A stretch of DNA of 64,000 nucleotides, from positions 2,131,089-2,195,088 of the forward strand of contig NZ_FWEX01000006.1 of NCBI RefSeq assembly GCF_900170025.1, written 5' to 3'. Each line of letters begins with the position of its first letter. Within the stretch, counting starts at the first letter, position 1. The translations under genes and the position numbers were made by a program. Below are positions 1-64,000 of the stretch, in pieces. Below the pieces are notes generated by a model. That model did no database searches, was not told the DNA's origin, and worked only from the letters and a program-made list of their open reading frames with translations. Origin of the DNA: Nitrospira sp. ND1. GTDB taxonomy: Bacteria > Nitrospirota > Nitrospiria > Nitrospirales > Nitrospiraceae.

Positions 1-318
1 TACAAAATCGGCGAAGTCAGCAAGATTTCCAAACTGCCGGCTTATGTCTTGCGGTTTTGGGAATCGGAGTTTAGCTTCCTGAGACCGAAGAAGAGCCGTG
101 GGAATCAGCGGCTCTATGTGCAGAAAGATGTAGATACGGTACTGGAGATCAAGCGGATGCTCTATGACGAGGGGCATACGCTGGCCGGGGTTAAGCGCTA
201 CTGGGCTCGTCGAGGACGAGTTACCGTGAAGAAGCTGGGCTCGCGGAAAGAGCTGGCACAACGTGTCAGGGGCGATCTCCAGGCGATCATTAGAATGATC
301 GATTCCCATTCGTCCTGA
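1..318 (+). CDS. MerR-family transcriptional regulator, C-terminal part (start is upstream of window)
   Basis: The reading frame is open from base 1, so the N-terminus lies outside the window. The visible part begins inside the MerR winged helix-turn-helix ([20 protein letters not shown]) and continues through the wing residues (NQRLYV, then [13 protein letters not shown]) to the [14 protein letters not shown] segment that normally precedes the dimerisation helix. Only about 35 residues follow, with no cysteine cluster or ligand domain, so this resembles the short MerR proteins often found near housekeeping genes in deep-branching bacteria. The effector cannot be deduced. tRNA-Pro follows 60 bases later. 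Confidence 0.85.
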
Positions 319-377
319 ACCGTTCTTGTGATGCGGGCGGCTGCGTCCAATTGTGGGTACATCGATGTCGTGTGTGT

Positions 378-454
378 CGGGGCGTAGCGCAGCCCGGTAG
401 CGCACTCGCTTGGGGTGCGAGGGGTCGTGGGTTCAAATCCCGCCGCCCCGACCA
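378..454 (+). tRNA. tRNA-Pro (anticodon GGG)
   Basis: A complete 77-nt cloverleaf with encoded CCA. The acceptor arms CGGGGCG and CGCCCCG pair perfectly, the D-arm is GCGC..GCGC, and the anticodon stem CTCGC/GCGAG encloses loop TTGGGGT, giving anticodon GGG for CCC codons. The T-arm contains GTTCAAATC. No other tRNA adjoins it. Confidence 0.95.
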
Positions 455-620
455 TCGGCACGATGTTCTCTAACACTGTCAGTGTCCTGAGGGACGTTGA
501 TCATTGCGGACGATCTTGTGAGCTTGTTCGAGTGCGTTCCTGCCTCTTTCGTCCCCACTCTTGATCCAGCGGTTTCGGTGCTCCCCTTTCACGACGTGTG
601 CGAAGCATAAAGGAGCGGTT

Positions 621-1436
621 GTGGCGCGTGTACGGATCCTTGTGACCAATGACGATGGAATTACGTCTCCCGGGATTCACGCGGTCGCGGCGGCGTTGGG
701 TGCATTGGGGGAGGTGTGGATTGTCGCACCCGACCGGGAGCGCACGGCAGTCGGGCATGCGGTCACGTTACATAAGCCCCTTCGTCTTACCAAGATGGCA
801 CCCCGTGTATTTATGGTGAACGGGACGCCCGTAGACTGTGTCAACTTGGCTCTGGTGAAGGTATTGCCAGGGCGGCCGTCGTTGATTGTGTCGGGGATTA
901 ATCGAGGGGTCAATCTCGGCGACGATGTGATGTATTCCGGCACCGTGTCGGGGGCTCTGGAAGGAACGATCCTAGGCATTCCTTCGATAGCCGTGTCTCA
1001 GGAAGGCAACGAGACATTTCGATTCGATGTCGGAGCGCAGTATGCGGCTCGAGTGGCTGCTGAGGTATTGCGGCATGGATTGCCGCCGGAAACGATCCTG
1101 AACGTGAATATTCCGAATGTTCCGGTCCGGTCGATCAAGGGTGTGAAAGTGACCTGTTTGAGTCGGCGTCGTTTCAACAACCCCATCGTTGAAAAAGTCG
1201 ATCCGAGGGGTCGGAAGTATTACTGGATCGCCGGGACGCGTCAGTCGTGGAGTCGCGAGAACGATGCCGACCACGAAGCGCTGGAGCAGCGCATGGTGTC
1301 GGTGACCCCGATTCATCTCGACACGACCCATCATGAGGTGCTGGAACAGTTCAAGGCGTGGGAGCAACCGCTCTCGCGACCATCCGCGCGTCCCAAAACG
1401 GTGAAGCCGCATCCTCGAAGGAGAGCCCAGGCGTGA
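621..1436 (+). CDS. surE: 5'-nucleotidase SurE
   Basis: SurE is a metal-dependent survival-protein phosphatase that dephosphorylates nucleoside 5'- and 3'-monophosphates. The N-terminus carries the family signature ILVTNDDGI with metal ligands D11 and D12, followed by DRERTAVGHAVTL and SGINRGVNLGDDVMYSG around residue 91. The usual Ser of the second motif is Thr here. The GTG at 621 is chosen because AGGAG lies at 611-615 and this places the Rossmann strand at residue 4; the frame is open upstream but codes for nothing SurE-like. 271 residues is normal. The C-terminal tail is basic. The stop overlaps the start of dedA (GTGA). Confidence 0.93.
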   Translation: MARVRILVTNDDGITSPGIHAVAAALGALGEVWIVAPDRERTAVGHAVTLHKPLRLTKMAPRVFMVNGTPVDCVNLALVKVLPGRPSLIVSGINRGVNLGDDVMYSGTVSGALEGTILGIPSIAVSQEGNETFRFDVGAQYAARVAAEVLRHGLPPETILNVNIPNVPVRSIKGVKVTCLSRRRFNNPIVEKVDPRGRKYYWIAGTRQSWSRENDADHEALEQRMVSVTPIHLDTTHHEVLEQFKAWEQPLSRPSARPKTVKPHPRRRAQA

Positions 1437-2068
1437 CCGGATTGATCGAGTGGCTGATAGAAGTGCTCGGCCGGTTCGTGATCGCCACGATTTCGACGTT
1501 CGGCTATACGGGTATTGTCATTACGATGGCGATCGAAAGCGCCTGTATCCCGCTGCCGAGTGAAATCATCATGCCGTTTTCCGGCTACCTGGTCTCCACC
1601 GGCCAATTCTCGATGATGGGCGTGACCCTTGCCGGCGCCATCGGGAACGTGCTGGGGTCGTTGGTGGCCTACTACGTGGGTGTGTGGGGAGGGCGACCGT
1701 TTGTCGAGCGCTATGGCCGATATGTTCTGGTGTCGCAGCATGATATGGAACTGGCCGATCGGTGGTTTGCGAAACATGGAGAGGCGGCGGTGTTGATCGG
1801 CCGTCTACTGCCCGTAGTTCGAACGTTCATCTCTCTCCCGGCGGGGATTGCGCGCATGGACGTCAAGAAGTTCGTGCTCTATTCATTTGTCGGAGCGCTT
1901 CCCTTCTGTTATGCGTTGGCCTATGTGGGCTTGAAGATGGGGGAGCACTGGAATCAATTACGTCAGTATTTCCATCACGCGGATCTGGTGATCGGGTTGT
2001 GTCTTGCCGTGGGCCTCGGGTATTTTCTCTGGTCCCACTGGCCGAAGCGTCGTCCGTCTATGGAGTAA
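1433..2068 (+). CDS. DedA-family membrane protein
   Basis: A 211-residue inner-membrane protein of the DedA/SNARE-associated family, whose members act as proton-dependent lipid (undecaprenyl phosphate-type) flippases or transporters. Family hallmarks are visible: ESACIPLPSEIIMPFSGYL near residue 35, the glycine-rich GNVLGSLVAYYVGVWGG helix, FVERYGRYVL, and the GRLLPVVRTFISLPAGIARM segment with its conserved Arg. GTG at 1433 overlaps the surE stop by 4 nt and is preceded by AAGGAG at 1418-1423, implying translational coupling. Which lipid it handles cannot be told. Confidence 0.9.
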   Translation: MTGLIEWLIEVLGRFVIATISTFGYTGIVITMAIESACIPLPSEIIMPFSGYLVSTGQFSMMGVTLAGAIGNVLGSLVAYYVGVWGGRPFVERYGRYVLVSQHDMELADRWFAKHGEAAVLIGRLLPVVRTFISLPAGIARMDVKKFVLYSFVGALPFCYALAYVGLKMGEHWNQLRQYFHHADLVIGLCLAVGLGYFLWSHWPKRRPSME

Positions 2069-2077
2069 TTGCGCGTT

Positions 2078-3538
2078 ATGTTGCGTGTCCACAATACCCT
2101 GACCGGAAGCAAAGAGCCGTTTGAACCCTTGGTGCCCGGCAAGGTCCGCATGTATGTGTGCGGGGTGACGGTGTACGACTATTGTCACATCGGACATGCG
2201 CGGAGTGCGCTGGTGTTCGACGTGTTGCGCCGGTATCTGGAATATTCAGGTTTCGTCGTCGAGTTTGCCAAGAACTTCACGGATGTCGATGACAAGATCA
2301 TCAAGCGGGCGAATGAACAGGGCGTGAGCTGCGAGCACGTCACCACCACCTACATCAACGCCTATTACGAGGATATGGACAAGCTCGGTGTGCGCCGCGC
2401 GACGCTCGAACCCAGAGCGACGGAACATATCGCCGACATTGTGAGGCTTGTCGACACGTTGCTCGCCAAGGGAATGGCGTATCGTGTCGACGGGGATGTC
2501 TATTTCCAGGTCGATCGGTATCCGGTGTACGGCCGGCTCTCGAAGCGGAACGTCGATGATTTGCAGGCAGGAGCACGGGTGGATGTCGATGAGCGGAAAC
2601 GGCACCCGATGGATTTCGCGCTGTGGAAAGGCAGCAAGCCCGGTGAGCCTTCCTGGGATAGCCCCTGGGGCCCGGGTCGTCCCGGCTGGCATATCGAATG
2701 TTCCGCTATGGCCATGCGGCATCTTGGTGAAACCTTCGATATCCATGGCGGCGGGATGGATCTCATTTTCCCCCACCACGAAAATGAGATCGCGCAATCC
2801 TGCGGGGCCACGGGCAAGGAGTTCGCGCGGTACTGGGTGCACAACGGGTTCGTGCAGATCAATCAAGAGAAGATGTCCAAGTCGCTGGGCAATTTTTTTA
2901 CTATTCGCGAAATCTTTCAGAAGTCGGAATGGTCCGACACGGTGACCGGCGAGATGCTGCGCTATTTCCTCCTTTCTACACACTATCGAAGCCCCTTGGA
3001 TTTTTCCGATCAGAGTCTGAACGAAGCGAAAAACGCACTCAACGGATTTTACGATCTCTTTGAACGGCTGAATGAATCGGCCCCAGCCCATGGTGCGGCC
3101 GATCAGCAGATGCAGGAGTCCACGATGCGGGCGCGAGCGGCATTCGTGGCCGCCATGGACGATGATCTGAATACGCCCAATGCGGTGGCCGCCTTACAGA
3201 CGTTACGTGGGGAAGCGAACAAGGCTCTCGAGGTCGGATTGTCCGGTGAGATGCGCCGGGTGGTGCGGCAAGAGTTCCGCGTCTTAGGGATCGTCCTGGG
3301 ACTCCTCCAGACCGACACCTGGCGATTTAAAAGTCAGCGGCAGCAGCCATCATCCGGCGGAGCGGAGGCATCCACGGACACCCTGTCAGATGAGGACATT
3401 GCCGACAAGCTAGCCGCACGTCTCGCCGCAAAGCGATCGAAGAATTACCAACTCGCCGACCAGTTACGAGCAGAGTTGGCCTCCCATGGCATTACGATTG
3501 AGGACCGGCCGGATGGCACCAGTCGATGGAAACGATAA
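2078..3538 (+). CDS. cysS: Cysteinyl-tRNA synthetase
   Basis: A class I aminoacyl-tRNA synthetase that charges tRNA-Cys. The zinc ligand Cys28, the HIGH motif (HIGH, residues 37-40), the GWHIECSAM motif, HENEIAQS with its zinc His/Glu, and KMSKS starting at K265 are all present. Length from the ATG at 2078 is 486 residues, normal for the family. A TTG at 2069 directly abuts the dedA stop and would add three residues. The ATG is preferred because it begins with the typical MLRVHNTLTG sequence. The C-terminal anticodon-binding region (LAAKRSKNYQLADQLRAEL) is complete. rlmB overlaps its 3' end. Confidence 0.96.
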   Translation: MLRVHNTLTGSKEPFEPLVPGKVRMYVCGVTVYDYCHIGHARSALVFDVLRRYLEYSGFVVEFAKNFTDVDDKIIKRANEQGVSCEHVTTTYINAYYEDMDKLGVRRATLEPRATEHIADIVRLVDTLLAKGMAYRVDGDVYFQVDRYPVYGRLSKRNVDDLQAGARVDVDERKRHPMDFALWKGSKPGEPSWDSPWGPGRPGWHIECSAMAMRHLGETFDIHGGGMDLIFPHHENEIAQSCGATGKEFARYWVHNGFVQINQEKMSKSLGNFFTIREIFQKSEWSDTVTGEMLRYFLLSTHYRSPLDFSDQSLNEAKNALNGFYDLFERLNESAPAHGAADQQMQESTMRARAAFVAAMDDDLNTPNAVAALQTLRGEANKALEVGLSGEMRRVVRQEFRVLGIVLGLLQTDTWRFKSQRQQPSSGGAEASTDTLSDEDIADKLAARLAAKRSKNYQLADQLRAELASHGITIEDRPDGTSRWKR

Positions 3539-4289
3539 CTCGCTGGAGGTGATCTACGGCCTCCACGCCGTGCGCGAAGCGCTTCGCGCCGGGGTTCGTC
3601 CGATCCAACGTCTCCTCGTGTTGGGAACCGACCGACAGTTCGGGGAAATCGCGCGTCTGGCCAGGGATCAGCGTGTGCCCGTGCGAGTGGAACCGCGGGC
3701 TGCATTGGATCGCCTGGTTCCTTCCGGTCACCACCAGGGGGTGGTGGGTGTGGTCGCTGCCAAAGCCTATGCGGAGCCGGACGATATTCTCGCTTCCGCA
3801 CAGGCTGAAGGGCAGACGCCACTGCTGGTCCTGTTGGACGGTGTGGAAGACCCGCACAACCTCGGGGCGATTCTGCGAACGGCCGAGGCGTCGGGTGTGC
3901 AAGGCGTCTTTATTCCGGAGCGCCGCGCAGTGGGGCTGACGAGTGTCGTGGCAAAGGCCTCTGCCGGGGCTGTCGATTACATGCCCGTCGGGCGCGTGCC
4001 GAATCTGTCGCGCTTGATCGAACGTCTTCAAGGCGCAGGCATCTGGGTCTATGCGTTGGATGCTGAGGCTCCGAAGCCCTATACCGCGCTGGATTTCAGC
4101 GGCCCGGTAGCGCTCGTCTTCGGCGGGGAAGGGACGGGGGTTCGCCCAGGGGTGCGTGACGCCTGCGATGAGGCCGCCCACATTCCCATGATGGGGAAAG
4201 TCAGCTCGCTCAATGTCTCGGCATCAGCAGCCATCGTGCTGTATGAGGCATTGCGTCAACGTCGGGAAGGTGCGGGAAAGAAGCCGTAA
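3513..4289 (+). CDS. rlmB: 23S rRNA 2'-O-ribose methyltransferase of the TrmH/RlmB family
   Basis: A SpoU-class (trefoil-knot) methyltransferase; RlmB methylates the 2'-hydroxyl of a guanosine in the 23S rRNA P-loop. An N-terminal substrate-binding domain (YGLHAVREALRAG, then LVPSGHHQGVVG) precedes the knotted SAM domain with motifs DGVEDPHNLGAILRTAEA, VFGGEGTGVRPGVRD and SSLNVSASAAIVLYEALRQR. Starting at the ATG at 3513 gives 258 residues and overlaps cysS by 26 nt; an upstream in-frame ATG at 3486 would add nine residues. Assignment to RlmB rather than another SpoU member rests on the complete N-terminal domain and the cysS neighbourhood. Confidence 0.88.
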   Translation: MAPVDGNDNSLEVIYGLHAVREALRAGVRPIQRLLVLGTDRQFGEIARLARDQRVPVRVEPRAALDRLVPSGHHQGVVGVVAAKAYAEPDDILASAQAEGQTPLLVLLDGVEDPHNLGAILRTAEASGVQGVFIPERRAVGLTSVVAKASAGAVDYMPVGRVPNLSRLIERLQGAGIWVYALDAEAPKPYTALDFSGPVALVFGGEGTGVRPGVRDACDEAAHIPMMGKVSSLNVSASAAIVLYEALRQRREGAGKKP

Positions 4290-4306
4290 GGAAGGATGCG
4301 AAGGGC

Positions 4307-4597
4307 TCACCGGAGCTTCAGCATTTTCCCTTGGATGGCGGCCTTGAGCAGTTGGGCGGTATTGGAGACCCGGATCTTTTTCATCATATTCGCCCGATGC
4401 GCCTCGACTGTCTTGACGCTGATCTTTAACCGCTGAGCAATTTCTTTGTTCTTGAATCCGGTCCAGATCAACTCAAGGATTTCCTGCTCGCGGGTTGTGA
4501 GGGCTTCGGGACGTCGTTTGCGAGGGGGAAGGACCGGATCCGGTGCGGATACTTTGGCTCGACTTTTCGTGGTCTTGGCGACTGGCGACATGTACAT
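4307..4597 (-). CDS. Orphan LuxR/GerE-type helix-turn-helix protein
   Basis: A 96-residue protein consisting of a basic linker of about 35 residues and one GerE DNA-binding domain: LTTREQEILELIWTGFKNKE, IAQRLKISVKTVEAHRANMM and KKIRVSNTAQLLKAA. There is no receiver or ligand domain, so activity may be set by expression or by a partner protein. It is divergent from pilD with about 180 bp between and convergent with rlmB (17 bp). The ATG at 4597 is preceded by GGAG at a suitable distance. Regulation of the adjacent pilus genes is a plausible inference from position only. Confidence 0.85.
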   Translation of the reverse strand: MYMSPVAKTTKSRAKVSAPDPVLPPRKRRPEALTTREQEILELIWTGFKNKEIAQRLKISVKTVEAHRANMMKKIRVSNTAQLLKAAIQGKMLKLR

Positions 4598-4777
4598 CTA
4601 GCTCCACTTCAGGTAAAGGCAATTCACTGATTGAGGTTTGCGATCTTCCGCGCCCAAATTGCTCCCGGATTATACGCAGTGCCCCCGGCGTTTGTAAATG
4701 GAAAGAGCCAAGACGAGGGGGCCTTGTGCCTGCTCTTATTGACCTAGGATTAAATACGTATACTTAGGAGGGGGATC

Positions 4778-4816
4778 ATGTCGAGCCTGGCCACATTGTT
4801 TCAGGAATGTTCATGA
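4778..4816 (+). other. Possible leader peptide ORF (12 codons) in front of pilD
   Basis: An ATG at 4778 sits behind a near-perfect Shine-Dalgarno (AGGAGGGGG at 4767-4775). It opens a 12-residue reading frame (MSSLATLFQECS) whose TGA stop at 4814-4816 overlaps the pilD start codon ATG at 4813 (ATGA). The strong ribosome-binding site belongs to this mini-ORF rather than to pilD, so pilD would be translated by termination-reinitiation. The peptide is not one I recognise, and conservation is unknown. Confidence 0.45.
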
Positions 4817-5586
4817 TTTCATACGTTACGGTACTGCTATTCGGCGCGGTGATTGGCAGTTTTTTGAATGTCTGTATCTACCGCCTGCCGCGTGAAGAGT
4901 CGGTTGCCTGGCCGGCCTCTCACTGTCCCTCCTGTCGCCAGGCCATTGCTTTCTACGACAACATTCCGATTGTGAGTTATCTGCTTCTGCGGGGCCGCTG
5001 CCGGGCCTGCCATGCGCCAATTGCGATTCAGTACCCAGTGGTGGAAGCGGCCAACGCGATCGGATACGTGCTGGTCTTTTGGACGTTTGGGTTTGCGCCG
5101 GCGGCCTGGGCCTATGCGGCGCTGGCGTCTGCGCTTATCGTGGTGACGGGGACCGACCTTTCCCATACGATGATCCCGGACGCCGTTACGCTGCCGGGAA
5201 TCGTCATCGGTCTGCTGTGTGCCATCTTGATCCTCCCGATCGGACTTGTCGATTCCTTGCTCGGTGTGTTGTTGGGCGGCGGGATCTTATGGTTTTTAGC
5301 TTGGATCAGTCCCTATGTTTTCGGGAAGGAAGGGATGGGGGGCGGGGATATCAAGCTGATGGCCATGGTCGGGGCCTTCCTTGGCTGGCAGCCGGTGTTG
5401 TTGGCGATTATGATCGGATCTTTTCTGGGGTCCATTGTCGGTGTCGGGCTCATCGCCATCGGGGTCATGCGGCGTGAGCAGTACATTCCATTCGGACCGT
5501 TCTTGGCAGTGGGATCAATCCTTGCCCTGTTGTTTCATCAGCCCCTGCTTGAGTGGTATTGGGCGCTGATCGACATTCCTCAGTAA
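4813..5586 (+). CDS. pilD: Type IV prepilin peptidase / N-methyltransferase
   Basis: An inner-membrane aspartyl protease that cleaves the leader of type IV prepilins and methylates the new N-terminus. The first helix is followed by GSFLNVCIYRLPREE and two zinc-type CxxC pairs (C38/C41 and C63/C66). The catalytic aspartates lie in TDLSHTMIPD (near residue 115) and GGGDIK (D179). Several further membrane helices fill the 257 residues. The ATG at 4813 overlaps the preceding mini-ORF stop; an in-frame ATG at 4807 is an alternative. Its substrates are presumably the minor pilins encoded just downstream. Confidence 0.93.
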   Translation: MISYVTVLLFGAVIGSFLNVCIYRLPREESVAWPASHCPSCRQAIAFYDNIPIVSYLLLRGRCRACHAPIAIQYPVVEAANAIGYVLVFWTFGFAPAAWAYAALASALIVVTGTDLSHTMIPDAVTLPGIVIGLLCAILILPIGLVDSLLGVLLGGGILWFLAWISPYVFGKEGMGGGDIKLMAMVGAFLGWQPVLLAIMIGSFLGSIVGVGLIAIGVMRREQYIPFGPFLAVGSILALLFHQPLLEWYWALIDIPQ

Positions 5587-5877
5587 CTGCCTTCAAATCG
5601 TTACCCAGAGCCAATTTCAAAGGATCAGCGCCTCGCCGAACTGTATCTGAACGGATGACTGACTGTATCCGATTCGGAACAGTTCATAACTGTTCACGCG
5701 CTTTTTTCTGTCCTACCTCAGGTAACATTCCACGGCTCACGGCAGATTTCCTCAACATTTCTATAGCTTCGCCGGCCGCTTCGTAGAAGAGGCGGCCTCA
5801 TTGCTTCTACAGGCGTCGGGAATGAGAAACGGCATGGAACTTGGAAATGCTCTACGCGCTCGAAGAAAGGAGCCGGT
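5587..5877 (+). other. Intergenic region before the first minor-pilin operon
   Basis: About 290 bp without a convincing gene on either strand. The only clear element is the ribosome-binding site GAAAGGAG just before 5878. The promoter of the pilin operon is expected here, but I could not assign convincing -35/-10 or sigma-54 (-24/-12) elements. A near match to a -24/-12 spacing around 5834-5848 has the wrong spacing. Confidence 0.4.
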
Positions 5878-6312
5878 ATGAACGAACGTGGCGGGAGTCT
5901 TGTGGAGCTGTGTACGGTAGTCGCGATCATCGGGATTGTGGTGGGCGTGAGTGTGCCTGGATGGGCCGCCCTTGTCGCAAAACATCAACAGCGCGCGGTG
6001 ATGGTGGAGATCGCATCGGAGTTGCGCATGGCCCGGCAATTGGCGATGGCGAGGCATGAGCGTATTCGAGTGGTCGTGGATGCGGAACAGTCTGAATTGC
6101 GCACGGAATGCATGGACTGTGACACAAGCTTGCTGCGCCGGTATGAGTTCGCTCACAAAGGCACGGCGGTTGAGTCGATGACGACGAAACCGGAAATCAT
6201 GTTTCAGCCCAGCGGTCGTTCGGCCACGGCGACCACCATGGTCCTGGTCGACGGTCGTCGTGCGACACATCAAGTCACGGTGAGCATCACCGGACGGGTG
6301 ACCCTGTCATGA
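5878..6312 (+). CDS. Minor pseudopilin, FimT/GspH type (set 1)
   Basis: A type IV pilin-like protein of 144 residues. After a five-residue leader (MNERG) it carries a processing site of the form RG/GSLVE, with Glu at +5, then a hydrophobic helix (LCTVVAIIGIVVGVSVPGW) and a GspH/FimT-like globular part with SELRMARQLAMARHERI and a C-terminal TGRVTLS strand. FimT-type proteins join the minor-pilin tip complex that primes pilus assembly. AAAGGAG precedes the ATG. Its stop overlaps the next gene by 4 nt (ATGA), so it heads an operon. Confidence 0.85.
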   Translation: MNERGGSLVELCTVVAIIGIVVGVSVPGWAALVAKHQQRAVMVEIASELRMARQLAMARHERIRVVVDAEQSELRTECMDCDTSLLRRYEFAHKGTAVESMTTKPEIMFQPSGRSATATTMVLVDGRRATHQVTVSITGRVTLS

Positions 6313-6836
6313 CCCAATGTGAGCCGAATCTTGTGACGCGACGATCTGCGTTGATGAGTGCCAGAGGGTTCACCCTCGTGGAGAGCATGGTGGCGTTGGT
6401 GGTGCTGTCGATCGGCGTGATCGGAACGATCGGCATGTGTGAATGGGCTGAGCGCGGTCTGCAGCGCGGGGCGTTGACGACAACCGCGCTGGCGCTCGCT
6501 GAATCACGCCTGGAGGCGAAGCGGAGTGTGGCGTGGGAGCGGTTGTTGATGGACGACGTGGACCAAGACGGAATAGTGGAGTCCGTCATGCACGACGATG
6601 GCTTGCAGGATGATCAGACGAACGGCGACGGCATCTTCACGGCCAGTGCCACCCAGTCCAACATCCGGCTTGTCTGGACCGTGGAACTGAATCGCGGCCA
6701 CGAGCCGGCCGGGGCGAGCCTGGCGACTATCGAGGCGCGTGCAATCTTCCGGACTATGGGAGGGCAGGAGAAAGAGGTTCGCGTTCGCACGATCAGGGCC
6801 AATCCTCGGTATGTCGGCCTGTCTGTGTTGTCATGA
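6309..6836 (+). CDS. Minor pilin, PilV type (set 1)
   Basis: A 175-residue prepilin-like protein with leader ending SARG/FTLVE, a classic cleavage and methylation site, followed by the helix SMVALVVLSIGVIGTIGMCE. The N-terminal pattern and the LxxAxxxLExKR segment (LALAESRLEAKR) match PilV/GspI minor pilins. An acidic loop DVDQDGIVESV could bind calcium. Start and stop both overlap the neighbours by 4 nt, indicating strong translational coupling within the FimT-PilV-PilW-PilX set. Confidence 0.83.
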   Translation: MTQCEPNLVTRRSALMSARGFTLVESMVALVVLSIGVIGTIGMCEWAERGLQRGALTTTALALAESRLEAKRSVAWERLLMDDVDQDGIVESVMHDDGLQDDQTNGDGIFTASATQSNIRLVWTVELNRGHEPAGASLATIEARAIFRTMGGQEKEVRVRTIRANPRYVGLSVLS

Positions 6837-7609
6837 GGCGCGGCATGGTCAACGGTTCGAACGCGCCGAAGCGCATGAATATTGGGTGGTGCCTCGGCTC
6901 TGCCGGAGCGAGTCTCATAGAACTCCTCATCGCAATGGCGATCAGCAGTATCGCAATATCCGCTTCGATTCATGTCTTTTCCTCAGTCGGCTTGCGGTTC
7001 AGCGGACAGCATTCGACGATGGTGACGAATCAGGACCTGCGCCTCGGACTGGATGTGCTGTGCAGCGAAGTACGTCTGGCTGGAGCCGGGTTGCTAGGTG
7101 AAGACTCGCCGTTTCTCAAGGCGAAGTCGGACGAGATCGAATTCTTCGCCAACTTGAGTGGTGCGTCGACTACGCTGACACAAGTCGCAGAAATCGGCCG
7201 CCAGGATCTCCCCGTCGAAGACGGAGCCGGTTGGCCGAAAGGCAAGCAACTACTGGTGTGCACAGCCGTGCATTGCGCCTGGAATCAGTTGGCTGCCGAT
7301 GGACGGAAGCAGACGCTGACATTGGTGACACCGACTGCCGAACAGTTTCCTGTGCGTAGCGCCATATTCCTGCTGAATCGAGTGCGTTACTACGTGAAGC
7401 GCCAGGATGATGGGGCGATGCGGGTCATGCGTGATGTGGATGGCGGTGCGAGTACGCTCTTGGGCGATGTGAGTCAGTTCGATCTGCAATATTTTGATAG
7501 GGATGGGCGTGTGACGACGGACTTGAGCGAGGTGGTGCGGGTACGTTTGGCGATACAGGCCGGACGACAAGGATCGAGGCTGGTGCGGGACGTGGCAATC
7601 CGGATGTAA
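6833..7609 (+). CDS. Minor pilin, PilW type (set 1)
   Basis: A 258-residue prepilin-like protein. The leader ends SAG/ASLIE (Glu at +5), followed by the helix LLIAMAISSIAISASIHVF and the sequence QDLRLGLDVLCSEVRLAGAG, which is the typical PilW segment after the helix. The C-terminal half is beta-rich and ends with VRVRLAIQAGRQGSRL, as in other PilW proteins. It is thought to act in the initiating tip complex with PilV and PilX. The leader is long (about 27 residues) if the ATG at 6833 is used, and internal starts are possible. Confidence 0.82.
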   Translation: MRRGMVNGSNAPKRMNIGWCLGSAGASLIELLIAMAISSIAISASIHVFSSVGLRFSGQHSTMVTNQDLRLGLDVLCSEVRLAGAGLLGEDSPFLKAKSDEIEFFANLSGASTTLTQVAEIGRQDLPVEDGAGWPKGKQLLVCTAVHCAWNQLAADGRKQTLTLVTPTAEQFPVRSAIFLLNRVRYYVKRQDDGAMRVMRDVDGGASTLLGDVSQFDLQYFDRDGRVTTDLSEVVRVRLAIQAGRQGSRLVRDVAIRM

Positions 7610-7627
7610 TAGGTAAAAGGAATAACT

Positions 7628-9115
7628 ATGAAGACAAGCATGGGACGATCACGAATTGCGGTGCGGCGAGATGAGAGGGGAATGGCGTTGTTGGCGGTGC
7701 TCATGGTGGTGTTTCTGCTGACCTTGCTGGGGATGACTTCTATGCAGTTGGCCGGCCAGGAGATCGTCGGCGCCAGTGCGTTACAAGAGGAACGGCTTGC
7801 GCACCACGCCGCTGAAGCGGCGGTTGATGTGGTGATGGGATGGTTTCATGATCCTGCGCTGCATCCGCAGGGAGTCGAGACGACGTGGTTGACGAAACGG
7901 CTGGTGAATGCACAGGGAGATGCCTCCTATTTCGATGCACAGGGGCGCGCACAGTTTGCGGGAACCGGTGCGTCTCCGGATGTGGTCTTCGATGCGGCCC
8001 ATGCTCAGCACGACCGGCTTATGAACGATCCTCAAACGGGTTGGTTCAAATCCCTCAAGGGGCTTGCGAGGATTCTCAAGTTACGAGTCTATGGGGCGAC
8101 GCGGCCAGGACTGCTCTGCACGGTGGAGGTGACGGCCGGAGCCGGCCATACCTCACGGGTAACGAAAACAGTATCAGTCGAATTCGGCGCCTATGCTGTT
8201 CCGGCGCTGCACGCGCCGATCCAGGGCGGCACAGTGGGAAATGAGTCCGCGCCATCCTCAGCCGGTTCCGTGTTCGCCCATTGGGGCGACATGGTGGTAC
8301 GTGGCAAGGCGTATTTCCCTCGGCCGGAGGCGGTCCCGATGAAGAGCGGGTTGGCGCCGGTGACGGGGCAGTCCTATGACGAAATGACGCACCGCGAGGA
8401 TCGCTGGTTCACCATCCGACTCGGTGGCGACGCCTTTTTTGCGCAGCTTCCGGCAGAGGCCTGGTCGGGAGTTCCACTGAATCTTCACACGCACCAGGAT
8501 CCGGTGCCCGGTCTCAAGGTAGACCAGTGGGATTACGACACCTTGAAGCGAATGGCCACGCAGTTCGGGCAGTACTACGGCATAGACCGGGATGGATTGC
8601 TCTATGCCGGCGGTGTGATTCAGCCAGGAGCGGGGCACCCAGCCTCGGAAGTGTTTGCCTCGAGGGGCCCCGGTGACCATCGTGGATTGATCTTCGTCGA
8701 CACGCTTGATGGGATGCCGCCACGACCGGATAATTTGGGGACGATCGTGCTTGATCAAGAGTATGCCGAGGGCATCTTCATTGTGAATGCGCATGTGCTC
8801 TGGAAGGCAGGGGCGCATGGGAAACCGGTTTCAGCTCTCAGTCCACCGCCGGAAGGTCAGCAATCTCTTGGAGCCAGGATTCCTGTTCAACTGTCCGGTA
8901 TTCATCTGCAGGGTGTTCTGTATGTCGCGGGTGACGTGCGGTATGCAGGGCATCTCAAAGTCTACGGTGGGGTGGTGGCACAAGGGGCGATCGTGGACGG
9001 CACGAACGGGTCGGGGATGTTGGACGTTTGGTACAACCACGACCTCCGCGATGGGCTGGTGCAGGGCATGCCGCTGGTGTTTGTGGCCCCTGGAAGCTGG
9101 CAGGCCAAAATTTGA
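7628..9115 (+). CDS. Large PilX/GspK-like minor pilin (set 1)
   Basis: The N-terminus has a basic leader ending in DERG, then MALLAVLMVVFLLTLLGMTS, the PilX-type helix without the +5 Glu. It continues with LAHHAAEAAVDVVMGWF, matching the PilX N-terminal domain. At 495 residues it is more than twice the usual PilX size. The extra C-terminal 300 residues contain glycine-rich beta-type sequence (RIPVQLSGIHLQGVLYVAGD, YGGVVAQGAIVDGTNGSG) reminiscent of right-handed beta-helix tip domains. It starts 18 nt after the pilW-like gene and closes the first pilin set. The function of the extension is unknown. Confidence 0.75.
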   Translation: MKTSMGRSRIAVRRDERGMALLAVLMVVFLLTLLGMTSMQLAGQEIVGASALQEERLAHHAAEAAVDVVMGWFHDPALHPQGVETTWLTKRLVNAQGDASYFDAQGRAQFAGTGASPDVVFDAAHAQHDRLMNDPQTGWFKSLKGLARILKLRVYGATRPGLLCTVEVTAGAGHTSRVTKTVSVEFGAYAVPALHAPIQGGTVGNESAPSSAGSVFAHWGDMVVRGKAYFPRPEAVPMKSGLAPVTGQSYDEMTHREDRWFTIRLGGDAFFAQLPAEAWSGVPLNLHTHQDPVPGLKVDQWDYDTLKRMATQFGQYYGIDRDGLLYAGGVIQPGAGHPASEVFASRGPGDHRGLIFVDTLDGMPPRPDNLGTIVLDQEYAEGIFIVNAHVLWKAGAHGKPVSALSPPPEGQQSLGARIPVQLSGIHLQGVLYVAGDVRYAGHLKVYGGVVAQGAIVDGTNGSGMLDVWYNHDLRDGLVQGMPLVFVAPGSWQAKI

Positions 9116-9219
9116 CGGCAGCGCTACGAGGTTGATGCGGTTACTCTGTCAGCATGTTGAGTTCAGACAATCATCTACAATCGAATCGTCTCCACGGTAT
9201 TCAGAAAGGAATCGGTCCC

Positions 9220-11019
9220 ATGAGTCGTGCCACGGTGCCCATGTTACCAGTCAGTGAGTGTTCCCAAGCGGTCAGCCCTTTGGCGCAGACGCGCTCCGCC
9301 ACTTGCTACCACCGGCTCGTCGAACAGGGTTTTCTACAACAGGAGGAGTTAGTGCTCGCCACGGCTGAAGCCGCGCGAAAACGGCTCGATGTGGCGACCG
9401 TGCTCATGGAGCGGTATCGGATACCGAAGCCGGCGCTCGGTGCCGCACTGGCAGAATTCTATGACTGCCCGTTTCTCGCCTATGACGAGCGCACGGTCAT
9501 GGAGCGGGAGTTATTGAAGAATCTCAGCTTGGATTATCTTCGGATGAACCATTGGGTTCCGCTCAGGCGTCAGGGCAACGGAATCGAAGTCCTGATCGAC
9601 GACCCGCACAATCCGGACAAGCTGTTCGATGTGCGGCGAGCGTTTCCAGGCCAGGCACTGTCCTATCGTGTCGGACTCCGTTGCGATATTGCACGGTTGT
9701 TGAATGCCATTCAAGGGCGTGAGTCGGGCGATGCGATATCCGACATTCTTGGCGAGCTGGTCAGTGAAGCGCAGCTCGAAGAACAACAAAATGCGACGAT
9801 TGCGGCAATCACGGAAAACGATTCGGCCATCGTCCGGCTCGCCAATCAGATCATTACCGACGCCTATCGGCGCGGGGCATCGGATATCCATATTGAGCCC
9901 TATGCCGATCGAAAGGAAACGGCTGTGCGCTTCCGCGTCGATGGCACCTGCTTTACGTACATGAAGATTCCGGCGGCCTATCGCCGGGCGATCGTCTCCC
10001 GCCTGAAGATTATGGCCAGTCTGGACATTGCCGAGCGGCGCAAGCCGCAGGATGGCAAAATCCGGTTCAAGTTGGGTACGGGGCAGGAGATCGAATTGAG
10101 GGTGGCAACACTTCCCACTTCGGGCTTCAATGAAGATGTTGTGATTCGCCTGCTGACCGCCCACGGAGCTCGCCGCTTGGAGGATCTGGAGTTCAGCGAC
10201 GGCACACGCCGGCTCGTAGGACAGTTGGCTCAAAAGCCGCATGGCATCGTCCTGTGCGCCGGTCCGACCGGATCAGGAAAGACCACCACCTTACATGCCA
10301 TTCTGGCGTCGATTAATACCGATGAGCGAAAGATCTGGACGGCGGAGGATCCGATCGAGATTACGCAAGATGGATTGCGGCAGGTGCAGGTTCATCCCAA
10401 GATTGGACTCACTTTTGCCACGACCATGAGGGCCTTCCTGAGAGCAGATCCGGACGTGATCATGATCGGGGAAATGCGGGACAAGGAGACGGCGGATATT
10501 GCCATTGAAGCCTCTCTGACCGGACACTTGGTGTTCAGTACCATTCATACGAATAGTGCCGTCGAGACTGTGGTGCGATTGCTCGATCTGGGGTGCGACC
10601 CGTTCAATTTTTCAGATGCCATGTTGGGAGTGTTGGCGATGCGGTTGTGCAAGCGCATCTGTCCCAACTGCCGCGAGGCCTACCATCCCACGAGCAGCGA
10701 ATATGACGAACTCGTGCAGGCCTTTGGGGAGGGTGATTGGGAAGGCGTGCATCCTGCATATAATCTGGGGCTCACACTGTTTCGTGGACGAGGGTGTGAC
10801 ACGTGTAACCAGACCGGGTACCGTGGACGAGTGCCCATCCATGAGTTGATGGTGGTGTCTGATTCCATGAAGGCACTGATTCAGGCCAGGGCGCGCACCG
10901 GGGAACTACTCACACTCGCAAAGAGTGACGGGATGAGGACGTTGGTGCAAGACGGTATCGAGAAAGTGCTGCAAGGACTCACCACGTATAAACAGGTGCG
11001 GGCAGTTGCGATCAAATAG
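9220..11019 (+). CDS. pilB: Type IV pilus extension ATPase (PilB/GspE family)
   Basis: A cytoplasmic hexameric ATPase that powers pilin polymerisation. An N-terminal N1/GspE-N domain (LVEQGFLQQEELVLATAEAA) is followed by the catalytic core: RGASDIHIEPY, Walker A GPTGSGKTT with K354, the Asp box (TAEDPIEI), Walker B with DPDVIMIGEMRD, and the His box STIHTNSA. Tetracysteine zinc ligands C481, C484, C526 and C529 are present. The ATG at 9220 has AGAAAGGA in front, giving 599 residues; the longer frame upstream looks non-coding. It lies between two minor-pilin sets. Confidence 0.93.
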   Translation: MSRATVPMLPVSECSQAVSPLAQTRSATCYHRLVEQGFLQQEELVLATAEAARKRLDVATVLMERYRIPKPALGAALAEFYDCPFLAYDERTVMERELLKNLSLDYLRMNHWVPLRRQGNGIEVLIDDPHNPDKLFDVRRAFPGQALSYRVGLRCDIARLLNAIQGRESGDAISDILGELVSEAQLEEQQNATIAAITENDSAIVRLANQIITDAYRRGASDIHIEPYADRKETAVRFRVDGTCFTYMKIPAAYRRAIVSRLKIMASLDIAERRKPQDGKIRFKLGTGQEIELRVATLPTSGFNEDVVIRLLTAHGARRLEDLEFSDGTRRLVGQLAQKPHGIVLCAGPTGSGKTTTLHAILASINTDERKIWTAEDPIEITQDGLRQVQVHPKIGLTFATTMRAFLRADPDVIMIGEMRDKETADIAIEASLTGHLVFSTIHTNSAVETVVRLLDLGCDPFNFSDAMLGVLAMRLCKRICPNCREAYHPTSSEYDELVQAFGEGDWEGVHPAYNLGLTLFRGRGCDTCNQTGYRGRVPIHELMVVSDSMKALIQARARTGELLTLAKSDGMRTLVQDGIEKVLQGLTTYKQVRAVAIK

Positions 11020-11172
11020 TGCCCTCGCGTTCGCCGTGTCTCACGTTTTGCCCAGGGCGATACTCTCCGTTCAAGGCCGCTCCTGCTTGTTAATTATGCG
11101 CGGGTGAACGTCAGAAACAGCCCGCTTGATCTGGCGCCTATCCTGGGTGAGTTTTTCCGGTCTCTGCCCGCA

Positions 11173-11271
11173 TCAAGAGGTTGGTCGCGGCTTCTCTTGC
11201 GCCCTTCCTCTCTCATCATTCCTGGCCCACCAGTAGGTGAAGTACGCCAGACATCCGACAAAAATTGTCAT
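11173..11271 (-). CDS. Possible tiny single-helix membrane protein
   Basis: A 32-codon ORF (MTIFVGCLAYFTYWWARNDE...) that predicts one hydrophobic helix followed by a charged tail, a common layout for small membrane subunits. It lies on the minus strand in the approximately 300-bp gap between pilB and the second pilin set, and no other gene explains this gap. No good ribosome-binding site is visible; GTG at 11283 is an alternative start. I do not recognise a family. Confidence 0.3.
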   Translation of the reverse strand: MTIFVGCLAYFTYWWARNDERGRAQEKPRPTS

Positions 11272-11397
11272 CGAAGTGATCACGGAACGCTCGGAATTGT
11301 ACGCCGTCCAGTATGAATGGGTTTGATATATCAATCTGTTAGGCCATCGTCCCATGTCATATCCATCGGCATGGCACTTGCTCATCTGGCTGTTGCC

Positions 11398-11874
11398 ATG
11401 TGTGTCTCTATCTCTCTCCAACGGTCTGCTGCTGTCCACCGCCAGAGGGGCTTCACCCTTATCGAGGTGATGATAGCGGTCGCGATTGTCGGGATTCTGG
11501 CCATGGTGGCCGTCCCCAACTATCTTCAATGGAATGCCCGCTATCAGCTGAAACAAGCCACAACGGAATTGGCTGGCAGTCTCAACCTGGCCCGGATGGC
11601 AGCGATGAATCGGAATCTTGCCGTCACAGCCACATTGGTCCTTGTGTCGGGCAGGGTGAATGTCGATTTCGGAGGTGCGTTAGCCCCTATTGTGTTGCCC
11701 CAGGCCGTCGTCGGATTCACGGGAGGTCCGACGATTCAATTCACCCAGCAAGGGTTGAGCGGGGCTGCGGCGAATGTTCCTGTGGCGCTGACGTCCCAAC
11801 AGGGGACCACCTATTCCGTGGTCGTCACTCCGGCAGGCAAGGTGAACTGGTGTGCGCATGCGACGTGCCCATAG
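11398..11874 (+). CDS. Minor pseudopilin, FimT/GspH type (set 2)
   Basis: A prepilin-like protein with the canonical site QRG/FTLIEVMIAVAIVGILAM, then VPNYLQWNARYQLKQATTEL and AGSLNLARMAAMNRNLAVT, the FimT/GspH pattern. The C-terminus has a VVVTPAGKVNWC strand. The reading frame is open upstream to 11317 and beyond. I chose the ATG at 11398 because it leaves an 18-residue basic leader; 11371 and 11317 are alternatives and none has a strong ribosome-binding site. It heads the second minor-pilin set. Confidence 0.83.
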   Translation: MCVSISLQRSAAVHRQRGFTLIEVMIAVAIVGILAMVAVPNYLQWNARYQLKQATTELAGSLNLARMAAMNRNLAVTATLVLVSGRVNVDFGGALAPIVLPQAVVGFTGGPTIQFTQQGLSGAAANVPVALTSQQGTTYSVVVTPAGKVNWCAHATCP

Positions 11875-11881
11875 AGGCCCA

Positions 11882-12406
11882 ATGAAACACCGTCAAAACT
11901 CACACCCCTGCTTCAGTCTGCTCGCCGCCGCACAGCGGGGGTTTACGCTGTTGGAAGCCATGATTGCGGCCGGTGTGCTCTCGGTCGGACTGTTGGGATT
12001 AGCGGGTCTCTCGGGGATGTCGCTGGGCAAGAATGTCGATGCCAACGACATGTCGCGCGTGACCAATATCGCCGCCGATATGGCGGAGCGCATTCAAAAT
12101 AACCGGCAGCGTGTTTTGGACTACCATAACACCAACACGAGCGTGGCCTGCGCGCAGAGCGCGAACACTCAACGCATGGCGTTGGGAGATTGCACCCAAT
12201 GGCAGGCGCTCGTGGCGAATTCCGGTCTCACGGGTGCCACTGGACTTGTCACCGCGGCCCGCCTTGATCCGGACCCCACCGCGAATCCGGTGACGATGAA
12301 CCGGTTCCTTGTCACGGTGACCGTCAGCTGGCAAACCAGACAGACGGATGTGAGCACGGCTCGGACCAAGACCGCGATATTTACGACGGTGGTCGCGCCG
12401 GAATAG
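11882..12406 (+). CDS. pilV: Minor pilin, PilV type (set 2)
   Basis: A prepilin-like protein of 174 residues with processing site AQRG/FTLLEAMIAAGVLSVGLL, followed by GLAGLSGMSLGKNVDANDMS and NIAADMAERIQNN. This downstream pattern (LxxDMAERIxxN) is highly typical of PilV from Pseudomonas-type pili. The C-terminal segment FLVTVTVSWQTRQTDVSTAR also fits. The ATG at 11882 lies 7 nt after the FimT-like stop; an upstream in-frame start exists but is unlikely. It is probably part of the pilus tip complex with PilW, PilX and PilY1 encoded next. Confidence 0.87.
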   Translation: MKHRQNSHPCFSLLAAAQRGFTLLEAMIAAGVLSVGLLGLAGLSGMSLGKNVDANDMSRVTNIAADMAERIQNNRQRVLDYHNTNTSVACAQSANTQRMALGDCTQWQALVANSGLTGATGLVTAARLDPDPTANPVTMNRFLVTVTVSWQTRQTDVSTARTKTAIFTTVVAPE

Positions 12407-12426
12407 GCGTAGCCTGGAGCATGACG

Positions 12427-13530
12427 ATGCGTAGATTCGACTGGAACCAGCAGGGCTTCACTCTCGTGGAACTGATGGCAGCTGTCCTGATCACGGTGGT
12501 GATTGTGGCGGCGACGATGACCACGGTAGTCACTTCGAATCGCGCCAATGTCGTCAACACGCAGGTCGCAGACACGCAGCAGAATGTTCGATTGGCCATC
12601 GACTTGCTCAGCAGGGATATCAAACTGGCCGGCTTTAATTACAATGCGACCGATCCGGCAACCGGATCCGTGGGCGCGTGTAATGCCACCATCGGCGCCA
12701 TCGTCAAGCCGGTTGGACTGCTGCCCCAAGACCAAACGCCGACAGGTGCGGATACCGGGACCGATAGCGTGTCGATGGTGCTGCCGGTGATGAATACGAC
12801 AGGGTGGACGCTGACGGCGGCGGTCGGTGGAACGCCGAACAATAAGACGTATGACAACAGCATCAGTCTTTCCGGAGCCGTTATGACGGAGATGGTTGCA
12901 CAAGGTCTTGTGGTCGGATCGACGATTTCCATCGGCGGTGCATTGTCAAAGACGGTGCAGGCTGTCAATGCCACTTCGATTGGCTTCGGTACCGGAAACT
13001 TCGTCGATGGACAATTCCCGGTCGGCACGCCTGTGTATTTGATGCAATGCGTGCGGTATCAAGTGGTGGCGAATACGCCGGCGACCTGCGGCAGTGACAC
13101 GCCTTGCCTCGTGCGAAACAACGTGCCGCTGGTCGATGGCGTGGAAGACTTGCAACTCGCCTATGCCTGTGACGGCTGCAATCAAGCCGTCCCCAATCCC
13201 TTATTCCCGGACGGGGTTGTCGATGATCAAGATGCCTCCTCGACGTCGGGATTTCCCACCTTCACGCAGGGAGATTTTGTCTCCAACAGTGCGTGGGCGA
13301 TTGCCCCGTGGACGCCGGATAAGATCAGGCTGGCGCAAGTGAGCCTGGTGGTGAGGCCGACGAATGCGGATGACGGTCTAGATGAGAAGGGAACCAAGGC
13401 CGTCAATACCACCGGGCCTGTGATCGTCGGCGACCATAATCCATCTGCGGATGCGGGTTATAACGCGAGTACTTATATGCAACAGCGCCGGCGCGTGATG
13501 ATCCGCACGATTCAACCGAGAAACCTGTAA
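12427..13530 (+). CDS. pilW: Minor pilin, PilW type (set 2)
   Basis: A 367-residue prepilin-like protein. The ten-residue leader MRRFDWNQQG precedes FTLVELMAAVLITVVIVAAT, and then QQNVRLAIDLLSRDIKLAGF, a hallmark of PilW. The long C-terminal region ends with SLVVRPTNADD and YMQQRRRVMIRTIQPRNL, again PilW-like. GGAG is correctly spaced for the ATG at 12427; the ATG at 12421 is too close to it. It is about 100 residues longer than the set 1 PilW, the extra being a Thr/Val-rich beta region. Confidence 0.87.
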   Translation: MRRFDWNQQGFTLVELMAAVLITVVIVAATMTTVVTSNRANVVNTQVADTQQNVRLAIDLLSRDIKLAGFNYNATDPATGSVGACNATIGAIVKPVGLLPQDQTPTGADTGTDSVSMVLPVMNTTGWTLTAAVGGTPNNKTYDNSISLSGAVMTEMVAQGLVVGSTISIGGALSKTVQAVNATSIGFGTGNFVDGQFPVGTPVYLMQCVRYQVVANTPATCGSDTPCLVRNNVPLVDGVEDLQLAYACDGCNQAVPNPLFPDGVVDDQDASSTSGFPTFTQGDFVSNSAWAIAPWTPDKIRLAQVSLVVRPTNADDGLDEKGTKAVNTTGPVIVGDHNPSADAGYNASTYMQQRRRVMIRTIQPRNL

Positions 13531-13544
13531 CGAGAGACGACGTG

Positions 13545-14177
13545 ATGAATCTGCAACAGGGCATGCACGGCGCGGGTCGCGAGGGCGGAGGAGCCGGATT
13601 GAACAATCAGCAGGGCATCGCATTGCTCACCGTCATGTTGATGTTGTTGATTCTCACCATACTCGGCATCGCCTCCATCACGGTGACCAGCATGGAGAAT
13701 CGAATGGCGGGATTTTTCCGCACGACCGAGGCTGTGGTAGCGGCTGCCGATTCGTGTGAAGGACTGGCCGCGAACATCATTCAGCAGACGTTGTCCCCTC
13801 CAGGCGTGCTCCCGGCTTCGTTCATCGCGCCGACGGGGCCGGTTCCGACGGCCAATGCCACCACATTGTACGCAGAAATTTATGGCTACGATCTGCCGTC
13901 GCCGGCTCCGGCAAATACACCGGCTGTCAACTATGCGGATGTGGCGAGCACCGCACCGAATTTTGTGATGACGAATCTTCCCGGATTCACAGTCAACGGC
14001 GACATCGATCTCTTGTATACGCATACGAAGAGTGGGCAGGGCACAGGAGTGGCCGGCACAGAACATGTCTATCGGATTACCTGCATGGCGAGTAACCCCG
14101 CGACCGGTTCCAATAGCACGGTGACCTCGGTGTACGGCTGTTTGGACGGCGATACCTGTGTCAAGAAAATCAACTGA
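13545..14177 (+). CDS. pilX: Minor pilin, PilX type (set 2)
   Basis: A 210-residue protein with NNQQG/IALLTVMLMLLILTILGIAS, then ITVTSMENRMAGFFRTTEAV and VAAADSCEGLAANII, the PilX N-terminal domain. Like other PilX proteins it lacks Glu at +5. Its C-terminal region carries several cysteines (TCMASN, YGCLDGDTC), a typical PilX feature. The ATG at 13545 directly follows a GTG at 13542 and either may be used. It lies 14 nt after pilW and is normal in size, unlike the oversized PilX-like protein of set 1. Confidence 0.86.
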   Translation: MNLQQGMHGAGREGGGAGLNNQQGIALLTVMLMLLILTILGIASITVTSMENRMAGFFRTTEAVVAAADSCEGLAANIIQQTLSPPGVLPASFIAPTGPVPTANATTLYAEIYGYDLPSPAPANTPAVNYADVASTAPNFVMTNLPGFTVNGDIDLLYTHTKSGQGTGVAGTEHVYRITCMASNPATGSNSTVTSVYGCLDGDTCVKKIN

Positions 14178-14187
14178 GAGAGGGAGC

Positions 14188-14523
14188 ATGGCGATGAACA
14201 ACACAGCGTTTATTGTGGTGCTCGGCCTGCTGACACTCGGACAGACGATGCCTTCCGTGCCGTCTATCAGTCTCGCGGAGACAGCGCAAGGCCCGGAGGC
14301 GATGCTGTTTTCGACCGTCGGGTTTCAGTCCGGCGTGATCGACGTGGTGCAAGGAGCAAGCATTCGCATCGATGGTCGTAGTTATGTCTTGAAGTCCGCG
14401 GTGGTGGTCGTCAATCACGAGGGGGAACCGCTCGAGATCGAGCGGATCATTCCCACTTCGCTCGTCAAGTTTCATCTGAAAGAGGGCCACATCGACAAGA
14501 TGGTGGTCACGTTGCCGCAATAG
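14188..14523 (+). CDS. Small exported protein between pilX and pilY1 (PilY2-like position)
   Basis: A 111-residue protein with an N-terminal signal peptide (NTAFIVVLGLLTLGQTMPS) and a mature part with the pattern GVIDVVQGASIRIDGRSYVL followed by beta strands. The size, secretion and location directly before pilY1 match the poorly characterised PilY2 position in Pseudomonas, but I see no diagnostic motif, so the name is not assigned. It starts 10 nt after the pilX stop, with GAGAGGGA just ahead of the ATG. An auxiliary role in PilY1 or pilus assembly is inferred from context. Confidence 0.6.
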   Translation: MAMNNTAFIVVLGLLTLGQTMPSVPSISLAETAQGPEAMLFSTVGFQSGVIDVVQGASIRIDGRSYVLKSAVVVVNHEGEPLEIERIIPTSLVKFHLKEGHIDKMVVTLPQ

Positions 14524-14600
14524 CGCATGAAAGGACTTGTCTCAACTTGTAGCCGAGAATCGACGGCTGTTGTCCTGCTTGAGATAAGGAGGAAGAACGC

Positions 14601-17600
14601 ATGAATCGCCGAACCTTTGTCGCTGTGATGTTGGTGGCCGGCAGCCTGAGTGCTGCGTTGCTTGGCTCCCGTGATGCCGTCGCCGTCGTGTCCAACGCCG
14701 ATTACACGGCTGTGCCGGCTTTCGTGTCGAACGCGACGACGCCGAATATCATTGTGGTGATGGACAACTCGGGCAGTATGAGCAATCGAGCCTGTGAATC
14801 GTCGTCGTGTGGGACGTTGGCGGATGGGAGCACGTCGACTACGACCACATGGACCAATACTACACGGTACTCCGGGTACTTTGATTCGCTGCGTTGCTAT
14901 ACCTACAACACAACCGATACTCGATTCGAGAGCGGAACCGGCAAGACCGCATTGGCGACAGCCTGTCCGGACACGGAATGGGACGGGAATTTCTTGAACT
15001 GGGCGACGTTGCGCCGGTTCGATGCGGTGAAGCGAGCGATGATCGGAGGAGATTGTACCAGCACGAGAGCTGCCGACGGCACCTGCCCGACGAGCGGCAC
15101 TCCGGCTCTAAAGACTGTTCGGGCGCAGGGTGCGGGTCTGAGTAATGAACGCGCAGACGTCAATTATGGCGGCGGGACCGGAGCTAATACCTATGTCGGC
15201 CGTATTCCATTGGCCGATAGAGGCAGCGATCCAGCAACAATCTCGATTGGTCTTTCGGCAAGCGGAACACCGGCTGCGCCCTACTTCTGTGTGGACAATG
15301 ACACGACGTTCAATAGCAACTGCGGTGACTCATACAGCGTTCGGAAGTATGAATTGAAAGTCGGGTACTCATCTGAACCTACCGGAGTCATTCAGCAGAT
15401 CGGCAGCAAGGCGCGGTTCGGGCTGGTTGAGTTTAAGTCCAGCAGCGAAGGCGCGCGTATGCTGGTGGGAGCTGGATCGCGCCAGTCGATCGACTGGGCG
15501 GACGGCGACGTTGAGACGTTCACGACAAACACCGCGGCCATGGTTGATGCGGTGCAGGAGTCGTATCCTTCGACATGGACTCCGTTGAGTGAGGCGTTAT
15601 ATGAAACCGCACGGTATGTCGCGCAGATCCAATCCACTTTTGCGACGGGCTATGTCTACCCGATCGCCTTTTCCGGTGGCATTTCAAACGGCGTCAATTT
15701 TGCCACGAGCGGTGCCGGTTCGATCGGAACAAGTGAAATAACGGCATTGGTCGGTACTGAAACGTGCCCCGCCGGATATATCACGAGTGCCTGTGGCCGA
15801 GACCCGTATTTTTTTGGACAAAACCATACCCCGCCATGGTCCGCCAGTTCTCAGGTTGTGGCCTGCTGTCGGACGTTTGTGATCGTCTTTACGGACGGCG
15901 AACCGACACAAGACCAGAATATCCCGACGGCTCTGCAAGACTATGCGCATGCCCATCATGGGCAGCATTGCACCGGGAGCGATGGCGCAGCTCCTCCGCG
16001 TACCATCGATGGCACCTGCAATACACACGCAGCCACTCCTTTCAGTGATCTGTTGGCAGAGCACAAAACGAGTTATGCTGATAGCGGCAGCCACTACTTG
16101 GATGACGTCGCCTATTGGGCCCACACGACCGACCTCCGGCCTTGTAGCGGCACGACTGACGGCACCATCGCAGGTTTAACAGTCACCGGGCATTGCATCG
16201 CAGGGACTCAGAGCCTGACGGTGTACTCCTTCTTTGCGTTCGGCAACATCAATGGTCGCGGAATCCTGGCCCAAGCGGCCCGGTTGGGCGGGTTCGAGGA
16301 TTCGAACAATGACGGCGTCCCTCAAACGAATGAATGGGATAAGGAAAACAACCTCACGGGAGCGGCGACGCCGGACGGTATCCCGGACGCCTATTTCGAA
16401 TCCTCCAACGTTGACGATCTTCAGGACAAGCTGCTCGCCACAATCGCAAGCATTCTCAGGCGAAGCGCGTCCGGTTCATCGGTATCCGTCCTGGCTACTG
16501 CCTCGACCGGTGAAGGGGCCTTGTATCAATCGTATTTCTTTCCCAGCACGATCGAGCCCTCGACGCTGAGCGATGTGAAATGGACCGGCTATACGCAGGC
16601 CCTGTTCATTGACACGTTCGGCAATACCCGAGAGGACACGAATCAGGACGGTCGTCTCGACTACAAAGTCGACAAAATCATCAAGACCCGTTTTGACTCC
16701 GCGTCGAATTCGGTGAAGGTCGACAAATATGTAGATTCGGATGGCGATGGATTGCCGAACGATCAGAATAGCGATGGCGTGGTGACGACGGCGGATTGCA
16801 ATCCGTGCGGGCAGGCATTGAGCGATATTCTTCCGATTTGGGAAGCCGGGAAGCAACTGGCGTTGAAAGACTCCACCACCCGCACCATCCTGACATGGGT
16901 CGATTCCGATCATGACGGCGTGGTTGATTCCGGCGAACAGCTGGCATTCACGACAGCCAACGAGCCGACGCTCCGACCATACCTTCGTGCCGCGTCCAGT
17001 GCGGAAGGGACCAAGATCATTAATTTTGTGCGTGGGTGCGATGTGGGGACATGCGCGGAACAGGCGACGACGAGGGATCGCCGTCTTCAAGTTCCGGCCG
17101 GGAGCGGGAGCCTGAAGGTGTGGAAACTCGGGGATGTCATTCACTCCACTCCGACGGTGGTTGCGGGTCCGAAGGACCGGCATGATGCCATCTATGGGGA
17201 TCAGAGTTATTCGGCATTTCTCCAGAAATGGTACAACCGCAGACAGGTTGCCTACGTGGGGGGAAACGACGGCATGCTGCACGCGTTCAACGCGGGTTAT
17301 TACCATCCCGGCGATGATGCGAGTGCCTCTGCTCCCGCCAATACGACTGAACACGGCTGGTTTACGACTGCCCCTGCTGACAATTCCACCGGGGCTCCAT
17401 TAGGGGATGAATTGTGGGGATTTGTACCCTATGAACTCCTTCCGCAGCTGGAGTTTTTGAGCCGTGCCGACTACCAGCATACGTATTATGTTGATTTGCC
17501 GCTCAAAGTGGCGGATGTCCGCATCTTCACTCCAGACACCGATCATCCGAACGGGTGGGGCACGATCCTGATCGGCGGATTCAGAATGGGGGGAAGTTGC

Positions 17601-19034
17601 GGCGCCTGTTCGGCGGGAACCGGTGCGCCGCCGATGACGGTCAATATCAGCGGCACGGACTACACCTTCTACAGTTCGTACTTTGCGATGGATATCACGA
17701 ATCCCGATGCTCCCAAATTGCTCTGGTCGTTCAGCAGTTCGAGTTTGGGGTTGACGACCAGTGCTCCTACCGTGGTTCGCGTGAATCCCGCGGCCGATGC
17801 CAAGGCCAGCAATACGAACGCGAAGTGGTACATGGTGGTCGGGTCTGGCCCGACCGGATATGACGCCAGCGTAGTTCAAAGTGCAAAAGTCTTTGTCGTC
17901 GACCTTGCGACGGGCCCGGGTAGCGGCAACAGCCTCGTGACGTCGTATTCGGTGGGGTCCTGGAATTCGTATATCGGAGACATCACGGCTTTCGATCGAG
18001 ATCTCGATTACCGTCACGATGTCGTGTATTTCGGGCGAGTGATTCATGACGGAGCGCTTCCCTGGCGGGGCAAGATGTATCGTTTGACCATGGGAGCAGG
18101 GGGAGCTACGGCCAAGTTCGGTACGGTCACCAGTCCGACTCAGTGGGGCATCGCCTCGGGAAGTGCTCGCGTGCCCACGGAGATGCTGGATACGTTCGTA
18201 TCAGGGGCGGAGATGGGCCCCGTTGCGACCGCGCCTTCCGTGACCACAGACGATGCGGCTAACGTGTGGGTCTTTGCGGGCAGCGGGCGGTATTACAGCA
18301 AATCCGATAAGACCGACGTGTCCACGCAATACTTCGTGGGGTTGAAAGACTCGGTCCTCAATTCCGGATGCAATCAATCAGCCGGCGCGCTCAACTGCAT
18401 GGACAATGATCTTGTGGATGTCTCGAATGCCACCGTCTGTGTGGTGGGAGTCGGCGATTGTGGTCAGGCCAGTGGAACCAACCAAGTCTCCGGCGTGTCC
18501 GGTGCCACGACGTTTACCGGTTTGATCGGATTGGTTCAGAGTAAAGATGGTTGGGTGACTAAACTGGTCGAACCCGCCAACCCACCGACTAACCCAGTCC
18601 CTTACGGCATCGGCGAACGTGCTGTGAGTAGCCCAACGGTATTCGGAGGGGTGGTGTTTTTCCCCACCTTTATTCCAACGAACGACATCTGCGTGTCATC
18701 CGGAACGAGCCGACTCTGGGCACTCTTCTATAAAACGGGGAGTGCATATCAAGAGCCGATCATCGGAACGACTACCTCAGGAGCGAATCAAACGGTCAAT
18801 AAGTTCGGCTCTCTTGGAGAAGGATTGGCGTTCGGTATCGTGGTCCATATGGGCTCAGGACGGGACGGCGGCAGTCCGTTCGGCCTCCTGATCAATATGA
18901 GTCAGGGAAACTTCGGTGACTGTGCAACCTGCGGGTTCGGTGGAGGGTCTCCCGGAGGTCTTCCGAGCTCAAACATCGGGGCCAATGTTGCGATTGATCC
19001 ACGGAGCCGGTACTTCTCATGGACGAACATGTGA
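14601..19034 (+). CDS. pilY1: Type IV pilus tip adhesin/biogenesis factor PilY1
   Basis: A 1477-residue secreted protein with a signal peptide. The N-terminal third is a von Willebrand A-like domain with MIDAS motif IIVVMDNSGSMSN near residue 50. The C-terminal half, from about residue 836, is the PilC/PilY1 beta-propeller, recognised by LGDVIHSTPTVVAGPKDRH and AYVGGNDGMLHAFNAG. Several acidic loops resembling calcium sites occur between them (DTNQDGRLD, DSDGDGLPND, DSDHDGVVDSGE). PilY1 sits at the pilus tip in surface adhesion and mechanosensing and controls retraction. AAGGAGG precedes the ATG. The stop overlaps the following lipoprotein gene. Confidence 0.93.
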   Translation: MNRRTFVAVMLVAGSLSAALLGSRDAVAVVSNADYTAVPAFVSNATTPNIIVVMDNSGSMSNRACESSSCGTLADGSTSTTTTWTNTTRYSGYFDSLRCYTYNTTDTRFESGTGKTALATACPDTEWDGNFLNWATLRRFDAVKRAMIGGDCTSTRAADGTCPTSGTPALKTVRAQGAGLSNERADVNYGGGTGANTYVGRIPLADRGSDPATISIGLSASGTPAAPYFCVDNDTTFNSNCGDSYSVRKYELKVGYSSEPTGVIQQIGSKARFGLVEFKSSSEGARMLVGAGSRQSIDWADGDVETFTTNTAAMVDAVQESYPSTWTPLSEALYETARYVAQIQSTFATGYVYPIAFSGGISNGVNFATSGAGSIGTSEITALVGTETCPAGYITSACGRDPYFFGQNHTPPWSASSQVVACCRTFVIVFTDGEPTQDQNIPTALQDYAHAHHGQHCTGSDGAAPPRTIDGTCNTHAATPFSDLLAEHKTSYADSGSHYLDDVAYWAHTTDLRPCSGTTDGTIAGLTVTGHCIAGTQSLTVYSFFAFGNINGRGILAQAARLGGFEDSNNDGVPQTNEWDKENNLTGAATPDGIPDAYFESSNVDDLQDKLLATIASILRRSASGSSVSVLATASTGEGALYQSYFFPSTIEPSTLSDVKWTGYTQALFIDTFGNTREDTNQDGRLDYKVDKIIKTRFDSASNSVKVDKYVDSDGDGLPNDQNSDGVVTTADCNPCGQALSDILPIWEAGKQLALKDSTTRTILTWVDSDHDGVVDSGEQLAFTTANEPTLRPYLRAASSAEGTKIINFVRGCDVGTCAEQATTRDRRLQVPAGSGSLKVWKLGDVIHSTPTVVAGPKDRHDAIYGDQSYSAFLQKWYNRRQVAYVGGNDGMLHAFNAGYYHPGDDASASAPANTTEHGWFTTAPADNSTGAPLGDELWGFVPYELLPQLEFLSRADYQHTYYVDLPLKVADVRIFTPDTDHPNGWGTILIGGFRMGGSCGACSAGTGAPPMTVNISGTDYTFYSSYFAMDITNPDAPKLLWSFSSSSLGLTTSAPTVVRVNPAADAKASNTNAKWYMVVGSGPTGYDASVVQSAKVFVVDLATGPGSGNSLVTSYSVGSWNSYIGDITAFDRDLDYRHDVVYFGRVIHDGALPWRGKMYRLTMGAGGATAKFGTVTSPTQWGIASGSARVPTEMLDTFVSGAEMGPVATAPSVTTDDAANVWVFAGSGRYYSKSDKTDVSTQYFVGLKDSVLNSGCNQSAGALNCMDNDLVDVSNATVCVVGVGDCGQASGTNQVSGVSGATTFTGLIGLVQSKDGWVTKLVEPANPPTNPVPYGIGERAVSSPTVFGGVVFFPTFIPTNDICVSSGTSRLWALFYKTGSAYQEPIIGTTTSGANQTVNKFGSLGEGLAFGIVVHMGSGRDGGSPFGLLINMSQGNFGDCATCGFGGGSPGGLPSSNIGANVAIDPRSRYFSWTNM

Positions 19035-20056
19035 TGATCCCCTTTGCACAGGCAAAACACGGGAGGGTGGGGGGGCTCCGTCCCCTTGCCTTTCCTCAGG
19101 CAACTCGCCTGGGCTTGATGGCCCTCGCGATCGCTGTCTACGGCGGTTGTTCGTCTTCCCCTCAGGACGGCGGGATTCCCGGGGACGGCCCGAACAATAA
19201 CCACCCTCCGACTGTCCGCCTCGTGACCATCGTTCCCAATCCCTTGATATTGACTGGGCCCATCACTGCACATGTTGCGGCCGATGACCCAGACGGTACC
19301 GAACCGACCAAGCGATTCCAGTGGATCGTCAACGGGGTTTCGGTACCTGGTGCGACGGAGCATGAGCTCCCTACTGACCATGTGAAGCGCGGCGACACGG
19401 TCGCGCTCGAAGTGGTGGTGTCTGATGGCCAGGCAGAGAGCGCTTCGTATCGCACAGAGCCGGTGATGGTGGTGAATACGCCTCCTCTCGTGTCACGAGT
19501 GACAATTGAGCCAGATTCATCCGATAAGGGGAATCGGGTCCTCGCCAAGGTCGAGGCGTTGGACCCTGACCATGACGATATCCAATACGTCTATCGTTGG
19601 TGGCGTAACGACAAGCAGGTGAAAGAAGGCGAGGAAAACGTTCTTGATACAACCGGGTTTGGCCGAAAGGATATTGTGGCGGTCGAAGTCGTCGCAAAGG
19701 ATCAGGATGCGACGGCCGCACCTGCTCGATCAGTGCCGATCGTCCTCGGTAATTCACCGCCACAGATCCTCTCAAGTCCGGCCGCGTTGACCAATAGAGA
19801 GCAATACGAGTACGTCGTCCAAGCGAAGGATGTCGATGGCGATAGCATCAGCTATGGGCTCGAGACAGGGCCTCCAGGGATGACGATCGACAAGGCGACG
19901 GGCCACGTGACCTGGAAAGTGACGCCGGGTGTCGGGGGAACTCATCGCATCAAGATCATGGTGGAAGATGGGCAGGGTGGCACGGCCTGGCAGGATTTTG
20001 AGCTCTCGATACCCTCTACTGCCCAATCGCTGACGGTCCTCCCCACTCAAGGCTAG
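19034..20056 (+). CDS. Lipoprotein with three Ig-like/cadherin-like repeats
   Basis: An approximately 340-residue protein that begins with a signal peptide whose lipobox is AVYGGC, so it should be lipid-anchored. A Gly/Pro/Asn linker follows, then three beta-sandwich repeats, each opening with N-x-PP (NHPPTVRLVT, NTPPLVSRVT, NSPPQILSSP). The last resembles a putative Ig domain (GLETGPPGMTIDKATGHVTW). The ATG at 19034 shares its A with the pilY1 TGA (TGATG), indicating coupling; an in-frame ATG at 19019 is the alternative. Co-expression with pilY1 suggests a surface or pilus-tip partner, which is an inference. Confidence 0.75.
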   Translation: MIPFAQAKHGRVGGLRPLAFPQATRLGLMALAIAVYGGCSSSPQDGGIPGDGPNNNHPPTVRLVTIVPNPLILTGPITAHVAADDPDGTEPTKRFQWIVNGVSVPGATEHELPTDHVKRGDTVALEVVVSDGQAESASYRTEPVMVVNTPPLVSRVTIEPDSSDKGNRVLAKVEALDPDHDDIQYVYRWWRNDKQVKEGEENVLDTTGFGRKDIVAVEVVAKDQDATAAPARSVPIVLGNSPPQILSSPAALTNREQYEYVVQAKDVDGDSISYGLETGPPGMTIDKATGHVTWKVTPGVGGTHRIKIMVEDGQGGTAWQDFELSIPSTAQSLTVLPTQG

Positions 20057-20102
20057 TCGGTTCCGGTGGGCCTCCTTATTTTCTGTTCTGTCCCCTCCGA
20101 CC

Positions 20103-20132
20103 TTGTTCCGGACTTTCCCGGTTTGTTAGAAT
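20103..20132 (+). promoter_or_regulatory. Predicted sigma-70-type promoter for phoH-ybeY-ftsY
   Basis: TTGTTC at 20103-20108 and TAGAAT at 20127-20132 are separated by 18 bp. A start point near 20140 would leave a 30-nt leader before the phoH GTG and includes the AAAGGAG ribosome-binding site. Predicted by motif only. Confidence 0.4.
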
Positions 20133-20171
20133 CTCCCTATCGTCCTGACGAAAGGAGTTTTCGACACCGGC

Positions 20172-21233
20172 GTGCGCAAGATCAAACTACGGGAAGGCAC
20201 GAATACCGCAGCCCTGTTCGGGCACCATGATCGACACCTCAAGCTGATTGAGGAAGAGTTCGGTGTGCGATGCTCGGCGCGGGGTGAAGAAGTGACGGTG
20301 GAGGGTACGCCTGAGACCGTCAAGCAGGCGGAACGGGTTCTCAATGAGCTCGCTTCGTTGACGAATGAAGGGTATGACCTGCGGTCCGATGATGTGACGC
20401 ATGCGCTGACCGCTCTCCGCCACAACCACGACGCTTCTCTCAAAGAACTGCTTTTCAGCGCTTCCCCCATCGTCACTCGGAAGCGATTCATCGTTCCGAA
20501 GACTCCGACTCAGAAATACTATCTGGACGCGATCGAAAAACACGACATCGTGATCGGTATCGGTCCTGCGGGCACGGGCAAGACCTATTTGGCCATGGCG
20601 ATGGCGGTCAGTGCGCTGATGAAAAAAGATGTCAGCCGCATCATCCTCGCAAGGCCGGCCGTGGAGGCCGGCGAGAAGCTGGGGTATTTGCCCGGCGACA
20701 TGTATGCCAAGGTCAATCCCTACCTTCGGCCACTCTACGATGCCCTGTTCGATATGATGGATATGGAACGGGCCAATCGTTTGATTGAGCGAGGGGATAT
20801 CGAAATTGCGCCCCTTGCGTTCATGCGCGGCCGTACCCTGAACGATTCATTTGTGATCCTGGACGAAGCGCAAAACGCGACTGCCGAACAGATGAAGATG
20901 TTCCTCACACGGTTAGGCTTCCATTCGAAGGCCGTCGTGACGGGGGACATTACGCAGATCGACTTGCCGTCGGACCGGGTGTCCGGCCTCATCGAGGTGC
21001 GCGACATTCTTCAGGACATTGCCGGGATCGAGTTCGTCTACTTCGATGAGCGAGATGTCGTGCGGCATCGCCTTGTCCAGGAGATCATCAAGGCCTACGA
21101 TCGCCATACGGCCAGTCCTGCGCCTCCGGCTCAGCCACGAAAAGGCGAGGCTCAGACGAAGGGCCATCGTTCGGATTCTAAGCCCACCCGTCCCGCGGCT
21201 CCTGCCACAGGTTCCTGGGGCCAGTCTCATTAA
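20172..21233 (+). CDS. phoH: PhoH-family ATPase
   Basis: A 353-residue PhoH (YbeZ-like) nucleotide-binding protein linked to ribosome maturation and RNA metabolism, together with YbeY. An N-terminal KH-like region (LKLIEEEFGVRCSARGEEVT) is followed by the ATPase: Walker A GIGPAGTGKTYLA, LARPAVEAGEKLGYLPGDM, Walker B SFVILDEAQNAT and VTGDITQIDLP. The GTG at 20172 is preceded by AAAGGAG at about 14 nt. The C-terminal tail is low-complexity Pro/Lys-rich. Its stop overlaps the ybeY start (TAATG). Confidence 0.92.
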   Translation: MRKIKLREGTNTAALFGHHDRHLKLIEEEFGVRCSARGEEVTVEGTPETVKQAERVLNELASLTNEGYDLRSDDVTHALTALRHNHDASLKELLFSASPIVTRKRFIVPKTPTQKYYLDAIEKHDIVIGIGPAGTGKTYLAMAMAVSALMKKDVSRIILARPAVEAGEKLGYLPGDMYAKVNPYLRPLYDALFDMMDMERANRLIERGDIEIAPLAFMRGRTLNDSFVILDEAQNATAEQMKMFLTRLGFHSKAVVTGDITQIDLPSDRVSGLIEVRDILQDIAGIEFVYFDERDVVRHRLVQEIIKAYDRHTASPAPPAQPRKGEAQTKGHRSDSKPTRPAAPATGSWGQSH

Positions 21234-21703
21234 TGCCGGTTGTGATCGGCATGCGGTTGACGCGGTGGCCCCTTCGCCTCGGCGCCCTCAAGCAACTCGC
21301 CACTCATGTCTTGCAAGCAGTCGGCGAAGCCGAGGCGCTTCTGAGTCTTGAGATCGTCGGCGATGTCAGGATGCGGCGCCTGAATCGAACCTTTCGTCAT
21401 CGTGACAAGACGACGGATGTGCTGGCGTTTGCGACCAGGGAAGGGCCCGGGCCACCCTCGTCTCTTCTCGGGGACGTCGTTATTTCCCTGCCGCAGGCCA
21501 TTCGTCAGGCGTGTGGTCATGAACAGGGCGTTGACCACGAGTTAGCGGTACTCCTGATTCACGGCATTCTCCATTTGTGCGGATATGACCACGAGCGTAG
21601 TGATGCGGAGGCGCAACGCATGAGCCGGCGCGAAAAGGCCGTGCTCCGCGCCGTTGCTCCGGTTCCACGGCTATTGGTGTCACGCGGATCGGATCAGGTA
21701 TGA
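21233..21703 (+). CDS. ybeY: Endoribonuclease YbeY (16S rRNA maturation)
   Basis: A 156-residue zinc endoribonuclease needed for 16S rRNA 3'-end processing and ribosome quality control. The catalytic zinc motif HGILHLCGYDH is intact, and the upstream DVLAFATREG and LLGDVVISLPQA motifs are typical. It directly overlaps phoH, the commonest arrangement for this pair. A slightly longer N-terminus than usual may reflect a downstream true start, for example ATG at 21251. Confidence 0.93.
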   Translation: MPVVIGMRLTRWPLRLGALKQLATHVLQAVGEAEALLSLEIVGDVRMRRLNRTFRHRDKTTDVLAFATREGPGPPSSLLGDVVISLPQAIRQACGHEQGVDHELAVLLIHGILHLCGYDHERSDAEAQRMSRREKAVLRAVAPVPRLLVSRGSDQV

Positions 21704-21791
21704 TCTAGAATTTGATCGCCGTGCCCGAGAAGTCCTAGTCTGGATCGTTCATCAATCATTCGAGTCGGTCGAAGAGAGGGTGAGGTATGCG

Positions 21792-22706
21792 GTGGATTGG
21801 CTTCAGAAACTAAGTGCGGGGCTCTCCAAAACACGTGATGCAGTCACGGGACAACTGGATCGACTCCTGGGGCGGGCGGCTGATCCGGCGCTGCTGGATG
21901 AGCTGGAGGTGGCCTTGATCAGCGCAGATCTGGGCATGCCGGTCGTGGAACGTGTGATGGGGCAGCTGCGGGCCCAGATGCGGGGCGGTAATTTCTCGTC
22001 GGCCGATAAAGTACGAGACCTGCTGCGGCAATCCGTGCTGGATATTCTTCTTCCGACACAATCTGCCTCGATGGAGCAATTGGTGGCACAGGGGCCGCGT
22101 CCCTTTGTGATTCTTGCCGTGGGGGTCAACGGTGTCGGCAAGACCACGACGGTGGCGAAGCTGACGCAACGGTTTCGACAACAGGGGAAAAAACCATTAC
22201 TCGTGGCCGGGGATACCTTCCGCGCGGCGGCGATCGATCAATTGCAGGTCTGGGCGGACCGCATCGAGGTCGATGTGATCCGCCATCGACCGGGTGCGGA
22301 TCCGGCTGCGGTCGCCTACGACGGGATGACCGCTGCGAAAGCGCGCGGGTCGGACGTGGTGTTGATCGATACCGCCGGGCGGCTGCACACGAAAACGAAT
22401 CTCATGGACGAATTGCGGAAGATCAAGCGAGTGGTCGCGCAAGAGTGCCAGGGGGCGCCACATGAGGTGCTGTTGGTGTTGGATGCGACGGTCGGCCAGA
22501 ATGCCATTGCCCAGGCGAGACAGTTCCACGAGGCGGTCGGGGTGACTGGAATCGCCCTGACCAAGCTGGATGGAACGGCGCGTGGTGGCATCGTGGTGGC
22601 CATTGCCGACACCTTCAAGATCCCGGTCCGCTTAATCGGCGTCGGGGAAGCCGTCGATGACCTCCAGGACTTTGACGCCAAGGCGTTTGTCGACGCGTTG
22701 TTCTAG
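21792..22706 (+). CDS. ftsY: Signal recognition particle receptor FtsY
   Basis: A 304-residue GTPase that docks SRP-ribosome complexes at the inner membrane. It consists of the NG domain only, without the acidic A domain of E. coli FtsY. Motifs: VGVNGVGKTTTVAKL (K117), the DTFRAAAIDQLQVWA insertion box, DTAGRLHTKTNLM, and TKLDGTARGG. The frame is open upstream to 21654, but the GTG at 21792 has GAGG at 6 nt and begins with the family-typical WLQKLSAGLSKTR, so it is preferred over the GTG at 21780. Confidence 0.92.
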   Translation: MDWLQKLSAGLSKTRDAVTGQLDRLLGRAADPALLDELEVALISADLGMPVVERVMGQLRAQMRGGNFSSADKVRDLLRQSVLDILLPTQSASMEQLVAQGPRPFVILAVGVNGVGKTTTVAKLTQRFRQQGKKPLLVAGDTFRAAAIDQLQVWADRIEVDVIRHRPGADPAAVAYDGMTAAKARGSDVVLIDTAGRLHTKTNLMDELRKIKRVVAQECQGAPHEVLLVLDATVGQNAIAQARQFHEAVGVTGIALTKLDGTARGGIVVAIADTFKIPVRLIGVGEAVDDLQDFDAKAFVDALF

Positions 22707-22752
22707 CCCGCATGATTCGTGACGGGTTCGTCACGAACTCTCTTGAAGCACG

Positions 22753-22784
22753 CGGACTGGCCTTTCCTGACGGAAGGCGGTCCG
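22753..22784 (+). terminator. Imperfect hairpin after ftsY, possible terminator
   Basis: The arms CGGACTGGCCTTTCC and GGAAGGCGGTCCG form an interrupted stem around a TGAC loop. There is no T-tract, so intrinsic termination is uncertain. Confidence 0.3.
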
Positions 22785-22909
22785 TGATCCACTCCAGACG
22801 TTTTCATTCAATTTCTTCTCATCTTGTCGTGCCCATGCTAGGCTCCTGCTAACGGGCTGCTACCGTCTGCGGCCTTGCGCGACTGGTTGTGACGCACAAA
22901 CGAGATAAG

Positions 22910-23698
22910 ATGATGAGCACGTTACTGGTGATCGACGATGATCGGTTGCACTGCGACTTGTTGCAGATGGCGCTGGCCCGTCACGGGTATCAAGTCAGCA
23001 TCGCGACGAGCGGGCGTGAGGGTGTCGTCTTATTTCAACAGCTTCGCCCGCTGGTGACCTTGCTCGATTTGCGCATGCCGGAAATGGACGGTCTGGCGGT
23101 GCTCAAGGAGATCCGAACGCATGACCCCCGTGCCGGGGTGATTATGCTGGGTGGCGGCGCGACGGAGGAACTGGAGAATCAGGCGCGCGAGTTGCGCGTC
23201 ACGGATTTCCTGCGAAAGGGGCTGTCGCTGGATGTGCTCATCGGGGCCGTCCATCGTGTGGCGCAGCAGGCGAGGCGACAGGCTTCATCCGAGCAGTCTC
23301 ATGCCGGGGGAGAGATAGATCAGCTTCCCGATGAGCAGATCCTTGTCGTCGATGACGACGTGATGGCGCGCGATCTTCTGGTGAGATTTCTTAGCCTGCG
23401 CGGGTATCACGTTCGCACGGCGCGCGATGGTCGTGAAGCATTGCGACTGATCGGTGAGTCCGCGCCGGATCTTCTGATTTTGGATCTCGCTATGCCGGAG
23501 ATGAACGGCGTGGAGGTCTTGCGGACGCTCACGGCGCGAGACTATGCCGGCAGGACGATCATTTTGGGCGGACATCAAAACGATCTCTTCCTGGCCGAGG
23601 CCTGGGCGTTGGGCCCGCAAGAGGTCCTGGACAAGCCCATTGATTTGGAGCGGGCGTTGATGGCTATCCAGCTTGTGATGGTCTGTCGGGAGTGTTAA
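22910..23698 (+). CDS. Double-receiver response regulator without output domain
   Basis: A protein of about 262 residues made of two CheY-like receiver domains in tandem. Domain 1 has LLVIDDDRLHCD and phosphoacceptor VTLLDLRMPEMDG, with the lysine in FLRKG. Domain 2 has ILVVDDDVMARD, LLILDLAMPEMNG and the KPID switch lysine. No DNA-binding, GGDEF or kinase domain is present, so it probably works by phosphotransfer or protein interaction. No histidine kinase is adjacent. The ATG at 22910 or 22913 follows GAGATAAG. Confidence 0.87.
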   Translation: MMSTLLVIDDDRLHCDLLQMALARHGYQVSIATSGREGVVLFQQLRPLVTLLDLRMPEMDGLAVLKEIRTHDPRAGVIMLGGGATEELENQARELRVTDFLRKGLSLDVLIGAVHRVAQQARRQASSEQSHAGGEIDQLPDEQILVVDDDVMARDLLVRFLSLRGYHVRTARDGREALRLIGESAPDLLILDLAMPEMNGVEVLRTLTARDYAGRTIILGGHQNDLFLAEAWALGPQEVLDKPIDLERALMAIQLVMVCREC

Positions 23699-23731
23699 TC
23701 TTCACCGTCCACCTCAGGGTGCCGGTGAAGG

Positions 23732-25921
23732 GTGAATGGTTTGTATCGCCTCATCCGTTTCAGTCTCCTCACAATTTGTCTCCTTCCTGCGCCCGCAGTC
23801 GCTGATTCTGTTGCTCCCCCTCCGACGATTGAACACCATCAGCTCGCGCTCGAGTTGTCTCCTGATTCCCATCGACTGATCGCGACGGATCGAGTGACCG
23901 TTGCGGGAGGATTTCCCGGACAGGAGCTGGCATTTTCCCTTGCACCGACGCTCTTGTTGGAACGGGTCGAGGATCTCACGCATTGTCAGGACCCCTGTGA
24001 GTTCGCCCCCTCCGTTCCATTTGCACGGGACAGGTCGTCAAGTCAGGCGGAATCGCAGCGCATTCTCCTGAAGCAGCCGCCTGCCAACCAGGCCGGCGGG
24101 TCGATACGGCTGAAGTTTGTCTATCACGGGGTGATTGATGATCCTCCCCGGGATCCACGCCACCTCCGGTTTGTCACGCCGAGCGAAACAGCCGGTCACA
24201 TCGGTCCTGAGGGGGTGTATCTCAGCAGCGAGAGCCAGTGGTACCCGGACCTCGACGATTCGCTGGCCACCTATGATGTACGCATCACGCTGCCTGAAGG
24301 GTGGGCTGCCGTCACGCAGGGCACGGCCCAGGCTGACGCCTCGCGATGGATTGTGTCTACGAAGAGCGAAGCGCTGACGGTGGTGGCCAACCGCTTTGTG
24401 GTCAAGACCCGTACCTGGAAGGCGCAATCCGGACAGGCGATTCAATTGGCTACGTATCTGTTCCCGGACGATGCCGCGCTCGCCGACGAGTACCTCGACG
24501 CATCAGCCAGATATCTCGACGCCTATATCCCGTTGCTGGGGGCCTATCCCTTTTCACAATTTGCCGTCGTCGAAAATTTTTTCTCGAGCGGATTGGGCAT
24601 GCCGTCCTTTACGCTGCTGGGGAGCGGGGTCATCAAGCGCCACTATACGCAACCGTACGCCCTGGGGCATGAGATCGTGCATTCCTGGATCGGCAACGGG
24701 GTGTTCAACCGGGTGAGTCGGGGCAACTGGGTGGAAGGGCTGACGACCTACCTGTCGAATTACTACTATCACGAACTGACCGGCGACGAGGCTCAGGCTC
24801 GTGAACAACGGCGGCTGATGCTGTTGGGCTATTCCGTCTATGTGCGTCCCGGCGAAGGGTACCCGCTCAGGAGGTTTGCGCAAAAGAGCGATGAGAAAGA
24901 CAATGCCATCGGCTATCAGAAATCCGCCATGGTCTTTCATGCGCTGAGACAGGAAGTGGGCGATGCGGCATTTTGGCGGGCGCTGAAGCGCATCCCGGAA
25001 CAGCACCTTGGGACGGTAGCTGATTGGAGTGATCTGGAGCGAACCTTTCAGGAAGAGGCGGGTCGCGACCTCCGATGGTTTTTTGCCCAGTGGGTCGAGC
25101 GTGCCGGTGTGCCGGAACTCGCCCTGTCCGGCCTTCGCCTGCAAACTGTCTCCGGCGCTTTCGGCCACGCGAATGCGGTCGAGGCGGCGATCCATATCGC
25201 CCAGAGCGATGAGCCCTATCGGGCCCCGGTCGAGTTGGAGTTTGTGTTGAGCGGGGAGCGCACCCATCGCGTCCGTGTTCAGTTGAGCGCCGCACAGGAG
25301 GATGTGGTTGTACCCCTTGCGGAGCCGCCGTCGGCAGTCCGGCTGGATCCGGACTATCATCTGTTTCGTCGTGTGGCCAGGAGCGAGATGGCTCCCGTGC
25401 TGAATCTGTATGTGACGGATGGACAGCGAAGCGTCGTCCTTGCCCAAGGCTCCCCCGCGCAGCCTGGCCCGTTCGGCGATATCCTCCAGCGTATCGTCGC
25501 ACAGGAATCGGCGAAGCCTGATGCAGTGCGCACGATCGTGCTTCAACCAGGTGAGGGCAACCGATCCGTACCGTCGGGATCGTTGCTGGTGCTGGGAGAT
25601 CCGCGCGAGAATCCGATAGCCGCAGCGGCCGTGCGGTCGTGTGGTGACCGTGTGCGTTTCCTAGACGGCGGATTTTCCGTGGCGGGTAAGATGTATGAAG
25701 GCGCCGCCATGGCGCTGCTGGTATCCTGTCGGCGTGAGGAGCATCCCGGCAGCGTGGTGACGCTGCTGTACGGGGTGACGCCCCAGGCGCTGGGACGTGT
25801 GGCCCGGCTCTTGTTTTTTTACGGGTGGCAGAGTTATGTGGTCTTTCAGGAAGGCGCCGTGGTTGCACGGGGAGATTGGGAGGATAGGATGAATACAGAG
25901 GTGCGAATTGAAACACGTTAA
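23732..25921 (+). CDS. M1-family (gluzincin) metallopeptidase, exported
   Basis: A 729-residue protein with a signal peptide (LIRFSLLTICLLPAPAVADS). The zinc site is HEIVH at residues 313-317 with the third ligand Glu335 in NWVEG, the H-E-x-x-H-x18-E spacing of M1 aminopeptidases. The usual GxMEN exopeptidase motif is replaced by VVENFFSSGLGMPSF, so it may not be a classical aminopeptidase. After the peptidase core are 250 residues of unassigned sequence. GTG at 23732 is the start used. It overlaps the next gene by 14 nt. Confidence 0.85.
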   Translation: MNGLYRLIRFSLLTICLLPAPAVADSVAPPPTIEHHQLALELSPDSHRLIATDRVTVAGGFPGQELAFSLAPTLLLERVEDLTHCQDPCEFAPSVPFARDRSSSQAESQRILLKQPPANQAGGSIRLKFVYHGVIDDPPRDPRHLRFVTPSETAGHIGPEGVYLSSESQWYPDLDDSLATYDVRITLPEGWAAVTQGTAQADASRWIVSTKSEALTVVANRFVVKTRTWKAQSGQAIQLATYLFPDDAALADEYLDASARYLDAYIPLLGAYPFSQFAVVENFFSSGLGMPSFTLLGSGVIKRHYTQPYALGHEIVHSWIGNGVFNRVSRGNWVEGLTTYLSNYYYHELTGDEAQAREQRRLMLLGYSVYVRPGEGYPLRRFAQKSDEKDNAIGYQKSAMVFHALRQEVGDAAFWRALKRIPEQHLGTVADWSDLERTFQEEAGRDLRWFFAQWVERAGVPELALSGLRLQTVSGAFGHANAVEAAIHIAQSDEPYRAPVELEFVLSGERTHRVRVQLSAAQEDVVVPLAEPPSAVRLDPDYHLFRRVARSEMAPVLNLYVTDGQRSVVLAQGSPAQPGPFGDILQRIVAQESAKPDAVRTIVLQPGEGNRSVPSGSLLVLGDPRENPIAAAAVRSCGDRVRFLDGGFSVAGKMYEGAAMALLVSCRREEHPGSVVTLLYGVTPQALGRVARLLFFYGWQSYVVFQEGAVVARGDWEDRMNTEVRIETR

Positions 25922-27041
25922 GACGGCGATGATCGGAATGGTGGGCCTCGCGCTGGTCGCCACTTCAACGGTTTTGGCGGGAGCAGCCGAACCGAAGTCT
26001 GCGCAGGCACCGGCGAATGCGTCCGCCTCGGCCGAGCGGCATCTGACGAATATCCGGCAGCTGACATTCGGCCGACAGAATGCCGAGGCCTATTTTTCTT
26101 TCAGCGGGAATAAACTCATCTTCCAGTCGACGAACAATTGGATGAAAGACACGTTTGCCGCGGCTATGCATCCGTCCGACATCCCGCTCGGCTGTTATCA
26201 AATGTACGTGATGGATCTCGGGAGCGAAAAGATTCGGATGGTCAGCACCGGTGCCGGCACCACGACCTGCGGGTATTTTTTCCCCGGCGATCGCCGAGTC
26301 TTGTACTCGTCCACCCACCTGCGAGGGCCCAACTGTCCTCCGAAGCCGAAGCGTGACGGAGGGGCCTATCGCTGGGCGTTGGATGACTACGATCTCTTCT
26401 CCGTCCGGATCGACGGGCTGGACCCGCAACGTTTGACGAACACGCCGGGGTACGACGCCGAGGCCACGGTCTCTCCCAACGGCAAGACGATCGTCTGGAC
26501 CTCTATGCGTGACGGGGATCTGGATATCTACGCGATGGATCTGGATGGGACCCACCCCCGTCGGCTGACGCAGGAGATTGGATACGACGGCGGGGCGTTC
26601 TTCTCACCCGACAGCAAGCGGATCGTGTATCGCGCGCAGCATCCGAGCAATCAGGAAGAGCTGGATCAGTACAAGGCGCTGCTCGCTCAAAACCTGGTGG
26701 AGCCCGGGCGGCTTGAGATCTTTATCATGAATGCCGACGGGTCGAATAAGCAGCAAGTGACGAATAACGGCGCCTCAAACTTTTCGCCGTTTTTCCATCC
26801 CGATGGCCATCGGGTGATTTTTGCGTCGAATGTGGACACGCGGAACGCATCGGGGCGACCGGAGTTTCACCTCTATCTCGTGAACGAGGACGGTTCCGGG
26901 CAGGAACGGTTGACGTTCGATGGACAGTTCAACAGCTTTCCCATGTTCTCGCCGGACGGGAAGACTCTTGTTTGGGTGTCGGACCGGCATGCGAAAGAGC
27001 CCGGAGAGTTCAATGTGTTTCTCGCCGATTGGGTTCCATGA
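25908..27041 (+). CDS. Exported TolB-like (PD40) beta-propeller protein
   Basis: A 377-residue protein with a signal peptide (GMVGLALVATSTVLAGAAE) followed by PD40/WD40-type repeats: PNGKTIVWTSMRDGDLDIYA, SPDSKRIVYRAQ, HPDGHRVIFASNVD and SPDGKTLVWVSDRH. This architecture is shared with the propeller of TolB and with many secreted binding proteins. It starts with TTG inside the end of the M1 gene and ends ATGA-coupled to the PAP2 gene, so the three are probably made together. The substrate is unknown. Confidence 0.82.
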   Translation: MKHVKTAMIGMVGLALVATSTVLAGAAEPKSAQAPANASASAERHLTNIRQLTFGRQNAEAYFSFSGNKLIFQSTNNWMKDTFAAAMHPSDIPLGCYQMYVMDLGSEKIRMVSTGAGTTTCGYFFPGDRRVLYSSTHLRGPNCPPKPKRDGGAYRWALDDYDLFSVRIDGLDPQRLTNTPGYDAEATVSPNGKTIVWTSMRDGDLDIYAMDLDGTHPRRLTQEIGYDGGAFFSPDSKRIVYRAQHPSNQEELDQYKALLAQNLVEPGRLEIFIMNADGSNKQQVTNNGASNFSPFFHPDGHRVIFASNVDTRNASGRPEFHLYLVNEDGSGQERLTFDGQFNSFPMFSPDGKTLVWVSDRHAKEPGEFNVFLADWVP

Positions 27042-28123
27042 TCGAACCAGGTGACGGGCAGGCGGCGTCGCAACCGGCGCCGCCTGAGCCACCACCGGCC
27101 TGCCCACCGATCCCGGTGGTCCTGCTATCGGTGATTGTCTTGTTTGGGTCGTTTGCGGCGCTGTTTTATATCGATATCCCCATCCTGTGGTTCCTCCGCT
27201 CGCACAATCTATCGGCGCTCCAATCGCTTGGTGATCTGGGCGAGAAGCTGGGCAATGGCGGCACTCTCGTGACTATCAGCCTGCTGCTCCTGGGGGCCGG
27301 GTACATGCTGAAGCGCCGCGCACTCACACGCGTGGCGCTGGATAGTCTCCTGGCACACGGTGCGGTGGCGATACTGGTGAACGGGCTGAAGCACATCATC
27401 GGTCGTCCCAGGCCAAGGCTCACACATTCGGGAGGGTGGCAATGGTGGCCATCGCTGGATTCCGGTCTGGATTCGTTTCCGTCCGGCCATACCTCTGCGA
27501 CCGTCGCGGTGGTGACCGTGCTGGCGAGGGCGCTGCCCCGGTATCGATGGGTACCGTTTGTCCTGGCTGCGTGGGTCGGAGCCAGCCGGGTCTGGCGGGG
27601 CTCCCATTTCCCGGGGGACGTGGTGGCGGGGATGGTGCTGGGGTTTGTGGTGGGGTCGATCTTTAATGGCCCGTTGCGCTGGTGGGGACGGTCCTGCGGG
27701 CAGGCGCTTATCCGTATCGCTCCGGTAGTCCTATCGCTGACAGGTCTCTTCTGGGTGCTGACGCATCGCATCGTTGACCCGATGACGGATCACATCCTGC
27801 TTGCATCCGGAGCCATGCTGGTGGCCGGAGGTATGGCGTTGCGAATGGCAGGACGTCCGAATCCGGCGGGCGACGGTCATGCGACTAGAGTTGCAGCGGC
27901 AGAAAGTCTGGTCGGATTGGGATTAGGTGTCGTCACCGGCGCCCCGATCGTGATCGGGTTGGCCGGACTATTGTGCTTCGCACGATGGAGCGGGAGAGTC
28001 GCCTATACGGATCCGTCCCCGGCCGCTCCGCCTTCCCCTTCAAGCCACATCCTTTATGCGGCGGGTATTATTGCCGCTGTGGTCGTGATCCAGGCACTCA
28101 AAGGGCTCGTGCCGTTGCAGTGA
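27038..28123 (+). CDS. PAP2-superfamily membrane phosphatase
   Basis: A 361-residue polytopic membrane protein carrying the acid phosphatase signature KHIIGRPRPR, then PSGHTSATVAV and SRVWRGSHFPGDVVAG, in order at roughly residues 120-200. PAP2 proteins dephosphorylate lipid phosphates such as undecaprenyl pyrophosphate, phosphatidate or phosphatidylglycerophosphate. After the catalytic core an additional membrane segment of about 130 residues is present, longer than simple PgpB/BacA-type enzymes. The N-terminus is Pro-rich. The ATG at 27038 overlaps the previous stop (ATGA). Confidence 0.88.
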   Translation: MIEPGDGQAASQPAPPEPPPACPPIPVVLLSVIVLFGSFAALFYIDIPILWFLRSHNLSALQSLGDLGEKLGNGGTLVTISLLLLGAGYMLKRRALTRVALDSLLAHGAVAILVNGLKHIIGRPRPRLTHSGGWQWWPSLDSGLDSFPSGHTSATVAVVTVLARALPRYRWVPFVLAAWVGASRVWRGSHFPGDVVAGMVLGFVVGSIFNGPLRWWGRSCGQALIRIAPVVLSLTGLFWVLTHRIVDPMTDHILLASGAMLVAGGMALRMAGRPNPAGDGHATRVAAAESLVGLGLGVVTGAPIVIGLAGLLCFARWSGRVAYTDPSPAAPPSPSSHILYAAGIIAAVVVIQALKGLVPLQ

Positions 28124-28136
28124 GGAGAGAGTGCGC

Positions 28137-28257
28137 AGGATGTTCAAAAAGTCCGTCAGCAAGGCCGCAGTGAGCAAAGAGGCGAAGCGTACTCTCGTCC
28201 GTACGTTGAGCCTCGGTGCGATGCGAGAACGAAGCTGGTGGGCTTTTTCAACATTCT
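28137..28257. repeat. Dispersed palindromic repeat, copy 1 (about 121 bp)
   Basis: The terminal arms AGGATGTTCAAAAAGTCCG and GGGCTTTTTCAACATTCT (continuing with CAGC and GCTGG inwards) form an imperfect inverted repeat. The interior AAGGCCGCAGTGAGC..GAGGCG..GTACGTTGAGCC matches copy 2 at 33217-33406. It lies between PAP2 (plus) and GT39 (minus), ending 1 nt from the GT39 stop codon, so it may act as a terminator or be a small non-coding mobile element. Confidence 0.7.
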
Positions 28258-28258
28258 G

Positions 28259-30058
28259 TCAGTGCCCTGGAATGCGAACCGGCGGCTGCTCTGCCTCTTC
28301 CGGCACATGGATCAGCGATTGGTTGGCCAGCAGGATGTAGCCGTAGCGCTCGAGTAATACCGGGTAGTCCATGGTTTCAAACGGCAGCCTGTTTCGAAGC
28401 GCCGCCGGCAGGAGAATCATTGTGCGCCCTGGCTGCGTCAGATAGGGCTTGATGTTCGCTTCTTCATTCTTCGGCACGACGATGGCGTTCCGCTTTGCAT
28501 AGAACACCAAGGAGGGGCGTGGCTGCCCGTAGAGGATCAACCGATCGTTGGGCCCGAGATTGACGCCTGCGACCTCGGCGAGTTGCTGGGGCGGTTCGAT
28601 CACAAAGTGGTGCACCAGTGGGAAGATCAACTGTGTGGTCGCAAGGACGACGAGGGCCAGCGATCCGCCGGCCACCCAGAATACGGCCGGTCGTCTCGTC
28701 TCGCTGAATCCGAAGTAGGCGATGAGGCCCATACCCACCAGGAAGATCGAAGCGACGGTATAGGGCCCCGGTCCGAGCGTCACCTGCCCCGCAAGGGGAA
28801 ATTCATCGATCAGCTTTCCTGCGAACTTGGCATAGAGGGGCGGCAATGAAGCAAAGGCCAGCGCCAATATGCAGCCTACGGCGGTGATGGTGTGGATCGC
28901 AGCGCGCAGCCCTGGAGTGGCCTGGTCGGTCACGCAGCGGTTCCAGTAGGACGCCGTCAAGATCGCCGCCGCAGGAAACAGAGGACCGATGTAATGCGGC
29001 AAGCGGGTCGAGGACAGGCTGAAAAAGACCAATCCGCCCAGGACCCAGGCGGCGGTGAACCATTCGAGTGCATGCGGCGAAGGGTGGATATCCAGCACCG
29101 AGGTCTGCGACGGAGGCAAGGCGCCGGATCGTTTCGAATCCCGCCAGCTGCGATAGGCCTGGTACCAGGCGAAAGGCAGCAGGCCGCTCCAGGGAAAAAA
29201 TCCAAGCAGGAACACGGGGAGATAAAAGACCAGCGTGCCGCCGTGCCCTTCCATGGTGCCGAAGAACCGGCCGATCGTGTCGCCCTGCGCCGAGGTCGTA
29301 TATCGCTGTCCATGGATATTCAGCATGATGAGGTACCAGGGCAACGCCAGGAGCAGGAACAGCAGGAGGCCGGGAATGGGAAATCCATGACGCCAAAAGA
29401 GCCCCCACGAGCGGGTCAGCCACAGGTGCAACCCTACCGCCAGCATGGGAATCAGGAAGCCGATCGGGCCCTTCGTCAGGGTCGCCAGCGCCATGCCGAT
29501 GTAGAAGAACCACAGGTAGTGGCGTTCACGGCCTTCTCCGTACAAACCCAGCCAGAATCCGTAGAGCGACAAGGTGGTGAAGAAGATCAACACGCTGTCG
29601 GTGAGCGCCATCCGGCTGAGGCCGATGATTTCCAGGTTCAGTAACAGCATGGCCGCGCCGAAGAGGCCCACTACCGGCCCCCGGCAGCGTGTCAGGAAGA
29701 GGTACTGGAGCAGGATCAACCCGACACCGAAGAGCGCGGAGGGGAATCGTGCGGCGAATTCGCTCACCCCGAAGACGTGATAGGAGAGACTCATCAGCCA
29801 ATAGATAAAGACCGGTTTGGCGAAGCGCGGCTCATAATTGAAGGTGGGGCTGATGTAATTGCCCGTTTCGTACATTTCGCGGCCGGCTTCGGCGTTCCGC
29901 CCTTCATCTCGATCGGTCAGTCCGAGGGAGCCGAGTCCAACGAAGAAGAGCACGGCGGCCAGTGCCAGCAAGAGGATGAGCGCCAACGGTTGGATTGACC
30001 GGTCGGCCTGCGCCGACGTCTGCGAGGACGGCTGCTGCCCATTCATGTGAAGTTCCAT
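28259..30058 (-). CDS. GT39 family glycosyltransferase (ArnT/PMT-like)
   Basis: A 599-residue integral membrane glycosyltransferase using lipid-linked sugar donors, as ArnT does on lipid A. The catalytic GLTDRDEGRNAEAGREMYET loop after the first helix is the family hallmark. It is followed by many transmembrane segments and the KPVFIYWLMSLSYHVFG region. The ATG at 30058 is chosen because it overlaps the TAA of the upstream gene by 1 nt; the frame extends further upstream but only as a shadow of the neighbours. Its 3' end abuts the palindromic repeat. It operates with the GT2 and LABN proteins encoded upstream. Confidence 0.88.
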   Translation of the reverse strand: MELHMNGQQPSSQTSAQADRSIQPLALILLLALAAVLFFVGLGSLGLTDRDEGRNAEAGREMYETGNYISPTFNYEPRFAKPVFIYWLMSLSYHVFGVSEFAARFPSALFGVGLILLQYLFLTRCRGPVVGLFGAAMLLLNLEIIGLSRMALTDSVLIFFTTLSLYGFWLGLYGEGRERHYLWFFYIGMALATLTKGPIGFLIPMLAVGLHLWLTRSWGLFWRHGFPIPGLLLFLLLALPWYLIMLNIHGQRYTTSAQGDTIGRFFGTMEGHGGTLVFYLPVFLLGFFPWSGLLPFAWYQAYRSWRDSKRSGALPPSQTSVLDIHPSPHALEWFTAAWVLGGLVFFSLSSTRLPHYIGPLFPAAAILTASYWNRCVTDQATPGLRAAIHTITAVGCILALAFASLPPLYAKFAGKLIDEFPLAGQVTLGPGPYTVASIFLVGMGLIAYFGFSETRRPAVFWVAGGSLALVVLATTQLIFPLVHHFVIEPPQQLAEVAGVNLGPNDRLILYGQPRPSLVFYAKRNAIVVPKNEEANIKPYLTQPGRTMILLPAALRNRLPFETMDYPVLLERYGYILLANQSLIHVPEEAEQPPVRIPGH

Positions 30059-30357
30059 TAGGATTTTGTCGCCGGAGATGCCGTGCCGGAATCGGCTTGG
30101 TTGGGGCGATGAATCAGCATGAGATTGCGCAGATAGACGATGCTGCCGATGCTTTGCCCGGCGATAAACACCGGATCCTGCCGATAGATCGCATAGGCCA
30201 GCGTAATCAGCCCGCCGATCATACTCATGTACCAGAAGGCAGTCGGCACGCGACTTTCCGCATGGCGCTCGGAGGCGATCCATTGCACGACCCAGCGCAT
30301 AAAGAAGATCCCCTGCCCCAGGAATCCGATAATCAGCCAGATGGTGTCGAGTGTCAT
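30058..30357 (-). CDS. Lipid A biosynthesis N-terminal domain protein (LABN)
   Basis: A 99-residue membrane protein with three helices. Motifs IIGFLGQGIFFMRWVVQWIA, SERHAESRVPTAFWYMSMIG and GGLITLAYAIYRQDPVFIAG define the small lipid A biosynthesis N-terminal domain, found beside lipid-glycosylation enzymes. The ATG at 30357 overlaps the GT2 stop (ATGA) and its stop overlaps the GT39 start, so the three are one translational unit. The biochemical role of the domain is not established; a flippase-like or scaffold function is inferred. Confidence 0.87.
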   Translation of the reverse strand: MTLDTIWLIIGFLGQGIFFMRWVVQWIASERHAESRVPTAFWYMSMIGGLITLAYAIYRQDPVFIAGQSIGSIVYLRNLMLIHRPNQADSGTASPATKS

Positions 30358-31130
30358 AGTCGTGTGGGGGCCAAGGCCGAAGGCGATGATGTCGTCGCGG
30401 CGGCACGGTATTGGTAGCGCAGGCAACGGTGCTGCATCCATCGCACGGCCACCAGGTCGTACAGGCCTTTGAAGAGACGGTTGCCGACGCCGTATTTCGA
30501 CGTGCCCCGGGTGCGTGGATAGTGGCGCACCGGCACCTCGGTGACGGTGAACCCATGCATCAGGGCGAGGGCGGGAAAGAATCGGTGCATGCCCTCGAAG
30601 AGCTGCATTTTTTCCACCACCGGGCGGCGAAACAGTTTGAGCGAGCAACCGGTGTCGTGTACCCGGTCGCCGGTGACCGCGCTGCGGACGGTGTTGGCAA
30701 TACGGGAGGAAATCTTGCGTGTCAGGTTGTCATGTCGGTCTTTGCGCCAGCCGCAGACGAGGTCGAAGGTCTTGATGTGCGGAAGCAGCGTGGCGATATC
30801 CGCCGGATCGTTTTGCAGGTCGCCGTCGATGGTCAAGACCAGTTCCCCTGTCGACTGCTTGAATCCCGCATCGAAAGCCGCCGATTGCCCGTAGTTCCGG
30901 TCGAAGTGAAAGACCTTCACCGTGGGGTATCGGGTGGCCAGATCATCGAGCACGTCTGAACTGCCGTCCGAACTACCATCGTCGATGAAGATCAATTCGA
31001 ACGGGGCCGAACGCGACTCTTCCCGGCCGCCCAGGACCGTCACAAGTTGCTCAGTCAGTGGCACCAGATTGTCGCGCTCATCCTTGATGGGGATGACTAC
31101 GGAAGCCCATGGGCGGGTCACTACAGTCAT
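30354..31130 (-). CDS. GT2 family polyprenyl-phosphate glycosyltransferase (ArnC/DPM-like)
   Basis: A 258-residue GT-A fold transferase with ASVVIPIKDERDNLVPL, FIDDGSSDGSSDVL, NYGQSAAFDAGF and the DxD-containing TIDGDLQNDP, followed by DTGCSLKLFRR and RHYPRTRGTSKYG. This pattern matches dolichyl/undecaprenyl-phosphate mannose or aminoarabinose synthases. It has no C-terminal transmembrane anchor. It probably makes the lipid-linked sugar used by the GT39 enzyme two genes downstream. The sugar cannot be deduced. Confidence 0.88.
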   Translation of the reverse strand: MTVVTRPWASVVIPIKDERDNLVPLTEQLVTVLGGREESRSAPFELIFIDDGSSDGSSDVLDDLATRYPTVKVFHFDRNYGQSAAFDAGFKQSTGELVLTIDGDLQNDPADIATLLPHIKTFDLVCGWRKDRHDNLTRKISSRIANTVRSAVTGDRVHDTGCSLKLFRRPVVEKMQLFEGMHRFFPALALMHGFTVTEVPVRHYPRTRGTSKYGVGNRLFKGLYDLVAVRWMQHRCLRYQYRAAATTSSPSALAPTRL

Positions 31131-31253
31131 GGAGCGGGAACAGTTCCTTCACGCAGCGGTTTATCGGTGTGTACGGCGCACATTCTACAAAACGCATGGA
31201 GGGGCGGTCAAACGGTTCCGTCCAGGGTTCCGTCTCAAGATGTGTGGCCGCGC

Positions 31254-32948
31254 TCACGAATCGAGCGAAATCCGACGATCAACAAAGGCAGAGAAGTTCG
31301 GATCGTTGGAGAGAAAGATGACCGACCAGGGCTCGTCCTTGGCGCAGAGACGGCGAAGCAGCACCTCTCGCGTGGCGGGCAGCATGTTGTGGAGCGTGCC
31401 GTCGAAGATCAGTAGTTGCGGCCGTATCACAATCGCGCGGGCCATGAGAAGCCGTAGGATCTGACTCATGGAGAGGTTGGTGTCCAGGCTGGACACGCGC
31501 GTGTTCAATCCCTGCGGCAACGCATCGATCTCGTGATCCAGTTCCACGAACCGGAGCGCCCATTGGAGGTCTTGATAGTCGATCGTGGGTCGGCCAAGTG
31601 TGATGTTGTCTTCGAGCGTGCCGTCCAGCAGCGTGGGATGGGAGTCGAGGACAAGGCCGCGAACCCGGCTGATCGAATCGCGTTTCACTTCTATTAGATT
31701 CATATCGTTGTACCGGACGAACCCGGATGCCGGCGGGTGTAGTCCGGCCAGGACCTTGGCAAGAGCGGTCTTCGCGTTGTTCGTGCTGCAGAGGACCGCC
31801 ACCTTCTCGCCGGGGGCGACATCGAGGGACACGTTCTCAAAGATCGGAGTGCCATCCGGACCGGTATAGGTCAGGTTTCGGCACGTCAGGTGGATGCCGG
31901 CCGCTCCGAACTGTGCCGCCGGCACGTCTTCCTTCGCGCCGTCCTCTTCTGTGGGCAGGGAGAACACCGCGGCCATCTCCCGGCAGGACACGAAGGTGAA
32001 AAACATCGCGACCATACGTCGAGCCAAGGTATCCATGTTGATCAGCAGGTTGCCGACCAACACCTCGGCGGCGGCGAATTGCCCCACGGTAAGTTGTCCG
32101 TCCGCCACCAGGAGTCCGGCGGTGATGAGCAGCCCGCTGTGGCCGGCGACTTGCCAGAGCGCTGCGGCTTTGTATTGCCTCCCGGTGAGTGTGTCGGACC
32201 GGCGCTGTCGAATTCTGGCATACATGCGGGTCAGTGTATCGGTTCGTTCAAGGAGATAGGGGCTGTCGCCGGCGGCTCGCAGATGGGGAAGATTGTGCGC
32301 GATGTTTTGAATCCACCCGAAAATATCGTAGTGGAGCCGGGACATCTCCAGAGTGATGAAGAAGCCGCCGCGCCCGAAGAGGGTCAGTAATCCCACAAAG
32401 CCTAGAATCAGTACGAGAATGTAGAGAACGAAGAAGGGGTGAAACAGGATCAGCATGGTCACGCCGATGGTACCGACCACGGCGACGTTAAACAGATCCG
32501 CCACCATGGCTACCAATGCGCGTGTCAGCAGGTCGGCCTCCATGAACCGGTAGGCCTGCGGCGTGGCGAACGTATCGTCGCGGAGGCGGGGCAGGAGACG
32601 TGTGAACCCGATCGCGATGCGCGTGTAGATCCGCTGTTGGAATGTCTCCACTGCGCGCGCCTGCAGCACACGGAATGCCGCGACGCCGGTCAGCGAACTG
32701 GCGACGAACAGGGCCAGTGTAAAGATCATGCGGGGTTCCATCGCAAAGGAGAACGTGCTGACGAGCTCCTGGACGGCAATGGGGACACAGAGGAGGAAGA
32801 AGCCGATGGCAACTGCATACGAGGCGATGATGCCCAGGATCGATCGCTCCAGCTTCAGCAGCATGCCCAGGTGGGCGAAAATATCGCGAAGGATCTCGGT
32901 CAGCTGATACTGGGGATAGGTCGGGGTTGTTGTGGGGCGCTGGTTCAC
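31254..32948 (-). CDS. ABC exporter-like protein with degenerate ATPase domain
   Basis: A 564-residue fusion of a six-helix ABC-exporter membrane domain (about residues 30-330) with a C-terminal nucleotide-binding domain. The fold is recognisable, but the catalytic motifs are altered: Walker A reads CSTNNAKT around K393 without the glycines, the signature is LSMSQ at 492-496, Walker B ends FDG (D516, G517) instead of DE, and the switch His is Asn (SNDP). Lys and Thr of Walker A are kept, so nucleotide may bind without efficient hydrolysis. It starts at GTG 32948 behind TAGGAG. Confidence 0.8.
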   Translation of the reverse strand: MNQRPTTTPTYPQYQLTEILRDIFAHLGMLLKLERSILGIIASYAVAIGFFLLCVPIAVQELVSTFSFAMEPRMIFTLALFVASSLTGVAAFRVLQARAVETFQQRIYTRIAIGFTRLLPRLRDDTFATPQAYRFMEADLLTRALVAMVADLFNVAVVGTIGVTMLILFHPFFVLYILVLILGFVGLLTLFGRGGFFITLEMSRLHYDIFGWIQNIAHNLPHLRAAGDSPYLLERTDTLTRMYARIRQRRSDTLTGRQYKAAALWQVAGHSGLLITAGLLVADGQLTVGQFAAAEVLVGNLLINMDTLARRMVAMFFTFVSCREMAAVFSLPTEEDGAKEDVPAAQFGAAGIHLTCRNLTYTGPDGTPIFENVSLDVAPGEKVAVLCSTNNAKTALAKVLAGLHPPASGFVRYNDMNLIEVKRDSISRVRGLVLDSHPTLLDGTLEDNITLGRPTIDYQDLQWALRFVELDHEIDALPQGLNTRVSSLDTNLSMSQILRLLMARAIVIRPQLLIFDGTLHNMLPATREVLLRRLCAKDEPWSVIFLSNDPNFSAFVDRRISLDS

Positions 32949-32951
32949 AGA

Positions 32952-32983
32952 AACTCCTACCGCGTTGGGCGCTGGTAGGAGTT
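32952..32983 (-). promoter_or_regulatory. Hairpin sequestering the ribosome-binding site of the ABC-like gene
   Basis: Read on the minus strand, AACTCCTACC and GGTAGGAGTT form a perfect 10-bp stem with a 12-nt loop. The downstream arm contains the TAGGAG Shine-Dalgarno, 5 nt before the GTG start, so the stem would block ribosome access. Confidence 0.5.
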
Positions 32984-33216
32984 ATCAGCCGAATGCGAGG
33001 ATCGCGACCGGCGGTTCTCGGTGAACTCCATCACCGGGTGGACTGGCTATAACTGCGCAAAGTCTAGACTGAGTTCCCACATTTCGTCAACACAGTGCTC
33101 CTCTATTGGGGCTGAGGTCCGTTAGCCTTGCTGAATCTAGCACGCTGCGAACAAATCGATTTTGGCATAACACGCCGGGATCAGCTTATGCGGGGCGTTG
33201 ATCATCAGAGTGTATG

Positions 33217-33406
33217 CCGGATGCGCAAAAAGTTCGTCCAGCAAGGCCGCAGCCAGCGAAGGGGCGTAGGCGTACCCTTGTGGTACGTTGAGCCGCTGAG
33301 GTTCACGACGCGCTGAATAAAGCGCGTCACGTTTGTGAACGCCGCCGAGTTGGTGAGGCGGCAGTGTCTTGCGAGAACGCCGCTGGCGGAGTTTTTCCGC
33401 ATCCGG
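33217..33406. repeat. Dispersed palindromic repeat, copy 2 (about 190 bp, expanded)
   Basis: The arms CCGGATGCGCAAAAAG and GTTTTTCCGCATCCGG form an inverted repeat; CAGC/GCTGG follows inside as in copy 1. The left interior matches copy 1 (CAGCAAGGCCGCAG, GCGTA, GTACGTTGAGCC). Extra nested palindromes occur in the middle (GTTCAC..GTGAAC with ACGCGCT..AGCGCGT, and GCCGCC..GGCGGC). It ends directly at the TSUP stop codon. The rest of the 458-bp gap 32949-33406 holds only the RBS hairpin and no gene that I can see. Confidence 0.65.
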
Positions 33407-34138
33407 TTAGCGGAGGAAGAGGGACTTGAAGATCAGGGCCGTGCCGGACAAAAAGAGAAATGCGGCGAAGGTGGTGCGGTATCGTTCGGTGCTCATCTTG
33501 CTATAGAGCAGCAGTTCGGTAGCCAGAAACATGCTCACGCCCACTGCCATGTAAAGTGCGGTGTCGGAGGTGGCAATTGCAGAAGGACCGAGGGAGATGC
33601 CCAACGTGACGAGTTGAAACAGCGCGAACGTGCCGTAGGACAGGGCGGTCGTGGCGCGGGTCTGATCTTTGTCGTACTGTTTGCTGTGGATGATGGCCGT
33701 CAACAGCGAGCCACCCAGATTGGTCAGGCCATGAACAACGCCCATCACGATGAAATAGGTGCGCTCATATCGCACCAGCGACTCGATCAACCGATTGAAC
33801 GGCACATAGATGCTCTTGAGCGCCGCGACGATCAAGAAGAGCCCGACAATGCTGCCGATGTTCAGCTTGAGTGTTGTGACCAGCAGGAGACACAGCACCA
33901 CGCAGGGAATCGACAGAGTGAGGACCTGCCGGTAGAAGGGCACCTGGACGTGTCGGTAGTCCTTGCTGACTTGTAGCAGGTTGATGGTCAGCGAGATCGG
34001 GAGGAGGATAGTCAGGGCGGTGATGAAGTCATAGCCGAGCACGAGGAGGATCGGAGTCCCGAACAGCAGCACTCCCACGCCGAAGAGCGACTGGATGGTG
34101 GCCGTCAGGAGGATGGTCGCAAGAATGTCCCACTGCAT
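33407..34138 (-). CDS. TSUP/TauE-SafE family permease
   Basis: A 243-residue polytopic membrane protein. It starts IQSLFGVGVLLFGTPILLVL, the glycine-rich first TSUP repeat, and carries GVVHGLTNLGGSLLTAI, the second-repeat signature of the sulfite-exporter family. About seven to eight hydrophobic segments are visible. TSUP proteins move organic or inorganic sulfur anions or related small anions; the substrate is unknown. The gene is monocistronic, with its 3' end at the palindromic repeat. Confidence 0.8.
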   Translation of the reverse strand: MQWDILATILLTATIQSLFGVGVLLFGTPILLVLGYDFITALTILLPISLTINLLQVSKDYRHVQVPFYRQVLTLSIPCVVLCLLLVTTLKLNIGSIVGLFLIVAALKSIYVPFNRLIESLVRYERTYFIVMGVVHGLTNLGGSLLTAIIHSKQYDKDQTRATTALSYGTFALFQLVTLGISLGPSAIATSDTALYMAVGVSMFLATELLLYSKMSTERYRTTFAAFLFLSGTALIFKSLFLR

Positions 34139-34259
34139 GGCGATGATGCTCCTCTCGGACCGAACGTGTCCAAGATACAGGCTCTCAACTCCCGGTCCGG
34201 TAGCCCGGTATATCCCAGCTTTGGCGCGGGCGTCAATCAGCCCACAGGCGGGGCGTGGT

Positions 34260-34835
34260 TTACCGGCTCCTGGCAGGGGCCCCCGAGTCTGAGGAGGCGG
34301 TGATGGTGAAGCGCATGGTGCCCATCAGGCTCATGTCATTGATCTGTTCGCCGGCATGGATTTCCACCTTATACCGTCCTGGTTTCCAGCCGCTTTCCGT
34401 CGGGAACAGCTTCAGATAGCCGGTTTGGTCCTCTAAGGCGATATACATCGCATCTTCAGCGACCACGGTTCTTCCGTCCAGCCCTGTCACTTCCTCCGGG
34501 TAGCAGCGCCCGAATACTTGGAACGATTGGTAATGCTGATGGAGTTCGAAGACGATGAAGACCGGTCTGGAGCCGGCGGCGAACTGTTCGGTCGGTCTGA
34601 CGGGAACAATTTCATGGGTTCGTTGAAATCCGAGCTCCTCATCAAACCCTTCGGCGAGCACGATGTGGCGGAACATTCCTTCGGGTGGGGCGTCGAAGTT
34701 ATAGGGTTTCGCGCTCTCGGTGCGGTTCTGGAAATCGGGAATCGGCACATTGCGGGTAAGCGGGAGATCCTCGGCCCAGAGAAGGGAGCCGGAGAGCAGG
34801 AAGATGGGACAGCAGAACCAGAGCAACTGCCTCAT
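34260..34835 (-). CDS. Exported protein of unknown function
   Basis: A 191-residue protein with signal peptide MRQLLWFCCPIFLLSGSLLW, cleaved probably after WAE. I do not recognise the family. The mature part is beta-rich with a final GRYKVEIHAGEQINDMSLMG segment, a layout typical of periplasmic Ig-like proteins. The ATG at 34835 is preferred to 34871 because it starts the signal peptide cleanly. It is divergent from the methyltransferase gene with about 190 bp between them. Confidence 0.6.
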   Translation of the reverse strand: MRQLLWFCCPIFLLSGSLLWAEDLPLTRNVPIPDFQNRTESAKPYNFDAPPEGMFRHIVLAEGFDEELGFQRTHEIVPVRPTEQFAAGSRPVFIVFELHQHYQSFQVFGRCYPEEVTGLDGRTVVAEDAMYIALEDQTGYLKLFPTESGWKPGRYKVEIHAGEQINDMSLMGTMRFTITASSDSGAPARSR

Positions 34836-35022
34836 CCCGTCTTGGTACACTCCGCCCGGCCGGCCTGTCAAGGAGAGGCTCTGCGCCGGGCCTCTGGCCG
34901 GACGGTCCGCTTGGTAAGAGGGAGGTCTAAGAGGCGAGGCGGGAGCGATGAATCGTGCGGGGCAGGTTGCGGGTGAAAATTGCTTCCTGTTAGACTTTCC
35001 TCCTTTCTACGGGGGGACAGAC

Positions 35023-36507
35023 ATGGAACAGCACCTCATGACGCAGTTAGAGGATCCCGACGCGCTGCCGCAGCCGCTCGGGGAGTATAAGCCGGTCGAT
35101 TATTGGCAGGCCCATATCAACACCCTGTTTTATCAACTGCGGGGCGATCAGCAACGCAGCTTCTATCAGACATTCACCTCGGCCGATTATCGATTGGCAC
35201 ATGCGCTGGCCGCCGACTACTTCGAGCAGGTCACCAAACGCGACAAGAAAGTCGCCGCCAATCGTGTGACGTCAAACGGCCCCACTGCGACGCCGTCCAC
35301 CGACGCCACTCCTCAAGCACAGTTGACGGTGATGGAGTGGGGGCCGGGTAACGGGAATCTGGCCGCATGCTTCCTCAGTCACCTGCAGCGTCTCGACAAG
35401 GGCGGGCGGGTGTATCCACGAGTCCGGTATCTGTTGGTCGATTCCCAGGCCCATGCGTTGGAGCGGGCGCGGGCTCATCCGGATCTGGCTCCCCATATGG
35501 CGAAGGTGGAGTCGCTGTGCGCCGAGGTCGAGGACTTGGCGACTATCGCCGACGGCACCGTTGATCGCATTCTGTGCAACGAACTCTGGAACGAGTTGGC
35601 GACCAAGCTCATGGTGAAGAAGGGGGGCGAGTTCGAAGAGGAGCACCTCCGGCCGAACCTCAACGAGCGAAAGGCCGCGGCCATTGCCGATTGGTCGGGA
35701 TTTGTCCGTGCCTTTGAGGCGAAGGACATTGAGCGCTTGAAGCAGTTTCCGCCCTTTCTGGACGATCTGATCTGGGAGCGCGAGTACCACAAGGTGGACT
35801 GGAAAGACGTTCCCTATCGCAAGACGATCACCGAGTTCATGAAAGCGATCGACGATGAGGTGTTGGTGCCGGTCAATCTCGGCGCGTTTGCATCCCTGAA
35901 GGAAGCGAAGCGGGTGTTGGCCCAAGATGCCGTGGGATTCAGCAGCTTCGATGCCGGGACGGCTGACATGGAAGTCCTCAATGATCCGGACAAGCCCTGC
36001 TATGGCCAGTTCGGTGGCCAGTACAGCTTCATGGTAAATCTGGCCCTGATTCAGGCTGTGGCCAAGCATCTAGGGCTGAACGCGGTGACGATCGAAACGC
36101 AGCGGGAGTTCGTCGGGAGCCGGCTGGGGACGAATGTGATGACGCTGATGGACTTGCTGGCCTGCCACCCGATGGTCGGCTCAAAGGTTCAGCCCTGGGA
36201 GCTGGATCGCCTCACAGTCAAAACCATCCGCACGCTGAACGAGACTTATGAGAGTCCCTATCAACGCAAGATCGAGTTCCCGTTGCGCAGTGAGATGCCG
36301 GCCGAGGAGCGCGACGCGGCGCAGGGTATTCTGCTCTCGCTCAAACCGAACGGGATTCCCGATACCATCGCGTATGTCACCGAAGAAGAATTGAGCCAGG
36401 CACAACCGGAGTTGGAGAATCTGGGCTATGAACGCGAGGCGGTGTTGATGGCGCTCGGGGCGCCTCCGAGTCCTGTCGAGTACTATCACTTTGCATGTCG
36501 GCCGTAA
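35023..36507 (+). CDS. SAM-dependent methyltransferase, MidA/NDUFAF7-like
   Basis: A protein of about 494 residues with a class I SAM-binding motif VMEWGPGNGNLAACFLSHLQ near residue 105, RYLLVDSQAHALERARAHPD, and DRILCNELWNELATKLM, the COG1565 (MidA) pattern of an arginine methyltransferase family linked in eukaryotes to complex I assembly. It is longer than usual MidA proteins because of extended N- and C-termini. The start at ATG 35023 follows GGGGGG; an ATG at 34948 is the alternative. Target unknown. Confidence 0.75.
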   Translation: MEQHLMTQLEDPDALPQPLGEYKPVDYWQAHINTLFYQLRGDQQRSFYQTFTSADYRLAHALAADYFEQVTKRDKKVAANRVTSNGPTATPSTDATPQAQLTVMEWGPGNGNLAACFLSHLQRLDKGGRVYPRVRYLLVDSQAHALERARAHPDLAPHMAKVESLCAEVEDLATIADGTVDRILCNELWNELATKLMVKKGGEFEEEHLRPNLNERKAAAIADWSGFVRAFEAKDIERLKQFPPFLDDLIWEREYHKVDWKDVPYRKTITEFMKAIDDEVLVPVNLGAFASLKEAKRVLAQDAVGFSSFDAGTADMEVLNDPDKPCYGQFGGQYSFMVNLALIQAVAKHLGLNAVTIETQREFVGSRLGTNVMTLMDLLACHPMVGSKVQPWELDRLTVKTIRTLNETYESPYQRKIEFPLRSEMPAEERDAAQGILLSLKPNGIPDTIAYVTEEELSQAQPELENLGYEREAVLMALGAPPSPVEYYHFACRP

Positions 36508-36778
36508 CCCGCGCTGGATCGTGCGGCAGGACGGGCCACCAGGTGATGTCTGTAGGAGAAAGAGCTTGACTAATTAATTCCATTTCTATAGCCTTTCCCG
36601 CGATTTCGAAGAGAAGACCCGTCTCCCCTCCGTGCATCGCGAGCATTCAATCGGGATGGGGTCTCGCAGGCAAGATCATCTCAGACGACGTTCTTCACGA
36701 GAGGGCTTTGCAGTCGTGAGTGCGTGAATATACGTCGTGCGAATAATCACACAGCTGTAACAAGGAGCATACAGTACC

Positions 36779-37063
36779 ATGTTTGGTTCGTTTGGCTGGA
36801 TGGAGCTGTTGCTGATTCTCATCATCGTCCTGATCATCTTCGGTGCGGGGAAAATTCCCCAGCTCGGTGAGGGATTAGGTAAAGCAATCAAGGGGTTCAA
36901 GAAATCGGTTCACGAAGCAGATGCTATTGACGTGACGGCCACCGAGGCGGAACCTGCCCCGGCTCAGCCTGCGGCACAGATCCAGCAAACCGGACAGCCG
37001 GCTACACCGCCGCCTGCGCAACAGGCCGGTGCGGCTCCACCGCCACGGACGACGCAGGGGTAA
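36779..37063 (+). CDS. tatA: Twin-arginine translocase subunit TatA/E type
   Basis: A 94-residue protein: a single N-terminal transmembrane helix ([20 protein letters not shown]), the conserved [20 protein letters not shown] hinge and amphipathic helix, then an acidic and Pro/Ala/Gln-rich tail. TatA oligomers form the pore for folded proteins. AAGGAG lies 11 nt before the ATG. No tatC is in the window. Confidence 0.92.
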
Positions 37064-37157
37064 CTTGCGAAACTGAGGATGCAGACCGAATGACGGCGAT
37101 GTGATCTCGGAGTCCCGCCGCTCGGTCTTCAGCACACCCCCCTCAGTATGGAACACC

Positions 37158-37457
37158 ATGTTCGGTCTTGGCGCTGGTGAAATTCTCATAATCCTGGTCA
37201 TTGCGTTCCTGCTCTTCGGGCCCAAGCAGTTGCCTGAGATCGGGCGTCAGGTGGGCAAGGCCGTGAAAGGATTTAAAGAAACGGCGGACGATCTGAAGAA
37301 GACGGTTGAGCCGGAGCTCAACATGATTCAGCAGGAAATGAAAATGGTGGAGCAGGATTTCGAGTCGTCGATGAAGGAAGCGGAAGAACAGATTAACCAC
37401 GCAACATCGGGCGTAGAGCACGGGGCAGAGGAATCGGGTTTGCCCAAGCAGGCCTAA
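37158..37457 (+). CDS. Twin-arginine translocase subunit TatA/TatB type
   Basis: A 99-residue protein with MFGLGAGEILIILVIAFLLF, then GPKQLPEIGRQVGKAVKGF, and a long charged amphipathic helix (KKTVEPELNMIQQEMKMVEQ). The longer charged helix is reminiscent of TatB, but the FGPKQLPEIGR hinge also fits TatA. The ATG at 37158 lies 94 nt after the first tat gene. The two probably form one unit. Confidence 0.85.
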   Translation: MFGLGAGEILIILVIAFLLFGPKQLPEIGRQVGKAVKGFKETADDLKKTVEPELNMIQQEMKMVEQDFESSMKEAEEQINHATSGVEHGAEESGLPKQA

Positions 37458-37563
37458 TACCATTCATATCCGCTCTACGGCTGTGAAGGGAGGTGACCAC
37501 AGCAACAATACAAGACCTTACGGTGTGAGGAGCTCGTTTCAGGATGAAGCGAGGATCGGGGCC

Positions 37564-37581
37564 GAATGGTGGGCACCATTC
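37564..37581 (+). other. Hairpin in the porin leader region
   Basis: GAATGGT and ACCATTC pair perfectly around GGGC, roughly 130 nt before the porin start. The outer TCGGGG and CCCCGA sequences flank it and could close a longer stem. The 250-bp region holds no gene. Confidence 0.35.
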
Positions 37582-37707
37582 AGGTTCGAGCCCCCCGACA
37601 TCACACACAAAGTGGGCTTTGTAGTGCAATAGCGGTTGGATGTATAGGCGGCACCCGGCGTGAGTGGGTACACAATGGGTTGCCATCCAATTCACAGGAG
37701 GAACGCT

Positions 37708-39366
37708 ATGAAACGCATCCATGGACGGACCAGGTGGGGCCGGTTGGCCGCCATCTTCGGCGCTGCGGCAGTGACGGCTCTGCAGTGTCTGACAGTCCCG
37801 GCCTTTGCCGGATTCGAACTTCCCCCGGGCGAACGTATCACGAATCTTCCTGCCATTCCTCGCAACATGCCGCAAAAAGAAGCGTACGAACTGTATGACC
37901 CGGTCATCGGTCGGAACTTCGACATCAAGAATCTCTGGATGCGCGCCGATCTGCGTGTGCGCCCGGAAATGCGGAACAATGCCTGCTTCGGCGGCGCCCA
38001 AGGGGCCGGCGGAACATGTAACTCGTTTGGAACCCGCGGAACCGCTCCCGGCGGCGGCAACAAGGGCAACGACATGTTCGTGCAACAGTGGATGCGTTTG
38101 GGCATCGGCTATGACCTGTCTCCGGACGTGAATTTTTATGTGGAAATCATCGACAGCGCCACCTGGGGCGGTAACGGCAGCGCCGTGAATGCGGGGAACG
38201 CCGGCGATCCGCTGAATCACAATGGTGGGGCTGCGGGTGGTTCGGGCAACGGAGGCCGTTTGGGTGTCCGAGCAGCCTATATGTTGGTCAGAAATCTGGC
38301 CGATATCCAGGGCTTGAGCGTGAAGGTCGGTCGCCAGTATGTGATTTTCGGCAACCACTCTCTGTTCGGCCACTTCGATTGGGCCAACACCGGTTATTCA
38401 CATGACGGTGTGATGTTCGCCTATCAGACCAAGAAGTGGGACAGCTACTTCGGCTGGTTTCGTAATTCGGAAAGCGATCTCGGTCAGGCAGCTCCAGTCG
38501 GAAGTGGTGCAGCGAATATCGCCGGCACCGGCGCTCAGGATGCCCAGCGCGATGCCGACATGTTCATTTTCTACAACCAGATCAAGATGGTCCCCGGAAT
38601 GGTTATCGAGCCGTTCTATGTATTGTACCAGAACCGTTATGGTTCGGCGGACAACGCGGGGCAGGGACTTGGGACCGCCAAGCACTCGAATCAGACCCGG
38701 CATATGATCGGAAACCGGATCGAAGTGCGCAAGGGCGGGTTCGATTTCAGCAACGAAATCGCCTATCAATTCGGACAAATGGGCCAGGCTGGGGCCTGCG
38801 CGGGCGAACAGAAATGTTTGCACATCAACGCCTGGGCGACCAGAAACTGGATCGGCTACACGTTCTATGACACGGCGTGGAAGACGCGTATTGCGTTCAA
38901 CCTCGACTATGCTTCCGGAGACAGCAGAAACAATACCTGCGGCGCGACGCCGGGTTCTTGTAAGACAGCCAATACCTTTGAAAATTTCTTCCCGACGAAC
39001 CACATCCACATGGGCTACATGGACGTGCAAGCGTGGAAGAACATGCTCTCACCGTCCGTCAACTTGCAGGCTCGTCCTTCCGCTCGTGACCATATCGAAT
39101 TGTGGTACACGAACCTGAACCTCGCCAACTCCAAGGATTGTTGGTATCGAGGGGCTCAGGGCTGCTATGTCTTCTCGAATGCCAATAACACGAAGACGCA
39201 TATCGGTGATGAAATCGATGTCGCGTACACCAGAATGTTCGCAGACGGCAAGGTGGCCCTCCAGGCTGCTTACGGCACGATTTTCAGCGGTGGCTATCTG
39301 ACCAGCACCCTGAACCAGACGCAAAATCAGCACTGGGCCTATATGTCGTTGTGGATGAACTTCTAA
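37708..39366 (+). CDS. Outer-membrane porin of the alginate-export (AlgE-like) family
   Basis: A 552-residue protein with a signal peptide (GRLAAIFGAAAVTALQCL, cleaved after AFA). The mature protein consists of many amphipathic beta strands, for example LSVKVGRQYVIFGNHSLFGH, DGVMFAYQTKKWDSYFGWF and IGYTFYDTAWKTRIAFNLDY, and ends in Phe (SLWMNF), the outer-membrane sorting signal. The layout matches alginate-export-type porins, which are abundant in Nitrospira. ACAGGAGGA precedes the ATG at 37708. A cysteine-containing loop (NNACFGGAQG) is present. Substrate unknown. Confidence 0.8.
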   Translation: MKRIHGRTRWGRLAAIFGAAAVTALQCLTVPAFAGFELPPGERITNLPAIPRNMPQKEAYELYDPVIGRNFDIKNLWMRADLRVRPEMRNNACFGGAQGAGGTCNSFGTRGTAPGGGNKGNDMFVQQWMRLGIGYDLSPDVNFYVEIIDSATWGGNGSAVNAGNAGDPLNHNGGAAGGSGNGGRLGVRAAYMLVRNLADIQGLSVKVGRQYVIFGNHSLFGHFDWANTGYSHDGVMFAYQTKKWDSYFGWFRNSESDLGQAAPVGSGAANIAGTGAQDAQRDADMFIFYNQIKMVPGMVIEPFYVLYQNRYGSADNAGQGLGTAKHSNQTRHMIGNRIEVRKGGFDFSNEIAYQFGQMGQAGACAGEQKCLHINAWATRNWIGYTFYDTAWKTRIAFNLDYASGDSRNNTCGATPGSCKTANTFENFFPTNHIHMGYMDVQAWKNMLSPSVNLQARPSARDHIELWYTNLNLANSKDCWYRGAQGCYVFSNANNTKTHIGDEIDVAYTRMFADGKVALQAAYGTIFSGGYLTSTLNQTQNQHWAYMSLWMNF

Positions 39367-39449
39367 GGAGAAGACTTCAGCTCATTGCTGTCAGCCATCA
39401 GCGCTGAGTGCCGTAGGCTGAGAGCGAAAGCAAGACAAAGGAGATCATG

Positions 39450-39878
39450 ATGAAAAAACTCATGTTCGTAACGCTGGGCATTGCAGCGTTGGCGGTCGGC
39501 GGCCAGCCGGTTGCTGCGCAGGCTCAGGTCGCGGATGCGATTCAGGCAGTGAACGATGCCATCGTCGAGTTGACTGATGCGCCCGGCTTGGGCAAGCGCA
39601 CGACGGTCGATCTGGCGAAGCGATGGGGGTCCGACCGTTCCGTCATCGACAGCGCCACGGCAAAGCTGCAGGATGGGCTCAGCAAGGCTCAGTCTGGCGG
39701 AGTTGGTGCCGATGCCATGCGTCAGTTGAAACTGGCGGTGGAGTATGGCAAGGCCCGCTTGCACAAAGAAGCCCGCTTGTCCGCACAGGGCGCTCTGCGC
39801 CACTTGTGCGTGGCGAACCAGGATCAAGGGCCTGGTTGCGATACGGTGCCGAAGTTCGGCAGCTATACCGCTCCCTAG
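39450..39878 (+). CDS. Small exported protein downstream of porin
   Basis: A 142-residue protein with signal peptide (LMFVTLGIAALAVGGQPVAA) and a mostly helical mature part containing two cysteines near the C-terminus (RHLCVANQDQGPGC), probably a disulfide. No family is recognised. AAAGGAG sits before the ATG at 39447/39450. It is 80 nt downstream of the porin and is followed by a strong terminator, so it is probably co-transcribed. Confidence 0.65.
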   Translation: MKKLMFVTLGIAALAVGGQPVAAQAQVADAIQAVNDAIVELTDAPGLGKRTTVDLAKRWGSDRSVIDSATAKLQDGLSKAQSGGVGADAMRQLKLAVEYGKARLHKEARLSAQGALRHLCVANQDQGPGCDTVPKFGSYTAP

Positions 39879-39935
39879 GAGTGCGACCTGCATAGTGCGA
39901 GGCGTGAGGGAGATCCCCTGCCTGTCTCGAAGAGT

Positions 39936-39974
39936 GAAGCCCCGCCGGGTGATCCCCGGCGGGGCTTCTTTTTT
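39936..39974 (+). terminator. Rho-independent terminator
   Basis: GAAGCCCCGCCGGG pairs with CCCGGCGGGGCTTC around TGATC and is followed by a run of T. It ends the porin unit. Confidence 0.9.
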
Positions 39975-40093
39975 CCTGCATGGGTGGGGCAACGGGTTAC
40001 GGTGAGAGCGCTGGCTTGCCCGCAGTCAGTCGATCGCCTTATACTCGGCGCACTCGTAATCTTCATCACCGTTCGTGCGTTTCTTTCCTCATC

Positions 40094-41956
40094 GTGGACG
40101 ATCTGAGCACACAGCTGAGCCGGACATTCGGGTTTTCGGCCTTTCGCGCGGGGCAGCGCGAAGTCATGGAAGCCGTGCTGGCCCGTCGCGATGCCATGGC
40201 GGTCATGCCGACCGGCCAGGGCAAGTCGCTCTGTTACCAGCTTCCCGCCACCCTGTTGCCCGGGGTGACCCTGGTGATTTCTCCGCTCATTGCGTTGATG
40301 CAGGATCAAGTCACTAGTTTGACGGCGCGGGGGATTGCCGCGGCGGCGTTCCACTCCGGGCTTTCCGAGCAGGAGCGGGATCGAGTGGTATTGGATCTCA
40401 AGCTGCGCCGGTTGCAGTTGCTCTATCTCGCTCCGGAGCGGATGCAGCATGAGCGGTTTCTCCGTCTGCTCCGTTCGCTGTGGGTGTCGTTACTCGTCGT
40501 CGACGAAGCGCATTGTATTTCCCAGTGGGGGCACGATTTCCGCCCTGACTACCTGAACATCGGCCGGTTGCGCCGGGAACTCGAGAATCCCCCTTGCCTG
40601 GCCTTGACGGCCACGGCGACCGCGCGCGTGCAGGCAGATTTGTGCGACCGATTGTCACTCCAGGACCCGCTTCGCTTGGTGACCGGCTTTCGACGCTCTA
40701 ACCTCGCGCTGTCTGTCCGCCTCTGCCGGTCCCGCCAGGAAAAGCTCGCGACATTGGATCGTGTGGTGCGTGAATACGAAACGGGCACCATTCTGATCTA
40801 TTGCGCCACGCGTCGAGCGGTGGAGGAGGTGGCGGCCTGCCTGGGGCAGTCGCAGTCGTCCGTCGGGTACTATCACGCCGGCTTGTCGGATGAAGAGCGG
40901 CGGAAGGTGCATGACGAGTTTCGTGTGGGAACGGTGAGGATTTTGGCGGCGACCAATGCGTTTGGCATGGGGATCGATAAATCGGATGTCCGGTTGGTGG
41001 TGCATTTCGATATTCCGGGAAGCCTGGAGGCTTACTATCAGGAAGTGGGCCGGGCGGGGCGTGATGGCCGACCTGCCGCCTGCCTACTGCTGTTTCATGA
41101 ACGGGATGTGGCCACTCAGGAGTACTTCATTCAGCAAGCGTCGAAAGAATCCGGTAGTTCAGCACGCGCCGATCGCATGAAGACGTTGCTACAGGATTTA
41201 CTGGAGTATGTGTCGGTGCCGACCTGTCGGCAACTCGCCATTCTCGACTACTTCAGCGATGAGGCCGAACGGGCCCTTGGGCCCTGCGGGCTTTGTGATC
41301 GTTGCGTGGTGACGCCACAGCTCAGTGCGCACGTTGTCGGCGATGAGGCCTCCTGCGCGAAGGCTGTCCTGGCGGCGGTCTCCTGGTGTATGGGCCGATT
41401 CGGTGTGAGCCGAATTGTCGACATGCTCCGCGGGAGTCGATCGAAGGCGCTGCTCACCTATGGGGCCGAAGAGTGTCCGGGGTATGGGGGGTATCACGCA
41501 TGGTCGAAGACGGCGTTGACTCATCTGGTGAAAGCCCTCATCGATGCGGGATATCTGCAGGTCGAAGGACTGGAGTATCCCACGCTCGACCTGACGCGGA
41601 AGGGACAGGAGGTGTTGAAAGGAATCAGTCCTCTGGTATTGAGCGAGCAGGCTGAGGATCCGGCAGCGTCGACGCTGAAACCACAAGGGAGCGGGCGAGG
41701 TAGCTCGATGGCGCCTCTGCATACCGCCTCAGTCGACCCGCAGCTCTTTGAACGGCTTCGTCAACTCCGGCGTGAGCTGGCCGAGGAAGAAGGGGTCGCG
41801 CCGTTTGTTATTTTTCATGACAAGACCCTTCGGAATATCGCCGGTTACAAACCCGTGACGCTTGCCGCCCTGCTGGAGATCCCCGGGATCGGCGAGGTCA
41901 AGGTGGAGCGGTATGGCCGTCGAGTGCTGGGTGTGGTGAACGAGGCCTACGACTAA
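40094..41956 (+). CDS. recQ: ATP-dependent DNA helicase RecQ
   Basis: A protein of about 620 residues with helicase motif I AVMPTGQGKSLCYQLP, DEAH motif VVDEAHCISQWGHDF, motif III LTATATARV, and motifs V-VI including AFGMGIDKSDVRLVVHFD and YYQEVGRAGRDG. The RecQ-Ct zinc region CGLCDRC and a C-terminal HRDC domain (EIPGIGEVKVERYGRRVL) are present. The start is uncertain: GTG at 40094 places FGFSAFRAGQREVM near residue 10, but no ribosome-binding site is obvious and the frame is open further upstream to 39980. Confidence 0.92.
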   Translation: MDDLSTQLSRTFGFSAFRAGQREVMEAVLARRDAMAVMPTGQGKSLCYQLPATLLPGVTLVISPLIALMQDQVTSLTARGIAAAAFHSGLSEQERDRVVLDLKLRRLQLLYLAPERMQHERFLRLLRSLWVSLLVVDEAHCISQWGHDFRPDYLNIGRLRRELENPPCLALTATATARVQADLCDRLSLQDPLRLVTGFRRSNLALSVRLCRSRQEKLATLDRVVREYETGTILIYCATRRAVEEVAACLGQSQSSVGYYHAGLSDEERRKVHDEFRVGTVRILAATNAFGMGIDKSDVRLVVHFDIPGSLEAYYQEVGRAGRDGRPAACLLLFHERDVATQEYFIQQASKESGSSARADRMKTLLQDLLEYVSVPTCRQLAILDYFSDEAERALGPCGLCDRCVVTPQLSAHVVGDEASCAKAVLAAVSWCMGRFGVSRIVDMLRGSRSKALLTYGAEECPGYGGYHAWSKTALTHLVKALIDAGYLQVEGLEYPTLDLTRKGQEVLKGISPLVLSEQAEDPAASTLKPQGSGRGSSMAPLHTASVDPQLFERLRQLRRELAEEEGVAPFVIFHDKTLRNIAGYKPVTLAALLEIPGIGEVKVERYGRRVLGVVNEAYD

Positions 41957-42034
41957 GCCGTCTTCTCGTTATTGTCTAACGACCCCTTCAATGCCATTTT
42001 GCCGGGGAAGAATGATTTCGTAGCCATTTGGCTA

Positions 42035-42655
42035 TTATTCTCTCAGATTCCCTGCCTTTCGAAATTGCTCCTGCAGTTCGGCATACGTTTTCGTCACCGG
42101 AAACTGAGGGAACTCTTTCGGGAGATGGTCAGGGGGGCGGAAAAAGAATCCGGCGTGAGCCTCTCCCAGCATGGCGGTGTCGTTGTAGGCGTCTCCTGCC
42201 GCCATGACACGAAAATTGAGGTTCTTCAACGCGGCCACCGCATGTTTTTTCTGGTTCGGCTGGCGGAGTTTGTAGTGGACGATCCTGCCGGTCGTCCCAA
42301 TCTCCAGTTGATTGCAGAAAATCGTTGGATATCCGAGCTGCCGCATCAAGGGAAGCGCGAATTCATAAAACGTATCCGACAGAATAATGACCTGTGTCCG
42401 CTCCCGCAGCCAGGCAATGAATTCGGCTGCGCCTTCCATCGGCCCCATGGCGTCGATCACGGATTGAATGTCCGCCAGGGTCAGGCCATGCTGATCTAGG
42501 ATGCTCAGGCGGCGTGTCATCAGGGCATCGTAGTCCGGCATCTCGCGGGTGGTGATCTTGAGCTCTTCGATGCCGGTCTTGATGGCAAAGTTCACCCAAA
42601 TTTCAGGCACCAGCACGCCCTCAAGGTCCAGACACACAATCACGGGGTTCTGCAT
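42035..42655 (-). CDS. thrH: Bifunctional phosphoserine phosphatase/homoserine phosphotransferase ThrH
   Basis: A 206-residue HAD-family enzyme. The nucleophile motif is CLDLEGVLVPEIWVNFA, with D10, the distinctive ThrH variant; SDTFYEF provides motif II and AAGDAYNDTAMLGEA motif IV. ThrH dephosphorylates phosphoserine and can transfer phosphate to homoserine. The ATG follows GGAGG-type sequence upstream (AGGAGGATG). It is a single minus-strand gene, 79 bp beyond the recQ end. Confidence 0.9.
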   Translation of the reverse strand: MQNPVIVCLDLEGVLVPEIWVNFAIKTGIEELKITTREMPDYDALMTRRLSILDQHGLTLADIQSVIDAMGPMEGAAEFIAWLRERTQVIILSDTFYEFALPLMRQLGYPTIFCNQLEIGTTGRIVHYKLRQPNQKKHAVAALKNLNFRVMAAGDAYNDTAMLGEAHAGFFFRPPDHLPKEFPQFPVTKTYAELQEQFRKAGNLRE

Positions 42656-42738
42656 TCATCCTCCTGCGGGAATTGATGGGTGGTGAAAAGTGGGCTTTTC
42701 GGTAACGGGTAGTGATAGGGACAAACCAGCGGTCTGCC

Positions 42739-43536
42739 CTATCCCGCGTTACTACGACGGGCCTTTTCTTGACTGAGATACCGCCAGATCTTGTCCATGG
42801 CCTTCTCGAATAGTTCTGTGCCGGTCCATTGGTTGGTCTGCTCCTCCTTATGCCGTCTGGCCCAATCGACGGCCAGCGGGAGCGGGATCAGCCTGGGTGC
42901 TGTTCCGGTCAGGTCTGCCCAGAGCAGGCTCAGAGCCGTACTGAGGCGAACGGCGACGGGAACCGGCTGGACGGTCGGCGTGGTCATGTCCTGACATTCT
43001 GTGGCCGGCGACGTGACAGCAAGCTCCCGGCAGGCTGCAGGCCGATCGGCGTAAATGCTGCAGGTTTCATTGTCGAGAAAGGGGCAGGGCATGCGAAGCG
43101 CGTAGTAGGCCCGGTTCAACGGCTCGATCGCCTCGTCACTCAACGGCTCAGAAGAATCGGCCAGCGAAGAGAGTTGTTTCAGGATACCGGCGCGAGCCAG
43201 TTGTTGCTGGGCCTGGTCGAGTTTGGACAGCAGGCGATTCCGCTCGTTCTGGTCAAGCCGGTCGATGGTGTTGGTGAGAGCAAAGGCTTCCGGCACCGAA
43301 ATCGGTACGAGCATCCGGCAGCAGGCGGCGCAGCCCTTTTCGCACGAGACCCTCTCGCCGGCTTGGAGTAATCGGCGTTGTTCCAGGACCTGGGCTTCTT
43401 CTCCGAGACTGCGCATGAGCGGGAGAATCGCAGTGATCGGTACGAAGCTCGTTGGCACGCCCACGGCAGTGCTGATTTCTCCGCTTGGAGTCTGCAGAGA
43501 GATTTCAAAGTGTTCAACGGCAGTGTGGTTACTCAC
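42739..43536 (-). CDS. YkgJ-type cysteine-cluster protein
   Basis: A 265-residue protein with the YkgJ/CxxxCxxCC pattern: CEKGCAACCRMLVPISVPEA near residue 67, then CPFLDNETCSIYADRPAACR with the remaining cysteines. The family is thought to bind zinc or an Fe-S cluster and its function is unknown. A second member lies at 58899-59528. There is no operon partner. Confidence 0.8.
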   Translation of the reverse strand: MSNHTAVEHFEISLQTPSGEISTAVGVPTSFVPITAILPLMRSLGEEAQVLEQRRLLQAGERVSCEKGCAACCRMLVPISVPEAFALTNTIDRLDQNERNRLLSKLDQAQQQLARAGILKQLSSLADSSEPLSDEAIEPLNRAYYALRMPCPFLDNETCSIYADRPAACRELAVTSPATECQDMTTPTVQPVPVAVRLSTALSLLWADLTGTAPRLIPLPLAVDWARRHKEEQTNQWTGTELFEKAMDKIWRYLSQEKARRSNAG

Positions 43537-43696
43537 GGGTACCCATCTTTAAGTCCGAATGGGAGTCACTTGCGCGATGGCATTCGTGCCATCCTGCGCA
43601 GGCGCTATCATAGAGAACCTCAGAATCAGTGGTCAACCAAAGCCTCATAGCCCTCAGTCTTGCCCCGGGAGGACTGTTGCGGCTACTCTGTCGTCG

Positions 43697-44068
43697 ATGC
43701 GTTTGTCAGGCCACATTATTGGATTGCTGAAAGAATACATGCGGGATCTTGTCGAGCAAGCGCGGCAGGAGTCGCAGGCTCAAGAGGCGTTCGGCTTCTC
43801 GGCACCTCCGTACCAGCCGGACCATGCCATCGCCGATTTACTGGCTATTTTAGATGACCGCATCGAATCGGAAGGGGTGCAGGTTGGGCTGCCCATTGAG
43901 TTTTTGCACGAGATGTGGCGGCGCTGCAACGAAGCGCGCGGTGAGATCACCGATCGTGTGTGGCTCGAAACCAATATCGGCCTGTCTGGTCCTTCCAAGG
44001 CTCGTGTTCGTGAGCTGACCTACGCCTCTGTGATCGACTGTCTTGAGCGTGAGCCTTCCGGCGAGTGA
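43697..44068 (+). CDS. Conserved hypothetical helical protein
   Basis: A 123-residue mostly helical soluble protein (HIIGLLKEYMRDLVEQARQE) with AIADLLAILDDRIE and EFLHEMWRRCNEARGE. I do not recognise the family. The frame is open from 43559; the ATG at 43697 is chosen because the preceding 46 codons are the antisense of the divergent ykgJ promoter region. No good ribosome-binding site is visible. Confidence 0.5.
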   Translation: MRLSGHIIGLLKEYMRDLVEQARQESQAQEAFGFSAPPYQPDHAIADLLAILDDRIESEGVQVGLPIEFLHEMWRRCNEARGEITDRVWLETNIGLSGPSKARVRELTYASVIDCLEREPSGE

Positions 44069-44161
44069 GCCAGACGAACGACAGCATTCCGTCGCACAGC
44101 TACACGGCCCTTATTCTTTTGGCTGTGTGGAGTCTCAGCAGGCTAGAGTCTTGGGGGGATC

Positions 44162-44974
44162 CTACAATTTCCCGGCAAGCCAATAAACGATGATCCCTGC
44201 CACTTCGTCGACGGCTTGGGTGGTGATGAGCAGGGCCTTGGCTGTGGGCAGGAAGTCAAAGAGGGTGGCCTGTTCCCAGGCTTGTTGTGGAGTGTGTTGA
44301 GATTCGTAGCCGCAGGGAAACGGGGTGACGACAAAACCTTGCTTTTCGAAGAGTCTGACTGCGCGGGGCAGGTGATAGGCTGCGGTCACCAATATGATGC
44401 GTCCTGACCCAAGTATGGCTTTGGTCTGCACGGCGTTTTCATAAGTGGTCCTGGATTGTTCCTCGATCAGGATCGCGGACTCCGGCACACCAAGGCGAAG
44501 GGCCCACCGTTTCATCTCGTGGGATTCCAGCAGACCGGTTCGGAATACAGTGGCGTCGCCCCCGGTGAGCAACAGTTTTGGGGCAAGATTCTGTTGCCAC
44601 AAGTCTGCGCCACAACCCGTACGCTGGCGGGAGGCATCAGAAACCTCATCGGCTGGGCGGAGTGATCCCTTCTGAAAGACGCCTCCTGCCAGAACCACCA
44701 CCGCGTCGAACTTCGATGTGGAAGTGGGCTGGAATGATGGATACTGCGTTTCGAGCAGCGCAATGTATAGGAGGGATAGTACGGGAGTGGCCGTCAGCAG
44801 CAACAGTAGCACGGTGAGGAACAAGAGGCGCCTGACCCAAGTCCTCCGCCCGGGGGACACGGGGAGGCAGGCGGTCAACAGGGCGAGGAGTCCGGCGATG
44901 AGAATCCATGACAAGGGGTAGAGCAGGTATTTCAAGGCCTTATACACACCGAACCACATGGGCGTGAGGTCCAT
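44162..44974 (-). CDS. YdcF/ElyC-like DUF218 membrane protein
   Basis: A 270-residue protein with two N-terminal transmembrane helices followed by a DUF218 domain: AVVVLAGGVFQKGSLR, LLLTGGDATVFRTGLLES, ILIEEQSRTTYENAVQTK and LVTAAYHLPRAVRLFEKQGF. This is the ElyC/SanA layout, associated with envelope integrity and undecaprenyl-linked metabolism. A rather long C-terminal part ends with a hydrophobic stretch. It is divergent from the EVE gene. Confidence 0.85.
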   Translation of the reverse strand: MDLTPMWFGVYKALKYLLYPLSWILIAGLLALLTACLPVSPGRRTWVRRLLFLTVLLLLLTATPVLSLLYIALLETQYPSFQPTSTSKFDAVVVLAGGVFQKGSLRPADEVSDASRQRTGCGADLWQQNLAPKLLLTGGDATVFRTGLLESHEMKRWALRLGVPESAILIEEQSRTTYENAVQTKAILGSGRIILVTAAYHLPRAVRLFEKQGFVVTPFPCGYESQHTPQQAWEQATLFDFLPTAKALLITTQAVDEVAGIIVYWLAGKL

Positions 44975-45055
44975 GGACGCTCCCGGTTAATAGGCGAAAC
45001 AGAGTGCTCAGCATACACTGAGGGCGTACAGACACCAAGTGTTGAGGAGGATTCG

Positions 45056-45541
45056 ATGGCAGACGGACGGCACTATTGGTTGATGAAATCCGAACCCAAG
45101 GTCTTTTCAATCGATGATCTTGCTGGGTCACCGAAGAGCACGACTTCATGGGATGGTGTACGGAACTACCAGGCGCGTAACTTTATGCGGGCAATGAAAA
45201 TCGGGGATCAGGTCCTCTTTTACCACAGTAATGCCAATCCGCCCGCGGTGGTTGGAGTTGCGGAAGTGGTGAGAGCGGCCTATCCCGATGCCACGCAGTT
45301 CGATAAGCGGGATTCGCACTACGATCCGGCCGGCAATCCGGCTCAGCCTCGCTGGGACATGGTCGATATCCGGTTTGTTCGCAAATTCCTCGCGCCGCTG
45401 TCGTTGGACCTGTTGCGTGCGAAGGCTGGTCTGAAGGGAATGGAATTGCTTCGAAAGGGATCGCGGCTGTCGGTTCAGCCGGTGCGGGCGGCCGAGTGGA
45501 ATGAAATTATCAGGCTGGAGGAGGTACAGGCGGACAGCTAG
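45056..45541 (+). CDS. EVE-domain protein
   Basis: A 161-residue single EVE (PUA-like) domain. Characteristic are YWLMKSEPKVFSIDDL, TSWDGVRNYQARNFMRAMKI, GDQVLFYHSNANPPAVVGVA and the aromatic cage of SHYDPAGNPAQPRWDMVDI. EVE domains bind modified bases in RNA or DNA. GAGGAG precedes the ATG. No restriction genes are adjacent, so a housekeeping role is more likely than defence. Confidence 0.9.
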   Translation: MADGRHYWLMKSEPKVFSIDDLAGSPKSTTSWDGVRNYQARNFMRAMKIGDQVLFYHSNANPPAVVGVAEVVRAAYPDATQFDKRDSHYDPAGNPAQPRWDMVDIRFVRKFLAPLSLDLLRAKAGLKGMELLRKGSRLSVQPVRAAEWNEIIRLEEVQADS

Positions 45542-45596
45542 CACGGTCCGGGAAGAACTCACTTCCGGACGGGAGGTGTCCTCGGTTCAGCACGGG

Positions 45597-45854
45597 TCAA
45601 CTACGAGCCTTTCCATCATCCAGATATCGATGTTGCCAGTCGAGCCAGGCATGTCCCAGTTCATGGGCGAGGATGTATCTCCGCCGCGTGACGGGTAGTC
45701 GTTTGCGAATATAGATGGTCTTGGCTTCATTGTCCCAAATCCCATCCGCATTCGAATCCTGCCGGTCCATCTCGGAGTCCGTGACCTGCCTGATCATGAT
45801 GTGGTAGCCGAATGGAAGGATGACTTTGTTTGGTATTCGCACCATGCCCCTCAC
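45597..45854 (-). CDS. Short HEXXH-containing protein (ImmA/IrrE-like zincin)
   Basis: An 85-residue ORF with the zinc-protease motif ILAHELGHAWLDWQH in its second half and a leader region containing DRQDSNADGIWDNEAKTI. The third zinc ligand is not identifiable in so short a protein. No partner regulator is next to it. GTG at 45854 or ATG at 45845 could start it. Real coding is suggested by the motif, but the function is unknown. Confidence 0.55.
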   Translation of the reverse strand: MRGMVRIPNKVILPFGYHIMIRQVTDSEMDRQDSNADGIWDNEAKTIYIRKRLPVTRRRYILAHELGHAWLDWQHRYLDDGKARS

Positions 45855-46060
45855 GGTCGTATCAAATAGGTGGCCTCAGCCAAGAATTCCTGCTCCGGAA
45901 TAGCCTAACATATTTTCTCTTTCGTCTTCCTGTCTAAATAATCATTACTATCAGTGGTTTGCGAGAGATTGCTGCTTGGTCGCTGTATGGCTGCTCGGTG
46001 GTGGTTGAGCAATTTTCGATGGCGATGAGACAGCGCTGAGCATTTCAATTGAAAGATTGG

Positions 46061-46822
46061 ATGGTGTATCATGCCCCCATGGTCGAGAAACTTCTTGCGC
46101 AAGAACTCGCGAACCCCTATCCCGCAGTCGTTCGGATCGTGGGCGTAAAGATCCGTGACCGTGGGGAGGTGAAGAAATTCGATGCCGGAGAGGCGTCCCT
46201 GGTGATGGGGGATCGGGTACTGCTCGAAGTGGCCGGCGAGTTGAGCTACGGGGTCGTTTACGGGGCTCCTCAGGTGATGCCGTTCATTCCGCCCATGCGC
46301 GTGCTTCAGCCGATCACCAGGAAGGCGACAACCGAAGATGTGGCCACGATCGATCGGTACGAACGGTTGGCATCGGAGGGAATGAAAGCGTGTCGGGAGC
46401 AGGCGGCGGCCCTGGGACTCAGAATGAAACTTGTGGAGGTGTTCTGCTCGTTTCATCGCCGGCAGATGACCTTTGTCTATACCGCTGAGGATCGAATCGA
46501 TTTTCGCGAGTTGGTTCGCTTGTTGGCGCGCCGATTCGGCGGGCGTATTGAAATGCGTCAAGTTGGGGTACGCGACGAAGCCAGTCGGTTGGGCGGGATC
46601 GATACATGCGGTCTCGTACTCTGTTGTGCCGCGTTCCTCACTGAAGTGAAACCGGTGACTGTCAAGCAAGCACGGGTGTTGGGGCTTCCTGTCGATGACC
46701 CCAAATTACTCGGTGTCTGTGGTCGTCTCAAGTGTTGCCTCTTGTTTGAGGCGATGGACAATCCTTCCTCAAAATCATCAGCTCTGATTAACCCGTCCCG
46801 TTCGCGCCTGGCGTCGTCGTAA
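46061..46822 (+). CDS. PSP1 domain protein (RicT/YaaT-like)
   Basis: A protein of about 253 residues. The PSP1 core carries VRIVGVKIRDRGEVKKFDAG, MKLVEVFCSFHRRQMTFVY, FRELVRLLARRFGGRIEMRQ and the paired cysteine motifs TCGLVLCCAAF and CGRLKCCLLFE, which bind Fe-S in the RicT family. RicT in Bacillus modulates RNase Y; in Gram-negatives its role is unclear. The start is uncertain between ATG at 46061 and 46079. Confidence 0.88.
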   Translation: MVYHAPMVEKLLAQELANPYPAVVRIVGVKIRDRGEVKKFDAGEASLVMGDRVLLEVAGELSYGVVYGAPQVMPFIPPMRVLQPITRKATTEDVATIDRYERLASEGMKACREQAAALGLRMKLVEVFCSFHRRQMTFVYTAEDRIDFRELVRLLARRFGGRIEMRQVGVRDEASRLGGIDTCGLVLCCAAFLTEVKPVTVKQARVLGLPVDDPKLLGVCGRLKCCLLFEAMDNPSSKSSALINPSRSRLASS

Positions 46823-46922
46823 TCCACAGCAGTTCAGAAGAATATTCCCCTCATTCGTCTCCCCGGCCCAGCTCTGTCCCCACCTTTCGTTCAGAAAAGG
46901 CGGTTCTTTTCGTCCGAAGGAG

Positions 46923-46928
46923 TATAAT
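46923..46928 (+). promoter_or_regulatory. Perfect -10 element before the lysine-type cluster
   Basis: TATAAT at 46923-46928, with no good -35. A start point near 46935 would give an 11-nt leader that includes the GAGGTGA ribosome-binding site of the dehydrogenase gene. Confidence 0.35.
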
Positions 46929-46945
46929 GGGCTGTGAGGTGACTG

Positions 46946-48037
46946 ATGCCTCAGGTGCTGGTGCTTGGAGCCGGAAAAATCGGGTCCCTCGTGGCTGGGT
47001 TGTTGTCGGCTAGTGGGCAGTACCACGTTCACCTAGCCGATCTTACCCTTGATGCCCCGAAGCGACTGGTTGATGACTTGTCGTTGTCCGCGGTTACTCC
47101 CTGTGCGTTAGACGTGCGGCGACCAGATGCGGTTGCGGCATACGTCAGTTCCTCCCCCTTCGATGCGGTGATCTCCAGCCTGCCGTACTTCTGCAACCCG
47201 ACCGTTGCCGAGATCGCGCGAGCCCATCAACTCCATTATTTCGACCTGACCGAAGACGTGGCCGTGACCGGTCGCGTCAAGGCGATCAGCGCGGGTGCCG
47301 ATCATGCGTTTATTCCTCAGTGCGGGTTAGCGCCGGGGTTTATCAGTATCGTGACGAATGACCTTATCGGCCATTTTGAATCCATCGACAACGTGAAGAT
47401 GCGTGTCGGTGCCCTGCCTGTTCATCCGAGTAATGCGCTGAAGTACTCCCTCACCTGGTCCACCGACGGGTTGATCAACGAGTATGCCAACGTCTGTGTC
47501 GGCATTGAGGAGGGGGAGGAGGTCCACCTTCAGCCGTTGGAAGGATATGAGACAATTGAATTGGACGGGCTGCTCTACGAGGCCTTCAACACGTCCGGCG
47601 GCCTGGGCACTCTCGCGGACACGTACCGCGGACGGGTCCGAACCATGAATTATAAGACCCTGCGGTATCCCGGGCATTGCGAAAAAATTCAATTTCTCAT
47701 GAAGGACCTCAAGCTGAAGGAGGATCGGGAGACGCTCAAGCGAATCCTGGAGAGAGCGATTCCTCAGACGCAGCAGGACGTAGTGTTGATCTATGCGGCC
47801 GTGACCGGCACCAGGCAGGGTGAGTTGTTCGAGGAGACCTATGTGAAAAAGGTGTATCCGCGGACGATCCTCGGGCGGCTCTGGTCTGCGATTCAGGTCA
47901 CGACAGCGTCGTCGCTTTGTTGCGTCGTTGATCTTGTGATGGCCAGACCTTCAGCTTATCGTGGCTTTGTCACGCAGGAACACTTTCACTTGCAGGATGT
48001 GCTGAACAATCGCTTCGGGGATTGTTTCCGGGCCTGA
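46946..48037 (+). CDS. Saccharopine dehydrogenase-like protein
   Basis: A 363-residue Rossmann enzyme with [18 protein letters not shown] at the N-terminus and the saccharopine-dehydrogenase-type middle: [40 protein letters not shown] and [20 protein letters not shown]. Related enzymes include lysine 6-dehydrogenase and saccharopine dehydrogenase. It starts a plus-strand cluster with an ALDH7-type aldehyde dehydrogenase (7-nt gap) and a VOC protein. Lysine or saccharopine oxidation is inferred from this context. Confidence 0.85.
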
Positions 48038-48044
48038 CGGCATC

Positions 48045-49601
48045 ATGACGATACAGGAACTGTTCAAGACCTTGGGGTTGACGCAGGAACAGCCCGGGGG
48101 ATGTCTCTCCTCTTCGACGTGGAGTCGCACCACCGACGCCGGTATCGTCGAGTCCCGCAATCCATCAACTGGAGAACCGCTGGCGCAAGTGTACGGGTGT
48201 TCCCTTGCCGATTACGATGTCCTCGTAGCCGGATCGCAGCAGGCCCAGGCCTCGTGGCGTATGGTGCCGGCGCCGAAGCGCGGCGAGGTGGTCCGTCTGA
48301 TTGGTCAGGCGCTACGCGTGCACAAGGATGCCTTGGGTACGCTGGTGTCGTTGGAGGTGGGCAAGATCAAGGCCGAGGGCGATGGCGAAGTGCAGGAGAT
48401 GATCGATATGGCGGACTTCGCCGTCGGGCTGTCACGCATGTTGTACGGGCAGACCATGCATTCGGAGCGTGCACAGCATCGGATGTATGAGCAATGGCAT
48501 CCATTGGGTGTGGTGGGTGTCATTACGGCGTTTAACTTTCCTGTGGCGGTCTGGGCCTGGAATGCTTTTATTGCCGCGGTAACCGGCAGCACCGTGTTGT
48601 GGAAGCCGTCACCGAAAGCTCCACTTTGTGCATTGGCGGTTCAGCGGCTGTGCAATCGTGTGCTGGAAGAGGCCGGGTATCCCGGTGTTTTCGCGCTCTT
48701 TACGACGGATCGCGTCGAGCTGGCCGAGCGGATGGTGCGGGACGAGCGGCTTCCGTTGATCTCCTTCACCGGCTCGGTGCCCGTCGGGAGGCACGTTGCG
48801 GAGGTGGTCGGACATCGGCTGGGCCGGAGTCTTCTGGAATTGAGCGGGAACAACGCCGTCATCGTGGACGAAACAGCCGATCTGGATTTAGCGACGCGCG
48901 CCATCGTCTTCGGCGCGGTCGGTACGGCGGGACAGCGCTGCACCAGTACCAGGCGACTGATTGTGCATGAATCTCAGTACGAGCTGCTGGTCCCGCGACT
49001 GCTGTCGGCCTATGCGCAGGTGAAAATCGGTGATCCCCTCGAGCCGGATATGCTGATGGGGCCGCTTATCGACGGGGAGGCGGTGACGCGTTACCTGTCT
49101 GCGCTTGAGGAAGTGAAGAAGGCGGGCGGTGAGGTGCTATGCGGAGGATGTGTCTTGTCTCGCCCCGGATATTTTGTTGAGCCCACGATCGTGCGGGCGC
49201 AGAACCACTGGGATATCGTCCAGCGGGAAACCTTTGCGCCGATTCTCTATGTCATGACCTATCGAACGCTGGACGAGGCCATCCGGATGCACAATGCAGT
49301 TCCACAGGGACTGTCCTCCGCGCTGTTTACCACCCATCTTCGGAACAGTGAGACCTTCTTGTCCGCGATCGGCAGCGACTGTGGCATTGCCAATGTGAAC
49401 ATCGGGACGTCCGGTGCGGAAATCGGCGGGGCATTCGGTGGAGAAAAAACCACGGGTGGCGGACGGGAAGCCGGTTCCGATGCGTGGAAGGCCTACATGC
49501 GTCGACAAACCAACACGATTAATTGGGGAACTGAGTTGCCGTTGGCCCAGGGCGTGACGTTTGGACGGGCGGAAGGAGGGAATGATGGGGCAAGAAGCTG
49601 A
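48045..49601 (+). CDS. Aldehyde dehydrogenase, ALDH7-like (aminoadipate semialdehyde type)
   Basis: A 518-residue NAD(P)-dependent dehydrogenase. Motifs: [42 protein letters not shown], catalytic Glu in [12 protein letters not shown], and catalytic Cys in [13 protein letters not shown]. The ALDH7 (AmaB/PaaZ-type) features [10 protein letters not shown] and GQRCTSTRR are matched. AmaB oxidises alpha-aminoadipate semialdehyde in lysine degradation. It lies 7 nt after the saccharopine dehydrogenase-like gene and overlaps the VOC gene by 17 nt. Confidence 0.88.
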
Positions 49602-50184
49602 CCTCGATGCGGTGATGGCTCGTATGACGGCCGACTTTCTGGCGCAGAATAGCGCAGGACGGATGCTTCGCCGGGCGCTGGACGACGTCGGGGTTGGGTT
49701 TATCCCGGTGATCGACCATGTCACCATCCGGACGATGGATATTGATCGGCGCGCCGAGGAATTTCTCGCACTGGGTTATCGGTACGATGAAACGCTTCAT
49801 TTTGACGATTGGTATGCCAAAGTATTCCGGTGGGCCGGGTATCCGGCGCTGTTTGTCGATCAGGCCTATCCGGACGACCGTGGCAAGACCAGCATCATCC
49901 CCCGCTGGGTCGAGAAATTCGGTGATCAGGTGTTTCACCATGTGGCGGTCCGTGTCGAAGACATCGAGCAGGCCATTCTCAAATTGAAGGCGAAGGGCGT
50001 GGTCTTTGCCGGCGAGATCGTCGGTGCCCGGGGAGGCACGTTGCGCCAAATTTTTACAGCCCCTGAGATGCTCGATGGGCAACCCTTTTCCGTCCTTGAA
50101 TTGGCCGAGCGGCACCAGGGTTATCAGGGATTTCTTCCTCCACAAGCTGACAGTCTCATGCGCTCGACAATGCGAGGCCTGTAA
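49585..50184 (+). CDS. VOC-superfamily protein (HPPD-like metal site)
   Basis: A 199-residue vicinal-oxygen-chelate protein with two beta-alpha-beta modules. The first module has [14 protein letters not shown], with the metal His; the second has [14 protein letters not shown] and ends FSVLELAER, giving a His-His-Glu site as in hydroxyphenylpyruvate dioxygenase and glyoxalase relatives. AAGGAGG precedes the ATG at 49585 (ATG at 49582 is possible). It overlaps the ALDH gene, so it belongs to the same pathway. Oxidation of a 2-oxoacid is an attractive but unproven role. Confidence 0.8.
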
Positions 50185-50260
50185 GGCCGTAGGCTTCGGC
50201 CGACCGCTGCTCTGCTGTCGCGATGTGTTGGCAGCCTCTTCCCGCCGCCCAAAGAGTGCC

Positions 50261-50289
50261 TCGACCAGATGGGTTGAATTGCGTACAAT
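50261..50289 (+). promoter_or_regulatory. Predicted promoter for MauG-like peroxidase
   Basis: TCGACC at 50261-50266 and TACAAT at 50284-50289, spaced 17 bp. The leader would be about 60 nt, with CAGGAGG near its end. Confidence 0.4.
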
Positions 50290-50354
50290 GCGCCGTGTCG
50301 ACCAACCAGGTCGAGAGTGTCTGGCATGCGCGATCTCAACAGGAGGTTCTCTTC

Positions 50355-51425
50355 ATGGTGCAATCTAACGCGACGTTACGCTTGATCCTCGCACTGCTGG
50401 TGCTCTGTGCACTTGGAGCAGGAAGTGGTTCCGTGCAAGCATCGCCGTCCGGCCATGCCCCTCATGGCACCGTGACGATCGATGGTGTCACGGTCCCGGA
50501 TGTCGGGCCCCTGCCGACGGTGGTCCCGATACCGTCCTCCAATCTCAACTACACCGCTAAGATCGAACTCGGCAAGCAACTCTATTTTGACGGACGACTC
50601 TCCAAAAATAACGCGATCTCCTGCGCCTTCTGCCACAACCCCGGGACCGGATTTGCGGATCCCCGCCAGACGTCCATCGGAGTCGGCGGAGGCGTCGGAG
50701 GACGACAGTCACCTACGGTCTACAATACGGGATTGAATCACGTTCAGTTTTGGGATGGTCGGGCACGTTCGCTTGAAGAGCAGGCCATCGGGCCGATTCA
50801 TAACCCCGTGGAGATGGCCGAGACGCATGAACATGTGGTGGCCAAGCTGGGGAAGATCAAAGGGTATCAGCAACAATTCAGGGCTGTATTTGGAACAGAT
50901 GTCAATCTTCAGGGCATTGCCGAGGCGATCGCCGCCTATGAGCGCACAGTGCTCTCCACCAATTCCGCTTTTGATAAATACGTGTTAGGCGCGCAGAAAG
51001 CCATGGATGAGGCGGCGGTTCGAGGACTGGCCCTTTTTAAGGGCAAGGCTCGTTGCATCCTCTGCCACAATGGGCCGAACTTCACCGATAATCAGTTTCA
51101 CAACCTCGGCGTGCCTCAGGTCGGTCCGATGAAGGAAGACCTTGGGCGTTTTGCTGTCAGCAGGGCGGAGAAAGACCGGGGCGCATTTAAAACGCCGACG
51201 CTCCGTAGCATCACAGAAACCGCTCCGTATATGCACGATGGCGCGTTTAAAACGCTGGAAGAGGTCGTCGAATTTATGGATCAGGGCGGCGGGAGCAATC
51301 CCAATCTGAGCCCCCTCGTCAAGCCGTTGAATCTGACGGCGGAGGAGAAAAGCGATCTCGTTGCATTCTTGAAGGCGCTGGCAGGAGAGCCGATCCCGTT
51401 CAGTATGCCACAATTGCCGAAATAA
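50355..51425 (+). CDS. Diheme cytochrome c peroxidase (CcpA/MauG family)
   Basis: A 356-residue periplasmic protein with a signal peptide (LRLILALLVLCALGAGSGSV). Two haem-binding motifs are visible: CAFCH at residue 90 and CILCH at residue 234. The family motif ELGKQLYFDGRLSKNNAISC and TPTLRSITETAPYMHDGAFK are present. Such enzymes reduce hydrogen peroxide with c-type cytochromes as donors or oxidise protein substrates. CAGGAGG lies before the ATG at 50355; the open frame upstream is not coding. Confidence 0.92.
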   Translation: MVQSNATLRLILALLVLCALGAGSGSVQASPSGHAPHGTVTIDGVTVPDVGPLPTVVPIPSSNLNYTAKIELGKQLYFDGRLSKNNAISCAFCHNPGTGFADPRQTSIGVGGGVGGRQSPTVYNTGLNHVQFWDGRARSLEEQAIGPIHNPVEMAETHEHVVAKLGKIKGYQQQFRAVFGTDVNLQGIAEAIAAYERTVLSTNSAFDKYVLGAQKAMDEAAVRGLALFKGKARCILCHNGPNFTDNQFHNLGVPQVGPMKEDLGRFAVSRAEKDRGAFKTPTLRSITETAPYMHDGAFKTLEEVVEFMDQGGGSNPNLSPLVKPLNLTAEEKSDLVAFLKALAGEPIPFSMPQLPK

Positions 51426-51538
51426 AACACGAATCCTTTTGGGCCGCCTGTGACTCTCACGGGCAGATACGTGTGCCTTGGTCAGACTATTTTGTCCAAG
51501 CATCGGTACGTTCCAACCCCAACCATAGGAGGCCATCT

Positions 51539-52045
51539 ATGTTTCGAAATCTTTGTGTGCTCGGTGCGAGCACCATTGCGCTCGCCCTCGGCGGGCCTGC
51601 ACTTGCGGCGGATATGAAGCCGGGTCCGGCGGACGGATTCGACATTCACGTCATGGCGCCCCATAAAATGGAAGATGGGTCGGTGGCAGGCCCGTTCCAT
51701 CACTATTGTAAGGCCGTCAAGCCGGAAGTCTTGCAATGTCTGCTGTTCGAATCCACGGATCCCAATGCCGTGCTCACCGACGTGGAGTATTTTGTGGCCA
51801 AGCCTGTGTCACGGTCGGCGGTGCCTCTCGATGTCTGGAACAAGTTCTATCACGACCATGAGGTCGAAATAGCGACCGGGCGTGTTCAGGTGCTGGATAT
51901 GCCTGATGCCCAGGCCAAAGAAGTGGCGGCGGCTGCGGCCAAGACGGATGGCATTATTTTCCACTTGTGGCCGAAGGGTGCGAAGGCTCCGGATGGATCG
52001 GTGGAGCATCCGACGTCCGTGGGGCATAAACCGCGGACGGAGTAA
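51539..52045 (+). CDS. DUF1264/OBAP-like protein, periplasmic copy
   Basis: A 168-residue protein with a Sec signal peptide (CVLGASTIALALGGPALAAD). The mature part matches the DUF1264/oil-body-associated-protein family: FDIHVMAPHKMEDG, PFHHYCK, VLQCLLFESTD, YHDHEVEIATGRVQVLDMPD and TDGIIFHLWPKG. Histidine-rich motifs suggest metal binding, but the function of bacterial members is unknown. ATAGGAGG precedes the ATG. It is a tandem paralogue of the next gene. Confidence 0.85.
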   Translation: MFRNLCVLGASTIALALGGPALAADMKPGPADGFDIHVMAPHKMEDGSVAGPFHHYCKAVKPEVLQCLLFESTDPNAVLTDVEYFVAKPVSRSAVPLDVWNKFYHDHEVEIATGRVQVLDMPDAQAKEVAAAAAKTDGIIFHLWPKGAKAPDGSVEHPTSVGHKPRTE

Positions 52046-52097
52046 GTCTGCGAATAGCGCGTGATCCATCCTGTGCCCTAATTGTAAGGAGGCCACT

Positions 52098-52652
52098 ATG
52101 CGAAGTGCGATTTTGATGTTTGGATTGTGTGCGGCGGCGTTGACGGCAGCCGGTTGTGCGGAGACTGCCCGCGAAATGAAATCCTCCTCTGCGGCACCAG
52201 CTGCCGCCACGGCGGCGAAAGCTATGCCGACACCGGCACAGGGCTATACCATTCATGTCATGGCTCCCCACAAGTTTGAAGACGGATCGGTGCACGGTCC
52301 GTATCATCACTACTGCAAGCCGATCTCCCCGGAAGTGCTGCAGTGTTTGTTGTTCGAGTCGACAGATTCCAATGCTTTGTTGACGGATATTGAATATTTC
52401 GTCGCAAAGTCCGTCTCTCGCGCGCATGTTCCGTTGGAGACGTGGAATAAGTATTACCACGATCATGAGGTAGAGATTGCCACGGGGCGGGTGCAGATTC
52501 TGGACATGCCGGAGGCGCAGGCGAAGGAAGTCGCTGCCATTGCGGCCAAAACCGACGGGATCATTTTTCATCTTTGGCCGGACGGAGCCAAGGCGCCGAA
52601 CGGTCAGGTGGGGCATCCCCAGTCTGTAGGCCACAAGCATCGCACTGAATAG
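52098..52652 (+). CDS. DUF1264/OBAP-like protein, lipoprotein copy
   Basis: A 184-residue close paralogue of the preceding gene, but with a lipobox (LTAAGC) instead of a signal-peptidase I site and an Ala/Ser-rich linker of about 30 residues. The core is nearly the same: YTIHVMAPHKFEDG, PYHHYCK, YHDHEVEIATGRVQILDMPE and TDGIIFHLWPDG. GTAAGGAGG precedes the ATG. The pair may place the same activity in soluble and membrane-attached forms. Confidence 0.86.
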   Translation: MRSAILMFGLCAAALTAAGCAETAREMKSSSAAPAAATAAKAMPTPAQGYTIHVMAPHKFEDGSVHGPYHHYCKPISPEVLQCLLFESTDSNALLTDIEYFVAKSVSRAHVPLETWNKYYHDHEVEIATGRVQILDMPEAQAKEVAAIAAKTDGIIFHLWPDGAKAPNGQVGHPQSVGHKHRTE

Positions 52653-52733
52653 CCGGAGCGACGCAGATCCATCGGGCGGAGGGGGCACAGCCCTCTCCGC
52701 CTGTGCTATTTCTGATGAAAGGGAGACGCTGTG

Positions 52734-53180
52734 ATGGATGCTGGACGTCTATGCCTGATGGGATGGCTGCTGCTCGGCGGTGTATCTGTTGGTTGGGCGG
52801 CGAATTCCGAAGTGTTAAGGCCCCGTGTTCCGATCGATCAGATCGAGGCGGCCAGGACTGTAACCAATCCCTTTCCTGTTACACCGGAAATGCTCCAGCA
52901 GGGAAAGGCGCTCTTCGAAGGCAAAGCATTCTGTCGCGCCTGCCACGGGTCGGATGGGAAGGGACTAGGAATGGATTTGGACTATTCCACCTTCAAAGGA
53001 CCACTCCCACGGAACTTTACTGATAGGCTATGGCAGCAGGCCAGGACGGACGGTGAGCTGTTCTGGATTCTGAAGAACGGGAGTCCCGGGACGGATATGG
53101 CCCCGTTTATTCCACTCGTCCTGACCGAGGAGGAGGCCTGGCAAGTTCTCATGTATGTCCGTTCTTTCGGTGGGCGATGA
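52734..53180 (+). CDS. Small class I c-type cytochrome
   Basis: A 148-residue exported protein with signal peptide (RLCLMGWLLLGGVSVGWAAN) and one haem motif CRACH at residue 67, with a probable Met axial ligand in GSPGTDMAPFIP. The C-terminal EEEAWQVLMYVRSF is typical of cytochrome c. AAGGGAG precedes the ATG (a GTG at 52731 is also possible). It could donate electrons to the MauG-like enzyme encoded 1.3 kb upstream. Its stop overlaps the start of the pseudogene. Confidence 0.88.
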   Translation: MDAGRLCLMGWLLLGGVSVGWAANSEVLRPRVPIDQIEAARTVTNPFPVTPEMLQQGKALFEGKAFCRACHGSDGKGLGMDLDYSTFKGPLPRNFTDRLWQQARTDGELFWILKNGSPGTDMAPFIPLVLTEEEAWQVLMYVRSFGGR

Positions 53181-53404
53181 CGCGTGGGCTCCGTGCCGCA
53201 CTCACGGTTTCAATGTCGTCGGTAGGCTCGGTTCCTTGCGGGCGGCTTGGTTGTCGGGATGCCGCAAGCTCGCCGCGCTGAGACAGGTGAATGGTCGGCA
53301 TTGACCGAAGCTGAGGCGCTGTATACCGACAATGTGTCTGACTGGTCCGTTACGCGGCGCCTGCACTATCAAAGGATCTCAGCCAGCCGACGATCACCCC
53401 CCCC
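53178..53404 (+). pseudogene. Frameshifted exported-protein gene, cut by the IS element
   Basis: An ATG at 53178 overlaps the cytochrome stop (ATGA) and opens a frame with basic residues and a hydrophobic stretch (TRGLRAALTVSM), but it soon stops. The coding signal continues in a second frame (GEWSALTEAEALYTDNV) and then in a third (KDLSQPTITPP) right up to the IS end. Two frameshifts plus the IS interruption show that the gene is dead. The segment resembles a hypothetical Nitrospira outer-membrane-associated family that I recall, but this is memory and not a search. Confidence 0.5.
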
Positions 53405-55104
53405 TGTTCAGCGACAATTAGAATTGCAGGGCGTGTTGCCTCACAATAGAATGTTACCCGAGCGTGGGGGAGAAATCACGGGCCCATTCGTGCGCGCTGG
53501 GATTGGCAAGAATGAGCCGCCGAGCCTCCGCCGTCCGCCACGCCTGGACCCGCCGCTGGAGTGTTCGAAGCTGCCCGTCTGAGAATGTATCGGGTTGTGC
53601 GACCTGGAGACGGTGGAAGAGCTCCTTGGCTGTTCGATCGGGCTCAGCCTCCAGCCAGTGGCGAACTAGGGGCCAGGCCTGCTCGAAGGGATCGACGCGG
53701 GTCCGCCAGTCCCGCAATGACTTCGGCTGCACGGCGTGGGTTGGCCTCACTTCGCCCCTCTGCCAGGCCGTCCTCAGACTTTTGAGAAACGTCTCCAGCT
53801 CCGGATCTCGGCTCGCAGGCAGTGCCGGGACCTCGCCGGCGGCGATCTCTGCGAGGTGGCCCTGCATCGTCCGAATCTCATCGAGCAGCCGCAGCGGATC
53901 CAAGGAGGAGGCCACTGCGCGCAGTTTGTCTTTCACCTCTTCTGGAACGGCCTCCGATGCCAAGAGCCTGGCGCTCGGGGTAGCCGGCAGGTAATAGCGT
54001 TTCGTCACCCGGGCGCCGACCCGGGTCTTCGAAGCCAGTTTGAACGAGGGTTGGAAGAAGTTCACGAAGAGCCTGGCCGCCTCATAGAGCCGAGCCAGGA
54101 TCCCAACCGCCGCGAGACCTTCAAGCCGTCGGTATCCGACCAACCGTCGGACGACCGAGCCGTTCTTTTGTTCGACCCATGCTTGATCGTTCTTGCGATA
54201 GGGCCGCGAACGCGTGAACTCGATCGCATGGTCGTGACAGTACGCGATGACGATGTCATTCAGAAATTCGCTGCCGTTGTCCGTATCAACGCCACGCAGC
54301 TGGAAGGGCATGATCCTGCGCAGCTTCGTGAGCGCTTCCGTGACAAGCGATCCATCTCGTACGATGAGCGCCACACATTCAGTCCAGCCACTCGCCACGT
54401 CCGTGAGTGTGAGTGTCTGCGCGAAGCTGCCACTGGCGCGTTCACCGGAGTGGGCGACCAGATCCGCTTCGACGAACCCGGGAATGGGATCGCCCCAATC
54501 GGCGAAGGTCCGCAGCGGGACACGCCGTCGAATGGCCGTCGTGGGCCCCGAGCGGTGGCGCCGACGGGGAGCACTCCCGCTTCTGGGCAGGACGAGGAGT
54601 CGGTCAATCGTCGCCGCACTTGCCGAGAGCACCTTCACCCGGACATCCCGGTCGAGCTGCAGATGTCCATGTCGTTCCAGCGCGCCAAGCAGGGTCGGGA
54701 TAAGTGCCTTGAGCCGCTTGCCGCAGACCCGATCGGAGGCCTCCCACAGCACCACCAGTGCCTCGGCGACCGCGTTGCCGTAGCGACGTGGACGCGCCCG
54801 CGCCACCGCTGGTCGCGCCACCCTGCCCAGTGTCAGCAGACGGATCGAGTGTTTGCGGTGGTATCCCGTTACCGCCACGAATTCGTCCAAGATCCGACAT
54901 TTTTCCACTCGTGACCCTGAACGGTAGCGCGCCCGCAGCGAATCCATCAATTCCTGACGACTCGTTACACTCAGTTGCCTCTTCATCGATGCTCCTTTCC
55001 GGTCGTCCTCGACGGCCGGTAGCATTGTAGATGAGGCAACGGTTCCTTCTCGGTAACATTTCAGCCGCGGCAATGCGACCCTCAAATCTAATTGACGTCG
55101 AACA
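53405..55104. mobile_element. Insertion sequence, about 1.7 kb, with one transposase
   Basis: The ends are long imperfect inverted repeats. The left end TGTTCAGCGACAATTAGA and the right end read on the other strand TGTTCGACGTCAATTAGA match, and similarity continues for about 50 bp to AATGTTACC. Poly-C runs (8 on the left, 7 on the right) flank both ends and may be the target duplication. One transposase gene of 510 codons fills the element on the minus strand. It most resembles ISNCY-type elements. Confidence 0.8.
53454..54986 (-). CDS. DDE transposase of an ISNCY-like element
   Basis: A 510-residue transposase. The integrase core has DDE-type residues: Asp in PGFVEADLVAHSGE, Asp in RGVDTDNGSEFLNDIV, and Glu in KNDQAWVEQKNGSVV. 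An N-terminal helix-turn-helix region (FVAVTGYHRKHSIRLL) is followed by a basic Arg-rich part. The ATG at 54986 has AAAGGAG at a good distance; the frame extends to 55118 but not convincingly. It appears intact. Confidence 0.88.
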   Translation of the reverse strand: MKRQLSVTSRQELMDSLRARYRSGSRVEKCRILDEFVAVTGYHRKHSIRLLTLGRVARPAVARARPRRYGNAVAEALVVLWEASDRVCGKRLKALIPTLLGALERHGHLQLDRDVRVKVLSASAATIDRLLVLPRSGSAPRRRHRSGPTTAIRRRVPLRTFADWGDPIPGFVEADLVAHSGERASGSFAQTLTLTDVASGWTECVALIVRDGSLVTEALTKLRRIMPFQLRGVDTDNGSEFLNDIVIAYCHDHAIEFTRSRPYRKNDQAWVEQKNGSVVRRLVGYRRLEGLAAVGILARLYEAARLFVNFFQPSFKLASKTRVGARVTKRYYLPATPSARLLASEAVPEEVKDKLRAVASSLDPLRLLDEIRTMQGHLAEIAAGEVPALPASRDPELETFLKSLRTAWQRGEVRPTHAVQPKSLRDWRTRVDPFEQAWPLVRHWLEAEPDRTAKELFHRLQVAQPDTFSDGQLRTLQRRVQAWRTAEARRLILANPSAHEWARDFSPTLG

Positions 55105-55586
55105 CCCCCCCACTTCACAAGATGTTGCCGAGAGTCTCTTGATGTCCGGCGTGTCTCGAGGACTGCTTTTGGCTAGACCGAATGCTCGATGAACGCAACC
55201 GGCGTCATCAAGACCGATCATAGTTTTCTTATTCACTGAAATTATCGATTGCAGGCAAGAAGGCGTTGGCCCCAGATTGGATCGCTTTTTGTGCCTGGTG
55301 CAGGGTTTCTCTTCGTATCTTGGGTAGGTCTATCGACGGAAGAGTTTTACGATTGAGCTGGTAGGAGATAGCAATCGGGTCCTAGTTGAGACGACCTCCG
55401 TCGGATCCGCGGAACTGCATTGTCGGATTGGCCCAGCCGCGTTGGGACCCAGGCATTGCAGGGGGATCGGCGAGCCTTCAATACGGCGGTCGTGATTTTA
55501 TAGTACCAACACCTCCGTCGGGATACAGCATCGACTTTGGGTTGTGAGGACAGGCGTTTGTGAAGGGTTGTTGAGACGTTAGAAGA
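55105..55586. other. Gap between IS and PilZ gene
   Basis: About 480 bp with no intact gene. It contains the right flank of the IS insertion and a 50-codon start-less coding remnant on the minus strand (listed separately). I see nothing else that can be supported. Confidence 0.4.
55229..55381 (-). pseudogene. Possible 3' remnant of a gene
   Basis: On the minus strand an open run of 50 codons has protein-like sequence (AISYQLNRKTLPSIDLPKIR then QAQKAIQSGANAFLP) and ends TAA. It begins after a TAG and has no usable start codon, so it looks like the tail of a disrupted gene. Family unknown. Confidence 0.3.
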
Positions 55587-55961
55587 TCAGCGCTGGTGGG
55601 CCAATAGGAAATGAGCTAAGCGGGCCTGATCAGAAGTAGGGAGCTTGAGGAATTCGATCCCGAAGTATTCCTCCCTGATCCATCGGACGGCGGCGAGTTC
55701 AATGATCAGTGCGTGGGTGGTATCGGGCAGGAGCAGGCGCACAGCCATATAGCTACCCTCCAACATTCTCCGGTGGCATTCCACTAAACATCCCGTTTGA
55801 GACAGGTTGTGTATAAGGCCCTCTCCGATAAAGAGGGCGCCGGAGAACATGACAGGACAGACGATTCCAAGGCGGTCTCGAGACCGCTGAAATATGAGAA
55901 TTGCTTCGGATGAAGGTGGGCGGCCCAGAGGGCCAAGTGATGCTGGGGAGTAGTGGCTCAT
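55587..55961 (-). CDS. PilZ-domain protein (leaderless transcript likely)
   Basis: A 124-residue protein whose PilZ domain has the RxxxR-type motif RSRDRLG and the second motif NLSQTGCLVE, as needed for c-di-GMP binding. The open frame reaches 56312, but that upstream part is a shadow of the zinc-ribbon remnant. The ATG at 55961 is preferred because it lies 7 nt after a strong -10 box (TATACT), with no ribosome-binding site, implying leaderless translation. No pilus gene is adjacent. Confidence 0.65.
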   Translation of the reverse strand: MSHYSPASLGPLGRPPSSEAILIFQRSRDRLGIVCPVMFSGALFIGEGLIHNLSQTGCLVECHRRMLEGSYMAVRLLLPDTTHALIIELAAVRWIREEYFGIEFLKLPTSDQARLAHFLLAHQR

Positions 55962-55968
55962 GGAAGGG

Positions 55969-55996
55969 AGTATAGTTCCGAGACGCAGTGTGGCAA
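55969..55996 (-). promoter_or_regulatory. Predicted promoter for the PilZ gene
   Basis: On the minus strand TTGCCA (55996-55991) and TATACT (55974-55969) are 16 bp apart. The start point would coincide with the ATG at 55961. Confidence 0.5.
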
Positions 55997-56085
55997 CATC
56001 CCGCCTTGGAGGGGCCAGAGACTCGTTGGATGAAGTCGATGCGGGAATTCGAATGACTTGTGAAGACAGGTAATTTAGGGACAGT

Positions 56086-56277
56086 TCATCGGCGGCTTGC
56101 GGCATAAAAGCGGTGGCTGCAGGCCCGACACCGCCAAGGGTAACGACCAAGCAGATACCGGACGAGGTCTCGCCACCCCCGACGTTCAGAGCGACGGATG
56201 ATTCCGGTACAGGCGGGGCAGGAATAAGCTGTCTTGGGTAGGGATTTCCAGTGAGCGCCGATCGCCCAAGAAAGAGA
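56086..56277 (-). pseudogene. Zinc-ribbon coding stretch lacking a normal start
   Basis: On the minus strand, in a frame hidden beneath the extended PilZ ORF, runs an open stretch of about 63 codons with YSCPACTGIIRRSERRGWRD and GRYPWRCRACSHRFYAASRR: two CxxC pairs and the YPWRCRxC pattern of small zinc-ribbon proteins. It ends TGA. There is no ATG, GTG or TTG after the upstream stop, so it may be a remnant, or it may start at a rare codon. Confidence 0.45.
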
Positions 56278-56281
56278 TCAT

Positions 56282-56377
56282 TTAGTGAGCCCCCGACTTG
56301 AGAGCTTCGCACTGGTCGCGGGAGTAGTCGTGTAGCGGTTCACGGGCTGCAGGTTTCGGGCTTTCCCAGTTCGCCAT
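56282..56377 (-). CDS. Possible 31-residue peptide
   Basis: The minus-strand ORF MANWESPKPAAREPLHDYSR with tail DQCEALKSGAH. The residues look protein-like, and the stop lies 4 nt before the zinc-ribbon stretch opens. The ribosome-binding site is weak. No family is recognised, and the frame extends much further upstream in less convincing sequence. Confidence 0.3.
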   Translation of the reverse strand: MANWESPKPAAREPLHDYSRDQCEALKSGAH

Positions 56378-56511
56378 GCAATAAAATCGCTCTCGATAGT
56401 TGATGGTGAGTAAGTCGAAGGGGCTAGGTCGAGGGTGTTCCGTCTGTTCACGTCGGCGGTCGGTCGCTGTCTCGTTGTGAGCAGCGCTCAGATGACTGGC
56501 GTGAGGACGCA

Positions 56512-56589
56512 TTACTCCTGCCACCACACCAGGCGAATGAGATAGATTCCTGCCACATAAGTTCCCGCAATGATGATGGCCCAGAGCAT
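56512..56589 (-). CDS. 25-residue single-helix membrane peptide
   Basis: MLWAIIIAGTYVAGIYLIRL plus VWWQE: one transmembrane helix with a short charged end. A strong ribosome-binding site, GAGGAGG, lies 8 nt before the ATG. That spacing and the hydrophobicity make it likely to be real although tiny. The function is unknown. Confidence 0.5.
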   Translation of the reverse strand: MLWAIIIAGTYVAGIYLIRLVWWQE

Positions 56590-56856
56590 GATCGTGCCTC
56601 CTCTTTTTATCTTTTCTGTTTTTGCCGGGGTGTCGCTGCCATAACGACTCTGAGCAGTAGCAACTCGCGTACCACTTTGGTAATGCGTCCCAATCTCGGT
56701 TAAACACATTGATTCGCTTGTGAGGAGTGCCTGTGAGATCAATCGCGTTAAGGCAGCAGGTCTAGACAAATGGGACCAAGGTGTATCCGATTCGATAATG
56801 ACAGCATCAATTTGGATAACGTTGGGAAGTTCGACTTGAATGTGGCCGTGGGTTGG

Positions 56857-56940
56857 CTACTCGTGGCTGGGCGAATTTATGGTGTGGGCGGCCAGAATTG
56901 CCGTGAGGAACATGGCTCTGATGAGCCTTGGATGGCACAT
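56857..56940 (-). CDS. Possible 27-residue peptide
   Basis: The minus-strand ORF starts MCHPRLIRAMFLTAILAAHT, resembling a short hydrophobic helix or signal peptide, and ends TAG. AGGCGAAG is at a reasonable distance. There is little further support. Confidence 0.25.
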   Translation of the reverse strand: MCHPRLIRAMFLTAILAAHTINSPSHE

Positions 56941-57022
56941 GATTACTTCGCCTGGGAGTGAAAGCGGTGACCAAACTGGTGCCTGCCTCGATCAAGGCGC
57001 GCCTGGATTTTGGTCGCCGGAG

Positions 57023-57157
57023 CTAGTTCGAGCCAAAAAGTGAACTCGTAATTGCGACCAGAATCATGAATAGCGATGCGATTAAGCTGAGTGCCGCCGG
57101 CAAGTCACTCTGTGCTCTGCGTAAGAGGTCTTTTCGGACGGGATTTTTCTCAGCCAT
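57023..57157 (-). CDS. Possible 44-residue single-helix membrane protein
   Basis: MAEKNPVRKDLLRRAQSDLP followed by a hydrophobic helix (ALSLIASLFMILVAITSSLF). A charged start and one helix is a typical small membrane protein layout. The ribosome-binding site is poor. It follows the zinc-ribbon gene by 16 nt. Confidence 0.4.
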   Translation of the reverse strand: MAEKNPVRKDLLRRAQSDLPAALSLIASLFMILVAITSSLFGSN

Positions 57158-57173
57158 TATGATCGTAGTTGAA

Positions 57174-57332
57174 TTACGCAAGATTCTGAGCTGGCGAAGC
57201 GCCTTTTCGAGGTTGTTGTTCGACGGCCAAGGCATGGGCTGTGATAGCGTAGCCGCAGTGGCCGCAAGATAAAAATCCACCCGTGGGGGCGAGGCTGTGA
57301 TGTTTACAGCGTGGACAATCATAGAGCTTCAT
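57174..57332 (-). CDS. Zinc-ribbon protein of 52 residues
   Basis: On the minus strand, MKLYDCPRCKHHSLAPTGGF then LSCGHCGYAITAHALAVEQQ: two CxxC pairs in a rubredoxin-like knuckle arrangement, then a basic tail. The frame differs from the larger ORF covering it. AGGAAA precedes the ATG. The family is unnamed; such proteins are usually zinc-binding regulators or RNA-associated peptides. Confidence 0.6.
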   Translation of the reverse strand: MKLYDCPRCKHHSLAPTGGFLSCGHCGYAITAHALAVEQQPRKGASPAQNLA

Positions 57333-57346
57333 GGCGGTTTCCTGGA

Positions 57347-57565
57347 TTAGTGGCAGAAGTCATTGTGTAGTGTCGGGATTGTGCCGGATGGTTGTGGCTG
57401 CCGTAACTCCTTATACCGTGCGTGTAGGTGTGCCACGGCGTTGGCGAACGATGTGAACTCGTTGGACTCAAAATGTAGGGTGACTGAGCCATACCTGAAG
57501 TGAAGTTTTCCGCAGGTGCACATGTTGAGTGCCGTCTGGCCATTGCGCGGATTCAGCGAATGCAT
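57347..57565 (-). CDS. Small protein with CxC motif (DUF6686-like)
   Basis: A 72-residue protein whose core reads NMCTCGKLHFRYGSVTLHF then ESNEFTSFANAVAHLHARYK. The C-x-C-x-x-x-H-F pattern, with a beta segment and a helix, resembles the small DUF6686-type domain, though I cannot verify this. AAAGGAG lies 10 nt upstream of the ATG at 57565. It lies 15 nt upstream of the zinc-ribbon gene and is probably co-transcribed with it. Confidence 0.55.
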   Translation of the reverse strand: MHSLNPRNGQTALNMCTCGKLHFRYGSVTLHFESNEFTSFANAVAHLHARYKELRQPQPSGTIPTLHNDFCH

Positions 57566-57659
57566 GGGTTGTGAGCTCCTTTGTTGTATGGGAGGGCGGT
57601 TTCGATGATCGGTCGTCAGACGGCCGATGATTCGCAATAAAGATTCATCCGGATTAGGA

Positions 57660-57860
57660 CTAGGGATGTCGTGTGATTCGTAGATCGTCTACCGTTATGT
57701 TGGATATGGTGCGGCGTGATTTCGCCTGCCTCTCGCCTGAGGAGTATGAGCAAAGTGAGCTATGGGCCCCGCAATTGATACACCTCCATCGCTCCTCCGG
57801 ATGATAGAAGTCATTGGATGGCTCGCTGGCAAGATATCCTCCGCAACGAGAACAACTCAT
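57660..57860 (-). CDS. Zinc-ribbon protein of 66 residues
   Basis: MSCSRCGGYLASEPSNDFYH with RWRCINCGAHSSLC: two CxxC(G) knuckles for zinc. The rest is basic, ending TISNITVDDLRITRHP. GGAGGGG is ideally placed before the ATG. It heads the row of tiny minus-strand genes. Function unknown. Confidence 0.65.
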   Translation of the reverse strand: MSCSRCGGYLASEPSNDFYHPEERWRCINCGAHSSLCSYSSGERQAKSRRTISNITVDDLRITRHP

Positions 57861-57890
57861 ACGTTGCCCCTCCAGAATAAAGTGTTCTCT

Positions 57891-57959
57891 GTGAAGCCGC
57901 TGGGTGGAGATGGTAAAGGGGTGCTCCCTTCACCGTCTCCACCCAGCGGGTCCATTCAC
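57891..57959. other. Very long hairpin
   Basis: GCCGCTGGGTGGAGA and TCTCCACCCAGCGG pair almost perfectly, the stem continues inwards through TGGTAAAGGG/CCCTTCACCG with one mismatch, and GTGAA/TTCAC flank it. There is no T-tract after it. It lies between the small-gene row and an empty region. Confidence 0.7.
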
Positions 57960-58389
57960 ACTACTCCGTCGACCTGATGGGCTTGATCAGTGCCGCCTTG
58001 TCTTCAGGCGAGGGACATAAACGGGCAGTTCCTGGTCGCGCTGAAGATTGGAGCAGGGCGAATGAATATTATGATTTCAATTCTCAATATCAGTATAGTG
58101 AGTTAGTGAGATCTCGGGAATGCTTATTTTCCTGATCTTCAGATAATTTCTTGGTGCTGAGGATGGCGCGGGCCTGCTATTCGAACTGCGAAGGCGAGGC
58201 CTTTCTAGCAGGGAACGAAAAAGAGGGAGCTAAAACGCGGTTTGGGAGGAGTGCGGTGGTCGCTGCCGGCTCAGTCAGTGAAACTTCTTCATCTCCTAGC
58301 CGGGAGAGTTGAATCTACGCCACGCTCAGCATGAGAAGGAGGAACGAGTCTGGTCATCTGTGGCGCTCGTTGCGTCTTGCGCTCTGCAG
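57960..58389. other. Gap with no convincing gene
   Basis: About 430 bp, AT-richer in its centre (58060-58150). The ORFs here are short and not protein-like. I see nothing definite in it. Confidence 0.4.
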
Positions 58390-58651
58390 GCGAAAATCGA
58401 GGGTTTCCATTTTCGCGACCTGCGACATACGTTTTCGACGATCCTGGTACAGAGCGGAATCGATCTCTACAAGGTGCAACTAGTTGCTGGGGCACAAATC
58501 GTCCGTCATGACGCAACGGTATTCGCATCATTATCTGGAGAGTTTACGAAATGAGGTAGAAGTTTTAGATCGTATGCGAGGAGCTAGGACAAATTTAGCA
58601 CAGCTGGCGGGTCTTGAAGAGGGGTTGAACTGCGTAAGTGATTGGAAATAA
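58390..58651 (+). pseudogene. Tyrosine recombinase (integrase) C-terminal remnant, frameshifted
   Basis: In one frame is AKIEGFHFRDLRHTFSTILV with QSGIDLYKVQ, the HxLR box of phage-type integrases. At about 58484 the signal jumps frame and continues LLGHKSSVMTQRYSHHYLES with the catalytic Tyr of TxxYSH. It ends at TAA 58649-58651, directly adjacent to the tRNA-Lys 3' end. The N-terminal two-thirds is missing. This is typical of a decayed genomic island integrated at a tRNA gene. Confidence 0.85.
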
Positions 58652-58727
<76 letters not shown>

Positions 58728-58774
58728 CACCTGTGTGCACTATGTTTCGATCATAACGTACCTGACAGAGCGAA

Positions 58775-58851
58775 TGGTGCGCCTGACAGGATTTGAACCT
58801 GTGGCCCTCAGCTCCGGAGGCTGATGCTCTATCCAGCTGAGCTACAGGCGC
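58775..58851 (-). tRNA. tRNA-Arg (anticodon CCG)
   Basis: A 77-nt cloverleaf on the minus strand with CCA encoded. The acceptor GCGCCTG pairs with CAGGCGC, and anticodon stem TCAGC/GCTGA holds loop CTCCGGA (anticodon CCG). It lies 47 bp from tRNA-Lys. Confidence 0.95.
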
Positions 58852-58898
58852 TCCCGTCGATCAGATCCGACACATTAGCATAGCGTTTCTGTTGCTGT

Positions 58899-59528
58899 CT
58901 AGGGAGTTGGATCACCATTTGGCACGAATCCATAGGGCAGGAGGATTTCATCGTCGCCCGGAGGTTGAGCTCGGCGCAGGATGGACAAAGAGAGTGCCTC
59001 GTGTTCGGCCAGGCGGTCGGCATCGCGTCGAAGGGTGGCTGAGAGGCGGACAATGGGCACGGCGGTTTGGACGGCACAAGCACCATGGACTATCCCGTCC
59101 GATTCGCCGGGAATGCCCATCGTGCGGCATGTGATGGGTCTGTGGGAGTAGATACTGCAGGTTCCGTCGGCCTCCAGGGCGGGGCAGGGAAGGTGGGCGA
59201 ATCGTTCGGCTATCTCATCGATGGTGTCATCTGCCCACTCGTCAAGGCCCGGTGTCGATTTCAACCTTGGGTAGGCCGTTTCCACAGCGGTGATCTGGGT
59301 TCTGGCCCGCGTGACGATGGCGTGCGTGAGGGCGGAAGGCAATTCATCAAGGCCACGTTGTATTTCGAGGGCGTCGAGGCGAGTGATGGGAAAGATGCCG
59401 GTACAGCAGTCGCAGCAGCCGCGCCCGCAGGGGATCTGCCCCAGCAGTGAGGCTCGTGCACGTCTGAACCAGTCCTCGGCTTGCTGGAAGAGGGGCAAGG
59501 TGTGAGGGGAGGACGCCGTGGCCTCCAT
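58899..59528 (-). CDS. YkgJ-type cysteine-cluster protein
   Basis: A 209-residue protein with IPCGRGCCDCCTGIFPITRL near residue 32, and CPALEADGTCSIYSHRPITC, the YkgJ cluster of cysteines. The ATG at 59528 fits; the frame extends upstream as the antisense of its neighbour. It starts 5 nt after the adjacent hypothetical gene and so is probably co-transcribed. Metal or Fe-S binding is assumed for the family; function unknown. Confidence 0.82.
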   Translation of the reverse strand: MEATASSPHTLPLFQQAEDWFRRARASLLGQIPCGRGCCDCCTGIFPITRLDALEIQRGLDELPSALTHAIVTRARTQITAVETAYPRLKSTPGLDEWADDTIDEIAERFAHLPCPALEADGTCSIYSHRPITCRTMGIPGESDGIVHGACAVQTAVPIVRLSATLRRDADRLAEHEALSLSILRRAQPPGDDEILLPYGFVPNGDPTP

Positions 59529-59533
59529 GGTGC

Positions 59534-60091
59534 CTATTCCTCGGGGAGAGAGAGATCGACGATGAGTTCTCCTTTGGGGGAGAAGAATCCTTGCTGATCG
59601 ATCTGCACGATGCCGTTGCAGTGTTCCTGGAAAAATTCCAAAATCCATCCGTTGAAATCATAACCCTCGTCGGTGACGTCGGCTTCGACCATGCGCGTTG
59701 TGAGGATGAACCGCGCGCGGGTGACGTGTTCTTGGGCCAGACTGGCCTCGAGGCTGTCGTGTGAGGACAGATGCTCCAGGAATTGTTTCTGCTCCTGCTC
59801 GAACAAATCTTGATAGCTGCCCCGGTCGCGCACGCAAAACACGTGAATCGGCTTACGCTCGCGCGCATAACCCAAAATGACCTGCACCCATGCCCACTCG
59901 TCCAGCATGGCATCGCTCATGTCGGGGGGGAGAATGGGAAGTTGTCCCCGCGACTTGAGGAATTCCATCAACAGGCGAAGCGGTGGAGCATTGTCATTTT
60001 TGCAGAAGACTCGTGAGTAAATGACCGCTTCGGGTGCGGCGCCCTCGGCTGGTTGGGCGGTAGAGGGAAGAATAGGAAGTTCTTTAGCCAT
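59534..60091 (-). CDS. Conserved hypothetical protein
   Basis: A soluble protein of 185 residues; no transmembrane helices and no motif that I recognise. Segments such as DAMLDEWAWVQVILGYARER and GYDFNGWILEFFQEHCNGIV look globular. It is the upstream partner of the YkgJ gene (5-nt gap). Start at the ATG at 60091 (GAGG upstream); 60121 is possible. Confidence 0.6.
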   Translation of the reverse strand: MAKELPILPSTAQPAEGAAPEAVIYSRVFCKNDNAPPLRLLMEFLKSRGQLPILPPDMSDAMLDEWAWVQVILGYARERKPIHVFCVRDRGSYQDLFEQEQKQFLEHLSSHDSLEASLAQEHVTRARFILTTRMVEADVTDEGYDFNGWILEFFQEHCNGIVQIDQQGFFSPKGELIVDLSLPEE

Positions 60092-60227
60092 GGCGACGCC
60101 TCGTGATCCTGAGTGATGCATTGAACAGCAGCATGCCTTTCTACTCTACTCTGTGGCTCACACGGCGCGCAAGAGCATCGAGCGTGCTGGTCGCCTCTCT
60201 GGATGCGCGTGCTCCGCTTTGCGGCTC

Positions 60228-60256
60228 TTGACAGCCCCCAGGGCTTTGGATACACT
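60228..60256 (+). promoter_or_regulatory. Sigma-70 promoter of the HU gene
   Basis: A perfect TTGACA at 60228-60233 and TACACT at 60251-60256 with 17-bp spacing. The predicted leader is about 125 nt. Confidence 0.65.
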
Positions 60257-60387
60257 CTCGCCCTGTTTTCGGACTGATTCTGCAGGACACTCGCAGATTT
60301 CCGGCTCTACCTCTGTACGTACGAGTTTATAGATCGCAGACCGCACAAGTCAGTTCACTTTCATTCGTTGTTCAAAGGGAGGAACGC

Positions 60388-60675
60388 ATGGCCAAGTCGA
60401 TGACGAAATCGCAGATTGCTGACCATCTTGCTGGAAAGGCGGGGATTACCAAAAAGACGGCTGTCCAGTTCCTGGACGATTTTGCCGCTCTCGCCTATCG
60501 TGAAGCGAAGAATGCCTTCGTAGTACCGGGAATCGGAAAGTTGGTGCTGGCCAATCGGAAGGCCCGCATGGGTCGGAACCCGCAAACGGGTGAGCCGATC
60601 AAGATTCCGGCCAAGCGGGTGGTGAAGTTCCGAGTCGCGAAGATGGCCAAAGATTCGATCCTCGGAAAGAAGTAG
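60388..60675 (+). CDS. hup: HU/IHF-family histone-like DNA-binding protein
   Basis: A 95-residue basic protein with MTKSQIADHLAGKAGITKKT, the helical dimerisation part, then FVVPGIGKLVLANRKARMGR and NPQTGEPIKIPAKRVVKFRV, the beta arms with the intercalating Pro (N-P-x-T-G). It bends and compacts DNA. A strong promoter and AGGGAGGAA ribosome-binding site suggest high expression. It ends in a clear terminator. Confidence 0.92.
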   Translation: MAKSMTKSQIADHLAGKAGITKKTAVQFLDDFAALAYREAKNAFVVPGIGKLVLANRKARMGRNPQTGEPIKIPAKRVVKFRVAKMAKDSILGKK

Positions 60676-60703
60676 TCAGCCTCGTTCCTCTATTAGACTG
60701 AAG

Positions 60704-60745
60704 GGCCGGTGCTCCGTCATTGAGAGCACCGGCCTTTGTGTTTTT
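60704..60745 (+). terminator. Rho-independent terminator after hup
   Basis: GGCCGGTGCTC pairs with GAGCACCGGCC, followed by TTTGTGTTTTT. Confidence 0.88.
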
Positions 60746-60790
60746 GCAGCGGCCATAGGTAGCGGCGTGCCAATGAGTACGTGGCGGATA

Positions 60791-61063
60791 CTAAAAAGAC
60801 GGGGCGAGTCCGCTTCCACCTGCGCCGTCATGTCCCACGAAGCGCACCGCATCGCCGTCTTGCACCAGAGAATCTTCGCTGGCGATGCGTTTGTTGATGG
60901 TGACCAGGACTTTTTTCTCCCGCAACAGTTGGAGCATGTGACGAAGCCCGCGTCCTTGCCGCTGAATAACCTGCCGAACTGTCACAGGGGTGGGGAGTTC
61001 ACATGCGAGGTCCCGCTCTCCATCCGTGGTTTGAAGTTGTCCCATCAGCGTAATCGTAATCAT
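60791..61063 (-). CDS. MoaD/ThiS-like small protein with internal Gly-Gly
   Basis: A 90-residue ubiquitin-fold protein: ITITLMGQLQTTDGERDL, then VTVRQVIQRQG, KKVLVTINKRIASEDSLVQD and GDAVRFVGHDGAGG, as in MoaD/ThiS sulfur carriers. The Gly-Gly is not terminal: SGLAPSF follows, so activation would need trimming, or the protein is not a sulfur carrier. The ATG at 61063 is preferred to the longer frame. It is convergent with the HU terminator region. Confidence 0.72.
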   Translation of the reverse strand: MITITLMGQLQTTDGERDLACELPTPVTVRQVIQRQGRGLRHMLQLLREKKVLVTINKRIASEDSLVQDGDAVRFVGHDGAGGSGLAPSF

Positions 61064-61167
61064 GCGACCTGTGTCCTCCCAGTCGATCTGCCGTAGTGTT
61101 TCGTTGTGCCGTGCAGCCGAGCGGCCCAAATTGACTCCCCCAGCCGGCTGCGACTAATATTATCACC

Positions 61168-61569
61168 ATGCAATCCCTGAATATCCAGCGACCAGGAATG
61201 CCGGACCTCCAGTTTGCCTTGGTGGTATCGGCCTTGTGCACGTCCGGCCTGGAAACCCTGAACGTCCCGGAGGAACTTCGGCGGAGAGTGTTCGACGCTT
61301 GTTGGGCGCTCGTCAGCACCGATCCCCCACCGACCAACCCTCGGGAGCGTGTGCTGGACTTGCGATTCGGCACGGAGCTCACGCTGGACGCCATCGTGGC
61401 CACCATTCGCCAGCTCTTCGCAGCAGCGGGGATTTCCATGCTGACCTGGGATCATGCTCCCAGCGATCCAACCCGACCGAGTAGTCCTGCTGCAGAGCCG
61501 TTGATTGATCGATTGCAGAAGCTCTACCCTGATCCGCCTCCGACTGCTGATCCCTCAGACCGAAACTAG
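61168..61569 (+). CDS. Conserved hypothetical protein
   Basis: A 133-residue soluble protein with LQFALVVSALCTSGLETLNV and GTELTLDAIVATIRQLFAAA, alpha-helical, and a Pro-rich C-terminus. No known domain is recognised. It is divergent from the MoaD-like gene, sharing a 100-bp intergenic region. Confidence 0.55.
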   Translation: MQSLNIQRPGMPDLQFALVVSALCTSGLETLNVPEELRRRVFDACWALVSTDPPPTNPRERVLDLRFGTELTLDAIVATIRQLFAAAGISMLTWDHAPSDPTRPSSPAAEPLIDRLQKLYPDPPPTADPSDRN

Positions 61570-61698
61570 CTGCCATTCTTGGTTCTCTATTGGCTTCGTT
61601 CATTCAACATCAGGTTGGGGAAGTGGAGGGTCGCTTTCCGCCTGAGATCGAACGAGGTATGATGCCATCCGTTCTCCCCCTGCGATTCAGGAGGTGTC

Positions 61699-62256
61699 AT
61701 GCAGATTACGCCCACGCCGCTTAAGGGCCTGTTTCAGATCGAGCCTGATGTGTTCGGCGATGCCCGGGGAAAATTCGTCGAGATCTTTCGCGAATCACGC
61801 TACGACGCGGCCGGAATCGACAAACCTTTTCTCCAGGACAACTTTTCCTGGTCCGTACGTGGCACGTTGCGCGGACTCCACTATCAGCTATCTCGGCCGC
61901 AAGGGAAATTGGTCACGGTCGTCAAGGGAACGGTTTACGATGTGGCGGTCGATATTCGGCACGGGTCGCCGACGTTCGGGCAGTGGTATGGAGTCGAGCT
62001 ATCCGATAGCAACATGCGGCAGTTGTATATTCCTCCCGGTTTTGCCCATGGCTTTTGCGTCCTCAGCGAGGACGCAGGGTTTCTGTATAAGTGTACGGAT
62101 GTCTATTCCCCGCCGGATGAGCGGGGAATCCTATGGAATGATCCGGCTCTCGCCATTGCCTGGCCTGTAAAGACCCCGCTGCTGTCGGCGAAGGATCAAG
62201 CGTATAAGTGCCTGGCCGACATGATGACGGAATTGCCTCGTTATGAAAGCCGCTAG
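61699..62256 (+). CDS. rfbC: dTDP-4-dehydrorhamnose 3,5-epimerase
   Basis: A 185-residue cupin-fold enzyme of dTDP-L-rhamnose synthesis. Family motifs: FQIEPDVFGDARGKFVEIFR, FLQDNFSWSVRGTLRGLHYQ with the catalytic His, GKLVTVVKGTVYDVAVDIR, and YIPPGFAHGFCVLSEDAGFL. The pattern supports a true epimerase rather than a paralogue. CAGGAGG precedes the ATG. No other rhamnose genes are present here. Confidence 0.93.
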   Translation: MQITPTPLKGLFQIEPDVFGDARGKFVEIFRESRYDAAGIDKPFLQDNFSWSVRGTLRGLHYQLSRPQGKLVTVVKGTVYDVAVDIRHGSPTFGQWYGVELSDSNMRQLYIPPGFAHGFCVLSEDAGFLYKCTDVYSPPDERGILWNDPALAIAWPVKTPLLSAKDQAYKCLADMMTELPRYESR

Positions 62257-62486
62257 TCCTCGGCCGTTTGGTCGGCCGATTCCATGGCCACACAACTCTT
62301 TTTCTTAGGCGGGTCTCCGGCAACGTGTTGCCCGTGTCTTCTCTTCCCCTTCCTTTCGCTCGTCGTCCGGAATCATGGACTCAGGTACTTTGTGGCCTTC
62401 CTTCCGATGCCTGAGACCGAGCCAGTCTTGCCGCGCGATGGGCCTGCATGCTATGTAGGAATCATTCCTGTTTAGTGAGCGAGATC

Positions 62487-62939
62487 ATGAAGTTGAATTC
62501 GCAGGAGATTGAGGCCCGGTTTCGACGGCACGCGGTGCGTGTGACTCGCCAGCGGGCGGCCATCTATGCGGCGTTGGCGGAGACTACCAGCCATCCCACT
62601 GCCGAGGACCTCTATCGCACGGTCAAGCGCGAGCATCCGATGATGTCACGCAATACGGTGTATTACACGCTGGGGGTCTTGCGGCAAGCCGGTTTGGTTC
62701 AGGAAGTAAACGTCGGTCATGAGGTGGCGCGGTTCGACGGGAATGTCACGGTGCACCATCATCTGATTTGTCTGGGCTGTGGTCAGATTGTGGATGTGAT
62801 GGACGACGGGTTGAATCATCTGGCCATCCCGAGTCGGCAGGCCGGGGGATTTCATGTACTCGGGCATCGAGTGGAGTTTCACGGATATTGTGCAGACTGT
62901 CAGCAGGCAGGTCTTGGCGCGATGGAGCGTCGTGGGTAG
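62487..62939 (+). CDS. Fur-family regulator, PerR-like
   Basis: A 150-residue protein: N-terminal winged helix (RVTRQRAAIYAALAETTSHP), then the regulatory region with VHHHLICLGCGQIVDV, ending HRVEFHGYCADCQQAG, with two CxxC pairs for structural zinc and histidines for the sensory metal. The gene lies next to rubrerythrin, as PerR regulators of peroxide stress commonly do. The ATG at 62487 is preferred over the upstream one. The sensing metal is unknown. Confidence 0.87.
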   Translation: MKLNSQEIEARFRRHAVRVTRQRAAIYAALAETTSHPTAEDLYRTVKREHPMMSRNTVYYTLGVLRQAGLVQEVNVGHEVARFDGNVTVHHHLICLGCGQIVDVMDDGLNHLAIPSRQAGGFHVLGHRVEFHGYCADCQQAGLGAMERRG

Positions 62940-62975
62940 GAGTATCGATTCGTCACTTAACTGAAGGAGGAGAGT

Positions 62976-63404
62976 ATGGGAAACAGTTTGAAGGGCACGA
63001 AGAGTCACGAGAATCTTAAGCACGCGTTTGCCGGGGAATCACAAGCCAACAGGCGCTATCTCTATTTTGCGCGCCGTGCAGACATCGAAGGGTATCCCGA
63101 TGTGGGCGGGCTGTTCCGTGATACGTCTGAAGCGGAAACCGGTCATGCATTCGGCCATCTGGATTTTCTGAAAGAAGTGGGTGATCCCGCCACCGGTGTG
63201 CCGATCGGAAACACCGAAGCCAACTTGAAGTCCGCGATCGAAGGGGAAACCTACGAATACACGCAGATGTATCCGGGTATGGCAAAGACCGCACGCGATG
63301 AAGGCTTCTCTGAATTGGCGGAGTGGTTTGAGACCCTGGCCAAGGCGGAACGGTCCCATGCCAATCGGTTTACCAAAGGCCTGGATAGCTTGAAGCAAGG
63401 CTAA
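62976..63404 (+). CDS. Rubrerythrin (diiron domain only)
   Basis: A 142-residue ferritin-like diiron protein. [40 protein letters not shown] and [20 protein letters not shown] provide the Glu/His ligands. The C-terminal rubredoxin domain of classical rubrerythrin is absent. It reduces peroxide. AAGGAGGAG precedes the ATG. It sits 36 nt after the Fur-family gene, which presumably regulates it. Confidence 0.9.
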
Positions 63405-63513
63405 GACCTGTTCGACGTCAGTCTTTGGATATCGGCGATCAGCGAGGGATCGATGTGATCTCCTCCGCTGATTGCTGGTTGCCGATGGCTGCCTGCATGA
63501 TGGCAACGCGCCT

Positions 63514-64000
63514 ATGAACCAATTCAACCTCATCAATCCGATCGATCCCAAGGACCTGGAAAAGGAAACCCTGCGGATCTACGATGTGTGCGACGGCTGC
63601 CGCCGGTGTTTCAATCTCTGCCCCTCATTCAATACGTTGCTGGATCGAATCGATGAGTACGAGAGCGATGTGGCGAAATTTACCGCGGCGGACCATCATC
63701 GCGTCGTCGACGAATGCTACTATTGCAAACTCTGTTTCAACCATTGCCCGTATACGCCGCCCCATCAATATGGCATCGACTTTCCGCTCTTGATGGCGGT
63801 CTGGAAGAAGCGGCTGGCAACGGAACGGGGCACCCGCTGGCGGGACTGGCTGTTGACGCGGACCGATCTGCTGGGGAGAGTGAACAGCGCCTTCGCACCG
63901 TTGGTCAACTGGGGGTTGGGTCAGGGGTGGCTACGGGGTCTTCTGCAGACGGTGCTGGGTGTCCACCGTGACAGGCAGGTGTTGCACTATCAGCGTGAAA
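63514..64000 (+). CDS. 4Fe-4S protein of the GlpC/HdrD-like family, N-terminal part (truncated by window)
   Basis: The frame is open from ATG 63514 to the end, 162 codons. Two CxxCxxCxxxCP iron-sulfur motifs are seen: CDGCRRCFNLCPSFNTLLD near residue 27, and CYYCKLCFNHCP near residue 70. The layout matches heterodisulfide reductase D/GlpC-type electron-transfer subunits. It follows rubrerythrin by about 110 nt, so it may be the electron donor for it. The remainder lies outside the window. Confidence 0.85.
   Translation, partial: MNQFNLINPIDPKDLEKETLRIYDVCDGCRRCFNLCPSFNTLLDRIDEYESDVAKFTAADHHRVVDECYYCKLCFNHCPYTPPHQYGIDFPLLMAVWKKRLATERGTRWRDWLLTRTDLLGRVNSAFAPLVNWGLGQGWLRGLLQTVLGVHRDRQVLHYQRE

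Follow-up and report, generated by a model that had tools for sequence, protein, structure and literature searches.

ABC exporters take their name from the ATP-binding cassette and are thought to be driven by ATP. The described systems closest to the locus presented here are the type I secretion exporters HlyB, PrtD and LssB: the fold, a six-helix transmembrane domain (TMD) and a nucleotide-binding domain (NBD), is the same, with HlyB as the best structural match, and most members of our family outside the type of the gene studied here likewise adjoin HlyD- and TolC-type genes. Unlike these exporters, the family lacks the hydrolysis motifs, three of its members have no NBD, and the copy studied here has no linked HlyD or TolC genes. 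Loss of the Walker B glutamate and of other motifs is also seen in one half of TM287/288, BmrCD, TAP and MsRv1273c/72c. Those heterodimers, however, keep one canonical site, whereas here no canonical partner gene was present in the operons that we read or among the nearest paralogues.

The results on proton-driven transport by LmrA and MsbA reportedly come from one research group. The membrane domains LmrA-MD and MsbA-MD are described as exporter TMDs that carry out proton-linked transport without NBDs, and E314, an acidic residue in TM6 of LmrA, as required for proton coupling (PMC2704374, PMC4979069, PMC6155054). As described there, these are laboratory truncations of canonical exporters, whereas the NBD loss in our family is natural and fixed. 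HlyD-type proteins without a working ABC ATPase were described at SecA_DEAD loci, including one Nitrospirae species (Kamneva 2015, PMC4452313). According to that description those loci contain no ABC homologue and a SecA-like ATPase was proposed; here an ABC-derived subunit is present, which sets our case apart from a SecA-type replacement ATPase. We found no description of such a degenerate exporter family in searches of the open-access PMC literature, which is weak evidence that the family is undescribed.

Results

The window, that is, the whole 64,000-nucleotide stretch of Nitrospira sp. ND1 DNA that was analysed, carries a degenerate-NBD ABC exporter gene at 31254–32948 on the minus strand, as identified by translation and Pfam. 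The gene had been taken to be intact, and rightly so: the open reading frame runs for 564 amino acids from a GTG start without an internal stop, and an AGGAG about 5 bases upstream of the GTG (32954–32958, minus strand) is its likely ribosome-binding site. The TMD covers residues 22–338 (31935–32885, minus strand; delimited by the model helices and used for the trees below) and the NBD residues 345–563 (31260–31916, minus strand). The NBD matches PF00005 (ABC_tran) at 42.8 bits, above the curated cut-off of 25. This was the sole match in the Pfam search, which found neither ABC_membrane nor a peptidase-like domain. The AlphaFold2 model, built on an 82-row alignment, is a complete exporter half (mean pLDDT 86.3, pTM 0.79), and its best PDB match is HlyB as solved in the HlyB/D complex (Foldseek E 6.7e-25; VIA-align Z 29.6, 3.0 Å over 536 residues). 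The NBD fold is retained as well (Z 25.4 and 1.9 Å over 221 residues against the TAP1 NBD), so that model and PDB match agree on the exporter fold of a six-helix TMD followed by an NBD. The curated NCBIfam type I secretion models all scored below their cut-offs (LssB 120.6 of 693.1 bits, HlyB 90.2 of 725.55, PrtD 84.9 of 510.15). Since its PF00005 match exceeds the cut-off and its model matches HlyB, the window protein is a true ABC protein.

The original prediction had read four ABC motifs as altered, and all the quoted strings are present in the window protein, at the positions given by translation and family alignment (all on the minus strand). The motif names and consensus sequences assigned to these positions are those we take to be standard. 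CSTNNAKT, at the Walker A position (31767–31790), has no P-loop glycine and keeps Lys393-Thr394; the signature position reads LSMSQ (31461–31475); at the Walker B position, LLIFDG (31398–31415, the quoted FDG included), Asp516 is kept and Gly517 replaces the catalytic glutamate; and in SNDP, at the H-loop position (31299–31310), Asn548 replaces histidine. The alterations go beyond that list, with Asp435 replacing the Q-loop glutamine (31644–31646) and the D-loop reading TLHN. Near-invariant in the family are His520 in the former D-loop (31389–31391; 125 of 126 rows) and Trp212 (32313–32315; at least 97% of the 126 rows), which lies in a region aligned with what we take to be coupling helix 2 and is a different residue in 12 of 12 working-type exporters.

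These counts refer to a family alignment. Of 200 profile hits, 193 belonged to the family and 7 were ordinary ABC proteins under 100 bits; the 193 hits gave 144 distinct rows, 126 of them full-length, the window gene included. The motif count leaves aside fragments, the two NBD-less rows then known and one frame-broken row (L179). Two of the 126 rows are identical over their last 450 residues and merge to give 125 distinct ones. The profile scan of genome contigs retained at least 78 loci. Apart from L131, whose contig is titled Acidimicrobiia, all 126 rows stem from records of Nitrospirota or from genomes in the same order; the L131 contig, perhaps wrongly binned, carries a copy resembling those of Nitrospira together with HlyD and OMF genes.

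None of the 126 rows has the Walker B glutamate, the H-loop histidine (one row is gapped there), GxxGxGK[ST] or LSGGQ. The looser P-loop [AG]x4GK[ST] occurs in two of them, and also in Riemerella; almost all rows have other residues in place of the P-loop glycines. The Walker B glutamate position is occupied by glycine (124 rows) or serine (2) and the Q-loop position by aspartate in 121 rows. Parts of the family NBD are strongly conserved, and the Walker A lysine is present in 115 rows (Arg in 9, Gly in 2) and the threonine in 104. The lysine, Gly517, His520, Asp435 and Glu295 are found together in all 27 full-length genes of the window type.

Alignment with homologues, proposed as a check in the original prediction, therefore finds the motif loss in 126 of 126 full-length rows, and so fixed in the family. 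Because no row is canonical and the gene is under purifying selection (see below), recent decay is ruled out. Judged from these fixed changes, a non-hydrolysing character of the window protein, as had been suggested, is strongly supported, whereas the accompanying idea of a sensor or regulator received no direct support.

Two irregular copies were seen in draft genomes. In a fragmented draft, the window-type gene L105 (G010:C270:12509-14200) contains an in-frame TAG, as does another family copy there. In L179 (G186:C4:249621-251265), TMD and NBD lie in different, slightly overlapping frames, through either a frame break or a natural split.

The window gene is under purifying selection. Against ten orthologues, dN/dS was 0.030–0.063 for the TMD and 0.070–0.159 for the NBD; the control, one canonical paralogue in ten pairs, gave 0–0.060 and 0–0.065, respectively, all values being simple pairwise Nei-Gojobori counts from our own script that are near saturation in distant pairs. 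Compared with the control, the NBD is thus under weaker constraint than a working one, though still clearly constrained; the TMD is constrained to the same degree as that of the working exporter.

In the same genome, two relatives of the window gene (51% and 47% identity) lie in tandem about 86 kb away. They are as degenerate as the window protein. Genes of the TolC and HlyD types precede the pair, and the gene of a protein with a four-helix-bundle sensory domain follows it. At one such locus (L031, 3018–3806, minus strand) this MCP-like sensory protein (PF12729) comes directly after the tandem degenerate pair, and its gene cluster (c21) was found in four compared loci. The degeneracy exceeds what chance would give: among the own-genome PF00005 matches spanning at least 130 of the 137 positions, the three lowest scores (46.5, 41.7 and 37.8 bits; the next 65.1) belong to the window protein and its two paralogues, and in four exporters of the genome that were aligned alongside, Walker A, Walker B and the H-loop are of the ordinary kind, with LSVGQ as signature in one and LSGGE in another. 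A window-type gene (at least 80% identity) is listed in 20 of 29 genomes of the genus, own genome included, and each of these 20 also lists a copy at 46–52%, the class of the tandem pair.

The window gene is followed, 123 bases downstream, by a glycosyltransferase family 2 gene (30354–31130; PF00535, 98.2 bits) and then by two open reading frames whose true starts are probably further in, one with a lipid A biosynthesis N-terminal domain (30058–30648; PF07578) and one with a PMT-type glycosyltransferase domain (28259–30556; PF02366, PF13231). Upstream lies the gene of a 243-aa protein without a Pfam match (33407–34138); all four are on the minus strand. Elsewhere in the window, on the plus strand (36779–37457), two short adjacent genes resemble what we take to be TatA/TatB-type proteins. 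Across six window-type loci (the window and L086–L090), the PMT-type transferase cluster and two upstream clusters (203 aa; methyltransferase) are present in all six and the 243-aa protein in five. A GT2 gene was called in four and a LAB_N gene in three by a simple gene caller that missed both of these in the window, where Pfam detects them. In L090, an MFS gene and genes of two-component clusters are interposed among the window-type neighbours.

Within four genes on either strand, a HlyD-type gene was found for 78 and an OMF gene for 76 of the 92 rows outside the window type, and neither a HlyD nor an OMF/TolC-type gene for any of 19 window-type rows. These 111 rows lie in loci of at least 9 kb; four of the 92 are fragments, two from one broken window-type gene and two from another gene. 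The window copy, with glycosyltransferase genes as neighbours and no HlyD/TolC gene of its own, is an orphan paralogue. A fourth orphan type (L081, 7287–11828, plus strand) adjoins a histidine kinase and an NtrC-type regulator, identified by Pfam in L081; L082 and L084, of the same type, have the same two-component neighbours by clustering. In L180, L181, L193 (genus code g6) and similar loci, three OMF-type ORFs precede the ABC gene and HlyD follows it.

A relative is present in 20 of the 48 genomes of family f3, which belongs to the same order, and the four full-length f3 members whose motifs were inspected have lost the Walker A lysine too. G056, G058 and G240, three genomes that share a genus, encode a protein that stops after the TMD, at 337–346 aa, behind HlyD and OMF genes; in G052 and G059, of the same genus, it is full length. 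The absence of the NBD was encountered in these three genomes, and the window protein has its NBD. Downstream of the gene, tblastn at two of the NBD-less loci detected no NBD remnant (the best hit, E 0.043, lies within a different gene), and at the third only 155 bases separate the gene from the next. Neither was a detached family NBD found in the three genomes. Their best NBD matches (E 1.0e-22, 9.9e-21 and 7.2e-21, in frames of 744, 739 and 584 aa) resemble the background in G052 and G059, where the family NBD itself scores 4e-52 and 2e-52, and a detached NBD was therefore rejected. The three proteins form a single clade nested among full-length f3 members in the tree. For one pair, residues 1–315 gave dN 0.106 and dS 0.451 (dN/dS about 0.23), with about 0.17 and 0.15 for the neighbouring OMF and HlyD genes. 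In the model of one NBD-less protein, which is of moderate confidence (pLDDT 72), the pattern of long helices is preserved. Two further genomes, G261 and G267, yielded nothing but pieces, located at contig ends or spread over two contigs, and were left out of the NBD-less tally.

In a sample of the phylum, 45 of 198 genomes matched at E ≤1e-40, all of them from f1 and f3, two families in the same order. Spread across phyla rests on a plasmid collection and the 11 loci read there, with relatives in Persicobacter, Aureibacter and Riemerella (Bacteroidota) and in Sphingomonadales. HlyD- and TolC-type genes are adjacent in 10 of the 11 loci (two by profile, the rest by annotation, which in one case reads "biotin/lipoyl-binding protein"), and the locus of Sphingobium TKS contains neither. 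None of the 11 relatives has the Asp-Glu pair, LSGGQ or a histidine in the H-loop column. Two (L214 and L219) have a glutamate in the Walker B column without the preceding aspartate, one (L210) has a histidine one position past the H-loop column, and L219, from Riemerella, keeps a GxxxxGKS P-loop. The Riemerella "plasmid" record carries rplU and murB near the ABC-HlyD-TolC genes and may be a piece of chromosome.

In a tree built on the TMD alone, 28 degenerate rows fall on one side of a branch (support 99/99) and 12 comparison exporters on the other. The latter all retain the Walker B Asp-Glu and the H-loop histidine, one (L252) with an altered signature. Branches on the comparison side are long; the one nearest the family leads to an Azospirillum row, is very long and is weakly supported, and intermediate canonical relatives may exist in genomes outside the sample. 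H170 was dropped as a family-only mark, being found in 2 of the 12 comparison exporters.

Glu295 (32064–32066, minus strand) is a conserved carboxylate in the last membrane helix, TM6, of the family alignment. Of the 130 rows whose TMD is complete, 124 have Glu and the other 6 Gln at this position; all 11 cross-phylum relatives have Glu. None of the 12 comparison exporters does: their residues are V, L, N, L, S, F, Q, L, M, Y, N and S.

Discussion

The family has lost its hydrolysis motifs, or the whole NBD, yet it is under selection and usually sits beside HlyD-TolC parts, and for these reasons it probably works without burning ATP. The reading we lean towards, from sequence comparison, is that of an ABC-derived subunit of a tripartite exporter with a pseudo-ATPase NBD, which would move or gate its substrate without ATP hydrolysis. 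In such a scheme, an HlyB/PrtD-like family would have turned its NBD into a structural pseudo-ATPase. The membrane domains would dimerise and dock on the HlyD adaptor and the TolC-like channel, and the substrate would be moved or gated by the proton-motive force or by its own gradient. The residual NBD may serve as a dimer clamp or a cytoplasmic docking platform. The conserved TM6 glutamate would be the candidate proton site: by analogy, Glu295 may play the role of E314 in LmrA, to which we liken it by helix and residue type rather than by positional alignment, and the drive would possibly be protons, as in the engineered LmrA and MsbA membrane domains. As for the window copy, to judge by its neighbours its pairing partner is probably a second copy of itself or one of the tandem copies, and its task probably lies in envelope-lipid or export work.

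A bolder reading, which we hold to be less likely than not, is that of a natural family, spread over at least three phyla (Nitrospirota, Bacteroidota and Pseudomonadota), whose exporter TMDs would have become proton-driven, secondary-active pumps of a tripartite HlyD-TolC system, the ATPase domain having first been silenced, then turned into a scaffold and finally, in one lineage, lost.

Since the Walker A Lys/Thr and parts of the NBD are conserved, nucleotide binding or a regulatory role may be considered. The protein would then bind ATP without hydrolysing it and, through Lys-Thr, switch a channel or partner, acting as a sensor rather than a motor. Lys393 is indeed present in 115 of the 126 rows and without exception in the 27 window-type genes, the NBD is under purifying selection and Riemerella retains GxxxxGKS; the sensory-domain or two-component genes adjoining some copies are weak hints in the same direction. 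On the other hand, the P-loop glycines are gone in nearly all rows, the Walker A lysine has become Arg or Gly in 11 of 126, three genomes manage without any NBD, and most relatives outside the window type adjoin HlyD- and TolC-type genes. Such a regulator or gate overlaps in part with our preferred reading, so the two are not mutually exclusive, but we regard it as doubtful, and the sensor or regulator interpretation as such has little support.

Somewhat less probable still is that the TMD merely anchors the HlyD-TolC channel, as a passive conduit or scaffold without translocation of its own against a gradient. The conserved core does consist of the membrane domain and the HlyD-TolC linkage, and the TMD of the window gene is more constrained than its NBD. 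However, conservation of an entire exporter-type TMD together with a membrane carboxylate would seem to exceed what an anchor needs.

Heterodimers with one degenerate site are described as common (PMC7756269), and the window protein might accordingly be the obligate degenerate half of a pair like TM287/288 or TAP, whose other half is an intact ABC protein. The search for an intact paralogue, another check proposed for this gene, came back empty: the nearest paralogues, including the partner in the tandem pair, are equally degenerate, and the intact exporters of the genome are only 23–26% identical to the window protein over partial matches and located elsewhere, leaving no candidate by sequence among the own-genome paralogues, although a gene elsewhere may still encode a physical partner. 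Furthermore, many relatives, those in the f3 and the annotated cross-phylum operons included, are the single ABC gene of their operon. We therefore consider this explanation very improbable. A decaying pseudogene, for which one could cite the interrupted copies (stop or frame break) of two individual drafts, G010 and G186, is hardly credible against a window-lineage dN/dS far below 1 and corresponding losses throughout an order and beyond.

A non-hydrolysing exporter subunit, as we prefer to read it, also bears on annotation: five of the plasmid-collection relatives are recorded as "ABC transporter ATP-binding protein", a label that is misleading for such proteins. Conserved, selected, linked to HlyD/TolC and with intermediates up to the complete loss of the NBD, the family would offer a natural test of whether an ABC membrane domain can act as a secondary transporter.
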